NCBI RefSeq assembly: GCF_009789675.1
Contig: NZ_CP046913.1
Coordinates: 3,162,001-3,226,000, forward strand
DNA length: 64,000 nt
DNA from: Paraburkholderia acidisoli
GTDB lineage: Bacteria > Pseudomonadota > Gammaproteobacteria > Burkholderiales > Burkholderiaceae
Direction: 5' to 3'
This document shows, in pieces, positions 1-64,000 of this stretch (positions are counted from its first letter, which is position 1; the number at the start of each line of letters is the position of its first letter). The notes beneath the pieces are model-generated. The model worked only from the letters and a program-made list of their open reading frames with translations. It made no database searches and was not told where the DNA came from. The position numbers were made by a program, and so were the translations under genes.

Positions 1-1129
1 CGCCCGCACCCGCCACGATCCAGAACGGCACCGAAACGAGGTGAAACGGCCCCCAAACGCCGCGTTCTTCCGCGAGGCGCACGGCAATGAGGTTCGCAAG
101 CGAGCCGATCGCCACGCCGAAGCCGCCCACGCTCACACCGAACGCCAGTGCGCGCCAGTCGTGCGTGAAGTTCGCGAGCACGATCGCGGCCGGAACGTTG
201 CTGATTCCCTGCGACAGAACCGCCCCTGCGACGAAAGCACGCAGGGGCGTTTGCAGCGAGAGCGCGGCGAGCGCCTGATGAATCGACGGTTGCGCGGCCA
301 CGCTGCGCAGCACGATGAACATCAGCACGAAGATGAGCAGCAACAGCCAGTCGATCTTCAGGACGATGCGCGCGCGCCACAGCAGGAAGCCCGCGCCAAC
401 GCCGGCGAGCGCGATGCCCGCGTGATGCGCATCGGCGAGCGTGACGAACGCGACGAACAACACGGCGGCCACGCCGGCAAGCGTGCGGTCCACGCCATGG
501 GGCTCGCTGTCTTTCGACAGATCGAGCTCACGCGGCTTGAACATCACGGCCGTGAGCGCGACCAGCATCGCCATCAACATCGCGCACAACGGCGCGAGCG
601 CAACGACGAACGCGCCGAACGACGCACCGCTCACTTGCCAGAGAAAGAGATTTTGGGGATTGCCGAGCGGCGTGAGCACCGAGCCCGCATTCACCGCGAG
701 CGCGATGACGATCACGAGCCGCTTGAGCGGTAGCGGCGTGAGCTTGTGCAGCGAAAGCACGAGCGGCACGACGACGAATAGCGCGACGTCGTTGGTCACG
801 ACGGTCGAGAGCGCCGCGGCCAGCGCGACGAGCAGGAGCGCGAGGCTGCGCTCCGAGCGGATGTGATGCACGACCTTGTGCGCGAGCCAGGTCAGGAGTC
901 CTGAATATTCGATGGCCTTGGTGAGAATCAGCAGACCCGCAAGCGTCATTACCGTTTGCCAGTCGACCAGCGACGGCAGCTTCGCGAGCGGCTGCGGCGC
1001 CACGATCTCCAGCACGACAAGCGCCACGACGAGGATCGCCAGCACGGGCTCCGACGCGATTCCCCTGGCAACGCGGCGCAGAAGACTGACGGGCTCGTTC
1101 GCGCCCGACGCGGGTTCGCGCACGGCCAC
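1..1129 (-). CDS. SLC13/ArsB-type ion permease, 3' end outside window
   Basis: Inner-membrane transporter of the ion transporter superfamily (CitMHS/ArsB/SLC13-like anion permeases). Translating the minus strand gives about 376 residues of almost continuous hydrophobic segments. Landmarks are TVVTNDVALFVVVPL, a loop with NAGSVLTPLGNPQNL and a late SNVPAAIVLANF, which resemble the paired conserved NxP/NVP elements of this superfamily. The frame is open to the left edge, so the C-terminus is missing. The first usable start is a GTG immediately after an in-frame TGA; a second GTG lies two codons later. It sits 35 bp after parB and may be cotranscribed with parAB. The substrate (citrate, dicarboxylate, arsenite, sodium/proton) cannot be told from the sequence. 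Confidence 0.8.
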   Translation of the reverse strand, partial: MAVREPASGANEPVSLLRRVARGIASEPVLAILVVALVVLEIVAPQPLAKLPSLVDWQTVMTLAGLLILTKAIEYSGLLTWLAHKVVHHIRSERSLALLLVALAAALSTVVTNDVALFVVVPLVLSLHKLTPLPLKRLVIVIALAVNAGSVLTPLGNPQNLFLWQVSGASFGAFVVALAPLCAMLMAMLVALTAVMFKPRELDLSKDSEPHGVDRTLAGVAAVLFVAFVTLADAHHAGIALAGVGAGFLLWRARIVLKIDWLLLLIFVLMFIVLRSVAAQPSIHQALAALSLQTPLRAFVAGAVLSQGISNVPAAIVLANFTHDWRALAFGVSVGGFGVAIGSLANLIAVRLAEERGVWGPFHLVSVPFWIVAGAG

Positions 1130-1164
1130 TCAGGCGACCGCGCTCAGGTTCATGGCCGCGCGCA

Positions 1165-2052
1165 TCAGGCAGCCGCTTCGCCGCGCAGGCGTAGCAGGAT
1201 GCCCTCGAGTGCGTCGAGATCGCCGAAGTCGACGGTGAGCTGCCCTCGCCCGCGACGGCCGACCTTGATCTTCACGGTGGCGGCGAGCAGATCGGACAAT
1301 TCCTCTTCGAGACGGCGCGTGTCGCGGCCGCCATCGTGCGCGGCCTTGGCCTTCACGGCGGGCGCTGCCTTGGTGGTCGCCGAAACGAGCTTCTCGGTTT
1401 CACGCACCGACATGCGCTTGTTGACCACTTGATTCGCGAGCGCGATCTGCGTGGCGGCGTCGACCGCGAGTAGCGCGCGCGCGTGGCCCATGTCGAGATC
1501 GCCGGCCAGCAGCATGGTCTGCACAGGCGCCGCGAGATTGAGCAGACGCAGCAGGTTCGACACCGCGCTGCGCGAACGCCCCACCGACTCCGCAGCCTGT
1601 TCGTGCGTGAAATTGAACTCGTCGAGCAGGCGCTGGATGCCCTGCGCCTCTTCGAGCGGATTGAGGTCCTCGCGCTGAATGTTCTCGATCAGCGCCATCG
1701 CGGCGGCAGCCTGGTCGGGCACGTCCTTCACGAGCACCGGCACCTCGGTGAGCCCCGCGAGATTGGCCGCGCGGAAACGCCGCTCGCCCGCGATGATTTC
1801 GTAGCGTCCCGGTGCGATCGGGCGCACCAGAATCGGCTGCATCAAACCCTGCGCGCGAATGCTCGCGGCGAGTTCCTGCAGCGCCCCCTCGTCCATGCGC
1901 GTGCGCGGCTGATACTTGCCGGCCTGCATCACCGTGAGCGGCAGCGTGTTCGGCGCGCCCTCGATCTTCACCGCCTCGGTAATGTCCGCGCTGCCGCCGA
2001 GCAATGCTTCGAGCCCGCGGCCCAGTCCCTTCTTCCGTGCTACTGCGTTCAT
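1165..2052 (-). CDS. parB: Chromosome partitioning protein ParB
   Basis: CTP-dependent DNA clamp that loads at parS and spreads to organise the origin region for segregation by ParA. The 295-residue product starts MNAVARKKGLGRGLEALLGG, the usual ParB N-terminus. It has the CTP-binding arginine patch GERRFRAA, the segment ALIENIQREDLNPLEEA and a helix-turn-helix (HEQAAESVGRSRSAVSNLL) that reads parS. The C-terminal dimerisation part ends RLRGEAAA. The ATG was chosen over the much longer upstream frame because that frame runs into parA, and GGGGAAG lies just before it. Two matching parS sites are in the window, 2-4 kb away. Confidence 0.98.
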   Translation of the reverse strand: MNAVARKKGLGRGLEALLGGSADITEAVKIEGAPNTLPLTVMQAGKYQPRTRMDEGALQELAASIRAQGLMQPILVRPIAPGRYEIIAGERRFRAANLAGLTEVPVLVKDVPDQAAAAMALIENIQREDLNPLEEAQGIQRLLDEFNFTHEQAAESVGRSRSAVSNLLRLLNLAAPVQTMLLAGDLDMGHARALLAVDAATQIALANQVVNKRMSVRETEKLVSATTKAAPAVKAKAAHDGGRDTRRLEEELSDLLAATVKIKVGRRGRGQLTVDFGDLDALEGILLRLRGEAAA

Positions 2053-2072
2053 CGTGCTTCCCCAGTCTCTCG

Positions 2073-2843
2073 TCAGAGTGCGCGCACGCGCTCGATCATT
2101 TCCGCGCCGAATTGCACATACGCCTGCGCGCCACGCGAGGCGCGATCGAACACCACGCCCGGCAGGCCATAGCTCGGCGCTTCCGCGAGCCGGACATTGC
2201 GCGGGATCACGGCGTCGAACACCTTGTCGCCGAAATGCTCCTTCAACTGCTCGGAGACCTGCTGCTGCAGCGTGATGCGCGGATCGAACATCACGCGCAG
2301 CAAGCCGATCACCTTCAGCTCGCGATTCATGTTCGCGTGCACCTGCTTGATCGTATTGACGAGATCCGACAGCCCTTCGAGCGCGAAGTACTCGCACTGC
2401 ATCGGGATCACCACACCATGCGCCGCGCACAGGCCATTGAGCGTGAGCAGCGAGAGCGCCGGCGGGCAATCGATCAGCACGAAATCGTATTGATCGTCGA
2501 CTTCGGCCAGCGCACTTTTCAGGCGGCGTTCGCGATGCTCGACGCTCACGAGCTCGACTTCGGCGCCGGCGAGTTCGCGGTTGGCCGGCAGCACGTCATA
2601 GTCGAGCGACTCGGGACGCGTGCGTGCGTCGGTCACGGCGACGCCGTCCACGAGCACTTCGTACACCGTGTTTTCGCAGGCGGCTTTGTCGATGCCGCTG
2701 CCCATCGTGGCATTGCCTTGCGGATCGAGGTCGATGAGAAGGACACGTTGGCCCTGCGATGCGAGGCTCGCGGCGAGATTGACCGTTGTCGTCGTCTTGC
2801 CGACGCCGCCCTTCTGGTTCGCAACGCAGAAGATTTTTGCCAT
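2073..2843 (-). CDS. parA: Chromosome partitioning ATPase ParA (Soj)
   Basis: Walker-type ATPase that binds nucleoid DNA non-specifically and moves ParB-parS complexes. The 256-residue length is that of the short chromosomal (Soj) type without an N-terminal DNA-binding domain. The deviant Walker A motif QKGGVGKTTTTVNL is at residues 9-22, followed by DLDPQGNATMGSG and the Walker B segment LIDCPPALSLLT. It is 20 bp upstream of parB, clearly the same operon, and about 100 bp downstream of rsmG, the classic mnmG-rsmG-parA-parB order. Confidence 0.98.
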   Translation of the reverse strand: MAKIFCVANQKGGVGKTTTTVNLAASLASQGQRVLLIDLDPQGNATMGSGIDKAACENTVYEVLVDGVAVTDARTRPESLDYDVLPANRELAGAEVELVSVEHRERRLKSALAEVDDQYDFVLIDCPPALSLLTLNGLCAAHGVVIPMQCEYFALEGLSDLVNTIKQVHANMNRELKVIGLLRVMFDPRITLQQQVSEQLKEHFGDKVFDAVIPRNVRLAEAPSYGLPGVVFDRASRGAQAYVQFGAEMIERVRAL

Positions 2844-2944
2844 CTTTCAGGTGTCCCTTTTTACTGCCTTAAATGTTTGCTGACTTTATGACGCGCCAGA
2901 GCGGCGCGCCATTCGGCTGATCGGCCAACGTTCGCGAAGCGCGG

Positions 2945-3643
2945 TTAGCTCGCGGCGACCGGTTCGACCGTGACTTCGGTGAGGTGACGCTCGGCTTCGA
3001 GCATCGGTACTTCGAGACGTATCGTGCGCAGCGCCTGGGCGCCTTCCGGCAAACGCTCGATCTCGCCGTCCGGGCGCACGCCCTTCATCGCCCAGATCGC
3101 GCCGCCGTCCGCAACGAGATGCCGGGCCAGTGTAACGAAATCGGAGAGTTCCGCGAATGCCCGCGAGACGATCAGATCGAATTTTTTCGGCACTTCCACG
3201 CCTGGGCGCAGCGACTCGACCCGTCCCGTCACCACCGAGAGGTTGGCGAGGCCCAGTTCAGCCTTGGCCTGCGACTGAAACGCCGACTTCTTTTGCACGA
3301 TGTCGTTGAGCGTGACCTGCCAGTCCGGCCGCACGATGGCGAGCACGATACCGGGCAAACCGCCGCCCGACCCGACGTCGAGCACGGCGGCGTCGGCGCG
3401 TGCGGGCAAATGCGGCAAGATCGACAGGGAATCGAGAATGTGCTGAATCAGCATCTGGCGCGGATCGCGAATGGCCGTCAGGTTATACACGGCATTCCAC
3501 TTCGCGAGCAGCGCCACGTAGTCGAGCAATTGCGTGTGCTGACGCGCATTCAATTCCACGTGAAGCGCCTTGGCGCCCTCTTCCAGCAAACGGCCCAAGG
3601 CTTCGCGATCGGCGATACCCGGCTGACGTGCGCGGCCCGTCAT
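2945..3643 (-). CDS. rsmG: 16S rRNA (guanine-527-N7)-methyltransferase RsmG
   Basis: S-adenosylmethionine-dependent methyltransferase (old name GidB) that makes m7G527 in 16S rRNA. The 232-residue protein carries [14 protein letters not shown] and [10 protein letters not shown] of the family and the SAM motif [16 protein letters not shown], followed by SRAFAEL. The ATG overlaps the mnmG stop codon as ATGA, so the two are translationally coupled; this decides the start against a longer frame running upstream inside mnmG. Loss of rsmG function is known in other bacteria to give low-level streptomycin resistance. Confidence 0.97.
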
Positions 3644-5598
3644 TGCGTCACCGGCGTCGAGTCGGCACTGGCGTCGCCAGTGTTGGGACGACGGCGGCCG
3701 AGTCCACGCTTGAGATGCACCATCAGCAACGAAATCGCAGCCGGCGTGATGCCCGAGATCCGCGACGCCTGGCCGATGGTTTCCGGCCGGAACTGGCTCA
3801 ACTTCTGGCGCGCTTCGAACGACAAGCCCCGCACTTCGGCGTAGTCGATACCCTCGGGCAGGCGCGTGTTCTCGTGAGCACCATTGCGCTCGATCTCGTC
3901 GGCCTGGCGGTCGATATAACCTTGATACTTCACGCCAATCTCGATCTGCTCCTTGATCTGCTCGAGCAGGATGGTGTCGTCGGCGAGCGGCGCATCGGGA
4001 GCACACGCGCCTTCGCGCAAGCTGCACACGCCGTCGTAGGTCACGCCAGGACGGCGCAACAGATCGGCGAGATTGTACTCACGATCGATCCCCTTACCCA
4101 GCACGGCAGTCGCCTCGTCGACGGAAAGCGTTTTGGGGTTCACCCATGTGGACTTCAGGCGTTCGGTTTCACGTGAAACAGCGTCGCGTTTGCGGCTGAA
4201 GGCATCCCAGCGTGCGTCGTCAACAACGCCAAGCTCGCGGCCAATCTCCGTCAGACGCATATCGGCATTATCTTCACGCAGGCTCAGCCGGTACTCCGCG
4301 CGGCTCGTGAACATGCGATACGGCTCCGACACGCCGCGCGTCACCAGATCGTCGACGAGCACGCCCAGATAGGCTTGATCGCGGCGCGGGCACCATGCTT
4401 CCTTGCCCTGCACTTGCAGACCCGCATTGATGCCGGCCAGCAACCCTTGCGCGGCCGCCTCTTCATAGCCGGTCGTGCCATTGATCTGGCCCGCGAAAAA
4501 CAGACCGCTGATCGCCTTCGTTTCCAGCGATGCCTTGAGCCCGCGCGGATCGAAATAGTCGTATTCGATCGCATAGCCCGGCCGCAGGATGTGCGCGTGT
4601 TCCAGACCGCGCATCGAGTGCACGAGGTCCAGTTGCACGTCGAATGGCAGACTCGTCGAGATCCCGTTCGGGTAAAACTCGTTGGTGGTCAGACCTTCCG
4701 GTTCGAGGTAGATCTGATGCGATTCCTTCGAGGCGAAACGGTGGATCTTGTCCTCGATCGACGGGCAATAGCGCGGCCCCACGCCTTCGATCACGCCCGT
4801 GTACATCGGCGACCGGTCGAGACCGCTGCGGATGATGTCGTGCGTGCGCTCGTTGGTGTGCGTGACCCAGCACGGAATCTGGCGCGGATGCTGCTCGGCG
4901 CGCCCAAGGAACGAGAATACCGGCACCGGATCGAGATCGCCCGGCTGCTCTTCGAGCACGGAAAAGTCGATGGAACGGCCGTCGATACGCGGCGGCGTGC
5001 CGGTCTTGAGGCGTCCCTGAGGCAGCTTGAGTTCCTTGAGGCGCGACGACAACGTTACGGCAGCGGGATCGCCCGCGCGGCCGCCCGTGTAGTTATTGAG
5101 GCCCACGTGAATCTTGCCGTCGAGGAACGTGCCCGCCGTCAGCACGACCGCGCGACTGCGGAAGCGAATTCCGACCTGCGTCACGGCGCCGACGACACGG
5201 TCGCCTTCCACCATCAGATCTTCGACAGCCTGCTGGAACAGCCAAAGATTCGGCTGATTTTCGAGACGACTGCGAATCGCCGCCTTGTAGAGAATGCGGT
5301 CGGCCTGCGCGCGTGTGGCGCGAACCGCGGGGCCCTTCGACGAATTGAGGATGCGGAACTGAATGCCGCCCTCGTCCGTCGCGGCAGCCATCGCACCGCC
5401 CAAGGCATCGACTTCCTTGACCAGATGGCCCTTGCCAATACCGCCAATCGACGGATTGCAGCTCATCTGGCCGAGCGTTTCGATGTTATGGGTGAGCAAC
5501 AGCGTCTTGTTGCCCATGCGGGCGGCAGCAAGCGCGGCCTCGGTGCCGGCATGGCCGCCGCCGACAACGATTACGTCAAACTCTGTGGGATAAAGCAT
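3640..5598 (-). CDS. mnmG: tRNA uridine-5-carboxymethylaminomethyl(34) synthesis enzyme MnmG
   Basis: FAD-binding subunit (GidA) that with MnmE adds the aminomethyl or carboxymethylaminomethyl group to wobble U34 of several tRNAs. The 652 residues match the full-length family. The N-terminal dinucleotide fold reads [20 protein letters not shown], followed by [18 protein letters not shown]; a second signature [12 protein letters not shown] and the C-terminal tRNA-binding helical domain are present. A GAGG lies about 8 bp before the ATG. The gene contains a parS-like 16-mer encoding V-S-R-E-T near residue 475. A second enzyme of the same wobble pathway, mnmC, is 33 kb away in this window. Confidence 0.98.
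4165..4180. promoter_or_regulatory. Near-perfect parS site inside mnmG
   Basis: GGTTTCACGTGAAACA matches the universal parS consensus TGTTNCACGTGAAACA at all positions but the first. It lies inside the mnmG coding frame. It would be bound by the ParB encoded 2 kb away. Binding itself is an inference from sequence. Confidence 0.8.
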
Positions 5599-5738
5599 GG
5601 CGGGACCTCACGCATGATCGGAAATCGACCGCGTGAGCCTTCTCTAGAAAAGTGGTATGCGCGAATTATAACGGTTTCGCGTTTTGGACCGTTCACACCC
5701 GAATTTCGTTCGTCGATAAAAACTGATGCGCAAAGAAA

Positions 5739-5770
5739 AAGCGGCGTGTTTCACGTGAAACACGCCGCTT
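5739..5770 (-). terminator. 32-bp perfect palindrome containing parS; likely livF terminator
   Basis: Left arm AAGCGGCGTGTTTCAC and right arm GTGAAACACGCCGCTT are exact reverse complements. On the minus strand the palindrome follows the livF stop codon by about 20 bp and is followed by a T-rich run (CTTTTTCTTT). It therefore has the form of an intrinsic terminator for the livH-livM/G-livF operon. Its centre is a perfect parS. Confidence 0.75.
5747..5762. promoter_or_regulatory. parS, perfect match
   Basis: TGTTTCACGTGAAACA is an exact copy of the bacterial parS consensus, about 150 bp upstream of mnmG. The parB gene 4 kb away encodes the cognate binding protein. This marks the centromere-like region of the chromosome. 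Confidence 0.95.
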
Positions 5771-5790
5771 GTATGTAGCCAGCTAACCCA

Positions 5791-6540
5791 TCAAACCGGC
5801 TTTTTTGCCAAGCCCAGATAGGTTTCGATAACGCGAGGGTTTTGCGCCAGATCGTTTGCTGGCCCTTCCAAAGCCAGATCGCCAGTTTCCAGCACGTAGC
5901 CGTAATCGGAGATTTGCAGCGCCGCGCGTGCGTTCTGCTCAATCAGCAGCGTTGCCACGCCCGTTTGGCGCAACGCGCTAATGATGTGGAAGATCTCCTT
6001 CACGATCAAAGGCGCGAGCCCGAGGCTCGGCTCATCCAGCATCAGCAAGTCGGGTTTGCCCATCAGCGCGCGGCCCACGGCCAGCATTTGCCGCTCGCCG
6101 CCCGAGAGCGTACCGGCGGCCTGCGCACGCCGTTCCTTCAAGCGCGGAAACAGCGCAAACACGGGCTCAAGCTGATCGAGAAAATTACGCTCCCCCGCCC
6201 GCTTGCGCCGATACGCGCCGAGCACGAGATTGTCCTCGACCGACATCGAGGCGAACAACTCGCGCTTTTCCGGCACAAGACACATGCCCCGCGCCACGCG
6301 GCGCTCGATCGGCTGCGCGCCCACCTCTTCGCCGAGATAGGCGATGCGGCCGCTGGCATGGCCCGTGACCGGCAACGCACCCATGATGGCGTTGAGCAGC
6401 GTGGACTTGCCCGCGCCGTTGGGCCCGATCACCGAGACAATCTGCCCTTTGCCCACTTTGATCGCGGCATGGTGCAGCGCCTCGATCTTGCCGTAGCGAA
6501 CCGCGAGGTTCGAGACTTCCAGAACCGGCGTCGTCATCAT
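5791..6540 (-). CDS. livF: Branched-chain amino acid ABC transporter ATPase LivF (system A)
   Basis: Cytoplasmic ATPase of a HAAT-family uptake system. The 249-residue product has Walker [10 protein letters not shown], signature [16 protein letters not shown], Walker [14 protein letters not shown] and the H-loop-type end TLLIEQNAR. The start overlaps the stop of the fused livM-livG gene (ATGATGA), indicating translational coupling; a second ATG directly follows and either could be used. It is the last gene of the operon, ending just before the parS-containing terminator palindrome. Confidence 0.93.
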
Positions 6541-8324
6541 TCCACCCCGCCCAGGTACGCTTCGAGCACAGCCGGATCCTTCTGCACGTCGGCGGGCAAG
6601 CCTTCCGCGATGCGCGTACCAAACTCCATCACCACCAGTCGATCGGTGAGATTCATCACGAAATCCATGTCGTGTTCGACGAGCAGCACGCTCATCCCCT
6701 CTTCCCGCAGCCGGCGCAGCAATGCCGCCAGTTGCTGCTTTTCCTGATACCGCAGGCCGGCCGCCGGTTCGTCGAGCAACAGCAAGGTTGGATCGCAACA
6801 CAGTGCGCGCGCGATCTCCAGAATCCGCTGCTGACCGAGTGCGAGGCTGCCCGCTTCGTCGTACATATGCTGCTCGAGGCCCACGCGCTCGAGCTGCTTC
6901 GCCGCTTCGCTCATGAGGCGGCCTTCCTCGGTCGCATTGAGCTTGGCAACGCTGCGCAGCACGCCCGCATGACCACGCAGGTGCGCGCCGATGGCGACGT
7001 TCTCCAGCACCGTCATCGTCGGCAGCAGCTTGACGTGCTGGAACGTGCGGCCAATGCCGCGCGAGACGATTTCACGTGAAGTGAGCCGGTCGATGCGCTC
7101 GCCGCGGAACGTGATCTCGCCGCTGGTTGGTTGGAGCACGCCGGTCACGAGATTGAACGTGGTCGATTTGCCTGCGCCGTTCGGACCGATCAGACCGATG
7201 ATCTGGCCCGCCTTCACCTCGAAACTCACATCGTTCACCGCCACGAGACCGCCGAACTGCTTGCGTGCCTTGTTCACGGTGAGCAGCATCTCGCCCGCGG
7301 AAGGCTTGCTGCGCTGCGGCAACGCCTCGGCGTTCGCGGGCACGTGTGCCTGCGGGCCGCGTGGGAAAAAGCGCGCCACGAACGGCCAGACGCCGCGTCG
7401 CGCGTATTGCAGCAGCAGCACCATCAAGATGCCGAACACGATGATTTCGAAGTTGCCGTTCTCGCCGAGCAGCTTCGGCAACAGCGTCTGCAGCCAGTCT
7501 TGCAGAACCGTAAGAATCGCGGCGCCCAGCACCGCGCCCCAAACGTGCGCCACGCCGCCCACCACGGCCATGAACAGATACTCGATGCCGTGATTGAGGC
7601 CGAACGGCGTCGGGTTCACGGCGCGCTGCAAATGCGCGTAGAGGAAGCCCGACACGGCCGCGAGCACGGCCGCGTAGACGAAGATCACCACGCGCATCCA
7701 CGCGGTGTTCACGCCCATTGCCTCGGCCATCAGCCCACCGCCGCGCAGCGCGCGGATCGCCCGGCCCATGCGGCTGTTGAGCAGGTTCTGCACCGAGATC
7801 ACCGAAGCGAGCACCACGACCCAGATCAGGTAGTAGATGTGCCGCCCTGTTTCCAGATCGATACCGAGCACGTTGAGCACCGGAATGCCGTTGATGCCGT
7901 CGTACTTGCCGAGCATATCGAGATTGCCGAACAGGAAGAACAGCGCGAGGCCCCAGGCGATCGTGCCGAGCGGCAGAAAGTGCCCCGAGAGCCGCATCGT
8001 GACGAGCCCCAGCACCAGCGCCACGAGCCCGGTGATGACCACGCCGACGATCAGCGCGAGCCACGGCGAGACGCCGTATTGCGTCGTCAGATAAGCGGTC
8101 GCATAGGCGCCCAGACCGACGAACGCGGCCTGCCCGAAGCTCGTCATCCCGCCGATCCCGGTGAGCAGCACGAGGCCGATCGCGACGATCGAATAGAGGC
8201 CGATGTAGTTGAGCAGCGTGATCCAGTATTCGGGGATATGCACCGGCTGCGGTAGCACCGGCAGCGCGAACATCACCACGAGGAACAGCCAGAAGAAGCG
8301 GTTGTGCATGACGAATCGTTTCAT
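6537..8324 (-). CDS. Fused branched-chain amino acid permease LivM and ATPase LivG (system A)
   Basis: One 595-residue polypeptide joins an inner-membrane permease and its ATPase. Residues 1 to about 310 are LivM-like with many membrane segments ([20 protein letters not shown] is the typical permease loop). A linker rich in P, A and R follows, and the ATPase starts near residue 346. Walker [12 protein letters not shown] is at about 379-389, then signature [17 protein letters not shown] and Walker [12 protein letters not shown]. The frame is continuous with no sign of a lost stop. GAGGAG precedes the ATG, four bases after the livH stop. Such fusions are known for this family in Burkholderiales. 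Confidence 0.92.
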
Positions 8325-8328
8325 CGCG

Positions 8329-9384
8329 TCACTCCTCTTCCTCTTCGGCGTGCGGCGAGGAAAGACTGCGCCACAGCAGCACGGGGATGATCAGCGTGAA
8401 CACGATCACTTCCTTGTAAGAGCTTGCCCAGAACGACGAATACGACTCCAGCAGGCCCACGAGCACCGAGCCGGCGGCAGCCAGTGGGTAGCTCACCAGA
8501 CCGCCGATGATGGCGCCCACGAAGCCCTTGAGGCCGATCAGGAAGCCCGAGTCGTAGTAGATGGTCGTGAGCGGCGCGACCAGAATGCCGCACAGCGCGC
8601 CGAGCCCCGCGGCCAGCGTGAACGCGAGCCGCCCGGCCTGGGTCGTGCCGATGCCGACGAGCCGCGCGCCCAGCCGGTTCACCGAGGTCGCGCGCAACGC
8701 CTTGCCCGAGATCGTGCGGTCGAAATACAGGTAGAGCGCGACGATCAGCACGGCCGCCGTGCCGATCACCCAGAGGCTCTGCCCCGAGATCGACAGGCTG
8801 CCGAGGTTGAACGTGGCGTCGGAGAACGCGTTCGTGCGCGAGCCTTCCGCGCCGAACATCACGAGCCCGAGGCCTACCATCGCGAAGTGCACCGCCACCG
8901 CCACGATCAACAGCAGCAGCGTGGTGGCCTCCGCGATCGGCTCATAGGCGAGCCGGTAGACGAACGGTCCCATCGGCACGACGATCGCGAGCGTCAGCGC
9001 GATCTGCGCGAGCATCGGCATGGGCTGCGCCGCCACGCCGCGCGTGAGCGCATAAACGGCGATCGGGAACAGCAGATATCGGCCCGCGAGCGAGACGAGC
9101 GTGCGCGCCGCGTGCTTGCGCCGTTCGGCATGACGCACGAGCCCCGCTGCCTCGACGACGAAACACGCCGCACCGAGCGCGACGAGCAGCCAGCAGGTGG
9201 CCGGAAACTTCTGCGATTGCAGCGCGGCGAGCGTGAGCGCGCCGTACGATACAAACTCGCCCTGCGGAATGAAGATCACGCGCGTGACGGAAAACACCAG
9301 CACCAATGCGAGCGCGAGCAGCGCATAGATCGCACCGGTGGTGATGCCGTCCTGCGCGAGGATCGCGGCGATCGATAAATCCAT
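8329..9384 (-). CDS. livH: Branched-chain amino acid ABC permease LivH (system A)
   Basis: Inner-membrane permease. The 351-residue product begins MDLSIAAILAQDGITTGAIY and continues with LVFSVTRVIFIPQGEFVSYG, the LivH signature region. It is about 50 residues longer than usual because of an extra hydrophilic stretch (HAERRKHAARTLVSLAGRY) and a further membrane segment after the first third. The C-terminus ends in a run of five glutamates. The ATG was chosen because GGAAGAGGGGAG precedes it and the upstream part of the open frame is not hydrophobic. It is followed by livM-livG after 4 bp. Confidence 0.9.
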   Translation of the reverse strand: MDLSIAAILAQDGITTGAIYALLALALVLVFSVTRVIFIPQGEFVSYGALTLAALQSQKFPATCWLLVALGAACFVVEAAGLVRHAERRKHAARTLVSLAGRYLLFPIAVYALTRGVAAQPMPMLAQIALTLAIVVPMGPFVYRLAYEPIAEATTLLLLIVAVAVHFAMVGLGLVMFGAEGSRTNAFSDATFNLGSLSISGQSLWVIGTAAVLIVALYLYFDRTISGKALRATSVNRLGARLVGIGTTQAGRLAFTLAAGLGALCGILVAPLTTIYYDSGFLIGLKGFVGAIIGGLVSYPLAAAGSVLVGLLESYSSFWASSYKEVIVFTLIIPVLLWRSLSSPHAEEEEE

Positions 9385-9623
9385 ACTCCCCTCTTCCTGA
9401 GACCCCGAAAACAGCGAACCTCGAGCGACGAACCCGCGAACGCCGGGCGGCCGGTCGATGTGTGTGGCAAGACCGATGCGCGTGCATCGATCGTGATTGT
9501 GAGTGGCCAGAATGACGCGCGCTCGATCACGTAACTGCGGCGTGAAAGAGGCGCGTCCGTTGCCGCGATGTTTCACGGGAAAACGCCGCGCATGACACGC
9601 CGCGCTTTCCCGCCTTCAGCGCG

Positions 9624-10793
9624 TTACTCGCTTTGCAGCTTCCACTTGTTGTCGACGATTTCGACGATCACGCGTGCGCGCTCGTCGAGGCCGTTATGGT
9701 TGGTCGGCGTGGTATTCATGATGCCGTGCGAGAGCGGCAGCTCCTTCACGTTTTCGAGTGCGCCGCGCAGCGCCACACGGAACGCCTCGGTGCCCGGCTC
9801 GCCCGCCTTGAGCGCAACGGGAATGGCGCGCGCGAGCATCTGGCCCGCGTCCCAGGCGTGACCGCCGAAGGTCGCCACCGAGCCCGCGCCATACGCCTTT
9901 TCGTAGGCCGACTTGTAGGCGAGCGCCGACTTCTTCACCGGGTTCGAATCGGGCAGTTGATCGGCCACGAGGATCGGGCCGGCCGGCAGCAGCTCGCCTT
10001 CGCAATCCTTGCCGCAAACGCGCAGGAAGTCGTTGTTGGCGACGCCGTGCGTCTGATAGATCTTGCCCTTGTAGCCGCGATCCTTGAGCGTGGTCGCGGG
10101 CAGCGCCGAAGGCGTGCCCGAGCCGGCGATCAGCACCGCGTCCGGGTTCGCCGACATCAGCTTGAGCGCCTGGCCCGTCACCGAAGAATCGGTGCGGTTA
10201 TAGCGTTCGTTCGCGACGATCTTGAGGTTGTGCTTCGCGGCCGCGGCGCTGAATTCCTTGTACCAGCTGTCGCCGTAGGCATCCGTGAAGCCAATGAAGC
10301 CCACGGTCTTCACGCCGTGCTTCTCCATGTAGGTGGCGAGCGCGTCGGCCATCAGGCTGTCGTTCTGCGGCGTCTTGAAGGCCCATTGGCGCTTGGCGTC
10401 CATCGGCTCGACGATCGCGGCGGAGGCCGCGAGCGAGATCATCGGCGTCTTGCCTTGCGAGACCACGTCGAGCATGGCGAGCGAGTTCGGCGTGACCGAC
10501 GAGCCGATGATCGCGTCCACGTGGTCCTCGTCGATCAGCTTGTGCGTGTTCTGCACGGCCTTGCTTGTGTCGGAGGCGTCGTCGAGCACGATGTACTGCA
10601 CGCTCTTGCCCGCGATCTCCTTGGGCAGCAGCGCGATCGTGTTCTTTTCCGGAATGCCGAGCGACGCCGCCGGCCCCGTGGCCGAAAGCGTTACGCCGAT
10701 CTTCACCTGCGCGGCGGCAAGGCCCGCCGTGCCCATCAACGCCGCTGCGAGTCCGGCGCTAATCGACCTCAAAACCCATTGCTTCGTTTTCAT
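9624..10793 (-). CDS. ABC transporter periplasmic amino acid-binding protein (system A, copy 1)
   Basis: Secreted leucine/isoleucine/valine-type binding protein (type I periplasmic binding fold, Peripla_BP_6). The 389-residue product has a signal peptide ending near AGLAAAQ (residue 28-29). The mature part starts VKIGVTLSATGPAASLGIPE, with VDAIIGSSVTPNSLAM and SYNAPE-like lobes typical of the family, and a CGKDCEG disulphide-type motif. It is close in sequence to the next gene upstream along most of its length, so the two are tandem paralogues. A gap of 239 bp separates it from livH, and it may share that transcript. Confidence 0.92.
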   Translation of the reverse strand: MKTKQWVLRSISAGLAAALMGTAGLAAAQVKIGVTLSATGPAASLGIPEKNTIALLPKEIAGKSVQYIVLDDASDTSKAVQNTHKLIDEDHVDAIIGSSVTPNSLAMLDVVSQGKTPMISLAASAAIVEPMDAKRQWAFKTPQNDSLMADALATYMEKHGVKTVGFIGFTDAYGDSWYKEFSAAAAKHNLKIVANERYNRTDSSVTGQALKLMSANPDAVLIAGSGTPSALPATTLKDRGYKGKIYQTHGVANNDFLRVCGKDCEGELLPAGPILVADQLPDSNPVKKSALAYKSAYEKAYGAGSVATFGGHAWDAGQMLARAIPVALKAGEPGTEAFRVALRGALENVKELPLSHGIMNTTPTNHNGLDERARVIVEIVDNKWKLQSE

Positions 10794-11156
10794 TGCGCGT
10801 CTCCAAACGCTTTGTCTGCGTGTTTTTGCGTGTTCTCAAAATGACCCGGCGCCGATCGCTACGATGTTCGTAAAAAAACCGGCGCAGGCCTTTGAGTGTA
10901 GTAACCGGCATCGTGCGTGTGATGCATGGTTTTCCCTGCCTGCGGCGCTGCACAAGCCACCGCTGAACCTTGCAATTCGCGCGCACCTGCCGCTTTTATC
11001 GACTACTCGCTGCTGCTTCTTGATGCGGTGTTCTACTGCGTTTTCCACTGCTGTTTTTTACTACCCGACACTTCGCGAATCCGTTGCGTCGGCAACAAAA
11101 AAGGCACCTCGTTCGAGCGTGCCTTGTTGGTGTGCCGTGTGCGCCTCACATCGCGC
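10794..11156. other. Gene-free gap between the two binding-protein paralogues
   Basis: This stretch should hold the promoter of copy 1. The only clear structure is the terminator hairpin of copy 2 near its right end. The middle is pyrimidine-rich and has no convincing reading frame. Confidence 0.6.
11095..11125 (-). terminator. Rho-independent terminator after binding protein copy 2
   Basis: AAGGCAC and GTGCCTT form a stem, with CTCG/CGAG pairing again inside the loop. On the minus strand the hairpin is followed directly by six T residues. It lies 32 bp after the stop of copy 2, so the two paralogues appear to be separate transcription units. Confidence 0.85.
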
Positions 11157-12323
11157 TCAATCGCCCGCAAGCTTCCACTTGCCGCCGACGATTTCCACCA
11201 TCACGCGGGCCCGCTGGTCGAGGCCCGCATGGTCGGTCGCGCTCATGTTGAAGATGCCGTGCGCGCCCGCCACGTCGTGCGAGTTCTCGAGCGCCGCGCG
11301 CAATGCGTCGCGGAACGCTTTGGAGCCCGGCTGACCGGCCTTCAGGGCGACGGGAACGGCGTGCTGGAGCAGCAGGCCCGCGTCCCACGCATGGCCGCCA
11401 AACGTCGAAATAGAGCCCGCGCCGTAGGCTTTTTCGTACGCGGCTTTATAAGCGAGCGCCGATTGCTTGACGGGATTCGAATCGGGCAATTGATCGGCGA
11501 CGAGCAGCGGACCGGCCGGCAGATACGTGCCCTCGCAATCCTTGCCGCACACGCGCAGGAAGTCGTTGTTGGCGACGCCGTGCGTCTGGTAGTACTTGCC
11601 CGTGTAGCCGCGCTCGCGCAGCGTCTTCTGCGGCAGCGCCGCCGGCGTGCCCGCGCCCGCGATCAGCACGGCGTCGGGATGCTGCGAGATCATCTTGAGC
11701 ACCTGGCCCGTGACCGAGGCGTCGTTGCGCGCGAAGCGCTCATTGGCGACGATCCTGATGTTGGCCTTGGTGGCCGCGGCGCCGAACTCCTTGTACCAGC
11801 TCTCGCCGTAGGCGTCCGAGAAGCCGATGAAGGCCACCGTCTTCACGCCGTGCGCGGCCATGTGCTGGGCGATGGCGCCGGCCATCAACTGGTCGTTCTG
11901 CGGCGTCTTGAACACCCAGGCGCGCTTCGCGTCCATGGGTTCGACGATCGGGGCCGCGGCGGCCATCGAGATCATCGGCGTGGAGGTTTCGGCGGCAACG
12001 TCGATCATGGCGAGCGAGTTGGGCACGACGGTCGAACCCAGGATCGCGTCGACGTGATCCTCGCTCGTGAGCTTGCGCGCGTTCTTCACGGCCTGGGTGG
12101 AGTCGGTGGCGTCGTCTAGCACGATGTAGTCGACCTTCTGCCCCGCCACTTCCTTCGGCAACAGCGCCACCGTGTTCTTCTCGGGAATGCCGAGCGACGC
12201 CGCCGGGCCCGTGGCCGAAAGCGTCACGCCGATCTTCACGTCTGCATATGCGCTGCCGGCCGTTGCCGCGAGCACCCCGGTCGCGACGCATGCCGCCCCC
12301 ATCCAACGCCAAACCAACTGCAT
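11157..12323 (-). CDS. ABC transporter periplasmic amino acid-binding protein (system A, copy 2)
   Basis: Second secreted Peripla_BP_6 binding protein, 388 residues from the chosen ATG, with a signal peptide ending near AGSAYAD. The mature part shares long blocks with copy 1: VKIGVTLSATGPAASLGIPEKNT, RVCGKDCEG and VADQLPDSNPVK are shared (shortened here where needed). An AAGGAG lies 5 bp before this ATG; an in-frame GTG two codons upstream overlaps that Shine-Dalgarno and is less likely. It ends with its own terminator. The paralogues may bind different ligands for one shared membrane complex, or be regulated differently; this is inference. Confidence 0.9.
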   Translation of the reverse strand: MQLVWRWMGAACVATGVLAATAGSAYADVKIGVTLSATGPAASLGIPEKNTVALLPKEVAGQKVDYIVLDDATDSTQAVKNARKLTSEDHVDAILGSTVVPNSLAMIDVAAETSTPMISMAAAAPIVEPMDAKRAWVFKTPQNDQLMAGAIAQHMAAHGVKTVAFIGFSDAYGESWYKEFGAAATKANIRIVANERFARNDASVTGQVLKMISQHPDAVLIAGAGTPAALPQKTLRERGYTGKYYQTHGVANNDFLRVCGKDCEGTYLPAGPLLVADQLPDSNPVKQSALAYKAAYEKAYGAGSISTFGGHAWDAGLLLQHAVPVALKAGQPGSKAFRDALRAALENSHDVAGAHGIFNMSATDHAGLDQRARVMVEIVGGKWKLAGD

Positions 12324-13092
12324 CTCCACTCCTTCGATAATCGTTCTGTTTATTGCCGCGAATCGCGCGGCACACCGGTTCCGCCCGGCCGCTCGAACGG
12401 CGGCCTGAAAGCGATAAACGCTTGCGGAAAATCAACGCGAAAACGCTGACCGTGTGGTCGGTGAATGGCGAGTGTAGCGGCGCGTGTATTCGAATGGCAA
12501 GCGCTTTCCATACGCTTACAACAACGCAAATGGCATGAATGCAACGCGTAACGCAGGAACGCTTGCGGGGCGGTCCGGGAACCGGTTTGGGCGGCGAATT
12601 GCGTAATTCGGGAAAGGGAAATCGACGCGCCGAAACTGCGCTCGAAAAGCGGAGAAAACGGGGAAGACGATGGGAAAAAACGGGGAAGGCGCAGCGAATG
12701 CCACGACTGAAAAACTGCGCGCCGATCACTAACTTCGTCGAACCGGCTTCTAAATTTCCGGAAATAGCGCGCAGAAATATAAAAAGCGCTGTTGGATTCC
12801 CATCCAACAGCGCTTCCTTGTCCGGGCACTTTGTGCCTCAGTTGTCTCCTCGTTCTCCACCTGCAAATTCGGTGCATCAGAACTAGGTGAAACTTTAAAC
12901 TTCGCTCCGTTTCGCAACAACTAGCATTTACCCTAGTGGTGCAGTGCGGCACCGAGTTGGGGCGCTTCAAAGCGCTTTTGCCACATCCCGGGGCGCGCGG
13001 CATTCCGCGCGACGCGGCCCATTCTAACGCAGCGCAGCACCCGTTCCCAAGCGCATTTCACACGCGATTTCGCTCGCCGCGTCAGCCTGGCG
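12324..13092. other. Gene-free region between transport systems A and B
   Basis: About 770 bp without a convincing gene; open frames here have no recognisable product or ribosome binding site. The left half should contain the promoter of binding protein copy 2. The right half holds the strong terminator of system B. The stretch is less GC-rich than its surroundings near 12770-12900. Confidence 0.6.
12776..12815 (-). terminator. Rho-independent terminator of transport system B
   Basis: AAGCGCTGTTGGAT and ATCCAACAGCGCTT form a perfect 14-bp stem with a TCCC loop. On the minus strand it is followed by TTTTTATATT. It lies about 280 bp after the livM stop and would end the system B transcript. 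Confidence 0.9.
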
Positions 13093-14067
13093 TCACGCCC
13101 TCAGCGGCCGCACCCGCGCCACGATCTCCCCTACGATCCCGCGTCGGAACGCCAGCACGCAGGCGATGAAAATCAGCCCCGTGACGATGGTCGCCGACTC
13201 GCCCAGCGAGCGGAACCAGTCCACGCCCGTCGCGCTGGCGAGCGCCGTGCCGATGTCGCCGAGCCGGTCCTCGAGCGCGACGATCAACGCCGCGCCGAGC
13301 AGCGGCCCGAACAGCGTGCCCATGCCGCCCACGAGTGTCATCAGGATCACGAGACCCGACATGGTCCAGTAGGCGTCGCCGAGCGTCTCGAAGCCCAGCA
13401 CGAGCACCTTGAGCGATCCCGCGAGGCCCGCGAGCCCGGCGGACAGAACGAAGGCGAGCAGCTTGAAGCGGTCGGTGTCGTAGCCGAGCGAGATCGCGCG
13501 CGGTTCGTTTTCCTTGATCGCCACGAGCACCTGGCCGAACGGCGAATGCACGATGCGCACGATCAGCGCGAACGCCAGCACCATCACCACGAGCACGACG
13601 TAGTAGAGCGAGACGTCGGAGTCGAGCGAGAGCACGCCGAACAGCTTGCCGCGCGGCACGCCCTGCAGACCGTCCTCGCCATGCGTGAACGGCGCCTGCA
13701 GGAACACGAAGTAGACCATCTGCGCGAGCGCGAGCGTGACCATCGCGAAGTAGATGCCCTGGCGCCGGATCGCGAACAACCCGACGATCAAGCCGAGCAG
13801 CGTGGCCACGGCCGTGCCCGCGAGCACGCCGAGCTCGGGCGTGAAGCCGAGCGTCTGCACCGCGTAACCCGTGGCATAACCGGCGCTCGCGAGGAACATG
13901 GCGTGCCCGAACGAGAGCAGCCCGGTATAGCCGATCAGCAGATTGAACGCCGCCGCGAACAACGCGAAGCACATCACCTTCATCACGAAGAGCGGATACA
14001 GCCCGACGAACGGCCCCGCGATCAGGCCGATCAGCAATAACCCATACAGCGCTTTTCTTTGCATCAT
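13093..14067 (-). CDS. livM: Branched-chain amino acid ABC permease LivM (system B)
   Basis: Inner-membrane permease of 324 residues with about nine hydrophobic segments. The conserved permease loop IGYTGLLSFGHAMFLASAGY, FAIRRQGIYFAMVTLALAQ and IKENEPRAISLGYD are all typical of LivM. The start overlaps the livH stop as ATGATG, giving translational coupling. The last gene of the system B operon, followed by a long trailer to a strong hairpin. Confidence 0.93.
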   Translation of the reverse strand: MMQRKALYGLLLIGLIAGPFVGLYPLFVMKVMCFALFAAAFNLLIGYTGLLSFGHAMFLASAGYATGYAVQTLGFTPELGVLAGTAVATLLGLIVGLFAIRRQGIYFAMVTLALAQMVYFVFLQAPFTHGEDGLQGVPRGKLFGVLSLDSDVSLYYVVLVVMVLAFALIVRIVHSPFGQVLVAIKENEPRAISLGYDTDRFKLLAFVLSAGLAGLAGSLKVLVLGFETLGDAYWTMSGLVILMTLVGGMGTLFGPLLGAALIVALEDRLGDIGTALASATGVDWFRSLGESATIVTGLIFIACVLAFRRGIVGEIVARVRPLRA

Positions 14068-14948
14068 CGTTCCTTGCCGAAGAGGCCAGCGGGGCGAATC
14101 AGCAGCACGATCGCCATGATCACGAACACCACGGTCGCCGACGCCTCGGGCCAGAACACGCGCGTGAAGCCTTCGATCACGCCGAGCAGCAACCCCGTGA
14201 GGATCGAGCCCATGATCGAGCCCATGCCGCCGATCACGACCACGGCGAACACGGTGATGATCATCGGCTGGCCCATGAGCGGCGACACCTGGATCACGGG
14301 CGCGGCGAGCACGCCCGCGAACGCCGCGAGCGCCACGCCGAAGCCGTAGGTGAGCGTGATCATGAGCGGCACGTTGATGCCGAACGCCTCCACGAGTTTC
14401 GGGTTCTCGGTGCCCGCGCGCAGATAGGCGCCCAGCCGGGTCTTCTCGATCACGAACCACGTGGCGAAGCACACCGCGAGCGACGCCACCACGACCCACG
14501 CGCGATAGTTGGGCAGATACATGAAGCCGAGATTGGTGGCGCCCGAAAGCAGATCGGGCGTGTCGTACGGTTGCCCCGACGCGCCGTAGATCGAGCGGAA
14601 CACGCCCTCCACCACGAGCGTCAGACCGAAGGTCAGCAGGAGTCCGTACAAATGATCGAGCCGATACAGCCAACGCAGCATCGAGCGCTCGATCACCACG
14701 CCGATCAGTCCCACCACGAGCGGCGCGATGACGAGCATCGCCCAGTACGGCAGATTGAAATAGGCGAGGCCCATCCACGTGAGCATCGCGCCCAGCATGA
14801 ACAACGCGCCGTGCGCGAAGTTGATCACGTTGAGCATGCCGAAGATCACCGCGAGGCCAAGGCTCAGGATCGCGTAGAACGAGCCGTTCACCAGCCCGAG
14901 CAACAACTGGCTCAGCATTGCCGGAAGCGGAATGCCAAAGATCGTCAT
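14064..14948 (-). CDS. livH: Branched-chain amino acid ABC permease LivH (system B)
   Basis: Inner-membrane permease of 294 residues, the usual family length. The N-terminus LLLGLVNGSFYAILSLGLAV is followed by FGMLNVINFAHGALFMLGAM, the LivH hallmark. The ATG at MTIFGIPLP was preferred over a longer frame because GAGGCGG precedes it and the extension lacks membrane character. It lies about 100 bp after the binding-protein gene and overlaps livM. Confidence 0.93.
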   Translation of the reverse strand: MTIFGIPLPAMLSQLLLGLVNGSFYAILSLGLAVIFGMLNVINFAHGALFMLGAMLTWMGLAYFNLPYWAMLVIAPLVVGLIGVVIERSMLRWLYRLDHLYGLLLTFGLTLVVEGVFRSIYGASGQPYDTPDLLSGATNLGFMYLPNYRAWVVVASLAVCFATWFVIEKTRLGAYLRAGTENPKLVEAFGINVPLMITLTYGFGVALAAFAGVLAAPVIQVSPLMGQPMIITVFAVVVIGGMGSIMGSILTGLLLGVIEGFTRVFWPEASATVVFVIMAIVLLIRPAGLFGKER

Positions 14949-15053
14949 GAAAGCCGCCTCTGAAGGCACGAATAACGGTTTGCGCACGCATGCGGCGTCC
15001 GGCGCGAATGGCCGCCGAACGCCGCACACCACCATCGCATCACACGCGCGCGC

Positions 15054-16271
15054 TTACTTCCACAGCGCGCACTTCGATTCCGCCTTGGTCGTGTACGCCT
15101 GCTCGCCCGGAATCGTCTGCACGACCTTGTACAGATCCCACGGCCCCTTCGACTCGGACGGCTTCTTCACCTCGACGAGATACATGTCGTGGATCAGCAC
15201 GCCGTCCTGGCGGATATAGCCGTTGCTCGTGTAGAAGTCGTTGATCTTCGTTTTCTTCAGCTGCGCCATGACCTTGTCGGCGTCGGTCGAACCCACGGCC
15301 TGCACCGCCTTCAGGTAGTTCATCACCACCGAATAGTCGGCGGCCTGAAGTTCCGACGGTTCCTTCTTCGTCTGCTCGTAATAGCGCTGCGCCCACTTGC
15401 GCGTGGCGTCGTTCTGATCCCAGTACCAGCCCGTCGTGAGCACGAGGCCCTGCGTGGTCTCGAGCCCGAGGCTCTTCACGTCGGGCAGGAACATCAGCAG
15501 CGCGGCGATCTTCATCGACTTGGTAATGCCGAATTCCTTGGCCGCCTTGATCGAGTTGACCGAGTCGCCGCCCGCGTTCGCGAGGCCGAGCACCTGGGCC
15601 TTCGACGCCTGCGCCTGCAACAGGAACGACGAGAAGTCCGAGGCCGAAAGCGGATGCCGCACTTCGCCGAGCACCTGGCCGCCGTTCGCCTTCACGACGT
15701 CGGCCGTGTTCTTTTCGAGCGACTTGCCAAACGCGTAGTCGGCGGTGAGGAAGAACCAGCTCTTGCCGCCCTGCTTGACCACGGCGAGGCCCGTGCCCTT
15801 GGCGAGCGCGACCGTGTCGTAGCCGTAGTGCACCGTGTAGGGCGTGCACTGCTCGTTGGTGAGCGCGTCCGTGCCCGCGCCCGTGTTGAAGTAGACGCGT
15901 TTCTTCTCGTTCGCGACCTGGTTCATCGAGAGCGCCGTGGCCGAGTTCGTGCCGCCGAGCAGCATGTCGAGGCCGTCGCGGTCCATCCATTCGCGCGCCT
16001 TCGACGCGGCGATGTCCGCCTTGTTCTGGTGGTCCGCGTAGAGGATCTCGATCGGCTTGCCGTTGACCTTGCCGCCGAAGTCGGCGATCGCCATCTTGAT
16101 CGCGGTGAGGCCGCCCTGGCCGTCGTCGTCGGCATACAGACCCGACATGTCGGTGATGAAGCCGATCTTCACCGCGTTGTCGGCGGCTTGCGCGTTCCCC
16201 GCGCAGAACGCCGTGGCGGCCGCCGTAGCGGCGAACAGTGCCGCGAGCCGCGCGAACGTGGTTTTCTTCAT
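15054..16271 (-). CDS. ABC transporter periplasmic binding protein (system B)
   Basis: Secreted Peripla_BP_6 protein of 405 residues, related to amide/urea/branched-chain amino acid binding proteins. The signal peptide ends near GNAQAADN. The mature protein begins VKIGFITDMSGLYADDDGQG and contains ADHQNKADIAASKAREW and GGTNSATALSMNQV. It is clearly a different subfamily from the two system A binding proteins. AGGAG lies 7 bp before the ATG. The gene sits between livF and livH of the same system. Confidence 0.92.
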   Translation of the reverse strand: MKKTTFARLAALFAATAAATAFCAGNAQAADNAVKIGFITDMSGLYADDDGQGGLTAIKMAIADFGGKVNGKPIEILYADHQNKADIAASKAREWMDRDGLDMLLGGTNSATALSMNQVANEKKRVYFNTGAGTDALTNEQCTPYTVHYGYDTVALAKGTGLAVVKQGGKSWFFLTADYAFGKSLEKNTADVVKANGGQVLGEVRHPLSASDFSSFLLQAQASKAQVLGLANAGGDSVNSIKAAKEFGITKSMKIAALLMFLPDVKSLGLETTQGLVLTTGWYWDQNDATRKWAQRYYEQTKKEPSELQAADYSVVMNYLKAVQAVGSTDADKVMAQLKKTKINDFYTSNGYIRQDGVLIHDMYLVEVKKPSESKGPWDLYKVVQTIPGEQAYTTKAESKCALWK

Positions 16272-16377
16272 TGCAGTCTCCTTGGTTGCGTTGTTATTCA
16301 GGAACACTTCATGAACTGACTCAGGCAAGACGACGCGCGCGGCAGAGTGGTGTCGCGCGGAAAAACCAGACAGGAAC

Positions 16378-17150
<773 letters not shown>

Positions 17151-17154
<4 letters not shown>

Positions 17155-17930
17155 GCGTGCGCTCCCGCGAGCGCCGCGTCCGCGCTGCCCATGTAGGCTT
17201 CGGCCACGAGCGGATTCTTCGAGACTTCGGCGTAGCTGCCTTCGGCCAGCACTTCGCCGCGTTGCAGCACGGTGATGGTGTCGGAGATGCCGGCGATCAC
17301 ATTCATGTTGTGCTCGACCATCAGGATCGTGCGCCCCGCCGAGACCTTCTTGATGAGCGCCGTCACGCGGTCGACGTCCTCGTGACCCATGCCCTGGGTC
17401 GGCTCGTCGAGCAGCATGAGTTCGGGCTCCATGGCGAGCGTGGTCGCGATCTCGAGCGCGCGCTTGCGGCCGTAGGCGAGTTCGACGGTCGGCACGTCGG
17501 CGAAATCCGTGAGGCCCACCTGCGTGAGCAGGTCCATCGCGCGGTCGTTGAGTTCGGCGAGCGAGCGCTCGGTTTTCCAGAAGTGATACGCGGTGCCGAG
17601 CGTGCGCTGCAAGCCGATGCGCACGTTCTGCAACGCGGTGAGATGCGGGAACACGGCCGAGATCTGGAACGAGCGGATAATGCCGCGCCGCGCGATCTGC
17701 GCCGGCCGCTCGCTGGTGATGTCGATGCCGTTGAACACGATGCGCCCCGCGCTCGGCACGAGGAACTTCGTGAGCAGATTGAAACAGGTGGTCTTGCCCG
17801 CGCCGTTCGGTCCGATGAGCGCGTGTATCGAACCGCGGCACACGCGCAGGTTCACGCCGTTCACGGCCGTGAAGCCCTTGAACTGTTTCGTGAGGTCGCG
17901 CGTCTCCAGAATCGTGTCGCCGAGAATCAT
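17151..17930 (-). CDS. livG: Branched-chain amino acid ABC transporter ATPase LivG (system B)
   Basis: ATPase of 259 residues with a standard Walker [30 protein letters not shown], signature ELAYGRKRALEIATTL and Walker B LMLLDEPTQGMGHED. The signature is the variant LAYGRKR, common in LivG, in place of LSGGQ. GGAAGGGG lies 2-3 bp before the ATG; an in-frame GTG four codons upstream is the alternative. It is the first gene of the system B operon, and its promoter should lie in the gap to the right. Confidence 0.92.
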
Positions 17931-18288
17931 GTCCCCTTCCACGCGAAGTAAGGCGTAACACTGAAGACCTGCAAGCGTGCGGATCTCGCACGACGAGGTC
18001 CGGCGCGGACGTTCCGGCGCGCCTCCCGCTGCGCGCCACGCGCGCTGCCGACTTTTGTTTCACCGCATTGTCGCGCCAATGATGCAGCGCAATCATTGGG
18101 ATTTGCACTTAATCGCGGCCCGAGCTCCGCACGCGCCTTCGACTGAACACTTACAGATAGATTCACGCAATATGCGCGCAAGTTAGACGAAGATGCGCCA
18201 TACATCACCGTTTACCCGGAATGTGAGGAATGCATAAAACCCCGCGCGGAACCGGACCTTCCGCACGGGGTTTTTTGTTGCGCACGAA
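17931..18288. other. Gene-free gap upstream of system B
   Basis: About 360 bp. The left two thirds should hold the promoter of the livG-led operon; the segment near 18070-18200 is relatively AT-rich. The right end is the terminator of the neighbouring GMC gene. No reading frame here looks real. Confidence 0.6.
18236..18276 (-). terminator. Bidirectional terminator after the GMC oxidoreductase gene
   Basis: AAAACCCCGCGCGGAA pairs with TTCCGCACGGGGTTTT around a seven-base loop. The one imperfect pair is a G-U wobble in the minus-strand RNA but a C-A mismatch in the plus-strand RNA. The hairpin is therefore best formed by the minus-strand transcript of the GMC gene, which ends 13 bp before it. 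Confidence 0.85.
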
Positions 18289-19983
18289 TCACACGGTCGA
18301 GAGCGTCGCGGCCGTTCGCGCCTCCACGATCGCGGGCGCGCCCTCGCGGCGATCGGCGCGCATCATCTCCGCAGCGCGTTCGGCGATCATCAGCGTGGGC
18401 GAATTCGTGTTGCCGGAGGTAATGGTCGGCATCACCGAGGCATCCACCACGCGCAAGCCCGCCACGCCGCGCACGCGCAGCCGCGCGTCGACCACGGCGT
18501 CGGCGTCGTCGGGGCGGCCCATGCGGCAGGTGCCCACGGGGTGGAAAATCGTCGTGCCGATGTTGCCCGCCGCTTCGCGCAATTCCTCGTCGGTCTGATA
18601 GGCGAGGCCCGGCAGGATCTCGTGCGGCTGATAACGCGCGAGCGCCGCCGAAGCCGCAATGCGCCGCGTGAGCCGCAGCGAATTCGCGGCCACGCTGAGG
18701 TCGTGATCCGTCGCCAGATAATTGGGCGCGATCGCGGGCGCCTGCAACGGGTCCGCCGACACCGCGTGAATGCTGCCGCGCGACGTGGGCCGCAGGTTGC
18801 ACACCGAAGCCGTGAACGCGTTGAAGCGATGCAGCGGCTCGCCGAAACGATCGAGCGAGAGCGGCTGCACGTGGTATTGCAGATCGGGGCGCGTGAGTTC
18901 GGGGTCGTCGGGATTCGACTTCGCGAACGCGCCCAGTTGCGAGGGCGCCATCGACATCGGCCCGCTTTGCATCAGCGCGTATTGCATGCCGATCATGAGC
19001 TTGCCCCACCAATGCGCCGAAGCCGTATTCAGCGTGCGCACGCCGTTCACGCGATACGCCATGCGCAATTGCAGGTGATCCTGCAGGTTTTCGCCCACGC
19101 CGCGCAGGTCCTGCACGACGCTCACGCCGAGTTGCGCGAGCCGCCCGGCCTCGCCGATGCCCGACAGCTCCAGCAGCTTGGGCGAATTCACGGCGCCCGC
19201 GCTGAGGATTACCTCGCAGCGCGCCCGCGCGACGTAGGGCACGTCGCCGCGATATTCGACGCCCACGCAGCGTTTGCCCTCGAAGATCACGCGTTCCGTG
19301 AGCGCGCCCGTGACGACGGTGAGATTGGGCCGTTTCATTGCCGCGCGCAGAAACGCCTTCGCGGCGTTCCAGCGGATGCCGCGTTTCTGGTTCACCTCGA
19401 AATAACCGATGCCGCTGTTGTCGCCGCGATTGAAGTCGTCGGTGGCGGCAATGCCCTGCTCCTGCGCGGCGCGCGAAAACGATTCGAGAATTTCCCACTT
19501 GAGGCGCTGTTTTTCGACGCGCCATTCGCCGCCCGCGCCGTGAAACTCGCTCGCTCCGCCGTGGTGGTCTTCGCTGCGGCGAAACACGGGCAGCACGCTG
19601 TCCCAGGACCAACCGGCGTCGCCCGTGGCGCGCGCCCAGCCGTCGTAGTCGTCGCGCTGGCCGCGCATGTAGATCATGCCGTTGATCGACGACGATCCGC
19701 CGAGCACGCGCCCGCGCGGATACGCGAGGGCGCGGCCGTTGAGGCCTTTTTCGGCGGCGGTCTTGTAGAGCCAGTCGGTGCGCGGATTGCCGATGCAATA
19801 CAGATAGCCGACCGGAATGTGGATCCAGTGATAGTCGTCCTTGCCGCCTGCCTCGATGAGCAGGACGGTGACGTCGGCGTCTTCGGTGAGCCGGTTGGCG
19901 AGCACGCAGCCCGCCGTGCCGGCGCCCACGATCACGTAATCGAACTCGCCTTCGAGGCGACGTTTTGCAGCGTCTGCACTCAT
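18289..19983 (-). CDS. GMC-family FAD oxidoreductase (choline/alcohol dehydrogenase-like)
   Basis: Flavin enzyme oxidising an alcohol group. The 564-residue product has the FAD-binding fold DYVIVGAGTAGCVLANRL, the GMC signature GRVLGGSSSINGMIYMRG and the second signature around GAVNSPKLLELSGIG. The C-terminal catalytic region contains HPVGTCRMG and DASVMPTITSGNTNSP. AGGAG stands 8 bp before the ATG, which settles the start against an upstream extension. It lies next to mmsA in the same orientation, 129 bp apart. That could place it in catabolism of a short alcohol or hydroxyacid, but BetA-like choline oxidation is an equal alternative. Confidence 0.88.
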   Translation of the reverse strand: MSADAAKRRLEGEFDYVIVGAGTAGCVLANRLTEDADVTVLLIEAGGKDDYHWIHIPVGYLYCIGNPRTDWLYKTAAEKGLNGRALAYPRGRVLGGSSSINGMIYMRGQRDDYDGWARATGDAGWSWDSVLPVFRRSEDHHGGASEFHGAGGEWRVEKQRLKWEILESFSRAAQEQGIAATDDFNRGDNSGIGYFEVNQKRGIRWNAAKAFLRAAMKRPNLTVVTGALTERVIFEGKRCVGVEYRGDVPYVARARCEVILSAGAVNSPKLLELSGIGEAGRLAQLGVSVVQDLRGVGENLQDHLQLRMAYRVNGVRTLNTASAHWWGKLMIGMQYALMQSGPMSMAPSQLGAFAKSNPDDPELTRPDLQYHVQPLSLDRFGEPLHRFNAFTASVCNLRPTSRGSIHAVSADPLQAPAIAPNYLATDHDLSVAANSLRLTRRIAASAALARYQPHEILPGLAYQTDEELREAAGNIGTTIFHPVGTCRMGRPDDADAVVDARLRVRGVAGLRVVDASVMPTITSGNTNSPTLMIAERAAEMMRADRREGAPAIVEARTAATLSTV

Positions 19984-19999
19984 GGTTTGTCTCCTGTCG

Positions 20000-20031
20000 A
20001 CTGGAGTTACTGCTTCAGCAGTTACTCCAGT
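20000..20031. repeat. 13-bp inverted repeat in the leader of the GMC gene
   Basis: ACTGGAGTTACTG and CAGTTACTCCAGT face each other across a six-base spacer, with one mismatch. It lies 16 bp upstream of the GMC start codon, next to its Shine-Dalgarno sequence. It could be an operator or an RNA hairpin; no T-run follows on the minus strand, so it does not look like a terminator. Confidence 0.7.
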
Positions 20032-20112
20032 CCCATGCAAAGCCGTCCTAATCGCTCGAGCGACCGATATATTTCGGTTTCCTGATGATGCGCCCGGCGC
20101 CGTCACCTGCGC

Positions 20113-21636
20113 CTACTTCGCCACCGGCATCGTGAACTCCGCGCCCTTCGCGATGCTGTCCGGCCAGCGCTGCATGATGCTCTTGTAGCGCGTATAAAAG
20201 CGCACGCCTTCCTCGCCGTACGCGTGATGGTCGCCGAACAGCGAGCGCTTCCAGCCGCCGAACGAATGCCACGCCATCGGCACGGGAATCGGCACGTTGA
20301 TGCCCACCATCCCCACCTTGATCTGCCGCGAGAACGCACGCGCCACGCCGCCATCGGAGGTGAAACATGAAACACCGTTGCCGAACTCGTGCGCGTTGAT
20401 GAGATCGACCGCGCTCGCGAAATCCGCCACGCGCACGACCGAAAGCACCGGCCCGAAAATCTCGTCCTTGTAGATCGTCATGTCGGTGGCGACGTGATCG
20501 AACAGCGTGCCGCCCAGGAAGAAACCCTCCTCGTGACCCTGCACGCTGTGCCCGCGCCCATCCACCACGAGCTTCGCGCCCGCCGTGACGCCCGCCTCGA
20601 TATAGCCTTCCACTTTCGCGCGATGCGCGCCCGTGACGAGCGGCCCCATTTCCGAGTTGCCGTCCATGCCGCTGCCGATCTGCAGCGACTGCACGCGCGG
20701 CGTGAGACGCTCGATCAGTTCGTCGGCGATATGGCCCACGGCCACCGCCACCGAGATCGCCATGCAGCGCTCGCCCGCCGAGCCGTACGCCGCGCCAATC
20801 AGCGCATCCACGGCCTGGTCGAGATCGGCGTCGGGCATCACGACGAGGTGGTTCTTCGCGCCGCCCAGCGCCTGCACGCGCTTGCCGTGCTTCGTGCCTT
20901 CCGTGTAGATGTATTCGGCGATGGGCGTCGAACCCACGAACGAGAGCGCGGCGACGTCGGGATGCGCGAGCAGCGCGTCGACCGCCGTTTTATCGCCGTG
21001 CACGACGTTGAACACGCCGTCGGGCAGACCCGCTTCCTTGAGCAGTTCTGCGAGCCGCAGCGAAGCCGACGGATCGCGCTCGGAAGGCTTCAGCACGAAG
21101 GTGTTGCCGCACGCGAGCGCGACCGGGAACATCCAGCACGGCACCATCATCGGAAAGTTGAACGGCGTGATGCCCGCGACCACGCCGAGCGGCTGGCGCA
21201 GATTCCAGTTGTCGATGCCGCCGCCAATCTGATCGGTGAAATCGGTCTTGAGCAGGTTGGGAATGCCGCACGCGAACTCGACCACTTCGATGCCGCGCAT
21301 GACCTCGCCTTTCGCATCCGAGAACACCTTGCCGTGCTCGCGCGTGATGAGTTCGGCCAGTTCGTCGTGATGCTGGTCGAGCAGATCCTTGAACTTGAAG
21401 AGGATGCGCGCGCGTTTGATGGGCGGCGTTTCGGCCCATGCCACGGAGGCGGCCTGCGCGGCGGCCACGGCCGCGTCGACTTCGGCCACGCTCGCGAGCG
21501 GCACGCGCGCACTGACCTTGCCGAACGCGGGATTGAAGACTTCGCCGAATCGCTCGCTCGTGCCCGCCACCGGCTTGCCGTTGATGAAATGCGTGAGCGT
21601 GCGCACGCCCGCCTCGCTTTGATGTGTCTCGCCCAT
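20113..21636 (-). CDS. mmsA: CoA-acylating methylmalonate-semialdehyde dehydrogenase
   Basis: Oxidises methylmalonate or malonate semialdehyde to propionyl- or acetyl-CoA in valine, myo-inositol or beta-alanine breakdown. The 507-residue aldehyde dehydrogenase has [39 protein letters not shown] and the nucleophile Cys291 in [12 protein letters not shown]. The CoA-dependent family lacks the general-base glutamate of other aldehyde dehydrogenases; at the corresponding place I see ALGGAKNH, as expected for MmsA. It stands divergent from a LysR regulator, which probably controls it. Confidence 0.95.
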
Positions 21637-21833
21637 ATGTGCCTCTTTCGTGGAGGAATCTGTATGCAGCTACGGATGCGGTTTCAGCGCGGCTCCCGTG
21701 CTTCCGCGGTGTTTCTCGCCGTACTTCTGCTGAAAGCTTAGGCGCAACCCGGACAACTAGCGTAATCGCGAGGCACACGCGCGATCCAATGATTAATGCT
21801 CAATTGCGATATAAGCCGGTTTAATATCAGCGC

Positions 21834-22718
21834 ATGGACCTGACCTTGCTTCGCGCTTTCGTCACGGTCGCGCGCGAGGGCAACCTCACGCGCGCGGCCG
21901 CGCATCTGCATCTCACGCAACCGGCCGTGAGCTTGCAGATCAAGCATTTGCAGGAAACGCTCGGCGTCACGCTGTTCACGCGCACCTCGCACGGCCTCGC
22001 GCTCACGCGCGACGGCCAGGCGCTGCTGCCGCACGCCGAACGCGCGCTCGCCGCCGCCGGCGACGTGCTGCGCGCCGCTGCTGCGCTGCGGCATGAAGTG
22101 CGCGGGCGCCTGCGTATCGGCACGATCCTCGACCCCGCGTTTCTGCGGCTGGGCGGCTTTCTGCGCGAACTCGTGGAAACCTGGCCGCAGATCGAAACGG
22201 CGCTGCGCCACGGCATGTCGGGCTGGGTGCTCGACCAGTTGCGTTCGCGCGAACTCGACGTCGGGTATTACATTGGCCGCCCCGCTCCCGACGAAGCGTT
22301 TCACGCGCTCACGCTCACGCGCTTCCAGTACCGCGTGCTGGCACCCGCCGGCTGGAAGGATCGCGTGAAGGGCGCGCGCGACTGGCGCTCGCTCGCGGCG
22401 CTGCCGTGGATCTGGACGCCGCCCGCCTCCGCTCACAATCGTCTGCTCACCACCTTGTTCGAAGCCGCGCAGGCGAAGCCCGTGAAGGTTGCCGAAGTGG
22501 ATCAGGAACCGTCGATGCTCGATCTCGTGAAGTCGGGCGTGGGACTCTCGCTCGCGCGCGACGCGATCGCCATTGCCGAGGCGCATGCGCACGCGCTCAC
22601 CATCGTCGAAGGCGTGACGGTGCCCACCGAACTCACCTTCGTCACGCTCGCCGCGCGCCGCGACGAGCCCGTGATCGCGGCGGCGCTCAAGGCGATCGAA
22701 ACGCAATGGGCGATATGA
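21834..22718 (+). CDS. LysR-family transcriptional regulator
   Basis: DNA-binding regulator of 294 residues. The N-terminal winged helix-turn-helix reads LLRAFVTVAREGNLTRAAAH followed by LHLTQPAVSLQIKHLQ, then the linker and a two-lobe effector domain. It is transcribed divergently from mmsA; the 197-bp space between them should hold shared operator sites, in line with LysR habits, although I cannot single out one T-N11-A box with confidence. The effector is unknown; control of mmsA and perhaps the GMC gene is inference from position. Confidence 0.93.
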   Translation: MDLTLLRAFVTVAREGNLTRAAAHLHLTQPAVSLQIKHLQETLGVTLFTRTSHGLALTRDGQALLPHAERALAAAGDVLRAAAALRHEVRGRLRIGTILDPAFLRLGGFLRELVETWPQIETALRHGMSGWVLDQLRSRELDVGYYIGRPAPDEAFHALTLTRFQYRVLAPAGWKDRVKGARDWRSLAALPWIWTPPASAHNRLLTTLFEAAQAKPVKVAEVDQEPSMLDLVKSGVGLSLARDAIAIAEAHAHALTIVEGVTVPTELTFVTLAARRDEPVIAAALKAIETQWAI

Positions 22719-23084
22719 CGCGATGTGGGCAGAACACGCGCGCGGGAAAGCCCTCGCGATATGAGCCGCGCTCATGACGGCGCACGCTCGATGCGCGGGA
22801 ATCGCGCATTCGTCATCCGCCATCGCCCTCGCCTGCGCTTTCGCGCGTCACGCGTCGCACTTCGCACTTCGCACTTCGGCCGCCGCCGGTCGCCCGCCAC
22901 CCGCCGCCGGTCGCGAGGCGTCGAACGCGATTTATCGATCATGCCGATGACCGTGTAACTGCGCTGTCACGCGAGTTTTGCTAGATTGGGCGTTCGCTCC
23001 GCGTTTTCGTCACGCTTTTGGCGTGCGTCCCATCACGCCGAAGGCGTGCCACCTCCATCGTTCCCTCGTGCTACAGGAGCTTGC
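22719..23084. other. Gene-free gap with short tandem repeats
   Basis: About 365 bp between the LysR gene and the CYTH gene. It contains three copies of TCGCACT from 22855 and two copies of a 14-mer CCGCCGCCGGTCGC at 22880 and 22901. The rest shows nothing clear. The open frame that runs through its right part is an upstream extension of the CYTH gene and is not needed. Confidence 0.6.
22855..22914. repeat. Short direct repeats
   Basis: Three consecutive 7-bp units TCGCACT are followed by two 14-bp units CCGCCGCCGGTCGC separated by seven bases. They are non-coding as far as I can see. They resemble slippage products. Confidence 0.7.
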
Positions 23085-23615
23085 ATGGCCCGCAACATCG
23101 AAATCAAAGCCCGCGCCCGTCAGTTCGACGCTCTGCGCGACCGCGCCGCCCAGCTCGCGCCGGACGCGCCGCTCATCTTCCGTCAGCAGGACTTCTTCTA
23201 CGACGTGCCGCGCGGCCGTCTGAAGCTGCGCCAGTTCGACGACGGCACGCCGCCCGAACTGATCTTTTATCAGCGCGACGACCGCGAAGGACCGAAGGCG
23301 TCGTACTACACGCGCAGCCCCGTGACCAATGCGGAAGCGATGCACTCGCTGCTCGCCACGGCGCTCACCACGCGCGGCATCGTCTCGAAGGAGCGCCACG
23401 TGTATCTCGCGGGACGCACGCGCATTCACCTCGACCGCGTGGACGGTCTCGGCGACTTCGTGGAACTCGAAGTCGTGCTCGGCCCCGACGACGACGAGCA
23501 AGGCGGCGAAGCCGAAGCCCACGAGATGTTCGCGAAGCTCGGCGTGGCGGAAAGCGATCTCGTCTCGGTCGCCTATGTCGATCTGCTGAACACCGCGAAC
23601 GCGAACGCCGCGTAA
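23085..23615 (+). CDS. CYTH-domain protein (class IV adenylate cyclase/thiamine triphosphatase superfamily)
   Basis: A 176-residue single-domain protein beginning MARNIEIKARARQFDALRDR; the ExExK-like IEIKAR element is the mark of the CYTH superfamily, which hydrolyses or cyclises triphosphates in a beta-barrel tunnel with metal. Further in-tunnel charged segments are FFYDVPRGRLKLR, ERHVYLAGRTRIHLDRV and FVELEVVL. An AGGAG lies 5 bp before the ATG, which rejects the longer upstream frame. The actual substrate (ATP, inorganic triphosphate or thiamine triphosphate) cannot be read from the sequence. It stands alone on its strand. Confidence 0.88.
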   Translation: MARNIEIKARARQFDALRDRAAQLAPDAPLIFRQQDFFYDVPRGRLKLRQFDDGTPPELIFYQRDDREGPKASYYTRSPVTNAEAMHSLLATALTTRGIVSKERHVYLAGRTRIHLDRVDGLGDFVELEVVLGPDDDEQGGEAEAHEMFAKLGVAESDLVSVAYVDLLNTANANAA

Positions 23616-23646
23616 GGCGTCCGCACGGGCAAGCGTCGAGACCGCC

Positions 23647-24138
23647 TCAAGGCGCCGGCGCGCCCGGCTCCAGATGCCCGAGCGGCAGCGGCCCATTGCG
23701 CTTGAATGTCGTGAGCACGATGTTCGAGCGCACGCTGTCCACCCCGGGCACGCGCATGAGCTTCTTCATGACGAAGGTCGACAGCGCGTTCAGATCGGGC
23801 GCGACGATGCGCAGCAGATAGTCGGCGTCGCCCACCACCGCATGACATTCGAGCACTTCGGGCAGCACGTCGATCTGCTGCTGGAACTGCTCGATGATCG
23901 AATCCCCGTGATGCTTGAGCTTGAGGCTCGTGAACGCCGTCACGCCCAGCCCGAGCTTCTCCGGCCGCAACACCACGCGATAGCCGTCGATCACCCCCGC
24001 CGCCTCCAGACGCTGCAGGCGCCGCCCGATCTGCGAAGGCGAAAGCGGCACCTGTTCGCCGAGTTGCTGATGCGTGGCGCGGCCGAAGCGCTGAAGCACG
24101 TCGAGCAGCGCGAGATCGAAGTGATCGAGTTCGAGCAT
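23647..24138 (-). CDS. Lrp/AsnC-family transcriptional regulator
   Basis: A 163-residue leucine-responsive type regulator. The N-terminal helix-turn-helix (LDVLQRFGRATHQQLGEQVP then LSPSQIGRRLQRLEAAGVI) is followed by the RAM effector domain with ECHAVVGDADYLLRIVAPD. It is divergent from phhA, 139 bp apart, so it most likely regulates phenylalanine hydroxylation, perhaps with an aromatic amino acid as effector (inference). The start at MLELDHFDL fits the family; another ATG five codons upstream is possible, and neither has a clear Shine-Dalgarno sequence. Confidence 0.92.
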   Translation of the reverse strand: MLELDHFDLALLDVLQRFGRATHQQLGEQVPLSPSQIGRRLQRLEAAGVIDGYRVVLRPEKLGLGVTAFTSLKLKHHGDSIIEQFQQQIDVLPEVLECHAVVGDADYLLRIVAPDLNALSTFVMKKLMRVPGVDSVRSNIVLTTFKRNGPLPLGHLEPGAPAP

Positions 24139-24277
24139 GATGGAAATCTGCATGTAAATGGCTTAATACGCGTAATTATTGCATATTTACGCACTATCTC
24201 ATTGAAAATGCGCGCATACCGCGTGCCTCCCGCTCTAGACTTTCAGGCTTTGACCAGCCTCGAGTGGAGCACCCAGC

Positions 24278-25171
24278 ATGGCCGCCGCAACCGCGAAACT
24301 GCAGGAGCAGTTCGACGCGGGTCTCACCACCCGTCCCGACTTCACGATCGACCAGCCGTACGAGCGTTATAGCGCGGCCGATCACGCCGTCTGGGACCTG
24401 TTGTACCGCCGCCAACGCGCGCTGCTCGAAGGCCGCGCCTGCGACGCGTTTATCGAAGGCGCGCTGCGCATCGGCCTGAACGTCGCGCACGTGCCTTCGT
24501 TCGAGGCGGTGAGCGAGCGCCTGATGGCGGCCACGGGCTGGCGTATCGTCGCGGTGCCGGGCCTCGTGCCCGACCGCATCTTCTTCGAGCATCTCGCGAA
24601 CCGCCGCTTTCCGGTGACCTGGTGGATGCGCCGTCCCGACCAGCTCGACTATCTGCAGGAGCCGGACTGCTTCCACGACCTGTTCGGCCACGTGCCGCTC
24701 CTTGCCGACCCCGTTTTCGCCGATGCCATCCAGGCCTACGGTCGCGCCGCGCTCGGCGTGGAAGCCCGCGCGCTGCCGCTGCTCGCGCGCCTCTACTGGT
24801 ACACCGTGGAATTCGGCTTGATGCGCGAACCGAACGCGCCCAACGGCGTGAAGATCTACGGCGCGGGCATCGTCTCCAGCAAGGGCGAAACGCTGTATAG
24901 CGTGGAAAGCGCCGCGCCCAACCGGCTCGCGTTCGATCTCGACCGCGTGCTGCACACGCGTTATCGCATCGACACGTTCCAGAAAACCTACTTCGTGATC
25001 GATTCGTTCGCACAGCTATTCGACGCGCTCGGCGCCGGGATCGAGTCGCGGCTCGGCAGTGCGGCGCGCCTGATCGACGTCGCGCCGCACGCCGCCGGCG
25101 ACGTGCTGCCCGGCGACATCGTCATCACGCGCGGCACGCGCGAAGGCTGGCCGGCCGGCGACGACATGTGA
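24278..25171 (+). CDS. phhA: Phenylalanine 4-monooxygenase
   Basis: Non-haem iron, tetrahydropterin-dependent enzyme turning phenylalanine into tyrosine. The 297-residue monodomain protein has the iron ligands His133 and His138 in [12 protein letters not shown] and Glu178 in YWYTVEFGL. Length matches the bacterial enzymes that lack the regulatory ACT domain of animals. phhB, its cofactor-recycling partner, follows after 145 bp on the same strand, and an Lrp-type regulator is divergent. Confidence 0.97.
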
Positions 25172-25316
25172 CGGACGACGCGCGAGGCGAGCGGCGCATC
25201 ACGCCGGCCGCGCGCATCCGCAAAAACATCGACAATTCCTTGATGCGGCGGGCGCAACGCATGCGCGTTCGCGGGCGTCCCGCTGTTTCCTTCCACGTCC
25301 GATACGAGGTGTCATC

Positions 25317-25613
25317 ATGATCAACCGACTCACATCCGAAGAGCGCACGCAGCAACTTGCCACGCTGCGCGACTGGCAGGCCGTCGCGGGCCGCGACGCG
25401 ATCCAGCGTCAGCTCAAGTTCGCCGACTTCAACGCCGCGTTCGGCTTCATGACGCGCGTGGCGATCAAGGCGCAGGAAATGGATCACCATCCCGAGTGGT
25501 TCAACGTCTACAACCGCGTGGAGATCACGCTCTCGACGCACGAGGCGGACGGCCTCACCACGCGCGACCTCGAGCTGGCGCGCTTCATCGATTCGATCGC
25601 GCCCGACGCTTGA
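25317..25613 (+). CDS. phhB: 4a-hydroxytetrahydrobiopterin dehydratase
   Basis: Small enzyme of 98 residues that dehydrates the carbinolamine left by PhhA so the pterin can be reduced again. The motif [19 protein letters not shown] with [16 protein letters not shown] is the family active site. It is downstream of phhA in the same direction, the usual pairing. Confidence 0.96.
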
Positions 25614-26116
25614 ACCCGCAACGACCGCACGACAACTGCGCAGCGACGGCGCGGCGGCAACGCAAAAACCGCGCACCCCGCGCGCAAGGTCGTTCGGCAA
25701 CGTCTATGCTGGAATGAAAGCCTTTTGCAAAGCATCAGGGGTCCAAACCTTCAGTTCTAGAGGCTGTTGTTAAGGGACACGTAAGACTGCGTCACGGCAC
25801 GCGCAAACAGGTCCAAAACGTCACTGTCCCTTCCGGTGTCAGGACCGTCCTACGCTGTACAATCAGCGACGCATAGGGCCTGGAGCGCGCTCCGGGCACA
25901 ACGTGAGTTCATCGTCGCTCGAAGGCGAGCGGTTGCGCACGAGTGGCGCGCGGCTTTGGGTTCGATGATCGAAATATCGGACATGTGGATCGTGATCGTG
26001 CAACTGTCGCACGCGGCGCCGCCCGGTCGCCGCATCCCTGCGCTGTTTCCTGTCGCGAGCGACGCTTCGCGAACTGCCTGCCTGAACGCTAAACCTTTTG
26101 TACTTGAGCGAATCCC
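25614..26116 (+). other. Gene-free gap before the two-component system
   Basis: About 500 bp. A TACAAT near 25857 is a possible -10 element, without a convincing -35 partner. GGGACA near 25776 and TGTCCC near 25823 could pair as the ends of a long hairpin. An open frame crossing the right half has no ribosome binding site or recognisable product and is not called. Confidence 0.5.
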
Positions 26117-26803
26117 ATGCGACTCCTTCTGATCGAAGACGACCGCCCCATCGCACGCGGTATCCAGTCCAGCCTCGAACAAGCCGGCTTCACGGTCGAC
26201 ATGGTCCACGACGGCATCTTCGCCGAACAGGCTCTCACGCAAAACCGTCATGAGCTGGTGATCCTCGACCTCGGCTTGCCGGGCATCGACGGCATGACGC
26301 TGCTCTCGCGCTTTCGCCAAAGCAACCGTCACACGCCCGTGATCGTGCTGACCGCGCGCGACGAACTCAACGACCGCGTCCAGGGCCTCAATTCGGGCGC
26401 CGACGACTACATGCTCAAGCCGTTCGAGCCGGCCGAACTCGAAGCGCGCATTCGCGCCGTGATGCGCCGCAGCGGCCCGCACGGCGACGTGCCGCGCCCC
26501 GAAGTTTCGCTGGGCGGCGTGCGCCTGTCGGGCGTCGACCGCCGCATCTTCAACGACGACAAGCCGCTCGAACTCTCGCCGCGCGAATTCGCCGTGCTGG
26601 AAATGCTGCTGCTGCGTCACGGCCGCGTGGTGAGCAAGGCGCAACTGCAGGATCACCTCACGCATTTCGGCGGCGATCTGGGCGACACCGCCATTGAAGT
26701 CTACGTGCACCGCGTGCGTAAAAAGCTCGAGAGCTGCCGGGTGGAAATCGTCACGGTGCGCGGCTTCGGCTATCTGCTCCAGGAAATCCGCCAGGCGGCC
26801 TGA
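26117..26803 (+). CDS. OmpR-family response regulator
   Basis: Receiver plus winged-helix regulator of 228 residues. The acidic pocket is EDD at residues 7-9, the phosphate acceptor is Asp51 in VILDLGLPG and the conserved lysine is Lys101 in MLKPF. The C-terminal winged helix contains LSPREFAVLEMLLLRHGRVV and the typical end VRGFGYLL. The sensor kinase gene follows after about 235 bp on the same strand. The arrangement resembles TctD/TctE or QseB/QseC systems, but the signal and targets are not evident. Confidence 0.93.
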   Translation: MRLLLIEDDRPIARGIQSSLEQAGFTVDMVHDGIFAEQALTQNRHELVILDLGLPGIDGMTLLSRFRQSNRHTPVIVLTARDELNDRVQGLNSGADDYMLKPFEPAELEARIRAVMRRSGPHGDVPRPEVSLGGVRLSGVDRRIFNDDKPLELSPREFAVLEMLLLRHGRVVSKAQLQDHLTHFGGDLGDTAIEVYVHRVRKKLESCRVEIVTVRGFGYLLQEIRQAA

Positions 26804-27038
26804 GGCCGCGCCAGACCGGCCACCGGCGCGCTACACGCGCTGATCGAGCCTCTCGATGGGCAAGGCCAGCCGCGCTCCACCGCGCGGCCTGGCTGGCGCC
26901 ACGCGCCCGGGCGGGCGCTTTCGGGCCGCTTGCGCACTCGCCGCGCGGCCCGCGTACAATGACCGATGCCGTGTGGATCGCAGCCCAGCGCGCGATCCGC
27001 GCCTTGTCCATCGTCGCCTGAAACCGCCCGCCACCATC

Positions 27039-28616
27039 ATGTCCCAACCGGCCGCAACGAGTCTGCGGCGCACCCTGCTGCGGCGCCTCGCCGCCCCGCT
27101 CTCGCTGCTCGCGCTCATGAGCGGTTTGATCGCCTATTGGCTGGCGTGGCAATACACGCAACACGTGGTCGATCGCTCGCTCGCCGACCTCGCCACGGCC
27201 ATCTCGCGACAGATCCAGATTGCCGGCGCCGACGCGCCCGAGAGCGTGCCGCCGCTCGCGCAAGCCATGTTCTCCGACCCCGTCGAGCACCTCGTCTATC
27301 GCATCAGCAACGGCGACACCGAAATCGCCGGCGACCACGACCTGCCGCTGCAAGGCACCAACGTGCGCCGCATGCACTACGCGTACGTGTTCGAAACCGT
27401 CTACAAGGGCGTGAGCGTGCGCGTGGCGCAAGTGCGCGTGCCGCAGCCCACCGGCAACCCCATCGTCGTGGAAGTGGGTCAGCCCGTGCATCACCGCTTT
27501 CGTATCGCCGCCGAGTTTCTCGTCGCGATCATGATGCCGCTGCTGCTGTTGCTGCTCGCGGGCTGGGTGATCGTGTGGCGTGTGGTGAACCAGCAGCTCA
27601 ACCCGCTCACCGCCCTCGCCGACTCGCTCAACCGTCAGACGCACACCTCGCTCGAGCCAGTCGACGAAACCTATGTGCCGGTCGAGATCCGGCCGCTCAC
27701 CGGCGCGCTCAACGCGCTGCTCGGGCGCCTGAAGACCGCGCTCGAGGGCCAGCGCAAGTTCATCGCCGACGCCGCGCATCAATTGCGTACGCCGCTCACC
27801 GCCGTGAAGCTGCACGCGGAGCAGGCCGTGAACGCGCGCGAGCCGCAAAAGGTCAGCGACGCCGTGCGCGAGTTGCGTGCCGCCGCGGACCGCGCGGTGC
27901 GTCTCTCGAATCAGCTGCTCTCGCTCGCGCGGGCGGAGCCGGGCGAACAGGCGGCGCGTTTCGTCGATATCGACATGGCCGCGCTCGCGTTCGAGACCGG
28001 CGCGGAATGGGTGCCGCGCGCGCTCGCCTGGCATGTCGACCTGGGCTTCCAGCGTCTCGACGATCCCGACAACGACACGCCGCTGATGGCGCGCGGCAAT
28101 CCCGTGCTGCTGCACGAAGTGATCGCCAATCTGCTCGACAACGCGCTCAAGTATCTGCCGCCCGCGCGCGCCGAAGGCGGCCGCATTACCGTGACGGTCT
28201 CGCAGTCGCTCGTCGAAGGCGTGCCGATGGCCGAGATCGTCGTGGAGGACAACGGCCGCGGCGTGCCCGGCGCCCAGCAAGCCGATCTCTTCAAACGCTT
28301 CTTCCGCGGCGACGGTCAGACCGAGAGCGGCGTGGATAGCGGCGCGGGCCTCGGTCTCGCCATCGTCCACGACATCATGACGTTGCATCGCGGCAGCGTG
28401 CATTACGAAGACGCGCCCGACGGCGGCGCGCGCTTCATCGTGCGGGTGCCGCTCACGAGCCGCCGCGCATTGCCGCTGAAGGACAGGCCCGCGAACCACG
28501 CGAAGGACGCGAAAGACGCGAGGGACGCGAAGGACCTCGAGGAAGCGGACATCGACGAAACGCAGGACGCGCCGCAAGACGCGAACAAGCCCGCGCACCA
28601 GACGAGCATCGACTAA
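27039..28616 (+). CDS. Sensor histidine kinase (TctE-like)
   Basis: Inner-membrane kinase of 525 residues. A first membrane segment (residues about 19-38) and a second (160-180) bracket a periplasmic domain of the two-component sensor N-terminal type. The phosphorylated His247 is in DAAHQLRTPLTAVKLHAEQA, with N box ANLLDNALKY and G boxes DNGRGVP and GAGLGLAIV following. The last 45 residues form an unusual charged tail with A-K-D repeats. The ATG at MSQPAATSL was chosen because the upstream part of the frame is proline/arginine-rich and untypical. It pairs with the response regulator before it. Confidence 0.92.
   Translation: MSQPAATSLRRTLLRRLAAPLSLLALMSGLIAYWLAWQYTQHVVDRSLADLATAISRQIQIAGADAPESVPPLAQAMFSDPVEHLVYRISNGDTEIAGDHDLPLQGTNVRRMHYAYVFETVYKGVSVRVAQVRVPQPTGNPIVVEVGQPVHHRFRIAAEFLVAIMMPLLLLLLAGWVIVWRVVNQQLNPLTALADSLNRQTHTSLEPVDETYVPVEIRPLTGALNALLGRLKTALEGQRKFIADAAHQLRTPLTAVKLHAEQAVNAREPQKVSDAVRELRAAADRAVRLSNQLLSLARAEPGEQAARFVDIDMAALAFETGAEWVPRALAWHVDLGFQRLDDPDNDTPLMARGNPVLLHEVIANLLDNALKYLPPARAEGGRITVTVSQSLVEGVPMAEIVVEDNGRGVPGAQQADLFKRFFRGDGQTESGVDSGAGLGLAIVHDIMTLHRGSVHYEDAPDGGARFIVRVPLTSRRALPLKDRPANHAKDAKDARDAKDLEEADIDETQDAPQDANKPAHQTSID
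28491..28535 (+). repeat. Five 9-bp tandem repeats in the kinase tail
   Basis: Five successive units near GCGAAGGAC encode A-K-D-type triplets of residues at the C-terminus of the sensor kinase. One or two bases differ between units. The repeat keeps the reading frame whatever the copy number. Confidence 0.85.
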
Positions 28617-28662
28617 GCGAATCGTCGCGCGGGTTGTGTGTCTGCCTCAGCGCGCAATAAAA

Positions 28663-28685
28663 AAGGGCCGCTCGATGCGGCCCTT
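28663..28685. terminator. Bidirectional terminator between kinase and SET gene
   Basis: AAGGGCCGC and GCGGCCCTT form a 9-bp stem with a TCGAT loop. An A-run lies on one side and TCTCATTTT on the other. It separates two convergent genes and can serve both. Confidence 0.85.
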
Positions 28686-28724
28686 CTCATTTTCCAGCAG
28701 CGCAACGCTCAACGCGCATCGCGC

Positions 28725-29216
28725 TCACTTCTTCTTTTTGCTCTTCTTCGCACCCTTGTCCTTCTCTTTCTCGGGCGGCGCGAGCATGGTGCCGCGGCAC
28801 TTGCGCGCGCCGCAGCGGCATTCGTATTCGCGCTTGAGCTTCTTGGTCTGCTTCGCGTCGATCACGAGACCGTAGTCGTAGAACAGTTCCTCGCCTTCGG
28901 CGATGTCGTTCAGCGCGTGAATGTAGACGTGGCCTTCGATCTCTTCGGCTTCGCAGTTCGGCGCGCACGAATGGTTGATCCAGCGCGCGCTGTTGCCGTT
29001 CACCTTGCCGTCGATCACGTCGCCTTCTTCGAGCGCGAAGTAGAACGTGTGATTCGGTTCGTCGGGATTATGCGGATGACGCCGCAGCGCTTCCTTCCAC
29101 GAAATGCGCTCGCCCTTGTATTCGATCAGCCGCTCGCCCGCGGCGATCGGCGCTGCCGCAAACACGCCCTTGCCGTGCACGCCCGACTGGCGCACGACGA
29201 TCCTGCGTCCGCTCAT
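28725..29216 (-). CDS. SET-domain protein, putative protein-lysine methyltransferase
   Basis: A compact 163-residue SET domain, a fold best known from eukaryotic histone methyltransferases. Visible are GVHGKGVFAAAPIAAGE at the start of the domain, the pseudoknot motif WINHSCAPNC at residues 79-88, ELFYDYG at 110-116 and a post-SET cysteine group CRCGARKC at 133-140, expected to hold zinc together with a cysteine of NHSC. A lysine-rich tail follows. Substrate is unknown; bacterial SET proteins have been reported to act on DNA-binding or host proteins. The start follows the conserved N-terminus. Confidence 0.9.
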   Translation of the reverse strand: MSGRRIVVRQSGVHGKGVFAAAPIAAGERLIEYKGERISWKEALRRHPHNPDEPNHTFYFALEEGDVIDGKVNGNSARWINHSCAPNCEAEEIEGHVYIHALNDIAEGEELFYDYGLVIDAKQTKKLKREYECRCGARKCRGTMLAPPEKEKDKGAKKSKKKK

Positions 29217-29541
29217 TGATGAGTCCTTGTGAAGTACCGAGGGGAGACCGTTCCGACGCTGCGAGCGCCGCACGCGCCCTGCGCGGATTCATTCTCACGC
29301 CGTCTTGTGCCGCTTGATTCGCTGACGATCGATCCGCGCGACGGTCTGCGTAACCGCCGCCGGGGCCGCGCGTTGCATGAGTCCTCATGCAAACGCGGCG
29401 CCACGTGGGCGCCGCGCTCATGCGACGCTCCGCGCGCCACAGACGGCATCGTACACGCTCGCGCGGGCTTCGTTCAACCCGTGCGGCGTTCAACGCTACG
29501 CGAGCCGCACCGCGATACCTGCACGCGGCGCACTGCGCGCA
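29217..29541. other. Gene-free gap with two adjacent hairpins
   Basis: About 325 bp between the SET gene and the NADPH dehydrogenase gene, both on minus. GCATGAG-TC-CTCATGC at 29375-29390 and GCGGCGCC/GGCGCCGC at 29395-29415 are perfect inverted repeats next to each other. They may end the upstream transcript, although only a short T-run is near. Confidence 0.6.
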
Positions 29542-30654
29542 TCAACGTTGGCCCAGCGTCGTCTCGCCGAACAGGTTCTTTTGATCGCGCGGTTGCGAGC
29601 GCCAGTACTGCGGCGGCGCGTTGACGGTCGCGCCCAGTTGCGCGGCCGCGTGCCACGGCCAGCGCGGATCGTAGAGCATGGCGCGCGCCATCGCGATCAT
29701 GTCGGCGTCGCCGTCTTCGAGAATCTGGTTGGCCTGCAACGCGTCGGTGATGAGGCCCACGGCAATGGTCGGCACGCCGGTTTCGGCCTTCACCTTGCGC
29801 GCGAACTGCACCTGATAGCCGGGTCCGAGCGCGATCTTCTGCAGCGGCGAGACACCGCCCGAAGACACGTCGATCCAGTCCACGCCGCGCTGCTTGAGTT
29901 CGAGTGCGAACGCCACCGTGTCTTCCGGCGTCCAGCCGCCGTCGACCCAGTCGGTGGCGGAAACGCGCACGCCCACGGGGCGATCCGCCGGGAATTCGGC
30001 GCGTACCGCTTCGAACACTTCGAGCGGAAAACGCATGCGGTTTTCGCGCGAGCCGCCGTATTCGTCGGTGCGCTGATTCGCGATGGGCGAGAGGAATTGA
30101 TGCAGCAGATAGCCGTGCGCCGCATGCACTTCGAGCGCGTCGATACCGAGCCGCGCGGCCCGCCGCGCCGTGGCCACGAACGCGTCGCGCACGCGATTCA
30201 GACCCGCGACGTCGAGCGCGAGCGGCGGCGTTTCGTCTTCCTTGTGGGGCAGCGCGGAAGGCGCGTGCGGCAACCAGCCGCCTTCGGCCACGGGGATCAG
30301 TTGACCGCCTTCCCAGGGCACGTGGCTCGACGCCTTGCGGCCCGCATGCGAGATCTGCATGGCGATGCGGATGGGCGAATGACGGCGGATCGCTTCGATC
30401 ACCGGCTTGAGCGCGGCTTCGGTCACGTCGTCCCAGAGACCGAGGTCGCCGGGCGTGATGCGGCCGTCGGGTTCCACGGCCGTGGCTTCGATGCAGAGCA
30501 TGGCCGCGCCCGAGAGCGCGAGATGGCCGAGATGGATCATGTGCCAGTCGGTGGCTTCGCCGCGCTCGGCGGAGTACTGGCACATCGGCGAGACGACGAT
30601 GCGATTCGCGAGCGTCATGCCACGAAGTTCGAGCGGAGAAAAGAGCGTGCTCAT
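29542..30654 (-). CDS. namA: NADPH dehydrogenase, Old Yellow Enzyme family (YqjM/NamA type)
   Basis: FMN-dependent ene-reductase acting on activated double bonds. The 370-residue barrel has RIVVSPMCQYSA with the cysteine characteristic of the thermophilic-like YqjM class. The substrate-binding pair is in GIDALEVHAAHGYLLHQFLSP, then TDEYGGSRENRMRF and AVGLITDALQANQIL. The cysteine in place of the classical threonine separates it from the NemA class. It is a single gene; the natural substrate is unknown, and roles in detoxifying unsaturated or nitro compounds are only family-based. Confidence 0.93.
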   Translation of the reverse strand: MSTLFSPLELRGMTLANRIVVSPMCQYSAERGEATDWHMIHLGHLALSGAAMLCIEATAVEPDGRITPGDLGLWDDVTEAALKPVIEAIRRHSPIRIAMQISHAGRKASSHVPWEGGQLIPVAEGGWLPHAPSALPHKEDETPPLALDVAGLNRVRDAFVATARRAARLGIDALEVHAAHGYLLHQFLSPIANQRTDEYGGSRENRMRFPLEVFEAVRAEFPADRPVGVRVSATDWVDGGWTPEDTVAFALELKQRGVDWIDVSSGGVSPLQKIALGPGYQVQFARKVKAETGVPTIAVGLITDALQANQILEDGDADMIAMARAMLYDPRWPWHAAAQLGATVNAPPQYWRSQPRDQKNLFGETTLGQR

Positions 30655-31020
30655 GAAGAGTCCACGGACGGTTGGCGGAAGCGTCCGAGAATAGCACGCG
30701 TGTTTTGCGCGCGCTTGGAGCGGCCCGAGGCGCAGCGGCCGAGAGGTTGCCGCGTGGGTTGCCGTGAGGTGTGAAGGCTTCGGGCGCGATGTGTCGACGG
30801 CAGGACGTATGCGCGGAAGCTACGGCGCATGTGCGACGCGGCACGTGCGCGCGATTTCGCGCAATTGGGCGCGATCAGGCATGACTGGACACGACGGGTC
30901 ACATGCGTACGCCGCGTTCGCTGCGCGCGCCGAGGCTCCGCGCATCGAGCGAGTCGCATTCGACCCGTTCGCGGTGCACGCGCTACGCGCGCGCGATTGG
31001 CGACGGGCCAATCCGGCCCA
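30655..31020. other. Gene-free gap upstream of the NADPH dehydrogenase
   Basis: About 365 bp of GC-rich sequence holding, presumably, the dehydrogenase promoter. I see no clear hairpin or repeat. Reading frames crossing it have no support. Confidence 0.55.
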
Positions 31021-31752
31021 TCAAGGCTGCTGGCGCGCGGCCGCGATCCCATCGACGATATCGAGCCACTCGCCGAACATGCGGCTCGCCTGCGCTTCGA
31101 GTTGCGGACCGTGGCGCGCGGTGTCGGCGCGCAACGCATTCACGTCCACGCCCGCCGCGCCGATCTCGGCCGCGTGACCGATGAGCCAGGGCTCGAAGCG
31201 ATCGGCGCGCACTTCCGGATGACATTGCAGACCGAGCACGTGCTCGCCCCACGCGAACGCCTGGTTCTCGCACAGCGGCGTGGACGCGAGGCGCGTGGCG
31301 CCGTTCGGCAGGTCGAAGGTGTCGCCGTGCCAATGCAGCATGGAGGTCGCCGCGGCGTCGAGGTGCGCGAGCGGCGAGGCGCGGCCCGCGTCGGTGAGCG
31401 TGAGCGGCGTCCAGCCGATCTCGGGCTGCGGGCCCGCATACACGCGCGCACCGAGCACGCGCGCGATGAGCTGCGCGCCGAGACAGATGCCGAGCGTGGG
31501 CAGCCCCGCCGCGATGCGCTTTTCGATCATGCCGGCGAGCGGCGTGAGGGTGGGATAACGCGCGTCGTCGACGGCGTTGATCGGGCCGCCGAGAATCACC
31601 ATCAGCGAAGCCGACAAGGGATTGAGCGCAGCCACGCGTGCGAAACCGACATCGACGTAACGCACGGGACGTCCACGGTCGCCGAGCACGCGCTCGAAGC
31701 TGCCGAGGTCCTCGAAATAGACATGGCGAACGGCCAATACTTCGCGATTCAT
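31021..31752 (-). CDS. Class I glutamine amidotransferase-like protein
   Basis: A 243-residue GMP-synthase-like glutaminase domain on its own. The nucleophile Cys90 is in GICLGAQLIAR and the His178/Glu180 pair is in GLQCHPEV. The family includes stand-alone amidotransferases and gamma-glutamyl hydrolases acting on polyamines or other gamma-glutamyl compounds. No synthase partner is adjacent. The start was taken at MNREVLAVRHVYFEDLG, with AGGA upstream; longer frames add only unstructured residues. Confidence 0.9.
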   Translation of the reverse strand: MNREVLAVRHVYFEDLGSFERVLGDRGRPVRYVDVGFARVAALNPLSASLMVILGGPINAVDDARYPTLTPLAGMIEKRIAAGLPTLGICLGAQLIARVLGARVYAGPQPEIGWTPLTLTDAGRASPLAHLDAAATSMLHWHGDTFDLPNGATRLASTPLCENQAFAWGEHVLGLQCHPEVRADRFEPWLIGHAAEIGAAGVDVNALRADTARHGPQLEAQASRMFGEWLDIVDGIAAARQQP

Positions 31753-32079
31753 CAGCACTTTCCTGGGGACGGCGGGAGAGGCCACGCACGCGAACCGGGC
31801 AGGTCCGGCGTGGCGAAGACGGTGGCGACGACAGTGGCCGTGGCGGGCGAATGGCCGCCCGGCCGTGCCAGCCTGGAACCCGCACTTCGTGTGACCGCGC
31901 CGCCTGCTATGGCAGCGCGTTCCCCGCACGAAGCGCGTGGCGCGAACGGCGTCGAACACAAGGCAGTCGCGCAGCGAGGCGCGAGGTCAGCCGCGAGTTT
32001 GCCGATCCCGCGCGCGCCGTTTGCCGTGAAAACACGCACGCGGCGCACGCAGGTAGTAAAACGCGGCACGCTTGCGCGC
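31753..32079. other. Gene-free gap
   Basis: About 330 bp between the amidotransferase and the MarR gene, both on minus. It should hold the amidotransferase promoter. I see no hairpin, repeat or credible small gene. Confidence 0.5.
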
Positions 32080-32718
32080 TTACTGCGCGAAGATCTTCCA
32101 GTTCTTTTTCTGGGTCGTCGCGTCGGCCTGCTGGTACACCGAACAGTCGAGACGCAGATCGGTATCGGCCATGTCGAGGTTCAGCAAGCTGCAGTGGCTC
32201 GGCGTCTTCTTCGAATTCTTGCTCGGCTCGAAGTGCGCGCAGGTGAGGCACATGCGGTGCTGCGGGCTGGTTTCCTGCGCTTCGAGCAGGTAGACGGTCT
32301 TGAGCAGCGTGCGATACAGCACCGATTGCTCGTCGGCCTTCAGCGTGCCGACCGCCTTCGAGAGGAAGTCCGGCCATTGCGACGCCTTCTTCGCGGCCGT
32401 GCGGCCACGCGTGGTCAGGCGCACGGCGAGCGCGCGGCCGTCGTCGAGCGCGCGGCGCTTTTCGACGAGTCCCTTGGTTTCGAGCGTGCTCACCGCGTCG
32501 CTCGTGGTGGCCGCCGTGAGTGCCGTTTCACGGGCGATCTCGCCGAGGCGCATCGGCCCCTTGCGCTGCATCAGCAGCACGAGAATTTCGCCCTGGGTAG
32601 GCGTGAGCCCTGCCCCTTCGGCCCAGTCCCACGCCTGGCTCCGCATTGCCGTGCTAAGTCGCAGCAGGCTATGGGTCACCCGCCCGGCTGCCTGCTCTCC
32701 GTATACGCCTTCGCTCAT
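32080..32718 (-). CDS. MarR-family regulator with C-terminal four-cysteine cluster
   Basis: Winged-helix regulator of 212 residues, longer than the usual 140-160. Residues 15-125 are the MarR core (GLTPTQGEILVLLMQRKGPM, AATTSDAVSTLETKGLVEKR, DDGRALAVRLTTRGR). A C-terminal extension carries Cys157, Cys160, Cys176 and Cys192 in the pattern CLTC, then HC, then DC. Such spacing could bind zinc or an iron-sulphur cluster, so metal or redox sensing is possible (inference). The upstream gap contains an exact DnaA box and an inverted repeat. The start has GAAAG just before it. Confidence 0.88.
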   Translation of the reverse strand: MSEGVYGEQAAGRVTHSLLRLSTAMRSQAWDWAEGAGLTPTQGEILVLLMQRKGPMRLGEIARETALTAATTSDAVSTLETKGLVEKRRALDDGRALAVRLTTRGRTAAKKASQWPDFLSKAVGTLKADEQSVLYRTLLKTVYLLEAQETSPQHRMCLTCAHFEPSKNSKKTPSHCSLLNLDMADTDLRLDCSVYQQADATTQKKNWKIFAQ

Positions 32719-32986
32719 AGTCTTTCGCTGGTTTATTGGCAGCTTGCGCTGCATCGTCAGCCGCCTGTTGTTCGGCAGCCTGTGGGGAACGCCGGCGCCC
32801 GGTCTGCCCGAACGCCGCACCATCTCAAAAATTTACGGCTCGTACTGCGCAAAACGCGGTGCGCTGCCCAGTCTCGTTGCCTTGCCGCTCGAGCCCAAAA
32901 CGTCCTTCCCGTCCTGATGCCTTCGCAGCAAACCGCCATTCTATGCGAGAGTGAGAAATCGCACAGCTAACTTATCCCGGCTCAAT

Positions 32987-32995
32987 TGTGGATAA
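32987..32995 (-). promoter_or_regulatory. DnaA box (exact)
   Basis: TGTGGATAA is the reverse complement of TTATCCACA, the consensus DnaA box. It continues as ACCCGT, a context shared with the boxes 4 kb to the right. It may act as part of an origin-related cluster or as a DnaA regulatory site for the MarR gene. Confidence 0.7.
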
Positions 32996-33389
32996 CCCGT
33001 TGATAAGCGGGTGATTGCAATCGAACAACCGTCGCGCAGCGCGCGATTGGCACCGCAAACGTGTGCCGGTACGCGCCGCGGCACGCCGCCCGAATCGCCT
33101 GAAAACCCCTGAAAAATGCCCGGAAAACGCCAATTGTCGCGCGCGTTCGTGCACGCAGTCCATTGAGTTTGCAGGGATTTCGAACCTTACCCACGACCGC
33201 GTACGGATTTCGTCAGCGAACCGAACAAAAAGACTGGTCTGGATCAAAAAAGTAAGAACAACCAGGTACCTTCAGCTTGCCAAAAAAAATTCCGGGTGCG
33301 GCAAAAAAGTGTGGCCTGGTTCGCACTCCGTTGCATTCGGTCGCGCTTTTGGCGGCTTGCCGCGCCTTGGCGGCGTGCAACCTCACGAA

Positions 33390-33450
33390 GCTTTCAGACG
33401 GCTGAAAGCACGAAGGGCGGCACGCGGTTTCCCGCCGTGCCGCCCTTCGT
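33390..33450 (-). terminator. Two adjacent hairpins, probable terminator
   Basis: GCTTTCAG-ACGG-CTGAAAGC is followed directly by a 15-bp perfect stem, ACGAAGGGCGGCACG with CGTGCCGCCCTTCGT, around an 11-base loop. They lie about 140 bp after the minus-strand ligase gene. No T-run follows on either strand, so an intrinsic terminator is not certain. Confidence 0.55.
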
Positions 33451-33592
33451 CTCCCTTTCGTTCCAGAATGCGTCTTCCGGCGTTCTGGCTCTTGCCTTTA
33501 TTTCGCCAAAACCGCATCACCAAAAATTACTCAGTGGTCCTTGAGGTTCGCCCTCGTATTGCCGTTCGTTACGAACATGGCGCGGCTCGAAC

Positions 33593-34708
33593 TCAAGCGC
33601 GCCATTGCAGGCACTGCTGACGCACCGCCTCGTGCAGCGACTTTTCCTCGGCCACCACGTTGCGCAACCAGCTCGCGTCGTTGTTCTGCGCGCGTGCGAG
33701 CGTCGCGATTTCGGCCAGTGCGCGCGTCGAGCCGAGTGCTTCGCCGTGTGGCGCGATGGTGTCGAGCGTTTCGAGGATGTCCTCGGAAATCGTGCGACGC
33801 TCGCCCGTTTGCGGATTCACGCAGGTGCCGGCCAGACCGAATCGGCACGCCTGGAAACGGTTGAACGTGTAGACGAGGTAGTCGTCCTCGCGCGGCGTGA
33901 TCGGCCGGTCGGTGAGCAGATGGCGCGCGAGCGTCTGGATGTAGCACGCGATCGCGGCCGCGCGCTCGACCGAGAGCGGCGTGTCCATCACGCGCACTTC
34001 GATCGTGCCGAAACCGGGCTTCGGGCGAATGTCCCAGTAGAAGTCTTTCATGCTGTTGACGACGCCCGTGTGCACCATCTTCGAGAAGTAGTCCTTGAAG
34101 TCTTCCCAGCTGAGCACGAACGGCGCGCGGCCCGACAACGGGAACGCGAACACGGAATTCAGGCGGGCCGAATGGAAGCCCGTGTCCACGCCCTGCACGT
34201 ACGGCGAGGACGCCGAGAGCGCGATGAAATGCGGAATGAAGCGCGAAAGCGAATGCAGCAGGAACAGTGCGCTGTCGGCGTCGGGGCAACCGATATGCAC
34301 GTGCTGGCCGAACACCGTGAACTGCTTCGCGAGATAGCCGTACAGCTCCGACAGATACTGAAAGCGCGGGGTATCGACGATACGCCGGTCGCTCCATTGC
34401 TGGAACGCGTGCGTCCCGCCGCCGCACAGCCCGACGTTGAGCCGGTCGGCCGCGGCCACCAGCACGTCGCGAATCTTGCGCAGGTCGGTGACGGCCTGCT
34501 CGTGGTGCGTGCAGATACCGGTGGACAGCTCGATCATGCTTTCGGTGATTTCGGGCGTGATGTTGCCCGGAATCTCCTGATCCTTGATGAGCCGCATGAT
34601 GTCGCTGCCCGCTTTGGTCAGGTCGTAGTCGTGCGTGTTGACGATCTGCATTTCGAGTTCGACGCCGAACGTGAACGGCTTCGAATCGACAAATGTTTCT
34701 AGTGACAT
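33593..34708 (-). CDS. ybdK: Carboxylate-amine ligase, GCS2 family (YbdK-like glutamate-cysteine ligase)
   Basis: ATP-dependent ligase of the glutamine-synthetase-like fold; members join glutamate to cysteine or related amines. The 371-residue length matches YbdK. Visible elements are [12 protein letters not shown] at the N-terminus, [31 protein letters not shown] and [24 protein letters not shown] precedes the ATG; the longer frame upstream is rejected. A true class I gshA is also in this window, so this enzyme may have another amine substrate or act as a backup. Confidence 0.9.
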
Positions 34709-34826
34709 GGCGTCCCCTGTTGGACGGCGCGATGCCCGCGCGCGCGACTGCGCTGCGGGCCCGCGCGATGTGGCAAGGCGGCGCGCGCGGCAGCGCCATT
34801 CAGCGCCGCCGCGCGCACCGCGTCTT

Positions 34827-36038
34827 TCATGGTTCGTCGCGTTCGCCGACGAGCGCGAGCACGCGGTACACGACCCACGGCGCGAACAGCTGGAGCACGA
34901 CGATCGCGCACAGAATGATGGCGCGCAGGCTCGGATCGAAGTTCGGATAGAGGTCGTAAGTATCTTCGACAAGCAGGAAGGCCAGCGCCGACATTGGTGT
35001 CAGGGCGAGACCGAGCGCCACGCCCTGCTTCCATTCGAGGCCGCTCGGCTTGGCGAACATCAGCACGCCGAGGAGCTTGGCCACGAGCCGCGCGACGATC
35101 AGCCCCGCCGCCGCGAGCCCGCCCACCGCAATGTCGTGCCACTGGAACGTGGTGAGCGTGAGCACGAACAGAATCACGGTGAGCAGCCACCCGGCCGTGC
35201 CGAAGTGCTGCGGCCACAGCTGCGGGCGCGCCTCGCGATTTTTCACGATGATGCCGGCCGCGAGCAGGCTCAGGATGGTCGAGAGCTTGAGCAGATGCGC
35301 TACCGCAATCGCGAGCAGCACGAGACCGAACAGCGCGACGAACGAATGCTCGTCCTGCGGGCTCAGGCTGAAGCGCCGGTAGAACAGCGTGCAGGCGCGC
35401 GCGAGCAGATACGCGAGCACGATCGAGCCCACCAGCAGGTAGAGCGGCTGGAGGATCGTCGCGAACACGTTGCCGTAGATTTCCTGATGCAGCCAGCTCG
35501 AGGCGAGCTTTTCGATCACCACGGCATAGATGCTGTTGAGCGCCGTGAGCGTGAGCAGGCGCTGCGTGACCTGGCCTTCGGCGCGCAGCTCGACTTTGAG
35601 CTGGATCACCATGGCGGGCGAGGTGGCCATGGCGATCGACGCCACGACGATCGAGATCATCGCCGGCACGGAAAGGAACAGCAGCACGACGAGCACGAAA
35701 ACGAACGTGAGCGTCGACTCGGCCACGCTGGAAAGGATCAGCCACGGGTTGCGGCGAATCCAGCGCAAATCGAGCCGGCTGCCCAGCTCGAACAGCAGCA
35801 GCCCGAGCGCGACGTCGAGCAGGGGCCGCGCGGAGGTCGCGACGTCGGCGTCGATCACGCCGAAGCCGGCCGAACCGGCAATCAAGCCGATCACGCCATA
35901 GCCCGAAATGCGCGGCAAACGCCACGCGCGATAGCAGAGCTCACCGAAGAGACCCGCGGCGAGCAACGCAAGCCCGGCCCAGAAAATACCGTCGAGCTGC
36001 AACGGCCAGGCGGGAAAGAACGAAAACGCCGACTTCAT
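34827..36038 (-). CDS. CPA2-family cation/proton antiporter
   Basis: Inner-membrane exchanger of 403 residues, nearly all hydrophobic, with 11 to 13 membrane segments. Family features are [35 protein letters not shown] and [18 protein letters not shown], with [16 protein letters not shown] near the middle. No TrkA-N or other cytoplasmic domain follows, so it is the short form. It lies 118 bp upstream of the ligase on the same strand and could be cotranscribed. The ion (sodium or potassium) is not evident. Confidence 0.9.
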
Positions 36039-36767
36039 CGTGGAGGCTTCTCCTTGGCAAGAAGACAGTCCGGCTGTCCGACGTTAGAGCGACAGCGATT
36101 CGCACTCAGGGCAAGCGGCGTGCCGCGCGTCCCGAGCGCCGCTACCCGAACCGTATGCGACCCGGGGTTACCCTGGGAAACGGAGCGGATCACGGAGCGA
36201 ACCACGCCGCGCCTCGTGCGCCCGCGATGCGGCGCCGACACGCGCTGAAGGCACCCGCGGCACCTGCGCGCGCCCACGCGCTCATACGCGACCGGGTTCG
36301 GTCCGACAGACAGAACCTCGCGCAGGGCGGCGGCGAGTGCGGGAACCATTGCACCGGCACGGTAGTGCGGCGAACAGCCGGTACGGGCGCGTCCTGTGCG
36401 CGGTTCTGCGCGACAGTGACGCCCGAGGTGGAGAAACGAACGCAGCCGGCTTCCTGAGCACTCAGATTCAGGTCACGCGGCATCCGTTCCTTGGATGCGT
36501 CAGCCGTTCTGATGCGGCATTCGACGCGGAAAAGTCCGGCGATTGTGCCATAGCTTTTTTGCAATTGTCCCGGCTAAACCGAAAGCCAGCGCGAAGACGG
36601 TAATTACGTCCAGTTTGCACACATTTGATGACAGTGGTGGAAAAAATGACCGGAAATTTTCCGCTGATGTCGCGTTGCGCGAGCTTGCGGTTTCGTCGCG
36701 ATTCTTCAGCCGATTATCGGCCTGCGCGGTTGGGCATTCCCGATACCGGTGGCGCTAGCTTCGGGTT

Positions 36768-36781
36768 TACGGTTTACCGTA
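36768..36781. repeat. 14-bp palindrome
   Basis: TACGGT-TT-ACCGTA is a perfect inverted repeat at the left end of the AT-rich segment. It could bind a dimeric regulator or help unwinding. Confidence 0.6.
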
Positions 36782-36819
36782 TGTATACGTAGTAATAGTT
36801 AACAAGTCCCTGGATTTTC

Positions 36820-36828
36820 TGTGGATAA
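36820..36828 (-). promoter_or_regulatory. DnaA box (exact)
   Basis: TGTGGATAA matches the DnaA box consensus on the minus strand. It lies next to the AT-rich segment and continues as CCCGTG. Confidence 0.75.
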
Positions 36829-37000
36829 CCCGTGTTTACCTCGGGATATCAGCGAGTTGGCGCGCGCACAACCGGACGGTTTGCATGTGCGGACCGCAAG
36901 CGCTTCGAAGAACAACTTTCTGGGGGCGCGAAGCGTCGCTCGACTTACCCCGTTTACGTCCACATCGGTTCCACACTTCGTTCGCCTGCAATCCGCGCGG

Positions 37001-37009
37001 TTATCCACA
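37001..37009 (+). promoter_or_regulatory. DnaA box (exact)
   Basis: TTATCCACA is the consensus box on the plus strand, 172 bp from the previous one and in opposite orientation. A weaker box (GGGGATAA) follows within 10 bp. Confidence 0.75.
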
Positions 37010-37044
37010 GCTTCGCGGGGATAACCCGTGCACGGCCCGATTGC

Positions 37045-39132
37045 TTACACGTCGCGTTGGCGCAGCGCCCGTTGCAGAAAGCGCGCGGGATCGAGGTGAT
37101 CGGCGAGTTCGTGTTCGAGCGGCCACGGTTCGCCTTCGAGCTGCGCGGCGATCAGTTCCGCGCCCAGCGACGCCCACACGAGCCCGCGCGAGCCGAACGC
37201 GTACGCGCCGTACAGACCGTGCGCGCGCGGCAGGTCGAGCGGCCACGCGCCGGCGAGCCGTTGCGCGTCGCGGCGGGCGGCGGCTTCGTCGCCGAGCTGG
37301 CCGAGCATCGGCATGCGGTCGCTCGTCACGCAGCGAAACGCCACGCGGCCCGCGTACTGCGCCACCCGGTGTTCGTCGCAAGGCGCCTCGCCGCGGTCCC
37401 CATCGCGTTGGGCACCGGCTGGCACGGCCGCGAGTTCGGGCAGCATCTGCGCGACGCGCTCGATGTTTTCGGCATGACCGGCGGCGCGCAGGTCGGTGCC
37501 GGTGTCGTCCACTTCGTAGGTCGCGCCCACGAGCGTCACCTCTTGCGGCAGCGGCACCGCGTAGCCCTCGCCGATCACCGGCACGCGCAAGCCGTCGAGC
37601 GGACTGGCATCCACGAGCGTGAGCTGGCCGCGCACGATGCGCGTGGGCGCGTGATCGAGCGCGGCGAGACGCGAGGCGTCCTGCGCGTTCGCGAAGATCA
37701 CGACGCCCGCTTGCGCGACGCGCTGCCCGGCATCGTCGAAGAGTTGCCAGTCGCTCGCGGTATCGCCGTTCTTCTCACGCTCGATACGTGCGATTCGGAC
37801 ACCGAAGCGCATTTCCACCTGCGCGCCGGGCAGTGCCGTGGCGTAGTCCAGTTGCGCGCGGCACAGCGAAGCGGGATCGATCGCGCCGCCGAGTGGATAG
37901 AACCAGCCGCCGTGCGCGAGCGCGACGCCCGCGATGGACTCGGCTTCCTCGCGCGAGACGGGCGTGACGAATTCCTTCGGATACCGTAACGCGGCGTCGG
38001 GCGCGCGCCCGGACGAGGCGAGCGCCGCGGCGACCGCGCGTGACTCGTCGTCGGTGGCGAGATGCAGGAGACCCGCGTTCGAGCGCACCGGCGCGTGGCC
38101 CGCCGCTTCGAGCGCGGCCCAGCGTTGCCGCGCATACAGAAAGCCCGCGCGCGTGATGCGCGAGGCGCTGTTGTCGTCGCGCGCGATGAGCGGATGAAAC
38201 ACGCCGGCGGGATTGCCCGAGGCCTCGCGCGCGGGCGCGTCGTTGCGCTCCACGAGCGTGACTTTCCAGCCACGCGCGGCGAGCCGTTCGACCAGCGCGC
38301 AGCCGGCCAGCCCCGCGCCCACCACCACCGCATGCCGTTCCCGGAGCGCGAGCGGCAGTGGCGGCTCGTGCCGGCGCACGCGCCAGCGCGGCGCGAAGCG
38401 GCCGACCAGCATCGCCCATTTGCCGCTCGTGCCCGCCACCTTGCGGTATTCGAAGCCGCATTGTTCGAGCGCGCGCTTCACGTCGCCGGCACTGCTCCAG
38501 GTGGCGAAGGTCGCGCCCTCGCCCGCGATGCGCGCGAGCGCCTTGAAGATCGGCAGCGACCAGAGTTCGGGATTTTTCGCGGGCGCGAAACCGTCGAGAT
38601 AGATCGCGTCGGCGCGCATCCACAGTTTGGGAAACAGGTCGATGGCGTCGCCGAACGCGAGCGTGAGCGTGACGCGGCCGCCTTCGAATTCGAGCCGATG
38701 CACGCCCGGCACGAGCATGGGCCAGGCGTCGACGAGCGCTTGCGCGAGCGGCAGCGCTTTCGAATGGCCGCTCTCGTCAACGCCTGCGCCAACGTCCTTG
38801 CCAACGACGGCCCCGAGCGCCGCGCGCAGATCGTCGCGCGAAAACGGATGTTTTTCGACCGAGACGAAGTGCAGCCGCTCGCAGCGCGCCGGGTCGTCGC
38901 GCCATGCGGCCCATGTCGCGAGGAAGTTCACGCCCAGACCGAATCCCGTTTCCACCACGGTGAACACGCGCCGGTTCTGCCAGCGCTGCGGCAGTTCGTT
39001 GCCGCGCAGGAAGACGTCTTCGGCCTGCGTGAAGGCGCCCGACATGCCGTGATAGACGTCGTCGTAGTGGGGCGAAAACGGCATGCCGTCGTCGCGAAAT
39101 GCGAGCGTGGCGGGAATCAGCGTGGCGGTCAT
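37045..39132 (-). CDS. mnmC: Bifunctional tRNA mnm5s2U biosynthesis protein MnmC
   Basis: Two-domain enzyme that finishes the wobble base begun by MnmE/MnmG: the oxidase removes carboxymethyl and the methyltransferase adds the last methyl. In the 695 residues, the N-terminal methyltransferase (to about 240) shows VVETGFGLGVNFLATWAAW and DAIYLDGFAPAKNPELW. The C-terminal FAD oxidase starts near 265 with AVVVGAGLAGCALVERLAAR, then ASGNPAGVFHPLIARDDN. The start at MTATLIPATLAFRDDG follows the conserved N-terminus; the long upstream frame is not conserved in character. Shine-Dalgarno is weak. Confidence 0.95.
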   Translation of the reverse strand: MTATLIPATLAFRDDGMPFSPHYDDVYHGMSGAFTQAEDVFLRGNELPQRWQNRRVFTVVETGFGLGVNFLATWAAWRDDPARCERLHFVSVEKHPFSRDDLRAALGAVVGKDVGAGVDESGHSKALPLAQALVDAWPMLVPGVHRLEFEGGRVTLTLAFGDAIDLFPKLWMRADAIYLDGFAPAKNPELWSLPIFKALARIAGEGATFATWSSAGDVKRALEQCGFEYRKVAGTSGKWAMLVGRFAPRWRVRRHEPPLPLALRERHAVVVGAGLAGCALVERLAARGWKVTLVERNDAPAREASGNPAGVFHPLIARDDNSASRITRAGFLYARQRWAALEAAGHAPVRSNAGLLHLATDDESRAVAAALASSGRAPDAALRYPKEFVTPVSREEAESIAGVALAHGGWFYPLGGAIDPASLCRAQLDYATALPGAQVEMRFGVRIARIEREKNGDTASDWQLFDDAGQRVAQAGVVIFANAQDASRLAALDHAPTRIVRGQLTLVDASPLDGLRVPVIGEGYAVPLPQEVTLVGATYEVDDTGTDLRAAGHAENIERVAQMLPELAAVPAGAQRDGDRGEAPCDEHRVAQYAGRVAFRCVTSDRMPMLGQLGDEAAARRDAQRLAGAWPLDLPRAHGLYGAYAFGSRGLVWASLGAELIAAQLEGEPWPLEHELADHLDPARFLQRALRQRDV

Positions 39133-39592
39133 GAAAAACGCTCGAGGCGGAAAAAATGCGGTGCGGGCCTCGAAGCGGTTCGCGGCGCCTTTGAAACGCG
39201 CCGCGAAGGGTGCCGCGGCGCTTGCCTGGCGCGGCCGCAATCGCTTGCTGGGCCGGGGTTTGCGGCGATGCTGCGTTGGCACGGCGCAACGCGCGAGGGG
39301 CGTTTGGCGGGGGCGATCGGGCAAAAACATCGCCGTACGCCAAAAAACCGTCCAAAACCGCGCGAAATCTTCGAAACCCTTGTCGTTATTGGGTTTGCGC
39401 TGCGCTATCATAGCAAGCGCCGCCCAGGGAAGCGGCAGCACGGCCGTTGCGGCGAAAGCGCTCATGCGCGCCGCCGCAACGCGAAACGCCGGGGAGCTCC
39501 GGGTCCGTCGCTGCTCGACGGCGCGGCACGCGTCCGTATAATCGGCGCGTTCGCGCTGTTCGTGTCAACCTAAACCAGAAAGGAACTTCTCA
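39133..39592. other. Divergent promoter region of mnmC and the HU gene
   Basis: About 460 bp. The right end holds the HU promoter. The part near 39380-39420 is less GC-rich (GCTATCATAGCAAGC). No reading frame on either strand is convincing. Confidence 0.55.
39515..39542 (+). promoter_or_regulatory. Candidate sigma-70 promoter of the HU gene
   Basis: TCGACG and a consensus TATAAT are separated by 16 bp. The -10 box lies about 50 bp before the HU start codon. The -35 box matches at four of six positions. Confidence 0.65.
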
Positions 39593-39871
39593 ATGAATAA
39601 ACAGGAACTGATCGATGCCGTCGCGGGACAGACGGGCGCAAGCAAGGCACAAACCGGCGAAACGCTGGACACGCTTCTCGAAGTGATCAAGAAGTCGGTG
39701 TCGAAGGGCGACGCAGTGCAGCTGATCGGCTTCGGCAGCTTCGGTTCGGGCAAGCGTGCAGCGCGTACGGGTCGCAACCCGAAGACCGGCGAAACCATCA
39801 AGATTCCCGCAGCCAAGACCGTCAAGTTCACGGCTGGCAAGGCGTTCAAGGACGCCGTCAACAAGCGCTAA
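39593..39871 (+). CDS. hup: DNA-binding protein HU
   Basis: Histone-like protein of 92 residues that bends and compacts DNA and, in other bacteria, assists origin opening with DnaA. The family motif [20 protein letters not shown] is present, with the C-terminal arms ending [16 protein letters not shown] precedes the ATG and a consensus -10 box lies upstream. It is monocistronic, with an intrinsic terminator right after it. Confidence 0.97.
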
Positions 39872-39892
39872 GTCTTGCCGCTCCAAGTTGAC

Positions 39893-39914
39893 ACCCGCCC
39901 CTGGCGGGTTTTTT
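39893..39914 (+). terminator. Rho-independent terminator of the HU gene
   Basis: ACCCGCC-CCT-GGCGGGT followed by six T residues, 22 bp after the HU stop codon. Confidence 0.9.
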
Positions 39915-39933
39915 CGCCTAGTGCGGGAAAACA

Positions 39934-39958
39934 AAACGGCGCCTTCAAGGCGCCGTTT
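39934..39958. terminator. Bidirectional terminator between HU and the CobW-type gene
   Basis: AAACGGCGCC and GGCGCCGTTT form a 10-bp stem with a five-base loop. T-rich tails are present on both strands. It probably serves mainly the minus-strand GTPase gene that ends at its right. Confidence 0.85.
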
Positions 39959-40010
39959 GTCTTTTTGCGAGGCCGGGCTGTCCGGCTCGCAGCGTTGTGT
40001 ATCGACGCGA

Positions 40011-41366
40011 TCAATGCGGACGATGCACGATCTGCCCGTCGTCATGATGGTCGTGATCGTGGTCGTCGTCGTCGAGTTCCCAGGACGGGAACGGGTCGGC
40101 GAAACCTTGCCACGCCGCGGGACCCGCTTCGTATTCGGCTTCGCTGAGCAGGCACGCGTCGAGCTTCGCCCGCCATGCGTCGCGATCGAGGTCGAGGCCG
40201 ATCATCACCAGTTCCTGACGCCGGTCGCCAATGCGCGCGTCGTTCAGGTCGTCGCCGAACCAGTCGGCCGCGATCTCCTGTTCCAGCTCCGCGTCCTGCG
40301 GCCATTCCTCGCGCGGCAGCGCCGCCCACCACGTGCCCGCCGGACCGTGACGGCACACGCCGCCCGCCTGCGAAAGCGTGCCCGTCACGTCGTTGCGCGT
40401 GGCGAGCCAGAAGAAACCCTTCGAACGCAGCACGCCCTTCCATTCCTGATTCAGCAGCGCCCACAGGCGCTCGGGATGAAACGGGCGGCGCGCGCGATAC
40501 ACGAAATTGGCGATGCCAGATTCGCCGGCGTCATGGCGATGCGCGTGGCCGTGATCGTGCGTGGGATCGTCGCACTGCGCGTGATCGTCATCGTGGGCGT
40601 GCTCATGCTCGTGCTCGGCGCGCAGCGAAGCGAGCCAGCCCGGCGCGCTCGACGCCGCGTCGAAATCGAAGCGGCCCGTGTTGATGACGGCCTCGAGCGG
40701 CACCGCGCCGAAGCGGCTGACCACCTGCTGCGCGCGCGGATTGATGCGCGCGAGAATGCGTTGCAGATGCGCGAGTTCGTCCTCGCTCACGAGATCGGCC
40801 TTGTTGATGACGAGCACGTCGCAAAACTCCACCTGCTCGACCAGCAGTTCGACGATGGTGCGGTCGTCCTCCTCGTCTTGCGCGACGCCGCGCTCCGCGA
40901 GTTGTTCGGCGCTCGCGTAGTCGCGCAGGAAGTTGAATGCGTCGACCACCGTGACCATCGTGTCGAGGCGCGCGTGCTCGTGAAGCGCGCTCTCGCCGTC
41001 GCCGTCGAACGTCAAGCTTTCGGCGATCGGCATTGGCTCGGCCACGCCCGTGGATTCGATCACGATGGCGTCGAAGCGCTGGCCGGCTTGCGCGGGATCG
41101 GCCAGACGCCGCACTTCGCCAGGCAGGTCGTCGCGCAGCGTGCAGCAGATGCAGCCGTTCGACAATTCGACGAGCGGATTTTCCACGCGCGTGAGCGCCG
41201 AGGCGTCGCGCACCAGCGCGGCGTCGATATTGACGGCGGCCAGATCGTTGACGATCACGGCCACGCGCAGGCCCGCGCGGTTAGAGAGGAGATGGTTGAG
41301 CAGCGTGGTCTTGCCCGCGCCCAGAAAACCGGAGAGCACGGTGACGGGCAGTGGCGGCTGAGTCAT
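40011..41366 (-). CDS. CobW/COG0523-family metal-chaperone GTPase
   Basis: P-loop GTPase that delivers a metal, often zinc, to client enzymes. In 451 residues: Walker A GFLGAGKTTLLNHLL near the N-terminus, the metal-binding GCICCTLRDDL motif, VIESTGVAEP and the guanine-specificity motif VINKADLV. A histidine-rich insert (EHEHEHAHDDDHAQ, then HDHGHAHRHD) lies between the GTPase and the C-terminal domain, and the protein ends in another His/Asp-rich stretch. These favour metal storage or transfer. No Zur box was identified upstream. Confidence 0.92.
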   Translation of the reverse strand: MTQPPLPVTVLSGFLGAGKTTLLNHLLSNRAGLRVAVIVNDLAAVNIDAALVRDASALTRVENPLVELSNGCICCTLRDDLPGEVRRLADPAQAGQRFDAIVIESTGVAEPMPIAESLTFDGDGESALHEHARLDTMVTVVDAFNFLRDYASAEQLAERGVAQDEEDDRTIVELLVEQVEFCDVLVINKADLVSEDELAHLQRILARINPRAQQVVSRFGAVPLEAVINTGRFDFDAASSAPGWLASLRAEHEHEHAHDDDHAQCDDPTHDHGHAHRHDAGESGIANFVYRARRPFHPERLWALLNQEWKGVLRSKGFFWLATRNDVTGTLSQAGGVCRHGPAGTWWAALPREEWPQDAELEQEIAADWFGDDLNDARIGDRRQELVMIGLDLDRDAWRAKLDACLLSEAEYEAGPAAWQGFADPFPSWELDDDDHDHDHHDDGQIVHRPH

Positions 41367-41479
41367 TGCGGTGGCATGCAGATAAGAAGACAGGAACGCG
41401 CCCGGCGCGCGTGGGCGCGGCGCAAGCCTGCATTTTGCACCATGCGCGCGGGCGGCGCGTGGCGCACCGCCCTACCGCG

Positions 41480-41926
41480 TTACTTCATCAAACGCCACTT
41501 GCGCAGAATGTTGGCGATGTCTTGCGCATATTCGTCGCGCAGCGAAGGCGTTTCGGAGTGGTAAGCGCCCACGGCCGCCCACGTGTTGCCGTACTTGTTC
41601 ATCTTCTGGCGCAGATGCCACGCGGCAATGTAGACGTTCTTGCACGGCTCCATCAGCGTGGACGACGAAATACCGTACTGCGAAAGCGCCGGCAGATGGA
41701 TCGAGTTGATCTGCATGACGCCGTAGTCGATCGAGCCGTTGGCGTTCTTGTGCAGGGCGTCGCCGCGATTGTGCGATTCCTGCCAGGCGATGGCGCGCAG
41801 GATGAGCGGATTGACCTTCTGGTAACGCGCGGCTTCGTCGAAGCAGTCGGCGCGTGCGAGCGTGCTCGCGCTCCCGAGAACGAGCGCGGCGGCAACGGCA
41901 AGCGAAACAGACCCGAGGTTTTTCAT
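41480..41926 (-). CDS. Small secreted lytic transglycosylase (IagB/IpgF type)
   Basis: Murein-cutting enzyme of 148 residues with a signal peptide ending near STLARAD. The catalytic glutamate lies in LRAIAWQESHNRGDALH, followed by YGVMQINSIHLP and VGAYHSE typical of the SLT domain. Such small enzymes usually accompany type III, IV or pilus machines; here it is divergent from the type II secretion cluster, so local wall opening for that secretion system is a reasonable guess. The start is at the signal peptide; the upstream open frame is discarded. Confidence 0.9.
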   Translation of the reverse strand: MKNLGSVSLAVAAALVLGSASTLARADCFDEAARYQKVNPLILRAIAWQESHNRGDALHKNANGSIDYGVMQINSIHLPALSQYGISSSTLMEPCKNVYIAAWHLRQKMNKYGNTWAAVGAYHSETPSLRDEYAQDIANILRKWRLMK

Positions 41927-42489
41927 TGCATGTTCTGCAAAACGACGATTGAGCGGCCGAAACGGCGCGCGCGGAAACGATGCTGTGGCTTTCCCGCGAC
42001 GACAACCGCGGATCCTTGCGCGGACGAACGCGCCCGCTCCCGTCATCCGACGCAACCCGGCGACGAATCCCACGCAACCAGCGGCGAACGTCGCCAAAAA
42101 ACGCGCAAACCACACGGGCTCGCAGCCGGACCGGGTTCCAGGCCGCTCGTATGATACCGGCAGACGATGACGCGTCAAGCTGGCCAATCGGTCAAAACGT
42201 ACGGAAAAACGAAGCGCCGTCGCGACGAATCGGCAACATCGTGACAGATTAACGACACCGAACGCGCGGCACTTTAGCGAAAGATTACAAATAGCTTGGA
42301 AGCGTTGCGGGACGGCTCACTCGCGCGATTAGAAGGGTTTCCCGGAGATTCCTTTTTTGTGACAATTTCGACACGAAAAGCTGCTACTGTTGCACCTTTT
42401 GCGGATGCGCGAACGCCTGGATTGAGGAGATCCGGGACCGGTCGGCGCGGCTCTGGCGACGCGGCCCACCGGCTGTTCGTCGAGGACGA
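41927..42489. other. Divergent promoter region of the transglycosylase and gsp operon
   Basis: About 560 bp. The segment 42270-42400 is AT-richer than its surroundings and should contain the gsp promoter. TTGTGACA and TACTGT are both near 42358-42390, but at the wrong distance for a standard sigma-70 site. No gene is evident. Confidence 0.5.
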
Positions 42490-44961
42490 ATGTGGCCGGA
42501 CGCCTTCGCTGCCGGCATCGATATGACACCCATGAGAAGAAAACGTATGGCTTTGCGTCGCCGCGCCCTGGCGCTGCTGGTAAGCGGACTCCTGACGGCG
42601 CAGGTCGCTTATGCGCAGGTCACGCTCAATTTTGTCAACGCCGATATCGATCAGGTCGCAAAGGCCATCGGCGCGGCCACGGGCAAGACGATCATCGTCG
42701 ACCCGCGCGTGAAGGGGCAGCTCAATCTCGTTTCCGAGAACCCCGTGCCGGAAGACCAGGCGCTCAAGACGCTGCAGTCGGCGCTGCGCATGCAAGGTTT
42801 CGCGCTGGTGCAGGATCACGGCGTGTTGAAGGTCGTGCCGGAAGCCGACGCCAAGCTCCAGGGCGTGCCCACCTACGTGGGCAATACGCCCGCGGCGCGC
42901 GGCGACCAGGTGGTCACGCAGGTGTTCACGCTGCGCAACGAGTCGGCGAACAACCTGCTGCCGGTGCTGCGCCCGCTCATCTCGCCGAACAACACGATCG
43001 CCGCGTATCCCGGCAACAACACGCTCGTCGTGACCGACTACGCCGACAACGTGCGCCGTATCGCCTCGATCATCGCGGGGGTGGACACGGCCGCGGGCCA
43101 GCAGGTGCTGGTCGTGCCGCTCAAGAACGCCAACGCGCTCGACATCGCGCCCACGCTGCAGAAAATGCTCGACCCGGGCGCTATCGGCGGCTCGGACGCC
43201 ACGCTCAAGGTTTCGGTGATCGCCGACCCGCGCACGAACTCGGTCATGCTGCGCGCCTCGAACCCGCAACGCCTCGCGGCCGCGAAGAAGCTCACGGAGC
43301 AACTGGACGCGCCCACCAGCATGCCGGGCAACATGCACGTGGTGGCGCTGCGCAACGCCGACGCCGTGCAGCTCGCCAAGACCCTGCGCGGCATGCTCGG
43401 CAAGGGCGGCAACGACTCGTCCTCGGGCGGCGGCGCGAACTCGTTCAACCAGAACGGCAACGGCGGCGGCAGCGGCAACAACAGCAGCAGTTCGACCGGC
43501 ATGTCCGGTTCGCCGCCGCTGCCCAGCTCGCTCGGCGGCAGCAGCTCGTCGAGCAGCAACCCGATGTCGGGCGGTACCTCGGGCAACAACGGCAACAGCG
43601 ACTTCCTCGGCAGCAACGACAAGGACAAGAGCGACGACAATTCGTCGGGCGGCGGCATGATCCAGGCCGACGCGGCGACCAACTCGCTCATCATCACGGC
43701 GCCGGACCCGGTCTATCGCAACCTGCGCAGCGTGATCGATCAGCTCGACGCGCGCCGCGCCCAGGTCTATATCGAAGCGCTGATCGTCGAGCTGAACTCG
43801 AACACCAACGCCAATCTCGGCATTCAGTGGCAGATCGGCAACGGCAATCTGCTGGCCGGCACCAATCTCACCACGGGCGGCACGGGCAACAGCATCATCA
43901 ACCTGACAGCGGGCGCGGTCACCGGCGGCGGGCTCGTGAACTCGCTCGCGAGCCTCCAGCAAGGCCTGAACGTGGGTTGGGTACACAACCTGTTCGGCGT
44001 GCAAGGTCTGGGCGCGTTGCTGCAGGCGCTTTCGCAGTCGAGCGACGCCAACGTGCTCTCCACGCCTAACCTGGTCACGCTCGACAACCAGGAAGCGAAG
44101 ATCGTCGTGGGCACCAACGTGCCGATCCAGACGGGCTCGTACTCGAACCTCACGAGCGGCACGAGCAGCGCGGCGTTCAATACCTACGACCGCGTGGACG
44201 TGGGCCTGACGCTGCACATCAAGCCGCAGATCACCGAAGGCGGCATCCTCAAGCTGCAGCTGTACACGGAGGATTCGGCGATCGTGTCCGGCACGACCAA
44301 TGTGTCGACCAATCCGGCCGGTCCCGACTTCACCAAGCGTTCGATCCAGTCCACCGTGCTGGCCGACAACGGCGAGATCATCGTGCTCGGCGGCCTGATG
44401 CAGGACAACTATCAGGTCAGCAACAGCAAGGTGCCGCTGCTCGGCGACATTCCGTGGATCGGCCAGCTGTTCCGCTCGGAAGCCAAGACGCGCCAGAAGA
44501 CCAACCTGATGGTGTTCCTGCGCCCCGTGATCATCAACGACCGCAACACGGCGCAGGCGGTCACGTCGAACCGCTACGACTACATCCAGGGCGTGACGGG
44601 CGCGTACAAGTCCGACAACAACCTCGTGAAGGACCGCGACGATCCGGTCGTGCCGCCCATGCCGCTGGGTCCGGCCGAAGGCGGTTCGGCCGTGAATCTG
44701 TTCGACCTCGACAAGATGCGCCGCGAGCAGATCGTGCGCTCGCTGCCCGCGCAGATGCAGCCCGCGTATCCGGTCCAGTCGCCGGCGCAGTCACCGGTCC
44801 AAACCGCGCCGGTGCAAACGGCCCCGATCCAGACCGCGCCCGTGCCGGTGCAGACCTTGCCGCAAAACGGTCCGGTGCCGGTCCAGACGCTGCCCGCGCA
44901 AGTGTCGCCCGCCGCGGCCGATCAGCAGCCGGCCACCACCGCGCCGAGGGTGCAGCCTTGA
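42490..44961 (+). CDS. gspD: Type II secretion system secretin GspD
   Basis: Forms the outer-membrane channel of the type II secretion system. The 823-residue frame has a signal peptide ending near TAQVAYAQV and N0 domain TLNFVNADIDQVAKAIGAATG. N1-N3 repeats follow, with a long Gly/Ser/Asn-rich insert at about residues 313-393, and the secretin core contains VPLLGDIPWIGQLFRSE. An atypical tail of P-V-Q-T repeats ends the protein. The first ATG has GAGGA three bases before it; later in-frame ATGs at codons 12, 15 and 20 are possible starts. gspE overlaps its stop. Confidence 0.94.
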   Translation: MWPDAFAAGIDMTPMRRKRMALRRRALALLVSGLLTAQVAYAQVTLNFVNADIDQVAKAIGAATGKTIIVDPRVKGQLNLVSENPVPEDQALKTLQSALRMQGFALVQDHGVLKVVPEADAKLQGVPTYVGNTPAARGDQVVTQVFTLRNESANNLLPVLRPLISPNNTIAAYPGNNTLVVTDYADNVRRIASIIAGVDTAAGQQVLVVPLKNANALDIAPTLQKMLDPGAIGGSDATLKVSVIADPRTNSVMLRASNPQRLAAAKKLTEQLDAPTSMPGNMHVVALRNADAVQLAKTLRGMLGKGGNDSSSGGGANSFNQNGNGGGSGNNSSSSTGMSGSPPLPSSLGGSSSSSSNPMSGGTSGNNGNSDFLGSNDKDKSDDNSSGGGMIQADAATNSLIITAPDPVYRNLRSVIDQLDARRAQVYIEALIVELNSNTNANLGIQWQIGNGNLLAGTNLTTGGTGNSIINLTAGAVTGGGLVNSLASLQQGLNVGWVHNLFGVQGLGALLQALSQSSDANVLSTPNLVTLDNQEAKIVVGTNVPIQTGSYSNLTSGTSSAAFNTYDRVDVGLTLHIKPQITEGGILKLQLYTEDSAIVSGTTNVSTNPAGPDFTKRSIQSTVLADNGEIIVLGGLMQDNYQVSNSKVPLLGDIPWIGQLFRSEAKTRQKTNLMVFLRPVIINDRNTAQAVTSNRYDYIQGVTGAYKSDNNLVKDRDDPVVPPMPLGPAEGGSAVNLFDLDKMRREQIVRSLPAQMQPAYPVQSPAQSPVQTAPVQTAPIQTAPVPVQTLPQNGPVPVQTLPAQVSPAAADQQPATTAPRVQP
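44770..44900 (+). repeat. Degenerate P-V-Q-T repeat coding tract in gspD
   Basis: Units around CCGGTCCAGAC(C/G) recur about eight times and encode variants of P-V-Q-T, P-V-Q-S and P-I-Q-T at the secretin C-terminus. Confidence 0.75.
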
Positions 44962-46463
44962 GCACGCCTTCGTCCGCGTCCGGCGCGACGCCTGCGGCCC
45001 ACGGCGAGCGCGCCGCGCCCTCGCCGCTGGCCGCGCGTCTCGTGCCCTACGCGTTCGCGCGCGGCGGACAGATTCTCGTTGCGCAACAGCACGCCGACGG
45101 CCTCGAAGTCTGGATCAGCGAACGCACGACCCAGGCCGCGATCGCCGAAGTCGCGCGCAACTTCGGCGCGTTCTCGCTCGTTCGTGTTGCCGCCGACGAA
45201 CTCGCGCTCGCCATCAACCAGGCCTACGCGCGCCAGGACGGCAGCGCGGCGCAGGTGGTGGGCGAAGTCGAAGGCGAAGTCGATCTGTCGCGCCTCATGC
45301 AGGACATTCCCGAAGTGGAAGACCTGCTCGAATCCGAAGACGACGCGCCGATCATCCGCATGATCAACGCGCTGCTCACGCAGGCCGCGCGCGAGCAGGC
45401 GTCCGATATCCACATCGAGCCGTTCGAAACGTCGTCGGTGGTGCGCTTTCGCGTGGACGGCACGTTGCGCGACGTCGTGCGTCCGAAGAAGGCGCTGCAC
45501 GGCGCGCTGATCTCGCGGATCAAGATCATGGCGCAGCTCGACATCGCCGAAAAACGTCTGCCGCAGGACGGCCGCATCACGCTGCGCGTGGGCGGGCGGC
45601 CGGTGGACGTGCGCGTTTCCACGCTGCCCACGGGCCACGGCGAGCGCGCGGTGCTGCGTCTGCTCGAGAAAGACGCGCAACGCCTGAACCTCGAAACGCT
45701 CGGCATGGCCGGCGACACGCTGCGCCAGTTCGACCAGTTGATCGGCAAGCCGCACGGCATCGTGCTCGTGACCGGGCCCACCGGCTCGGGCAAGACGACC
45801 ACGCTGTATGCGTCGATGTCGCGTCTGGAAACGGCCACGACCAACATCATGACCGTGGAAGACCCGATCGAGTACGACCTCTCGGGCATCGGCCAGACCC
45901 AGGTGAACGAGCGCATTGGCATGACGTTCGCGCGCGCGCTGCGCTCGATCCTGCGTCAGGATCCGGACATCATCATGATCGGCGAAATCCGCGACCTCGA
46001 AACCGCGCAGATCGCCGTGCAGGCTTCGCTCACGGGCCACCTCGTGCTCGCCACGCTGCACACCAACGACGCCGCCTCGGCGGTCACGCGTCTGACCGAC
46101 ATGGGCGTGGAGCCGTACCTGCTCGCTTCGTCGCTGCTCGGCGTGCTCGCGCAGCGGCTCGTGCGCCAGCTCTGCCCCGTGTGCAAGGAAGCGCGCGTGG
46201 AGGAAGACGGCCGCACGCGCTATCACCCGGTCGGGTGCGAGCGTTGCGGCAACACGGGTTACGTGGGCCGGCGCGGCGTGTACGAACTCTTGACCATCGA
46301 CGAGCCGATCCGCGCGCTGATCCACCGCAACGCGGCGGACGCTGAGATTCTCGCGGCCGGCCGCGCGCAGGGCATGCGCACGCTGCGCGAGGACGGCGAA
46401 CGCTGGCTCGACGCGGGCACCACGTCGCTCGAAGAAGTGCTGCGCGTGACGGGCGGCGTTTGA
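44958..46463 (+). CDS. gspE: Type II secretion system ATPase GspE
   Basis: Cytoplasmic ATPase that powers pseudopilus assembly. About 501 residues from a TTG that overlaps the gspD stop (TTGA), with GAGGG upstream; this is the only sensible start in the region. Motifs: Walker A GPTGSGKTTTLYAS, Asp box TVEDPIEYDL, Walker B DPDIIMIGEIRD, His box LATLHTNDAASAV and a zinc knuckle CPVCKEARVEE with CERCGNTGY. The N1 domain that docks to GspL is present. Confidence 0.95.
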   Translation: MSTPSSASGATPAAHGERAAPSPLAARLVPYAFARGGQILVAQQHADGLEVWISERTTQAAIAEVARNFGAFSLVRVAADELALAINQAYARQDGSAAQVVGEVEGEVDLSRLMQDIPEVEDLLESEDDAPIIRMINALLTQAAREQASDIHIEPFETSSVVRFRVDGTLRDVVRPKKALHGALISRIKIMAQLDIAEKRLPQDGRITLRVGGRPVDVRVSTLPTGHGERAVLRLLEKDAQRLNLETLGMAGDTLRQFDQLIGKPHGIVLVTGPTGSGKTTTLYASMSRLETATTNIMTVEDPIEYDLSGIGQTQVNERIGMTFARALRSILRQDPDIIMIGEIRDLETAQIAVQASLTGHLVLATLHTNDAASAVTRLTDMGVEPYLLASSLLGVLAQRLVRQLCPVCKEARVEEDGRTRYHPVGCERCGNTGYVGRRGVYELLTIDEPIRALIHRNAADAEILAAGRAQGMRTLREDGERWLDAGTTSLEEVLRVTGGV

Positions 46464-46510
46464 TGACGCCTTCGTATTTGATGACGTACCGTAATTAAAG
46501 GGCGACGAGC

Positions 46511-47728
46511 ATGCCGGCATTTCGCTTCGAAGCCATCGACGCCACGGGCAAGGCGCAAAAAGGCGTACTCGACGCCGACAGCGCCCGCAACGCGCGCGCG
46601 CAACTGCGCGGCCAGGGCCTCACGCCGCTCGTGGTGGAACCGGCCGCGAGCCGCACGCGCGGCGCGCGCCAGCAGCGCCTCGCGCTCGGCCGCAAGCTCT
46701 CGCAGCGCGAGCAGGCCATTCTCACGCGGCAGCTTGCCAGTCTGCTGGTGGCGGGCCTGCCGCTCGGCGAAGCGCTCGCGGTGCTCACGGAGCAGTCCGA
46801 GCGCGACTACATTCGCGAACTGATGGCCGCGATTCGCGCCGAAGTGCTCGGCGGCCATTCGCTCGCCAACGCGCTTTCGCAGCATCCGCGCGACTTCCCC
46901 GACATCTACCGCGCGCTCGTCGCGGCGGGCGAGCACACCGGCAAGCTCGGTCTCGTGCTCTCGCGTCTCGCCGACTACATCGAGCAGCGCAACGCGCTCA
47001 AGCAGAAGATCGTGCTCGCCTTCACGTATCCGGCGATCGTCACGCTCATCGCGTTCGGCATCGTCACGTTCCTGCTGAGCTACGTGGTGCCGCAGGTCGT
47101 GAACGTGTTCGCGAGCACCAAGCAGCAACTGCCGTTTCTCACCATCATGATGATGGCGCTCTCGGGCTTCGTGCGGCACTGGTGGTGGGCCGTGCTGATC
47201 GCGGTGGCGATCGTCGCGTGGATCGTGCGCGCGACCTTGAGCCGGCCGGGACCGCGCCTCGCGTTCGACCGCTGGATGCTCACGGCGCCGCTCGCGGGCA
47301 AGCTCGTGCGCGGCTACAACACGGTGCGGTTCGCGAGCACGCTCGGCATTCTGAGCGCCGCGGGCGTGCCCATTCTGCGCGCGCTGCAGGCGGCCGGCGA
47401 AACGCTCTCGAACAACGCGATGCGCGCCAATATCGACGAAGCCATCGTGCGCGTGCGCGAAGGCACGTCGCTGTCGCGCGCGCTCAACAACACGAAGACG
47501 TTTCCGCCCGTGCTCGTGCATCTGATCCGTTCGGGCGAGGCAACCGGCGACGTCACCACCATGCTCGACCGCGCCGCGGAAGGCGAAGCGCGCGAGCTGG
47601 AGCGCCGCACGATGTTCCTGACGAGCTTGCTGGAGCCGCTCCTGATTCTGGCGATGGGGGGCGTGGTGCTCGTGATCGTGCTCGCGGTGATGCTGCCGAT
47701 CATCGAGTTGAACAATCTCGTGCAGTAA
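46511..47728 (+). CDS. gspF: Type II secretion system inner-membrane protein GspF
   Basis: Polytopic platform protein of 405 residues beginning MPAFRFEAIDATGKAQKG. Two homologous GspF domains are visible, with RQLASLLVAGLPLGEAL in the first and FASTLGILSAAGVPILRAL in the second, and three membrane segments (KIVLAFTYPAIVTLIAFGIV; WWWAVLIAVAIVAWIV; PLLILAMGGVVLVIVLAVML). It follows gspE after 47 bp. Confidence 0.96.
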   Translation: MPAFRFEAIDATGKAQKGVLDADSARNARAQLRGQGLTPLVVEPAASRTRGARQQRLALGRKLSQREQAILTRQLASLLVAGLPLGEALAVLTEQSERDYIRELMAAIRAEVLGGHSLANALSQHPRDFPDIYRALVAAGEHTGKLGLVLSRLADYIEQRNALKQKIVLAFTYPAIVTLIAFGIVTFLLSYVVPQVVNVFASTKQQLPFLTIMMMALSGFVRHWWWAVLIAVAIVAWIVRATLSRPGPRLAFDRWMLTAPLAGKLVRGYNTVRFASTLGILSAAGVPILRALQAAGETLSNNAMRANIDEAIVRVREGTSLSRALNNTKTFPPVLVHLIRSGEATGDVTTMLDRAAEGEARELERRTMFLTSLLEPLLILAMGGVVLVIVLAVMLPIIELNNLVQ

Positions 47729-47788
47729 GCCGGCGGGCAATGGCCGTCTTACTGCGCGGCTTGCGCCACGGGATGGCGCGCGCCGGAA

Positions 47789-48199
47789 TCAGCGCACGTA
47801 GATGGTGGGACCGGCGGCGTTGGCGGGCAGGAAGACTTCCGAGTGCACGCCCTTGCGGTCGACGATGATCGAGCGCGGGCGCACTTCGTAGAGCTTCGAA
47901 TTGGCGTCGAGCGGGCCGCCCAGCGAAATGGCCCGGGCCGGTTCGCCGCCCACGCTCACGATGGCGGCCGCGCCCTGCTGCAGCGCGAGAATGCCGAACA
48001 GGCGAATGTCCTGCGAGGCGCTGCGGTCGAGCTTGCCGCCGAACAGCGTGCCGGCCTGATCGAGCGAAACCGGCGGCTGCGCCGCGGCGGCCTGCACGGG
48101 TGCCTGATGCGCGCTGAGCGTGATCGCCCACCACGTGGCGGTGGCGCAGAACACCGCGAACGCGGCGAGGGACAGGAGGCGGATTTGCAGTGGGTTCAT
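47789..48199 (-). CDS. gspC: GspC-like type II secretion protein, encoded in reverse
   Basis: Bitopic inner-membrane protein of 136 residues. The N-terminal membrane helix (LLSLAAFAVFCATATWWAITL) is followed by a homology-region-like domain LFGILALQQGAAAIVSVGGE, which contacts GspD in other systems. It lacks the PDZ or coiled-coil domain that normally ends GspC, so it is a short form. It is on the opposite strand inside the gsp cluster, between gspF and gspG, and must have its own promoter, probably in the 264-bp gap shared with gspG. Confidence 0.85.
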   Translation of the reverse strand: MNPLQIRLLSLAAFAVFCATATWWAITLSAHQAPVQAAAAQPPVSLDQAGTLFGGKLDRSASQDIRLFGILALQQGAAAIVSVGGEPARAISLGGPLDANSKLYEVRPRSIIVDRKGVHSEVFLPANAAGPTIYVR

Positions 48200-48463
48200 C
48201 CGTTCATTGTACGAAGGTTTATGAAAAATTTGATGTCGCGATGCGGTTCGTCATGCGCGCCGTAATACGCGGAAAGGTTGCGTAAGACATGAGACCGGGG
48301 CGGCGTCGGAAAGCCGTCATCGTGTGACATTACAATGACCCGTCATGCGCGCGCGAACCCGTAAAACGGGGCGCGTTGCGAGCGTGACGAAGTCCAGGCT
48401 GTACCGCAGGCGCGGCGCCCATTGCGCGCGCCGCAACCCAATCCAGAGAGGGAGGAAGTACTC

Positions 48464-48949
48464 ATGTCCATGTGGGCGAATCTACCGAGCCGTCGTGCGC
48501 AAACCGTGGCGGCGCGCGAAGGTCTGCGCGCGCGCCGTCAACGCGGCTTCACGCTCATCGAAATCATGGTGGTGATCGCGATTCTCGGCATTCTCGCCGC
48601 GCTGATCGTGCCGAAGATCATGAGCCGCCCCGACGAAGCACGCCGCGTGGCCGCGAAGCAGGACATCGGCACGATCATGCAGGCAATGAAGCTCTACCGG
48701 CTCGACAACGGCCGCTATCCGACCCAGGACCAGGGCCTGCAATCGCTCGTGCAAAAGCCCACCACCGACCCGGTGCCGAACAACTGGAAGGACGGCGGCT
48801 ATCTCGAGCGCCTGCCCAACGATCCGTGGGGCAACGCGTATCAGTATCTGAATCCGGGCGTGCACGGCGAGATCGACGTGTTCAGCTATGGCGCCGACGG
48901 CAAACCGGGCGGCGAAGGCAACGACGCCGACATCGGGTCGTGGCAATAG
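48464..48949 (+). CDS. gspG: Major pseudopilin GspG
   Basis: Main subunit of the pseudopilus, 161 residues. The prepilin-peptidase site is QRG/FTLIEIMVVIAILGILAA; the leader is longer than usual (about 33 residues). The C-terminus has the calcium-loop region with DPWGNAYQYLNPG and YGADGKPGGEGNDADI. GGAGGAAG lies 8 bp before this ATG, which rejects an ATG 14 codons upstream. First gene of the second plus-strand block. Confidence 0.95.
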   Translation: MSMWANLPSRRAQTVAAREGLRARRQRGFTLIEIMVVIAILGILAALIVPKIMSRPDEARRVAAKQDIGTIMQAMKLYRLDNGRYPTQDQGLQSLVQKPTTDPVPNNWKDGGYLERLPNDPWGNAYQYLNPGVHGEIDVFSYGADGKPGGEGNDADIGSWQ

Positions 48950-49061
48950 CGTTGTGAGCGGCCGCGCACGGCGCGGCCCGCTCGTCTGACGTCGATAGAC
49001 AAGACACCCGCCCACGCGCCCCGCAACGCCATTCCTCCGAACTCCGTCCCCGATCCTGCCC

Positions 49062-49574
49062 ATGCCTGAGCGCCGTTCTCCGATCAGCCGATCCCGTCGC
49101 CGTCCGCGCACGCCTGCGCGCGCGGCGGGCTTCACGCTGCTCGAAATGCTCGTCGTGCTGCTGATCGCGGGGCTGCTCGTGTCGCTCGCGTCGCTCTCGC
49201 TCACGCGCAATCCGCGCACCGATCTGAACGAAGAGGCGCAGCGGCTCGCGCTGCTGTTCGAGTCGGCCGGCGACGAAGCCCAGGTGCGCGCGCGGCCGAT
49301 CGCGTGGCAGCCGCTCTCGGGCGGCTTTCGCTTCGACGTGCGCACCGAGGACGGCTGGCGCCCGCTGCGCGACGACCTGCTCGGCCCGCGCCGCTGGGAC
49401 GGCGGCGTGACGGGCGTGGCGATCACGTATCCGGGCGGCGGCGACGACACCCGCGCGAGCCGTCTCGTGTTCGGCACCGAAGCCGTGGACGTGCCGGTGC
49501 AGGTCACGCTCTACTCGGCGGCCGGCCGCGCGACGATCGTCGGCACCGGCACCGGCCGCTACGAGGTGCGCTGA
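49062..49574 (+). CDS. gspH: Minor pseudopilin GspH
   Basis: Minor pseudopilin of 170 residues with cleavage site AAG/FTLLEMLVVLLIAGLLVS after a 23-residue arginine-rich leader. The rest is a variable beta domain. The gene is 112 bp after gspG and followed by gspI within two bases. Confidence 0.9.
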   Translation: MPERRSPISRSRRRPRTPARAAGFTLLEMLVVLLIAGLLVSLASLSLTRNPRTDLNEEAQRLALLFESAGDEAQVRARPIAWQPLSGGFRFDVRTEDGWRPLRDDLLGPRRWDGGVTGVAITYPGGGDDTRASRLVFGTEAVDVPVQVTLYSAAGRATIVGTGTGRYEVR

Positions 49575-49576
49575 GC

Positions 49577-50041
49577 ATGCGTCGCGCTAACGGCATGAAC
49601 AGGCATACGCGCGAGCGTATCGATACGCGACTGAAGCATCGCGCCGGTGTGCGCACGCGCCAGGCCACGCCCGCGCGCGGCTTCACCATGATCGAAGTGC
49701 TGGTCGCGCTCGCGATCGTCGCCATCGCGCTCGCGGCTTCGCTGCGCGCCGTGGGCAGTCTCGCCGCGAGCGAAGCCGATCTGCACGATCGCCTGCTCGC
49801 GGGCTGGAGCGCCGACAACACGCTCGCGCAACTGAGCCTCGCCCATACCTGGCCGGACCTCGGCGAGCGCCGCTTCGACTGCTCGCAGGGCAACCTGCGC
49901 CTCACCTGCACGCAGCACGTGACGGCCACGCCCAACCCCATTTTTCGCCGCGTGGAGGTGTCGGTGACGACGCCCGGCCGCGCCGGCAATCTCGCGCAAC
50001 TCGTCACGGTGCTCGGCAATGAAACGAACCGATCGCTGTGA
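49577..50041 (+). CDS. gspI: Minor pseudopilin GspI
   Basis: Minor pseudopilin of 154 residues that helps form the pseudopilus tip. The cleavage site is ARG/FTMIEVLVALAIVAIALAA after a basic leader. The central part (LAQLSLAHTWPDLGERRFDC) is typical. The ATG follows the gspH stop by two bases; an ATG six codons later is the alternative. Its 3' end overlaps gspJ by 23 bp. Confidence 0.92.
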   Translation: MRRANGMNRHTRERIDTRLKHRAGVRTRQATPARGFTMIEVLVALAIVAIALAASLRAVGSLAASEADLHDRLLAGWSADNTLAQLSLAHTWPDLGERRFDCSQGNLRLTCTQHVTATPNPIFRRVEVSVTTPGRAGNLAQLVTVLGNETNRSL

Positions 50042-50714
50042 CCGCCCGCGCGGGCGCGCGCGCTCCCGCCGGTACGGCGCGCGCGGCTTCACGCTCATCG
50101 AACTGCTCGTCGCCATCGCCATTCTCGCCGTGGTGGCGCTGCTCGCGTGGCGCGGGCTCGACCAGATCATGCGCGGGCGCGACGTGCTCACGCGCTCGAT
50201 GGCCGAGGAACGCGTGTTCGCGCAGATGTTCGACCAGATGCGCATCGACGCGCGCGAAGCCGCTTCCGACGACGAAGCGGCCGGCCTCGCCATCTCCCTC
50301 GAAGGCGGCGCGCTGCAGATCGTGCGCGCGTTCGCCGTGCCGCCCGGCGCGGCGCCGCGGCTGCAAGTCGTGCGCTACCGCGTGCAGGACGGCCAGGTCG
50401 TGCGTTACGCCTCGCCGCCGCTCGCCAACCTCGGCCAGCTGCGCAGCGCGTTGCGCGGCGAGAGCGGCAACTGGAGCGCCTTGCCGATGATGCGCGGTGT
50501 GGACTCGATCAGCGCGCGCCTCTACGTGCCCAAGACGGGCTGGACCTCGAACATGCAGGACGTGCGCGCGCAGCTCACCGGCAACAACAACGGCGCGAAG
50601 GTGCCGCAGCTCGGCAATGCGCCGATCCCGCGTTCCGTGACGGGCGTGCAGGTGAGCGTGGGTTCGCACTCGCTCGCGCACGTGGTCACGCGCATCTTCC
50701 TCGTGGGCGAATGA
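50019..50714 (+). CDS. gspJ: Minor pseudopilin GspJ
   Basis: Tip pseudopilin of 231 residues. The cleavage site is ARG/FTLIELLVAIAILAVVALLA, followed by WRGLDQIMRGRDVLT as in other GspJ proteins. It overlaps gspI at its start and gspK at its stop, so gspI-J-K form a coupled unit that matches the known tip complex of their products. Confidence 0.94.
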   Translation: MKRTDRCDRPRGRARSRRYGARGFTLIELLVAIAILAVVALLAWRGLDQIMRGRDVLTRSMAEERVFAQMFDQMRIDAREAASDDEAAGLAISLEGGALQIVRAFAVPPGAAPRLQVVRYRVQDGQVVRYASPPLANLGQLRSALRGESGNWSALPMMRGVDSISARLYVPKTGWTSNMQDVRAQLTGNNNGAKVPQLGNAPIPRSVTGVQVSVGSHSLAHVVTRIFLVGE

Positions 50715-51847
50715 CGATGCGCGCGCAACCGTTTCCCGTTCGCCGGCGCTCGCGCAACCGCGCACGTCCCAGCACGCGCAAAGCCGCGGGCAAAGGCGCG
50801 GCCATCATCACCGCGTTGCTCGTGGTCGCGCTCTCGGCCATTCTGGTTTCGGGCATGCTGTGGCGCCAGCAGGTGCAGTTGCGGCGCATCGAGAATCAGC
50901 GGCTGCTCGCGCAGGCGCAGTGGATCGCGCGCGGCGCGCTCGACTGGACGCGTCTCGTGCTGCGCTCGGAAGCCGACACCTCGGCGGGCATCACCTATCT
51001 CGGCGGCACATGGGGCGTGCCGGTCGCGAAAACGCGCTTGTCCGACTTCCTCGGCCAGATCGGCGAGGTGCGCGCCGACCAGGGCGCGGACACGTACCTC
51101 TCCGGCTCGATCGAAGACGCGCAGGCGCGCTTCAATTTGCGCGATCTCGTGGCCATCTCGGCACCGGGCATGCTGCAACTCAACGTCACCGAAATCGAGT
51201 CGTTCGCGCGGCTGCTCGCGATCGTCGGGCTCGACGGCTCGCTCGCGAAAAACACGGCCACCTATCTGCGCTCGAGTCTCGCCTATTCGGCCACGCGCTA
51301 CCAGGCGCAGAGCACGAGCAACGGCACGCAGTCGCAGCAGCTCGCGGGCGGCGGCGGTCAGGGCGGCGCGAATTTCACCAGCAATCCCGGTCTCGCCGAT
51401 GCCGGCAGCAACAGCGCCGTCGCGCCGCTGCAAATGACGAGCGTCGACTCGCTGCTCGACGTGCCCGGCTTCACGGCCGACGCCGTCGCGCGCCTGCGCC
51501 CGTTCGTCACGATATTGCCGACGGCCACGCCCGTGAACATGAACACCGCGAGCGCCGAAGTCGTGGCCGCCGTGGTGCCGGGCATGAACGTCTCGCAGGC
51601 GCAGGGCTTCGTCGCGCGCCGTCAAACCGTGTTCTTCCACAATGTCGGCGACGTGCAACTCGCGCTGCAAGGCTCGGGCGTGCAGCAGACCACCATCGAC
51701 ACCACGCAGCTCGACGTCAACACGAGTTATTTTCTGGTGCATGGCCGCGTGCAGCACGAGCGCGCCGTCGTGGACCGGACCACGCTCGTGTGGCGCGATC
51801 CGCTCACCCATACGACGCGCATCGTGCGCGTGCGCGACGAACCATGA
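50711..51847 (+). CDS. gspK: Type II secretion tip protein GspK
   Basis: Large minor pseudopilin of 378 residues capping the pseudopilus. The leader ends at GKG/AAIITALLVVALSAILVS; as in other GspK proteins no glutamate stands at position 5. The large alpha domain contains DAQARFNLRDLV and two helix-hairpin-type parts with NMNTASAEVVAAVVPG. A Gly/Gln-rich loop (QSQQLAGGGGQGGANF) is inserted. The start overlaps the gspJ stop (ATGA). Confidence 0.93.
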   Translation: MTMRAQPFPVRRRSRNRARPSTRKAAGKGAAIITALLVVALSAILVSGMLWRQQVQLRRIENQRLLAQAQWIARGALDWTRLVLRSEADTSAGITYLGGTWGVPVAKTRLSDFLGQIGEVRADQGADTYLSGSIEDAQARFNLRDLVAISAPGMLQLNVTEIESFARLLAIVGLDGSLAKNTATYLRSSLAYSATRYQAQSTSNGTQSQQLAGGGGQGGANFTSNPGLADAGSNSAVAPLQMTSVDSLLDVPGFTADAVARLRPFVTILPTATPVNMNTASAEVVAAVVPGMNVSQAQGFVARRQTVFFHNVGDVQLALQGSGVQQTTIDTTQLDVNTSYFLVHGRVQHERAVVDRTTLVWRDPLTHTTRIVRVRDEP

Positions 51848-51887
51848 AGCCGTCTTTGTCCACCATCGTCATTGAAAAGAGGTGCGT

Positions 51888-53285
51888 TTGAGCACGCTGA
51901 TCGTTCTCATGCCGCCCCGCGACCCGGCGGTTCATTCGCAGGAATGGCAGCTCCCCGAGCTGCCGTTCGTCCTGCTCGACAAGGCGGGCCACAGCCAGCG
52001 CGCCGGTCGCTCGACGCTCGGCCTGCTGCCGAAGGCGTCGGCCACCATCATGCTGATCGCCGCGCGCGACCTGCTCACGCTCGCCGCCGTGGTGCCGCCG
52101 CTCAAGGGTCCGCGGCTGCGCCAGGCGCTGCCGAACGTGGTCGAGGATCATCTGATCCAGGACGCGCAGACCTGCCATCTGGCGCTCGATCCGCAGCGTC
52201 TCGCCGACGGGCGCCAGATCGTCACGGCCATCGACCGCGGCTGGTTCCGCTTCCTCGTCGAGGCGTTCACGAGCGCCGGGCATCGCAACCTGCGCGCGGT
52301 GCCGGTGTCGCGCTGCCTGCCCGTGCCCGAAGTCGCGCCGCCCGCGGTGGCCTCGCCGGAACCGGCCGAAGCGATCGCGGCCACGGCGCCGAACGCGAGC
52401 GCGGCCAGCGCGAAGACCGTGGTCGCCGACGTGCCCGCGCTCGAACCCGTCACGGCCTGCGTGCTCGGCCCCGTGATCTCGACCGCGCCCGCGCTGCTCG
52501 CGGGCGTGGCGCCGGAACAATCGGCGGTGGCCGTGCAAACGGCGCTCGAAATCGCGGTCGTGCGCGGCGCGCTCGCCGAAGGGTTCGCCGTGCCGGCCGC
52601 GAGCGTGGCCGCCACGGTCACGGCGCTCGCCGGTGCCGCGCCGCTCACCTCGTGGGTGCTGACCAATCTGCCGGGCGAACCGGCCAGCGCTGCCGCCCGC
52701 GCGGCGCTGGTCGCCACGCTGCCCGGCGCGCAGACGCTCGCGTTCGAGGCGCTCGCGCGCCGCGCGCTCGCCTGCCGCTTCGACCTGTGCCAGTTCGAGT
52801 TCGCCGCGCAGCCGTGGCGTCTGGACCGCGCGACGTTGCGCCGTCTGCGCGTGCCCATCGCGCTGGTGGTCGCGTCGCTGGTGGTGGCCATCGTCGGCGC
52901 GAACGTGCAGTGGCTCATGATGGCGCGCCAGCGCGACGCCATCAGCACGCAAATGACGGAACTGCTGCTCAACGCGTTCCCGAAAACGACGGTCGTGCTC
53001 GACCCCGCCGGGCAGATGTCGCGCCAGCTCCAGCAACTGCGTCTCGCGGCCGGCGAGCCTTCGCCCGACGACTTCCTCGCGCTAGCCGACACCTTCGCGC
53101 GTTCGCTCGGCCCCGTGCCCGTGAACGGCATCGCCGCGCTCGACTATCACGACCGGCGGCTGGAGGTGACCTTCAAGCCGGGCGTCAATGTCGATGCCGA
53201 TCTCACCAAACGCCTCGCGCGTAACGGCCTCGCGGGCACCCAGGATTCAAGCACCGGTAAATGGACCATCAGGAGCGCATCGTGA
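51888..53285 (+). CDS. gspL: Type II secretion system protein GspL
   Basis: Inner-membrane protein of 465 residues linking GspE to GspM. The cytoplasmic actin-like domain (STLIVLMPPRDP...) is followed by a membrane helix (IALVVASLVVAIVGANVQWL) and a periplasmic ferredoxin-like domain. An alanine-rich region replaces parts of the canonical cytoplasmic domain. AGAGG is 5 bp before the TTG start; a GTG two codons upstream overlaps that site and is less likely. Confidence 0.9.
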   Translation: MSTLIVLMPPRDPAVHSQEWQLPELPFVLLDKAGHSQRAGRSTLGLLPKASATIMLIAARDLLTLAAVVPPLKGPRLRQALPNVVEDHLIQDAQTCHLALDPQRLADGRQIVTAIDRGWFRFLVEAFTSAGHRNLRAVPVSRCLPVPEVAPPAVASPEPAEAIAATAPNASAASAKTVVADVPALEPVTACVLGPVISTAPALLAGVAPEQSAVAVQTALEIAVVRGALAEGFAVPAASVAATVTALAGAAPLTSWVLTNLPGEPASAAARAALVATLPGAQTLAFEALARRALACRFDLCQFEFAAQPWRLDRATLRRLRVPIALVVASLVVAIVGANVQWLMMARQRDAISTQMTELLLNAFPKTTVVLDPAGQMSRQLQQLRLAAGEPSPDDFLALADTFARSLGPVPVNGIAALDYHDRRLEVTFKPGVNVDADLTKRLARNGLAGTQDSSTGKWTIRSAS

Positions 53286-53800
53286 AGACAACGGCTTTGG
53301 GCGGCGCATGGGCCGAAATCTGGACCGACTTCTGGGAAGCGCGGGCGCCGCGCGAGAAAGTGCTGCTCTCGTGGGGCGGCGCGGTGCTCGCGCTGGCGAT
53401 CGGCTATTCGGTGCTGTGGGAACCGGCGGCGGACGGCCGCGCGCGCCTGCGCGAGAGCTTGCCCGCCATGCAGCGTCAACTCGCGCTGATGACGGCGCAG
53501 GCCGACGAGGCGCGCACGCTCACGGGCGCGGCGGCGAGCGTCGCGCCGAGCGGCCAGGCGCTGCGCGACGCGCTCACGGCGTCGCTCACCGACCATGGTC
53601 TCGGCGGCGCGCAGGTGCAGCTGATCGGCACGACGGTGCAGGTGCAGATCAAGAACGCGTCGTTCCCGGCGTTCGCCCTGTGGCTCGACGACGTACGCAA
53701 GCAGTTCAAGGTGCAGGCGGTCGAGGCGCACATCACCGCGCTCAAGACCGACGGTCAGGTCGACCTGACGGCCTCGATGCAGCCCGCCAACACGCGCTGA
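53282..53800 (+). CDS. gspM: Type II secretion system protein GspM
   Basis: Bitopic inner-membrane partner of GspL, 172 residues. A short cytoplasmic part (WTDFWEARAPREKVLLSWGG) precedes one membrane helix (AVLALAIGYSVLW) and a periplasmic domain. The GTG overlaps the gspL stop (GTGA), with AGGAG upstream; an in-frame ATG seven codons earlier exists but has no good ribosome binding site. Confidence 0.91.
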   Translation: MKTTALGGAWAEIWTDFWEARAPREKVLLSWGGAVLALAIGYSVLWEPAADGRARLRESLPAMQRQLALMTAQADEARTLTGAAASVAPSGQALRDALTASLTDHGLGGAQVQLIGTTVQVQIKNASFPAFALWLDDVRKQFKVQAVEAHITALKTDGQVDLTASMQPANTR

Positions 53801-53810
53801 GGACCGAGGC

Positions 53811-54590
53811 ATGAGTTACTGGATGCGGCGCCTGCGCGCCGTGGTGCCCTGGTTGATCGTGGGCGTGGTGTCGTGCGGGGTCGTGCTGCTCGCGCGCCTG
53901 CCTGCCGCGTGGATCGCGCCGCAGTTCGCGCGCGTGACGCAAGGACACGTCAATCTCGTCGACGCAGAAGGTTCGCTCTGGCACGGCTCCGCCACGCTGA
54001 TGCTGGCCGCGGGCCGCGACGCGAGCGGCGCGACGCTGCTGCCGGGCCGGATCGTCTGGCGCACGGCGTTCTGGCCGCTGTTCACGGGCCGCGTGCGCAT
54101 GACGATGCTGCAAACCGAGGCGATGCCCGACGCCATCACGCTCGACGCCACGCCGCGCGGCGCGAACGTGAGCGCGGGCGGTATCGCCGTGCCGGCTTCG
54201 CTGCTCGCGGGGCTGGGCGCGCCGTTCAACACGCTCAATTTCGACGGCAACGTGCGGCTCTCGTGGAGCGACTGGCGCGTGTTCGGCAACGACGCGTTCG
54301 GCCGCCTGACCGTCTCGCTCGCCGACATGAGTTCGCGCGTCTCGCTCGTGAAGCCGCTCGGCACGTATCAGGTGGTGTTGCAGGCGCAAGGCGCGGCGTC
54401 CACGCTCGATCTGTCGACGCAAAAAGGCCCGCTCATGCTCGAAGGCCACGGCACGTTTTCGCAGACGATGGCGTCGTTTGCGGGCACCGCGAGCGCCGCG
54501 CCCGATCAGCGCGACAATCTCGCGGGCTTGCTGAATCTGCTGGGCCGGCCGATCTCGCCGGGCACGGTGGCGCTGACGTTCGTGCACTGA
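53811..54590 (+). CDS. gspN: Type II secretion system protein GspN
   Basis: Accessory protein of 259 residues with one N-terminal membrane helix (AVVPWLIVGVVSCGVVLLA) and a periplasmic beta-rich domain; the segment GSLWHGSATLML is typical of GspN. Not all type II systems have it. It ends the operon, with a terminator hairpin 50 bp downstream. Confidence 0.9.
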   Translation: MSYWMRRLRAVVPWLIVGVVSCGVVLLARLPAAWIAPQFARVTQGHVNLVDAEGSLWHGSATLMLAAGRDASGATLLPGRIVWRTAFWPLFTGRVRMTMLQTEAMPDAITLDATPRGANVSAGGIAVPASLLAGLGAPFNTLNFDGNVRLSWSDWRVFGNDAFGRLTVSLADMSSRVSLVKPLGTYQVVLQAQGAASTLDLSTQKGPLMLEGHGTFSQTMASFAGTASAAPDQRDNLAGLLNLLGRPISPGTVALTFVH

Positions 54591-54640
54591 GGCGCGCCAA
54601 GGCGCGCTGAACGCATCGAAATGCGCGGCACGGAAACGAC

Positions 54641-54673
54641 GAAGGGCGGCTCGCGCAAGGCAAGCCGCCCTTC
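54641..54673. terminator. Bidirectional terminator between gspN and the efflux gene
   Basis: GAAGGGCGGCT and AGCCGCCCTTC form a perfect 11-bp stem with an 11-base loop. A T-rich tail (TTGTTTA) follows on plus. It separates two convergent genes. Confidence 0.85.
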
Positions 54674-54705
54674 TTGTTTATCGGCGATGAATACGGTCGC
54701 GCCGT

Positions 54706-56292
54706 TCAGGAACCCGGCGCGCTCGCGGCGTTCGCGGCCGCCGCCGTGGACGAAGCCGCCGAAGCCGCAACGGGCGCCGCCACGCTGCCCGTTTCGCGAT
54801 CCATCTGCGTGGCGTCCCAGCCGCCGCCGAGCGACTTCACGAGTCCCACCGACGACACCATGCGCTGACCGCCGATACTCGCGAGCTTCTGCTGCGCGGT
54901 GAACGCCGTGGTTTGCGCGGTCAGCACGTTCTGGTAATCGATCGTGCCGGCCTTGTACTCGTTCGTGACGATCGCGAGCGCGTGCTGCGCGGAGTCCACG
55001 GCCTGCTGCTGCACCACGATTTCCTGCGCGAGGATGCGCTGCGAAGCGAGGTTGTCCTCCACGTCCTGGAACGCGGCCAGCACCGTCTGCCGATACGTGG
55101 CCACCTGCTGGTCGTAGGCGGCGCGCGCGGCTTCGGTCTGCGCGCGGCGCAAGCCCGCGTCGAAGACCGTCGCGGCCAGCGAAGGCCCGAGCGTCCAGAA
55201 ACGCGACGGCATTTGCAGCAGTTGCGAGAACACCGAGCTTTCGAAGCCGCCGCTCGCGGAGAGATCGAGCGTGGGGAAGAACGCGGCGATGGCCACGCCA
55301 ATCTGCTCGTTGGCCGAGGCGGCCTTGCGCTCGGCCGAGGCGATGTCCGGGCGGCGTTCGAGCAGCGCCGAAGGCATTGTGAGTGGCACCGTGGGCGGCG
55401 TGGCCGTGAGCGGCATGGGCGGAATCGAGAACATGGACGCGGGCTGGCCGACCAGCACCGCGATCGCGTGCTCGTCCTGGGCGCGCGCCACGCCGTTGTC
55501 GATCGACGAAGCCTGCGCCGACTGCAATTGCGTTTGCGCCTGGATCACGTCGGCGCGGCCCGCCACGCCTTGCGCGTACTGGTTCTGCGTGAGTTGCAGC
55601 GACTTCTGGTACGCGGCCACCGTGTCGTCGAGCAGCTTCTGCTGGGCGTCGAGCGAGCGCAGCGTGAAGTAGGTCTGCGCGAGCGTGGCTTGCGCCGAAA
55701 GGCGCGCGTTCGCAAGGTCGGCGGCGGCGCCCTGCTGGCTCGCCTCCTGCGAACTGACGGTGCGGCTCACCTTGCCCCAGAGGTCGGGTTCCCAGGTGGC
55801 GTCGAGGCCCAGATTGACGTTGTTCGAGATCGAGCCGCCCGCCGAGGAACTGGTCACGCTCGACACGCGCGACGGCGTGCGCGAACGCGTGCCCGAGAAC
55901 GACGCGCTCACCACCGGGAAATACGCGGCGCGCGCCTCGCCGACCAGCGCGCGCGCCTGGCGGTACGCGGCGGCGTACTGCGCGACGGTCTGGTTGTTCG
56001 CGTTGAGCTGATCCATCAGCGTGTTGAGCTGCGGATCGTCGTAGATGAGCCACCATGCGCCGCGGTCGGCGCTGTCGGCCGGTTGCGCGACCTTCCAGCC
56101 TTCGGGTGCTTCCTTGTACGACGCGGGCACGGCGGCGGCCGGCCGATGATAGTCGGGACCGACGGCGCAGCCTGTGAGCTGGAACGTGAGCGCGGCGGCC
56201 GCGCACAGCAAGGCGAGCGTGGGCGCGCGGCGCGCCACGGACCCGGCGTGAGCGCTGCGGCGGGCGCCGGATTGGACAAAGCGGCAAGGCAT
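54706..56292 (-). CDS. Outer membrane efflux lipoprotein, NodT family
   Basis: TolC-like outer-membrane channel of 528 residues with an N-terminal lipobox LTGC (cysteine near residue 42). Two outer-membrane-factor repeats contain NQTVAQYAAAYRQARALVGE and NEYKAGTIDYQNVLTAQ. The C-terminus is an alanine/serine-rich tail. AGGA precedes the chosen ATG; the upstream frame is not lipoprotein-like. Its natural partners would be an inner-membrane pump and an adaptor; an EmrB-type pump is 1.7 kb away on the other strand, but no adaptor gene is nearby. Confidence 0.92.
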   Translation of the reverse strand: MPCRFVQSGARRSAHAGSVARRAPTLALLCAAAALTFQLTGCAVGPDYHRPAAAVPASYKEAPEGWKVAQPADSADRGAWWLIYDDPQLNTLMDQLNANNQTVAQYAAAYRQARALVGEARAAYFPVVSASFSGTRSRTPSRVSSVTSSSAGGSISNNVNLGLDATWEPDLWGKVSRTVSSQEASQQGAAADLANARLSAQATLAQTYFTLRSLDAQQKLLDDTVAAYQKSLQLTQNQYAQGVAGRADVIQAQTQLQSAQASSIDNGVARAQDEHAIAVLVGQPASMFSIPPMPLTATPPTVPLTMPSALLERRPDIASAERKAASANEQIGVAIAAFFPTLDLSASGGFESSVFSQLLQMPSRFWTLGPSLAATVFDAGLRRAQTEAARAAYDQQVATYRQTVLAAFQDVEDNLASQRILAQEIVVQQQAVDSAQHALAIVTNEYKAGTIDYQNVLTAQTTAFTAQQKLASIGGQRMVSSVGLVKSLGGGWDATQMDRETGSVAAPVAASAASSTAAAANAASAPGS

Positions 56293-56487
56293 GCAAGGAT
56301 TCCTGTCGATGCGACCGGCGACCGATGCCTCGCGAAGCGCGCAGCGTGGTGCAGCGGTATCGGAGGCGCCGGCGCGCACGGGGTTGTCGCGTTGCGGCAA
56401 TGGTAGCGCACGCGCCGCGCGCTGCGCGGAATCCGCAAGCTTACGCTTTGGAAGGGCGGGAAGGTGTGACGGAGCGCGGCGCGCGGG

Positions 56488-57039
56488 TTACGCGTCGTTA
56501 CGGCGAGGGCGGCGCACGGGCAGCATGCGGCCGAGCGCCTCCGCGGTGCCGGTCTTGCCCACGGCGCGCAGCGCTCGTGTGGCAGCGGCCGCCGATCCTG
56601 CAGAAAGGGACGAGACCGCCGACGCAGCCGACGCGGACAATAGCGACACCGCAGCCGCCGCCGGGCGCGCCTGCGCCGAAGCCGTTGTTCCGCAGGCCGC
56701 GCGGCAGGCCGGTTGCGCCGCATCGCAAGCCTGGGAAGCCTGGGAAGTGGGCGCCGCATTCGCCGCGCTGGCTGCGCTAGCCTGGGCGGTTGGTGCCGGC
56801 AGCAGCGCCGGCGCCATTGATCCGGCCGTTGCCGCCGCCGCCGCCGCCTTTCTGGCGCGCCGGTTCTGCGCCCATACGATCGCCACCACGGCGAGCGAGC
56901 CGCCGGGCAGCGCGAACATCGCCGCATACAACGCGAACTTGCGCCAACGCGACGCGGCGCTGCCTTGCGTGAGCGCAAGACGGGCCGACTCGGTGACGGA
57001 GCGGCCGAGGCCGCCGAGCGCGTTGATCAGATAAAGCAT
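56488..57039 (-). CDS. Alanine-rich single-pass membrane protein, unknown function
   Basis: A 183-residue protein that I do not recognise. It begins MLYLINALGGLGRSVTESAR, has one membrane helix (LYAAMFALPGGSLAVVAIVW) and a basic RRARK stretch after it. The remaining two thirds are rich in alanine, serine and threonine with three cysteines (CDAAQPACRAAC). It lies between the efflux lipoprotein gene and the divergent MarR gene. The composition after the helix is low-complexity, so the N-terminal part is the best evidence that it is a gene. Confidence 0.6.
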   Translation of the reverse strand: MLYLINALGGLGRSVTESARLALTQGSAASRWRKFALYAAMFALPGGSLAVVAIVWAQNRRARKAAAAAATAGSMAPALLPAPTAQASAASAANAAPTSQASQACDAAQPACRAACGTTASAQARPAAAAVSLLSASAASAVSSLSAGSAAAATRALRAVGKTGTAEALGRMLPVRRPRRNDA

Positions 57040-57254
57040 GGCGCGAAGAACCGGAGCGAGGACGAAAAGTAAACGGAACAGTGTAGAAACGATTGCCTAT
57101 CATAATATTGACTATGCAAGCAAACCTCAACATACTTTGCAGCGCATCAATCGATCTGTTGTTTTTTGGCTGCTAACGTGGGAGGCGCGCGGTTCAACGC
57201 AGAGGCGAGCCGGTTTTCTCTGCCTGAGCAGCGATCAGATCGCTATCGAGCGTC

Positions 57255-57260
57255 TATAAT
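57255..57260 (+). promoter_or_regulatory. Candidate -10 element of the MarR-efflux operon
   Basis: A consensus TATAAT lies 45 bp before the MarR start codon, without a clear -35 box. A second option further upstream is TTGACT (57108) with CATACT (57131) at 17-bp spacing, inside an AT-rich stretch. Confidence 0.5.
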
Positions 57261-57304
57261 TCGACCGTTTTTTTGAGATGTATTGAGAGAGTGAGCGAGC
57301 TTTC

Positions 57305-57820
57305 ATGAGCGACGGTCTTTTCGTCCCGGCGAAGTTCGGCGTCGAGCCGAGTCTCGGCTATTACCTGTCGACGGCGCGTAACGTGCTTGCCACGCGCATC
57401 GATCGCGCGGTGGCGCCGCTGGGCCTGACGTCGTCGCAAATCGGCATCATGCTGCTGCTGTGGTTCGAGCGCGCGCGCACGCCCAACGAGATGTCGCGCG
57501 TGCTGTCGTACGACACCGGCTCCATGACGCGCATGCTCGACCGGCTCGAGCGCAAGGGTTTTCTGGTGCGCCAGCGCAGCCAGTCGGACCGGCGCGTGGT
57601 CGAACTCGCGCTCACCGACCAGGGCCGCGACGCAGCGCAGCAACTGCCCGACCTGGTGGCGGCGGTGATGAGCGATCAGCTGCGCGGCTTCGCGCCCGAG
57701 GAAATCGCCACGCTGGTCGGCTTGTTGCAGCGGTTCATTGCCAACGACGCGTCGACGGTGCCGGTTTGCGGCGCCGCCGGCGGGCCGGAAGCACCGCCAG
57801 AGGGCCAGATCGATGATTAA
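57305..57820 (+). CDS. MarR-family regulator of the adjacent efflux pump
   Basis: Winged-helix repressor of 171 residues. The core reads GLTSSQIGIMLLLWFERART, SYDTGSMTRMLDRLERKG and RQSQSDRRVVELALTDQG, typical of drug-responsive MarR proteins. It is followed after 189 bp by an EmrB-type exporter on the same strand, a classic regulator-pump pair; autoregulation is likely by analogy with EmrR/MarR. Confidence 0.92.
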   Translation: MSDGLFVPAKFGVEPSLGYYLSTARNVLATRIDRAVAPLGLTSSQIGIMLLLWFERARTPNEMSRVLSYDTGSMTRMLDRLERKGFLVRQRSQSDRRVVELALTDQGRDAAQQLPDLVAAVMSDQLRGFAPEEIATLVGLLQRFIANDASTVPVCGAAGGPEAPPEGQIDD

Positions 57821-58009
57821 ACGCCACTAGACAGCCCGCACGCCCCGCGCCGGAGCAATCAGGCGCACGGGGCCGCAGTCTAATCATTTAACTGTCTGGG
57901 CAGAGAATGCACAGACATGAAACGTCAGCGCTGTTTTGCGCACTACATGCGTGCAACGGCAATGGATCGATCGCAACCGAAACAGAATCAGAAATCAGGG
58001 AACGCGAAC

Positions 58010-59566
58010 ATGGACGCCACCACCACAGTGCCCGCGCAGGCCGAACCCGCCCCGCTCTCCGGCGGCACGCTCGCGCTGCTCACCGTCGGACTCGCGCTCG
58101 GCACCTTCATGGAAGTGCTCGACACTTCCATCGCGAACGTGGCCGTACCGACCATCTCGGGCAACCTGGGCGTTGCCAATAGCGAAGGCACGTGGGTGAT
58201 CTCGTCGTATTCGGTCGCCTCGGCCATCGCGGTGCCGCTCACGGGCTGGCTCGCACGCCGCGTGGGCGAAGTGCGGCTCTTCACGCTCTCCGTGCTGCTG
58301 TTCACGCTCGCCTCGGCGGCGTGCGGCTTCGCGAGCAACTTCGAAATGCTGATCGCCTTCCGGCTGATTCAGGGTCTCGTTTCCGGGCCGATGGTGCCGC
58401 TCTCGCAAACCATCCTCATGCGCTCGTATCCGCCCGAAAAACGCGGGCTCGCGCTCGGGCTCTGGGCGATGACGGTGATCGTCGCGCCGATCTTCGGCCC
58501 GGTGATGGGCGGCTGGATCACCGACAACTACACGTGGCCGTGGATCTTCTACATCAACGTGCCGATCGGGCTCTTTTCGGGCGTGTGCGCGTACCTGCTG
58601 CTGCGCGGCCGCGAAACGAAAACGACGAAGCAGCGCATCGACGCGGTGGGCCTCGCGCTGCTCGTGATCGGCGTGTCCTGCCTGCAGATGGTGCTCGACC
58701 TCGGCAAGGACCGCGACTGGTTCAATTCGACCTTCATCACGACGCTGGCGATCATCGCGGTGGTGTCGCTGGCGTTCATGCTGGTGTGGGAAGCCACGGA
58801 GAAGGAGCCCGTGGTCGATCTCTCGCTGTTTCGCGACCGCAATTTCGCGCTCGGGGCGCTGATCATCTCGTTCGGCTTCATGGCCTTTTTCGGCTCGGTC
58901 GTGATCTTTCCGCTCTGGCTGCAAACGGTGATGGGCTACACGGCCGGCATTGCCGGTCTCGCGACCGCGCCGGTCGGGCTGCTCGCGCTCGTGCTCTCGC
59001 CGCTGATCGGACGCAACATGCACCGGCTGGATTTGCGGATGGTGGCGAGTTTCGCGTTCATTGTGTTCGCGCTCGTGTCGATCTGGAATTCGACCTTCAC
59101 GCTCGACGTGCCGTTCGGTCACGTGATCTTGCCGCGTCTCGTACAAGGTATCGGCGTGGCGTGCTTCTTCGTGCCAATGACGACGATCACGCTCTCCAGC
59201 GTGTCCGACGACCGGCTCGCGAGCGCCTCGGGGTTATCGAATTTCCTGCGCACGCTCTCGGGCGCGATCGGCACGGCGGCGAGCACGACGTTCTGGGAAG
59301 ACGACGCGATCTATCACCACGCGGTGCTCTCGGAGTCGGTGAGCCAGTATTCGCAGGCGACGGTGGCGTACCGCGACGCGCTCACGAACCTCGGCTACAC
59401 GGGCGCGAGTCTCACGGCCAAGCTCAACGACGTGGTCACGACGCAGGGCTACATGATGGCCACGAACGACTTCTTCCGGCTTTCGTGCGTGGTGTTCTGC
59501 GTGCTGGCCGTACTCGTGTGGATCACGAAGCCCAAAAAAGGCGCGGGACCGTCGATGGGGCATTGA
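58010..59566 (+). CDS. EmrB/QacA-family (DHA2) drug exporter
   Basis: Proton-driven major facilitator of 518 residues with 14 predicted membrane segments. Motifs: LDTSIANVAVPTISGNLG of the DHA2 class, GWLARRVGEVRLF, and QTILMRSYPPEKRGLALGLW. In Gram-negative cells such pumps work with an EmrA adaptor and a TolC-type channel; a NodT-type channel is nearby but no adaptor is present. The start MDATTTVPAQ was chosen for AGGG upstream; the frame is open further but with non-membrane sequence. A hairpin overlaps its stop codon. Confidence 0.92.
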   Translation: MDATTTVPAQAEPAPLSGGTLALLTVGLALGTFMEVLDTSIANVAVPTISGNLGVANSEGTWVISSYSVASAIAVPLTGWLARRVGEVRLFTLSVLLFTLASAACGFASNFEMLIAFRLIQGLVSGPMVPLSQTILMRSYPPEKRGLALGLWAMTVIVAPIFGPVMGGWITDNYTWPWIFYINVPIGLFSGVCAYLLLRGRETKTTKQRIDAVGLALLVIGVSCLQMVLDLGKDRDWFNSTFITTLAIIAVVSLAFMLVWEATEKEPVVDLSLFRDRNFALGALIISFGFMAFFGSVVIFPLWLQTVMGYTAGIAGLATAPVGLLALVLSPLIGRNMHRLDLRMVASFAFIVFALVSIWNSTFTLDVPFGHVILPRLVQGIGVACFFVPMTTITLSSVSDDRLASASGLSNFLRTLSGAIGTAASTTFWEDDAIYHHAVLSESVSQYSQATVAYRDALTNLGYTGASLTAKLNDVVTTQGYMMATNDFFRLSCVVFCVLAVLVWITKPKKGAGPSMGH

Positions 59567-59606
59567 CGGTCCCGCAAGCGGCGCTTCGCGCGATGAGGCG
59601 AAGCGC
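59543..59606. terminator. Two hairpins around the exporter stop codon
   Basis: GCGGGACCGTC/GACGGTCCCGC is an 11-bp perfect stem that includes the exporter stop codon. GCGCTTCGC/GCGAAGCGC follows 5 bp later with a 9-bp stem. Neither has a T-run, so Rho-independent activity is doubtful. Confidence 0.5.
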
Positions 59607-59663
59607 TGGCCGTGGCGCAGCCTGGCGGAGCGATTCCGCTGCTGCTGCCACGGCAAAACCTGG

Positions 59664-59729
59664 CCGCAACCCAGCTGCAACTCAACTGCGACTTAGCTGC
59701 AACTTAGCCGCGACTCAGTTGCAACTCAG
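59664..59729. repeat. Six 11-bp tandem repeats between convergent genes
   Basis: Six consecutive units fitting YYGCRACYYAG (with one final AA) fill the space up to the OmpA-gene stop codon. The unit is close to one turn of the DNA helix. All units are in one direction without spacers. Confidence 0.85.
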
Positions 59730-60442
59730 CGCACCGTGACGCCGTTCGTCTGGATCTCGACGCGGCGGTTTTTGGCGCGGCCTTCCGCCGTGGCGTTCGT
59801 GTCGACCGGCTTCGAGAAGCCGTAGCCGTGCATTTCGTACTGACCGGCGTGCAGGCCGCGCGACTGGAGGTAGTTGCGCACGGTTTGCGCGCGGCGCAGC
59901 GAGAGGCGGTCGTTATACGCCTTCGAACCCTTCGAGTCGGTGTGGCCGTCGATCGTGACCGTGCCGATGTTCACGCCGTCGCTTTCCGCGACGAAGCGAT
60001 CGAGCGCCTGCTTGCCGGCGGGCAGCAGGTCCGACTTGTCGAACGCGAAGTTGGCGTCGGCGTTCAGCGTGATGTTGCGCGGCTGCGTGGAAGGCTGGGG
60101 TTGCGCGACGGGCTTCTCGGCCGGCGGCGGCGGTGCGGCTTGCGGCGTCTGGCAGATGAAGACGATCTCGCGCGGGTCGTTTTCCGGCTTGAAGCCCGCG
60201 GCGGCGAGGTCGGTGGACGAGACGCGCAGCGGCGTCTTGCTGCCGCAGACCTCATTGACCTTCTTCATGCAGGCCTTGGAGCTTTCGAGCAGGCCGAGAC
60301 ATTGCACGCGATACGCCTGCGTGCCGTTCGCCAGCGTGAGAACGTCGAGATTATGGAGGGGCCCCGATGCGGTGGTACAGCCAGCGGCGCCGACGATGAG
60401 CGCAGCCAGGGCACCGGCTGCGGGCAGAAGTCGCAGTTTCAT
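59726..60442 (-). CDS. OmpA-family lipoprotein (peptidoglycan-associated type)
   Basis: Outer-membrane lipoprotein of 238 residues; the lipobox VGAAGC puts the lipidated cysteine at about residue 22. After a middle domain of unknown role with four cysteines, a proline-rich linker leads to the OmpA C-terminal domain, which holds the cell wall: VTIDGHTDSKGSKAYNDRLS, RRAQTVRNYL, GYGFSKPVDTN and GRAKNRRVEI. It is probably transcribed alone or with the next lipoprotein. Confidence 0.93.
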   Translation of the reverse strand: MKLRLLPAAGALAALIVGAAGCTTASGPLHNLDVLTLANGTQAYRVQCLGLLESSKACMKKVNEVCGSKTPLRVSSTDLAAAGFKPENDPREIVFICQTPQAAPPPPAEKPVAQPQPSTQPRNITLNADANFAFDKSDLLPAGKQALDRFVAESDGVNIGTVTIDGHTDSKGSKAYNDRLSLRRAQTVRNYLQSRGLHAGQYEMHGYGFSKPVDTNATAEGRAKNRRVEIQTNGVTVR

Positions 60443-60647
60443 TGTCGATTGATTTTGTAGATGAGGGTGAGCCGTTCGGCGCGGGCCGAAGCAGGCTCAC
60501 GATACGTGCCCCCCATTTACTCGCTCAATCAGACGATGCTTAAATCGTCAATCGAATGGATTCGATCTCCGTCTTATCTCCCGCCATTTTCTTGCACAAA
60601 GGGCGCGCGAACTTGCGGCCGTCGGGGCCGTCACGCCGAGTGCGCAC

Positions 60648-61130
60648 TCAGTGCGCGCTCGACGCCGGCGCGGCCACGGTCGCGCCGCTCATGCCCGTTT
60701 CGTCGTCGCCGGAAACCGCTTTGCCCTCGCCCTGAAGCGGTGCGTCGACGCCCGTGCGCACGTACTGCTTGAACGCGGCGCCCGCCGTCCACGGGTTCGG
60801 TTTGCAGCCGAGCGAACTGTCGCAGTGCGCGGCGAAGCCGATCGTCGCGGTGCCGTCGTTATTGGCCGTTTTGGTGATTTCGTAGGCGAGCAGACGCTTG
60901 CCGCCGCCGGGGCCGGACGTCTGGATCAGCGTGTCGGTGGCGGTCTGCACTTCGTACTTCGAATGATTGCGCACCCAGTCGCCGGCGCGCTGCCACCAGA
61001 GCGCGCACTCGCTCGCGTTCGAGCAGGTGAGCGGCGCCGTGGCGATCTGCATGACGTCGGGGTTGACCTGGCCGCGCGGCGCGCAGGCCACGGCCGTGGC
61101 GCACAGCAGGATCGCAAGAATTCGTTTCAT
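60648..61130 (-). CDS. Small putative lipoprotein of unknown function
   Basis: A 160-residue protein with a signal sequence and lipobox (ILLCATAVAC), cysteine at about 16. The mature part has CSNASECALWWQRAGDWV and DSSLGCKPNPW, two possible disulphides, and ends in a low-complexity tail. I do not recognise a family. GGAGGA precedes the ATG, which supports the start. It lies 205 bp upstream of the OmpA-type gene on the same strand and between it and gshA. Confidence 0.8.
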   Translation of the reverse strand: MKRILAILLCATAVACAPRGQVNPDVMQIATAPLTCSNASECALWWQRAGDWVRNHSKYEVQTATDTLIQTSGPGGGKRLLAYEITKTANNDGTATIGFAAHCDSSLGCKPNPWTAGAAFKQYVRTGVDAPLQGEGKAVSGDDETGMSGATVAAPASSAH

Positions 61131-61401
61131 CGCGTGGGTCCTCCAGAAAAAGCCGCTCTGTGCGGCTCGCGTGTGTTTCGCGATTGGATCGATTTGACGT
61201 TTCATGAAGCCCGATACCGGCGGATTCCGTGCCCGGCATGGCGTGCGAGCGTTTCCGCGCACGGGGAAGGCCACGCGGCGCCAACCCGTAGGACCTCGTT
61301 TGGACCACAACGTATCGTATCCGTTGCGAGCAAACGAGGTTCCCGGAGCGAGCGGTGCGCGGCGAGCGGTGCGCGGCAAGCGTCACGCCGACGGATGCCG
61401 G

Positions 61402-63024
61402 TCAGACGCTGAAGCGGTTGAGCGTATAAGCGCGGTAAGCGGCGACGAAGGCGTCGAACGAACCGACTTCGTCGCGTTCGAGTTGCGCCTGCTGGTCGAG
61501 CGATTCGCGCGCGAGCGTTTCGAAACGCGCGATGGTCGCGGCGTCGAGCGGCCGCGCGAGGAAATGCGCGGCGTGACGCTCGCTTTGCGCGAGGGCGAAT
61601 TGCAGGAAGCTTTGCCGTTCGTCCTTCATCGTCTGCAGCACGCGCGCCGAAGGCGTGAGCGACGCGTCGGCGAGCTTCAGGCGCTGCGCCGCCACCGAGC
61701 GCGTGTGCTCGTCGGTGCCGCGCACGGCGTCGAGCGTCGCGGCCGCGTGGCCGATCTTCTCGAAAAGCTCGCCGGCCCAGTCGAGCATTGGCACATCCTG
61801 GCCGTCGTGCTTGAGCACGAGGCCCGGGCGGCGCCCTTCCTTCGTCACGAGGCCGAAGTTCTCGTTCGATTCGTTGTAGGCGTCGGCGGGCAGCAGCGGG
61901 CTTTCGTCGAGCGCGCACGCGAGCAGGTAGGCGTCGAGAAAGCGCGCGGTTTCGAGCGAGATGCCCGTGGGCTCGAACGGGTCAATGTCCATGCAGCGCA
62001 CTTCCACGTACTGCACGCCGCGCGCGGCGAGCGCATGCAGCGGCCGCTCGCCCGGATGCGTGACGCGTTTCGGGCGAATGGTCGAATAGAACTCGTTCTC
62101 GATCTGCAGTACGTTGGTGTTGATCTGCACCCACTCGCCGTCGCGGTGCGTGCCAATTGCCTCGTACGGCGGATACGGCTGGCTCACGGCCTGCGCGAGC
62201 GCTTCGAGGTAACCGGGCAGCGTGTCGTAATCCGCGCGCAACGCCGACTGGCCCGTGGTGTTCGAGTAGCCGAGGTCGCTCATGCGCAGGCTCGTGGCGT
62301 ACGGCAGATAGAGCGTCTCGGCGTCGAAGGCTTCGAGCTTGTGCTCGCGGCCGCGCAGGAAGCGCGCGTCGAGCGCGGGCGACGCGCCGAACAGGTACAT
62401 CAGCAGCCAGCTCGTGCGGCGGAAATTGCGGATCAGCGCGAGATAGCGCTCCGACTGATAGTCGGTGAGCGTGGCCGTGGACTGATGATGCGCGTGCAGC
62501 GCGCGCCACACTTCGTCGTCGAGCGAATAGTTGTAGTGAATGCCGGCGATGCACTGCATCGTGCGCCCGTAACGCAGCGCGAGACCCATGCGATACACGT
62601 ACTTGAGACGGCCGATGTTCGAGTCGCCGTAACGCGCGATGGGAATGCCGTCGTCGGTCGCGGGCAACAGGCCCGGCATCGATTCGTTCCAGAGCATTTC
62701 ACCGTTGCGCGCGAGCACGGCGTAGACGTAGCGATGCAGTTCGTCGAGCTTCTCGAGCGTGATGGACGCGTCGCTTTCCGCCGACGTGATGATCTCGATC
62801 AACGCTTCCGAATAGTCGGTGGTGAGCGACGGATGCGTGAGCGCCGAACCGAGCGCCGTTGCATGCGGCGACATCGCGAGACGGCCGTCGCGCGTCACGC
62901 GCAGGCTCTCTTTTTCAATGCCGCGCAATCCGCGCGCGAGCGCGCCGCGAGAAGGCCCGTCGCCCAGCACGGAAAGGCGCTGTGCGAGAACGTCGTTCGT
63001 GCGTGTAGTAGTCGTGTCTGACAT
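61402..63024 (-). CDS. gshA: Glutamate-cysteine ligase GshA (class I)
   Basis: First enzyme of glutathione synthesis. The 540-residue length and the motifs RGIEKESLRV, TDYSEALIEIIT, CIAGIHYNYS, YLFGASPALDARFL, RMSDLGYSN and RGVQYVEVRCMDIDPF are those of the gammaproteobacterial-type (class I) enzyme. The start at MSDTTTTRTN was preferred since upstream codons are proline/arginine-rich. A different, GCS2-type ligase is 28 kb away in the same window. gshB is not in the window. Confidence 0.96.
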   Translation of the reverse strand: MSDTTTTRTNDVLAQRLSVLGDGPSRGALARGLRGIEKESLRVTRDGRLAMSPHATALGSALTHPSLTTDYSEALIEIITSAESDASITLEKLDELHRYVYAVLARNGEMLWNESMPGLLPATDDGIPIARYGDSNIGRLKYVYRMGLALRYGRTMQCIAGIHYNYSLDDEVWRALHAHHQSTATLTDYQSERYLALIRNFRRTSWLLMYLFGASPALDARFLRGREHKLEAFDAETLYLPYATSLRMSDLGYSNTTGQSALRADYDTLPGYLEALAQAVSQPYPPYEAIGTHRDGEWVQINTNVLQIENEFYSTIRPKRVTHPGERPLHALAARGVQYVEVRCMDIDPFEPTGISLETARFLDAYLLACALDESPLLPADAYNESNENFGLVTKEGRRPGLVLKHDGQDVPMLDWAGELFEKIGHAAATLDAVRGTDEHTRSVAAQRLKLADASLTPSARVLQTMKDERQSFLQFALAQSERHAAHFLARPLDAATIARFETLARESLDQQAQLERDEVGSFDAFVAAYRAYTLNRFSV

Positions 63025-63375
63025 TGAGGCTGGTCGGGCTCTGGCCGGCGGGCGCGGTGCTGCGCGGGGCCGCCGGCGGGGATTTTTTTCGGTAGCGGGC
63101 ACTTTAACATCTCGCCGGAAGACCTGCTTGAGGCCGCTTCGGCGCGGATTTCGGGCGCCGCCGAGGTGCCGTTTCAGGCGCCTTCGGCGTGCCGTTTTCC
63201 TGCCGATTCAAGGCGTTGGCGTCGCGTTCGTGTTCCGCTCGCGCTCCGTTCGTGCCCGGTTCCCGCCGGGTTTCCCCGCGCTTTTCCCAACCTGCTTTTC
63301 TCTGTCGATAGCGCGTGTTTCAAGGCAGCGCGCTCACGGTTCAGGCCACCGTGCGGCCAACCTCGCGGCGCGCCT
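63025..63375. other. Gene-free gap upstream of gshA
   Basis: About 350 bp. It should contain the gshA promoter. The sequence has many G/C-rich short motifs (TTCG, GCCGTT) but no clear hairpin, repeat array or small gene. Confidence 0.5.
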
Positions 63376-64000
63376 TCAGCCGCCGCGCGCCGCGCCCGCG
63401 CGATCGGCGATCTCGTTCCACAAGTGCATGGCCGCATACGCGCGAAACGGCTGCCAGGTGTCGGTGCGCGCGCGCTGCTGGGTCGGGCGCACGAGCGCCG
63501 GGTCGCGCGCCACGATGGCCTGCATCAGCACGAGATCGGTCGCGGGCCACGCGTTGGGGTCGCGCCACGCGCGCATCGCCACGTATTCCACCGTCCATGG
63601 ACCGATGCCGGGCAGCGCGAGCAACGCGGCGCGCATCGCGTCGAGATCGTCCTTCTGGACGGCGCTGGCTGCGCGTACGTCGGTTCGTCCGCTGCGGCGT
63701 TGCGCGCGCGGCTGGCCCGCGTCCACGGCGGCGTGGCTGCGCTCGATCGTGACGGCGCCGCTCGCGACGGCCTGCGCGAAGCCCTGCAAGGCCGCGACGC
63801 GCTTGCCCGGCATGCCGATGCCCGCGAGATCGGCGGCGGCGAGCGCGGCGGGCGTGGGGAAGCGCCAGGCCGTGAGCGCATGCGGATGCGACTCGATGCG
63901 CTCGCCCACGCGCGTGACGAGCCGCCCGACGATGGTGGTGGCCGCCTTCACGCTCACCTGCTGCCCGACGATCGCGCGCACCACGAGTTCGAAGCCCGAC
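63376..64000 (-). CDS. DNA-3-methyladenine glycosylase II-type protein, 5' end outside window
   Basis: AlkA-like base-excision glycosylase of the HhH-GPD superfamily. The visible 208 residues start with SGFELVVRAIVGQQVSVKAA. The helix-hairpin-helix is LPGIGPWTVEYVAMRAWRD and the catalytic aspartate lies in AWPATDLVL. The end RAYAAMHLWNEIADR is typical. A 25-30-residue Arg/Ala/Gln-rich insert precedes the hairpin. The frame stays open to the right edge, so about 90 N-terminal residues are missing. Confidence 0.88.
   Translation of the reverse strand, partial: SGFELVVRAIVGQQVSVKAATTIVGRLVTRVGERIESHPHALTAWRFPTPAALAAADLAGIGMPGKRVAALQGFAQAVASGAVTIERSHAAVDAGQPRAQRRSGRTDVRAASAVQKDDLDAMRAALLALPGIGPWTVEYVAMRAWRDPNAWPATDLVLMQAIVARDPALVRPTQQRARTDTWQPFRAYAAMHLWNEIADRAGAARGG

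What the first reader, a model, noticed from the sequence alone, without database searches (positions are those of the whole stretch)
5739..5770. parS embedded in a 32-bp palindrome that looks like a transcription terminator
Seen directly: the exact 16-bp parS is extended on both sides by eight complementary bases, giving a perfect 32-bp palindrome followed on the minus strand by CTTTTTCTTT, just after the livF stop. One element would then be both the ParB loading site and the terminator of the adjacent operon. ParB bound there could affect termination or read-through towards mnmG, or transcription could affect ParB loading.
Basis: partly seen in the sequence, partly recalled or inferred. Interest (0 to 1): 0.7.

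Follow-up and report, generated by a model that had tools for sequence, protein, structure and literature searches.

The report
Centromere site doubling as transcription terminator
The short DNA site that this bacterium uses to pull its chromosome copies apart also appears to form the stop signal of the gene next door, an arrangement kept across its close relatives and apparently invented again elsewhere.

Summary
Confirmed. Window 5739-5770 is a perfect 32-bp palindrome, AAGCGGCG-[TGTTTCACGTGAAACA]-CGCCGCTT, the only perfect palindrome of 20 bp or more in the window. It lies 20 nt after the livF stop; the minus strand continues TTTCTTT. It is one of two parS-like sites in the genome; the other, inside mnmG, has no arms. 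In the genus, 137 of 144 genomes have exact parS, 2-12 bases, then five T. Across 101 sites with intact-looking livF the arms vary but stay complementary: left and right change on the same tree branch 21 times against 1.25 expected. The T-run is on the mnmG side in 102 of 103 rows. Where livF is lost or broken, parS mostly stays while the hairpin is weak in 9 of 14 loci. Best reading: an intrinsic terminator whose stem core is parS. Similar parS-terminators occur at other gene junctions outside the family (20 of 21 genomes read in one genus). No RNA 3' end or ParB binding was measured; whether ParB affects termination is open, and one in-vitro study argues against a strong roadblock.

The parts
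5747..5762 (.). parS core TGTTTCACGTGAAACA (ParB loading site by sequence)
   Evidence: exact match; one of two sites within 2 mismatches in the own genome
5739..5770 (-). 32-bp palindrome: terminator stem of 14 pairs with ACGU loop, arms 5763-5770 and 5739-5746 around the parS core
5732..5740 (-). U-tract TTTTTCTTT (its first two Ts belong to the palindrome)
5791..6540 (-). livF, ABC-transporter ATPase; the gene presumably terminated
   Evidence: Pfam ABC_tran; orthologue found directly upstream in the 101 sites
5665..5670 (-). TATAAT, putative -10 of an own promoter of the mnmG operon
   Evidence: present in all 24 aligned upstream regions; position
3640..5598 (-). mnmG (gidA), first gene after the terminator
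   Evidence: Pfam GIDA
4165..4180 (.). second parS (one mismatch) inside mnmG, without complementary arms or T-run
2945..3622 (-). rsmG (gidB)
   Evidence: Pfam GidB
2073..2843 (-). parA
   Evidence: Pfam AAA_31 and CbiA
1165..2067 (-). parB
   Evidence: Pfam ParB_N, HTH_ParB, ParB_C

Best explanation
The element is a dual-use site. As double-stranded DNA its 16-bp core is an origin-proximal parS at which ParB loads (inferred from the exact consensus, the parAB genes beside it and a position about 73 kb from dnaA). As RNA, the same core plus eight complementary flanking bases forms a strong hairpin followed by a U-tract that stops transcription leaving livF (inferred from structure and comparison, not measured). 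The likely history is that in an ancestor of Burkholderia sensu lato the terminator stem grew outward from the pre-existing parS palindrome, where some relatives still have parS and an ordinary hairpin side by side. Two separate selections now hold it: ParB fixes the core; livF termination keeps the arms complementary and the T-run on the mnmG side. It insulates the mnmG-rsmG-parA-parB operon, which has its own conserved TATAAT, from liv read-through. No effect of ParB on termination need be assumed.
For: Conserved: exact parS + 2-12 nt + T5 in 137 of 144 genus genomes, reversed-pattern control 0 in the rows; 126 of 299 family genomes, 9 of 25 genera. Covariation: 91 of 101 sites have 5 of 5 arm pairs (Watson-Crick or G-U) with 23 different arm combinations; left and right arms change on the same branch 21 times against 1.25 expected, or 18 against 0.68 without five odd tips. 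One-sided T-run: 102 of 103 rows against 1 of 103. Context: in the window 20 nt after the livF stop; in relatives mostly 31-50 nt after the end of the livF match. Hairpin median -22.6 kcal/mol against -8.15 for 72 other parS sites upstream of mnmG. Sister genera keep parS without arms. In 9 of 14 loci with absent or broken livF the hairpin is weaker than -15 kcal/mol while the core is exact (7) or changed at one position (2). Independent parS-terminators at other gene junctions.
Against: No RNA 3' end was measured. Five of 14 loci with broken livF (all g10) still have a strong hairpin, so the link to livF is not strict, and the 14 were picked partly by presence or absence of the T-run pattern, not at random. 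Folding energy is not specific: 4 of 15 usable armless mnmG-internal sites and 10 of 72 other sites also reach -15 kcal/mol in the same window. L162, with intact livF, has only -11.5. The scan finds no excess of terminator-like sites.
Confidence: 0.85

Rival explanations
1. Functional coupling: ParB at parS modulates termination (pausing or occupancy), so that read-through into mnmG-rsmG-parA-parB depends on ParB level, or termination beside parS helps ParB to reload after a polymerase has passed.
For: The terminator stands directly before the operon that encodes ParA and ParB; the fusion has arisen repeatedly; PMC10681803 saw more long pauses at 200 nM ParB (passages).
Against: Not needed to explain any observation; processivity unaffected by ParB in vitro (PMC10681803, passages); the mnmG operon has its own conserved TATAAT; most of the other parS-terminators found do not precede par genes in the stretch read.
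Confidence: 0.12
2. The arms extend the ParB recognition sequence.
For: They are contiguous with the core and conserved in the clade.
Against: Arm sequence is free while complementarity is kept; mnmG-internal and sister-genus parS lack arms; parS with broken arms persists where livF is gone; the SPR study of Burkholderiales parS used the 16-bp palindrome (PMC5450999, passages).
Confidence: 0.03
3. The hairpin is a 3'-end stabiliser or processing signal of a liv transcript that ends elsewhere, not a terminator.
For: A strong hairpin just after a stop codon fits both roles.
Against: A T-rich tract directly after the stem on the livF-sense side in 102 of 103 rows is the mark of intrinsic termination.
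Confidence: 0.08
4. A DNA cruciform is the selected form, for example as a topological signal near the origin.
For: Complementary change in the arms fits any base-paired form.
Against: The one-sided T-run, the fixed place after livF and the frequent arm decay without livF are not expected.
Confidence: 0.02

Closest known systems
DNA uptake sequences (DUS in Neisseria, USS in Pasteurellaceae) inside Rho-independent terminators (PMC1852404, section 11 read; PMC2397512, passages)
   Same: A short DNA motif recognised by another system supplies the stem of intrinsic terminators.
   Different: There two inverted copies make the two arms and the motif occurs in many terminators of one genome; here one self-palindromic motif is the top of a single stem, there is one copy in the genome, and the second function is chromosome segregation.
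Chromosomal parS (parSc1 type) of Burkholderia and other bacteria
   Same: Exact 16-bp consensus, near dnaA, with parAB beside it.
   Different: In the forms known to me parS is described as a 16-bp site in coding or intergenic DNA with no RNA role; here it carries complementary arms and a U-tract.
Ordinary intrinsic (Rho-independent) terminator
   Same: GC-rich lower stem, four-base loop, U-tract, just after a stop codon.
   Different: The upper stem and loop are fixed by parS, so only the lower stem is free to vary.

Membership tests
chromosomal parS site | 16-bp consensus TGTTTCACGTGAAACA | tested here: met
   exact at 5747-5762
[quoted passage not shown]
   C1:3,167,747 of 3,240,103 bp, dnaA at C1:571, about 73 kb apart if C1 is circular, which is assumed
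chromosomal parS site | ParB with N-terminal, HTH and dimerisation domains encoded in the genome | tested here: met
chromosomal parS site | bound by ParB in vivo | not testable with these tools
   no ChIP data
intrinsic terminator | stable hairpin followed at once by a U-tract | tested here: met
intrinsic terminator | located just downstream of a gene, in its sense | tested here: met
   20 nt after the livF stop; T-run on the livF-sense side in 102 of 103 rows
intrinsic terminator | stem kept by compensatory changes | tested here: met
   21 same-branch changes against 1.25 expected
intrinsic terminator | RNA 3' end in the U-tract | not testable with these tools
   no RNA data; a search for Term-seq with Burkholderia listed no such study (listing only)
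uptake-sequence terminators (DUS/USS) | motif repeated in many terminators of one genome | tested here: not met
   two parS in the own genome, one of them in a terminator

The most novel reading that the evidence does not exclude
parS-terminators are a recurrent regulatory device: ParB loading and transcription termination act on one another, so that ParB occupancy tunes read-through from the upstream operon into mnmG-rsmG-parA-parB (a feedback on ParB level), or termination beside parS protects ParB loading near the origin from passing polymerases.
Probability: 0.12. Interest if true: 0.85.

Novelty: new variant of a known kind. Interest (0 to 1): 0.6.

Why it matters
A bacterial centromere site that is read as DNA by ParB and, apparently, as RNA by RNA polymerase puts two constraints on the same bases, and they can be seen apart in the alignment (core fixed, arms covarying). 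That the same fusion appears in several lineages at different gene junctions suggests that palindromic parS sites are easy seeds for terminators, and it offers natural sites at which to test how transcription and ParB loading affect each other. It also warns that deleting or mutating parS at such sites may change expression of neighbouring genes.

Tried and rejected
Extended ParB recognition by the arms: rejected because arm sequence is free while complementarity is kept. A strict rule 'livF lost, so arms lost': rejected, five g10 loci keep a strong hairpin with broken livF. G309 and G344 first looked like 'terminator kept, parS lost' (centre of parS changed, hairpin intact), but their livF is broken too, so they are decaying loci, not a clean dissociation. 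Folding energy as the discriminator: rejected, 4 of 15 usable armless mnmG-internal sites also reach -15 kcal/mol; contiguous arm complementarity was used instead. The terminator scan as evidence: rejected. L272 (arms AGCA/TGCT with a T-run) was dropped as a terminator because it lies between divergent genes.

That parS forms a terminator stem was not stated in anything listed or read from searches (open-licence library; listings, and passages of some papers). Two papers that I recalled as the most likely places (on Burkholderiales centromeres and on parS distribution) are not held, so earlier mention there cannot be excluded.

Full report
WHAT IS THERE. The minus strand carries the end of a liv operon (livF, 5791-6540). 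Twenty nt after the livF stop comes a perfect 32-bp palindrome (5739-5770) whose middle 16 bp are an exact parS, followed by TTTCTTT. A TATAAT (5665-5670) lies 66 nt before the mnmG start codon; then follow mnmG, rsmG, parA and parB, all on the same strand. The genome has two sites within two mismatches of parS, this one and one inside mnmG at 4165-4180. dnaA is at C1:571 of a 3,240,103-bp contig and the element at C1:3,167,747, about 73 kb from dnaA if the contig is circular. The closest named MnmG relative listed is Paraburkholderia sacchari (95%).

IS IT MORE THAN CHANCE. The RNA hairpin has 14 pairs and an ACGU loop; the 70-nt stretch folds at -28.3 kcal/mol, z -4.0. It is the only perfect palindrome of 20 bp or more in the window. 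A generic terminator scan is uninformative in this GC-rich sequence (16 found, 15.3 in shuffles), so the argument rests on relatives.

CONSERVATION. All 144 genus genomes searched have a parS match, which can be either site. 137 of 144 have exact parS followed after 2-12 bases by five T, in one orientation per genome; the reversed pattern gives 0 in the rows. The seven others: G044 and G057 have intact arms but T-runs interrupted after four T; G087 has one mismatch at the edge of the core and intact arms; G115 has a core change with intact arms and intact livF; G093 and G097 have broken arms and no intact livF; in G130 no parS was found upstream of mnmG. In a family sample the pattern occurs in 126 of 299 genomes and 9 of 25 genera. 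Among named loci the strong form is seen in Paraburkholderia, Burkholderia, Caballeronia and Trinickia; Pandoraea, Ralstonia, Cupriavidus and the Massilia group have parS before mnmG without arms, and Cupriavidus and Duganella loci show an ordinary hairpin with T-run between two parS. One outgroup locus (G149, L220) has livF, an armless parS and an ordinary GC hairpin side by side. mnmG-internal parS have at most one extra complementary pair in the rows shown.

COVARIATION. I compared 101 distinct sites with an intact-looking livF (at least 74% identity, reaching the C-terminus, at most 115 nt away); 91 have 5 of 5 arm pairs (Watson-Crick or G-U), and 23 different arm combinations occur, exceptions included. 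On a livF+mnmG tree, left and right arm positions 1-5 change on the same branch 21 times against 1.25 expected if independent; without five odd tips (L162, L200, L201 and the two sites of L244) it is 18 against 0.68. At position 6 there is no such excess (1 against 1.2), G-U pairs being frequent there. Median hairpin energy is -22.6 kcal/mol; 100 of 101 are at or below -15, L162 is -11.5. The T-run (six or more T in eight) is on the mnmG side in 102 of 103 rows and on the other side in 1 (two rows more than the 101 because second sites of the same loci are included). Of the ten sites without 5 of 5 pairs, five have one mismatch; L162 has a bulged stem; L200 and L201 have a shifted hairpin in which a second half-parS supplies the left arm; L244 (two rows) is a large hairpin whose 22-bp arms each contain a parS variant.

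ENERGY IS NOT ENOUGH. In the same folding window, 72 other parS sites upstream of mnmG have a median of -8.15 kcal/mol, but 10 of 72 reach -15; 5 of 72 have four or more contiguous arm pairs. Of 15 usable armless mnmG-internal sites, 4 also reach -15. The case rests on contiguous complementarity, covariation and the T-run.

LOSS OF livF. In 14 loci livF is absent or broken into several frames. In nine the hairpin is weaker than -15 kcal/mol (L024, L038, L177, L191, L192, L193, L194, L246, L247); seven of these have the exact core, and L246 and L247 have one change at position 5, a position that PMC5450999 reports as tolerant (symmetrical T5C-A12G, passages). In five, all of genus g10, it is still strong (L173, L181, L210, L242, L243); in two of these (L242, L243) the centre of parS has changed while the mnmG-internal parS is exact. 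Fisher p against the 101 is 3e-9, but it ignores relatedness (L191-L194 are one genus) and the loci were partly picked by presence or absence of the T-run pattern, so it is only indicative. L179 has a divergent but open livF and a strong hairpin and is in neither group. So the arms often, not always, decay without livF, while the core mostly persists.

OTHER LINEAGES. In a phylum sample 279 of 397 genomes have TGTTYCACGTGRAACA and 38 of 397 have it followed by five T within 2-12 bases. Of 34 such loci outside the family that I read, 7 have at least four perfect arm pairs. One of them (L272) lies between divergent genes and is not counted as a terminator. The others: four in genus g85 after an amidohydrolase gene, with a convergent methyladenine-glycosylase gene in three of the four (Pfam checked in L284 only); L267 between convergent rho and a zinc-dehydrogenase-family gene; L290 between convergent inositol-monophosphatase-family and tetR-family genes. 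In g85, of 60 genomes searched I read the 21 listed in full, one site per genome: 20 have at least four perfect arm pairs, with different arms, often T-rich on both sides as suits convergent genes; G823 has two pairs. In the family of G550 (g74) 8 of 48 genomes match; 5 of the 8 have arms of eight or more pairs, at more than one gene junction, and 3 do not. An Oxalicibacterium MAG locus (L054) has one after an aldehyde-dehydrogenase gene, and a g2 genome of the own family (L259) has one between a SET-domain gene and mnmG.

HOW IT MOST LIKELY WORKS. Shown: sequence, predicted fold, conservation, covariation, one-sided T-run, gene context. Inferred: ParB loads at the core; livF transcription ends in the U-tract; the TATAAT, present in all 24 upstream regions aligned, starts the mnmG operon, so that the terminator insulates it. 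parS supplies six ready-made stem pairs and a four-base loop, so a few complementary bases and a T-run turn it into a terminator; this explains repeated origin without any interaction between ParB and RNA polymerase. Coupling remains possible but is not needed, and one in-vitro study saw polymerase pass ParB at parS with unchanged processivity (PMC10681803, passages).

COMPARISON. The nearest precedent is the DNA uptake sequence inside terminators in Neisseria and Pasteurellaceae (PMC2397512 passages; PMC1852404 section 11). This case differs in having one copy, a palindromic motif that is itself the stem core, and a segregation function. I found no statement of it in the library searched; two relevant papers were not held.

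Noticed in passing
window 5598-5645 (-): Between the TATAAT and the mnmG start codon an inverted repeat (CTCACGC...GCGTGAG) with a GAGG just before the start seems to be kept with paired changes in relatives (alignment, fold); it might control mnmG translation.
   Followed up: partly
L245:1780-4622 (G361): A 7.6-copy, 370-bp tandem array of degenerate parS-terminator units between livF and mnmG.
   Followed up: partly
L244:1693-1727 (G346): A large terminator-like hairpin whose two 22-bp arms each contain a parS variant.
   Followed up: partly
L044:2785 and 2880; L184: Two parS-terminators in tandem between livF and mnmG.
   Followed up: partly
L200, L201 (G049, G050): The terminator hairpin is shifted: a second half-parS supplies its left arm.
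   Followed up: partly
Burkholderia loci such as L143: About 260-750 nt lie between the parS-terminator and mnmG in most g12 loci, against about 105-200 in other genera; content not identified.
   Followed up: no
window 12781-12818 (-): Another long terminator-like hairpin (17 pairs) upstream of a livK-like gene.
   Followed up: no
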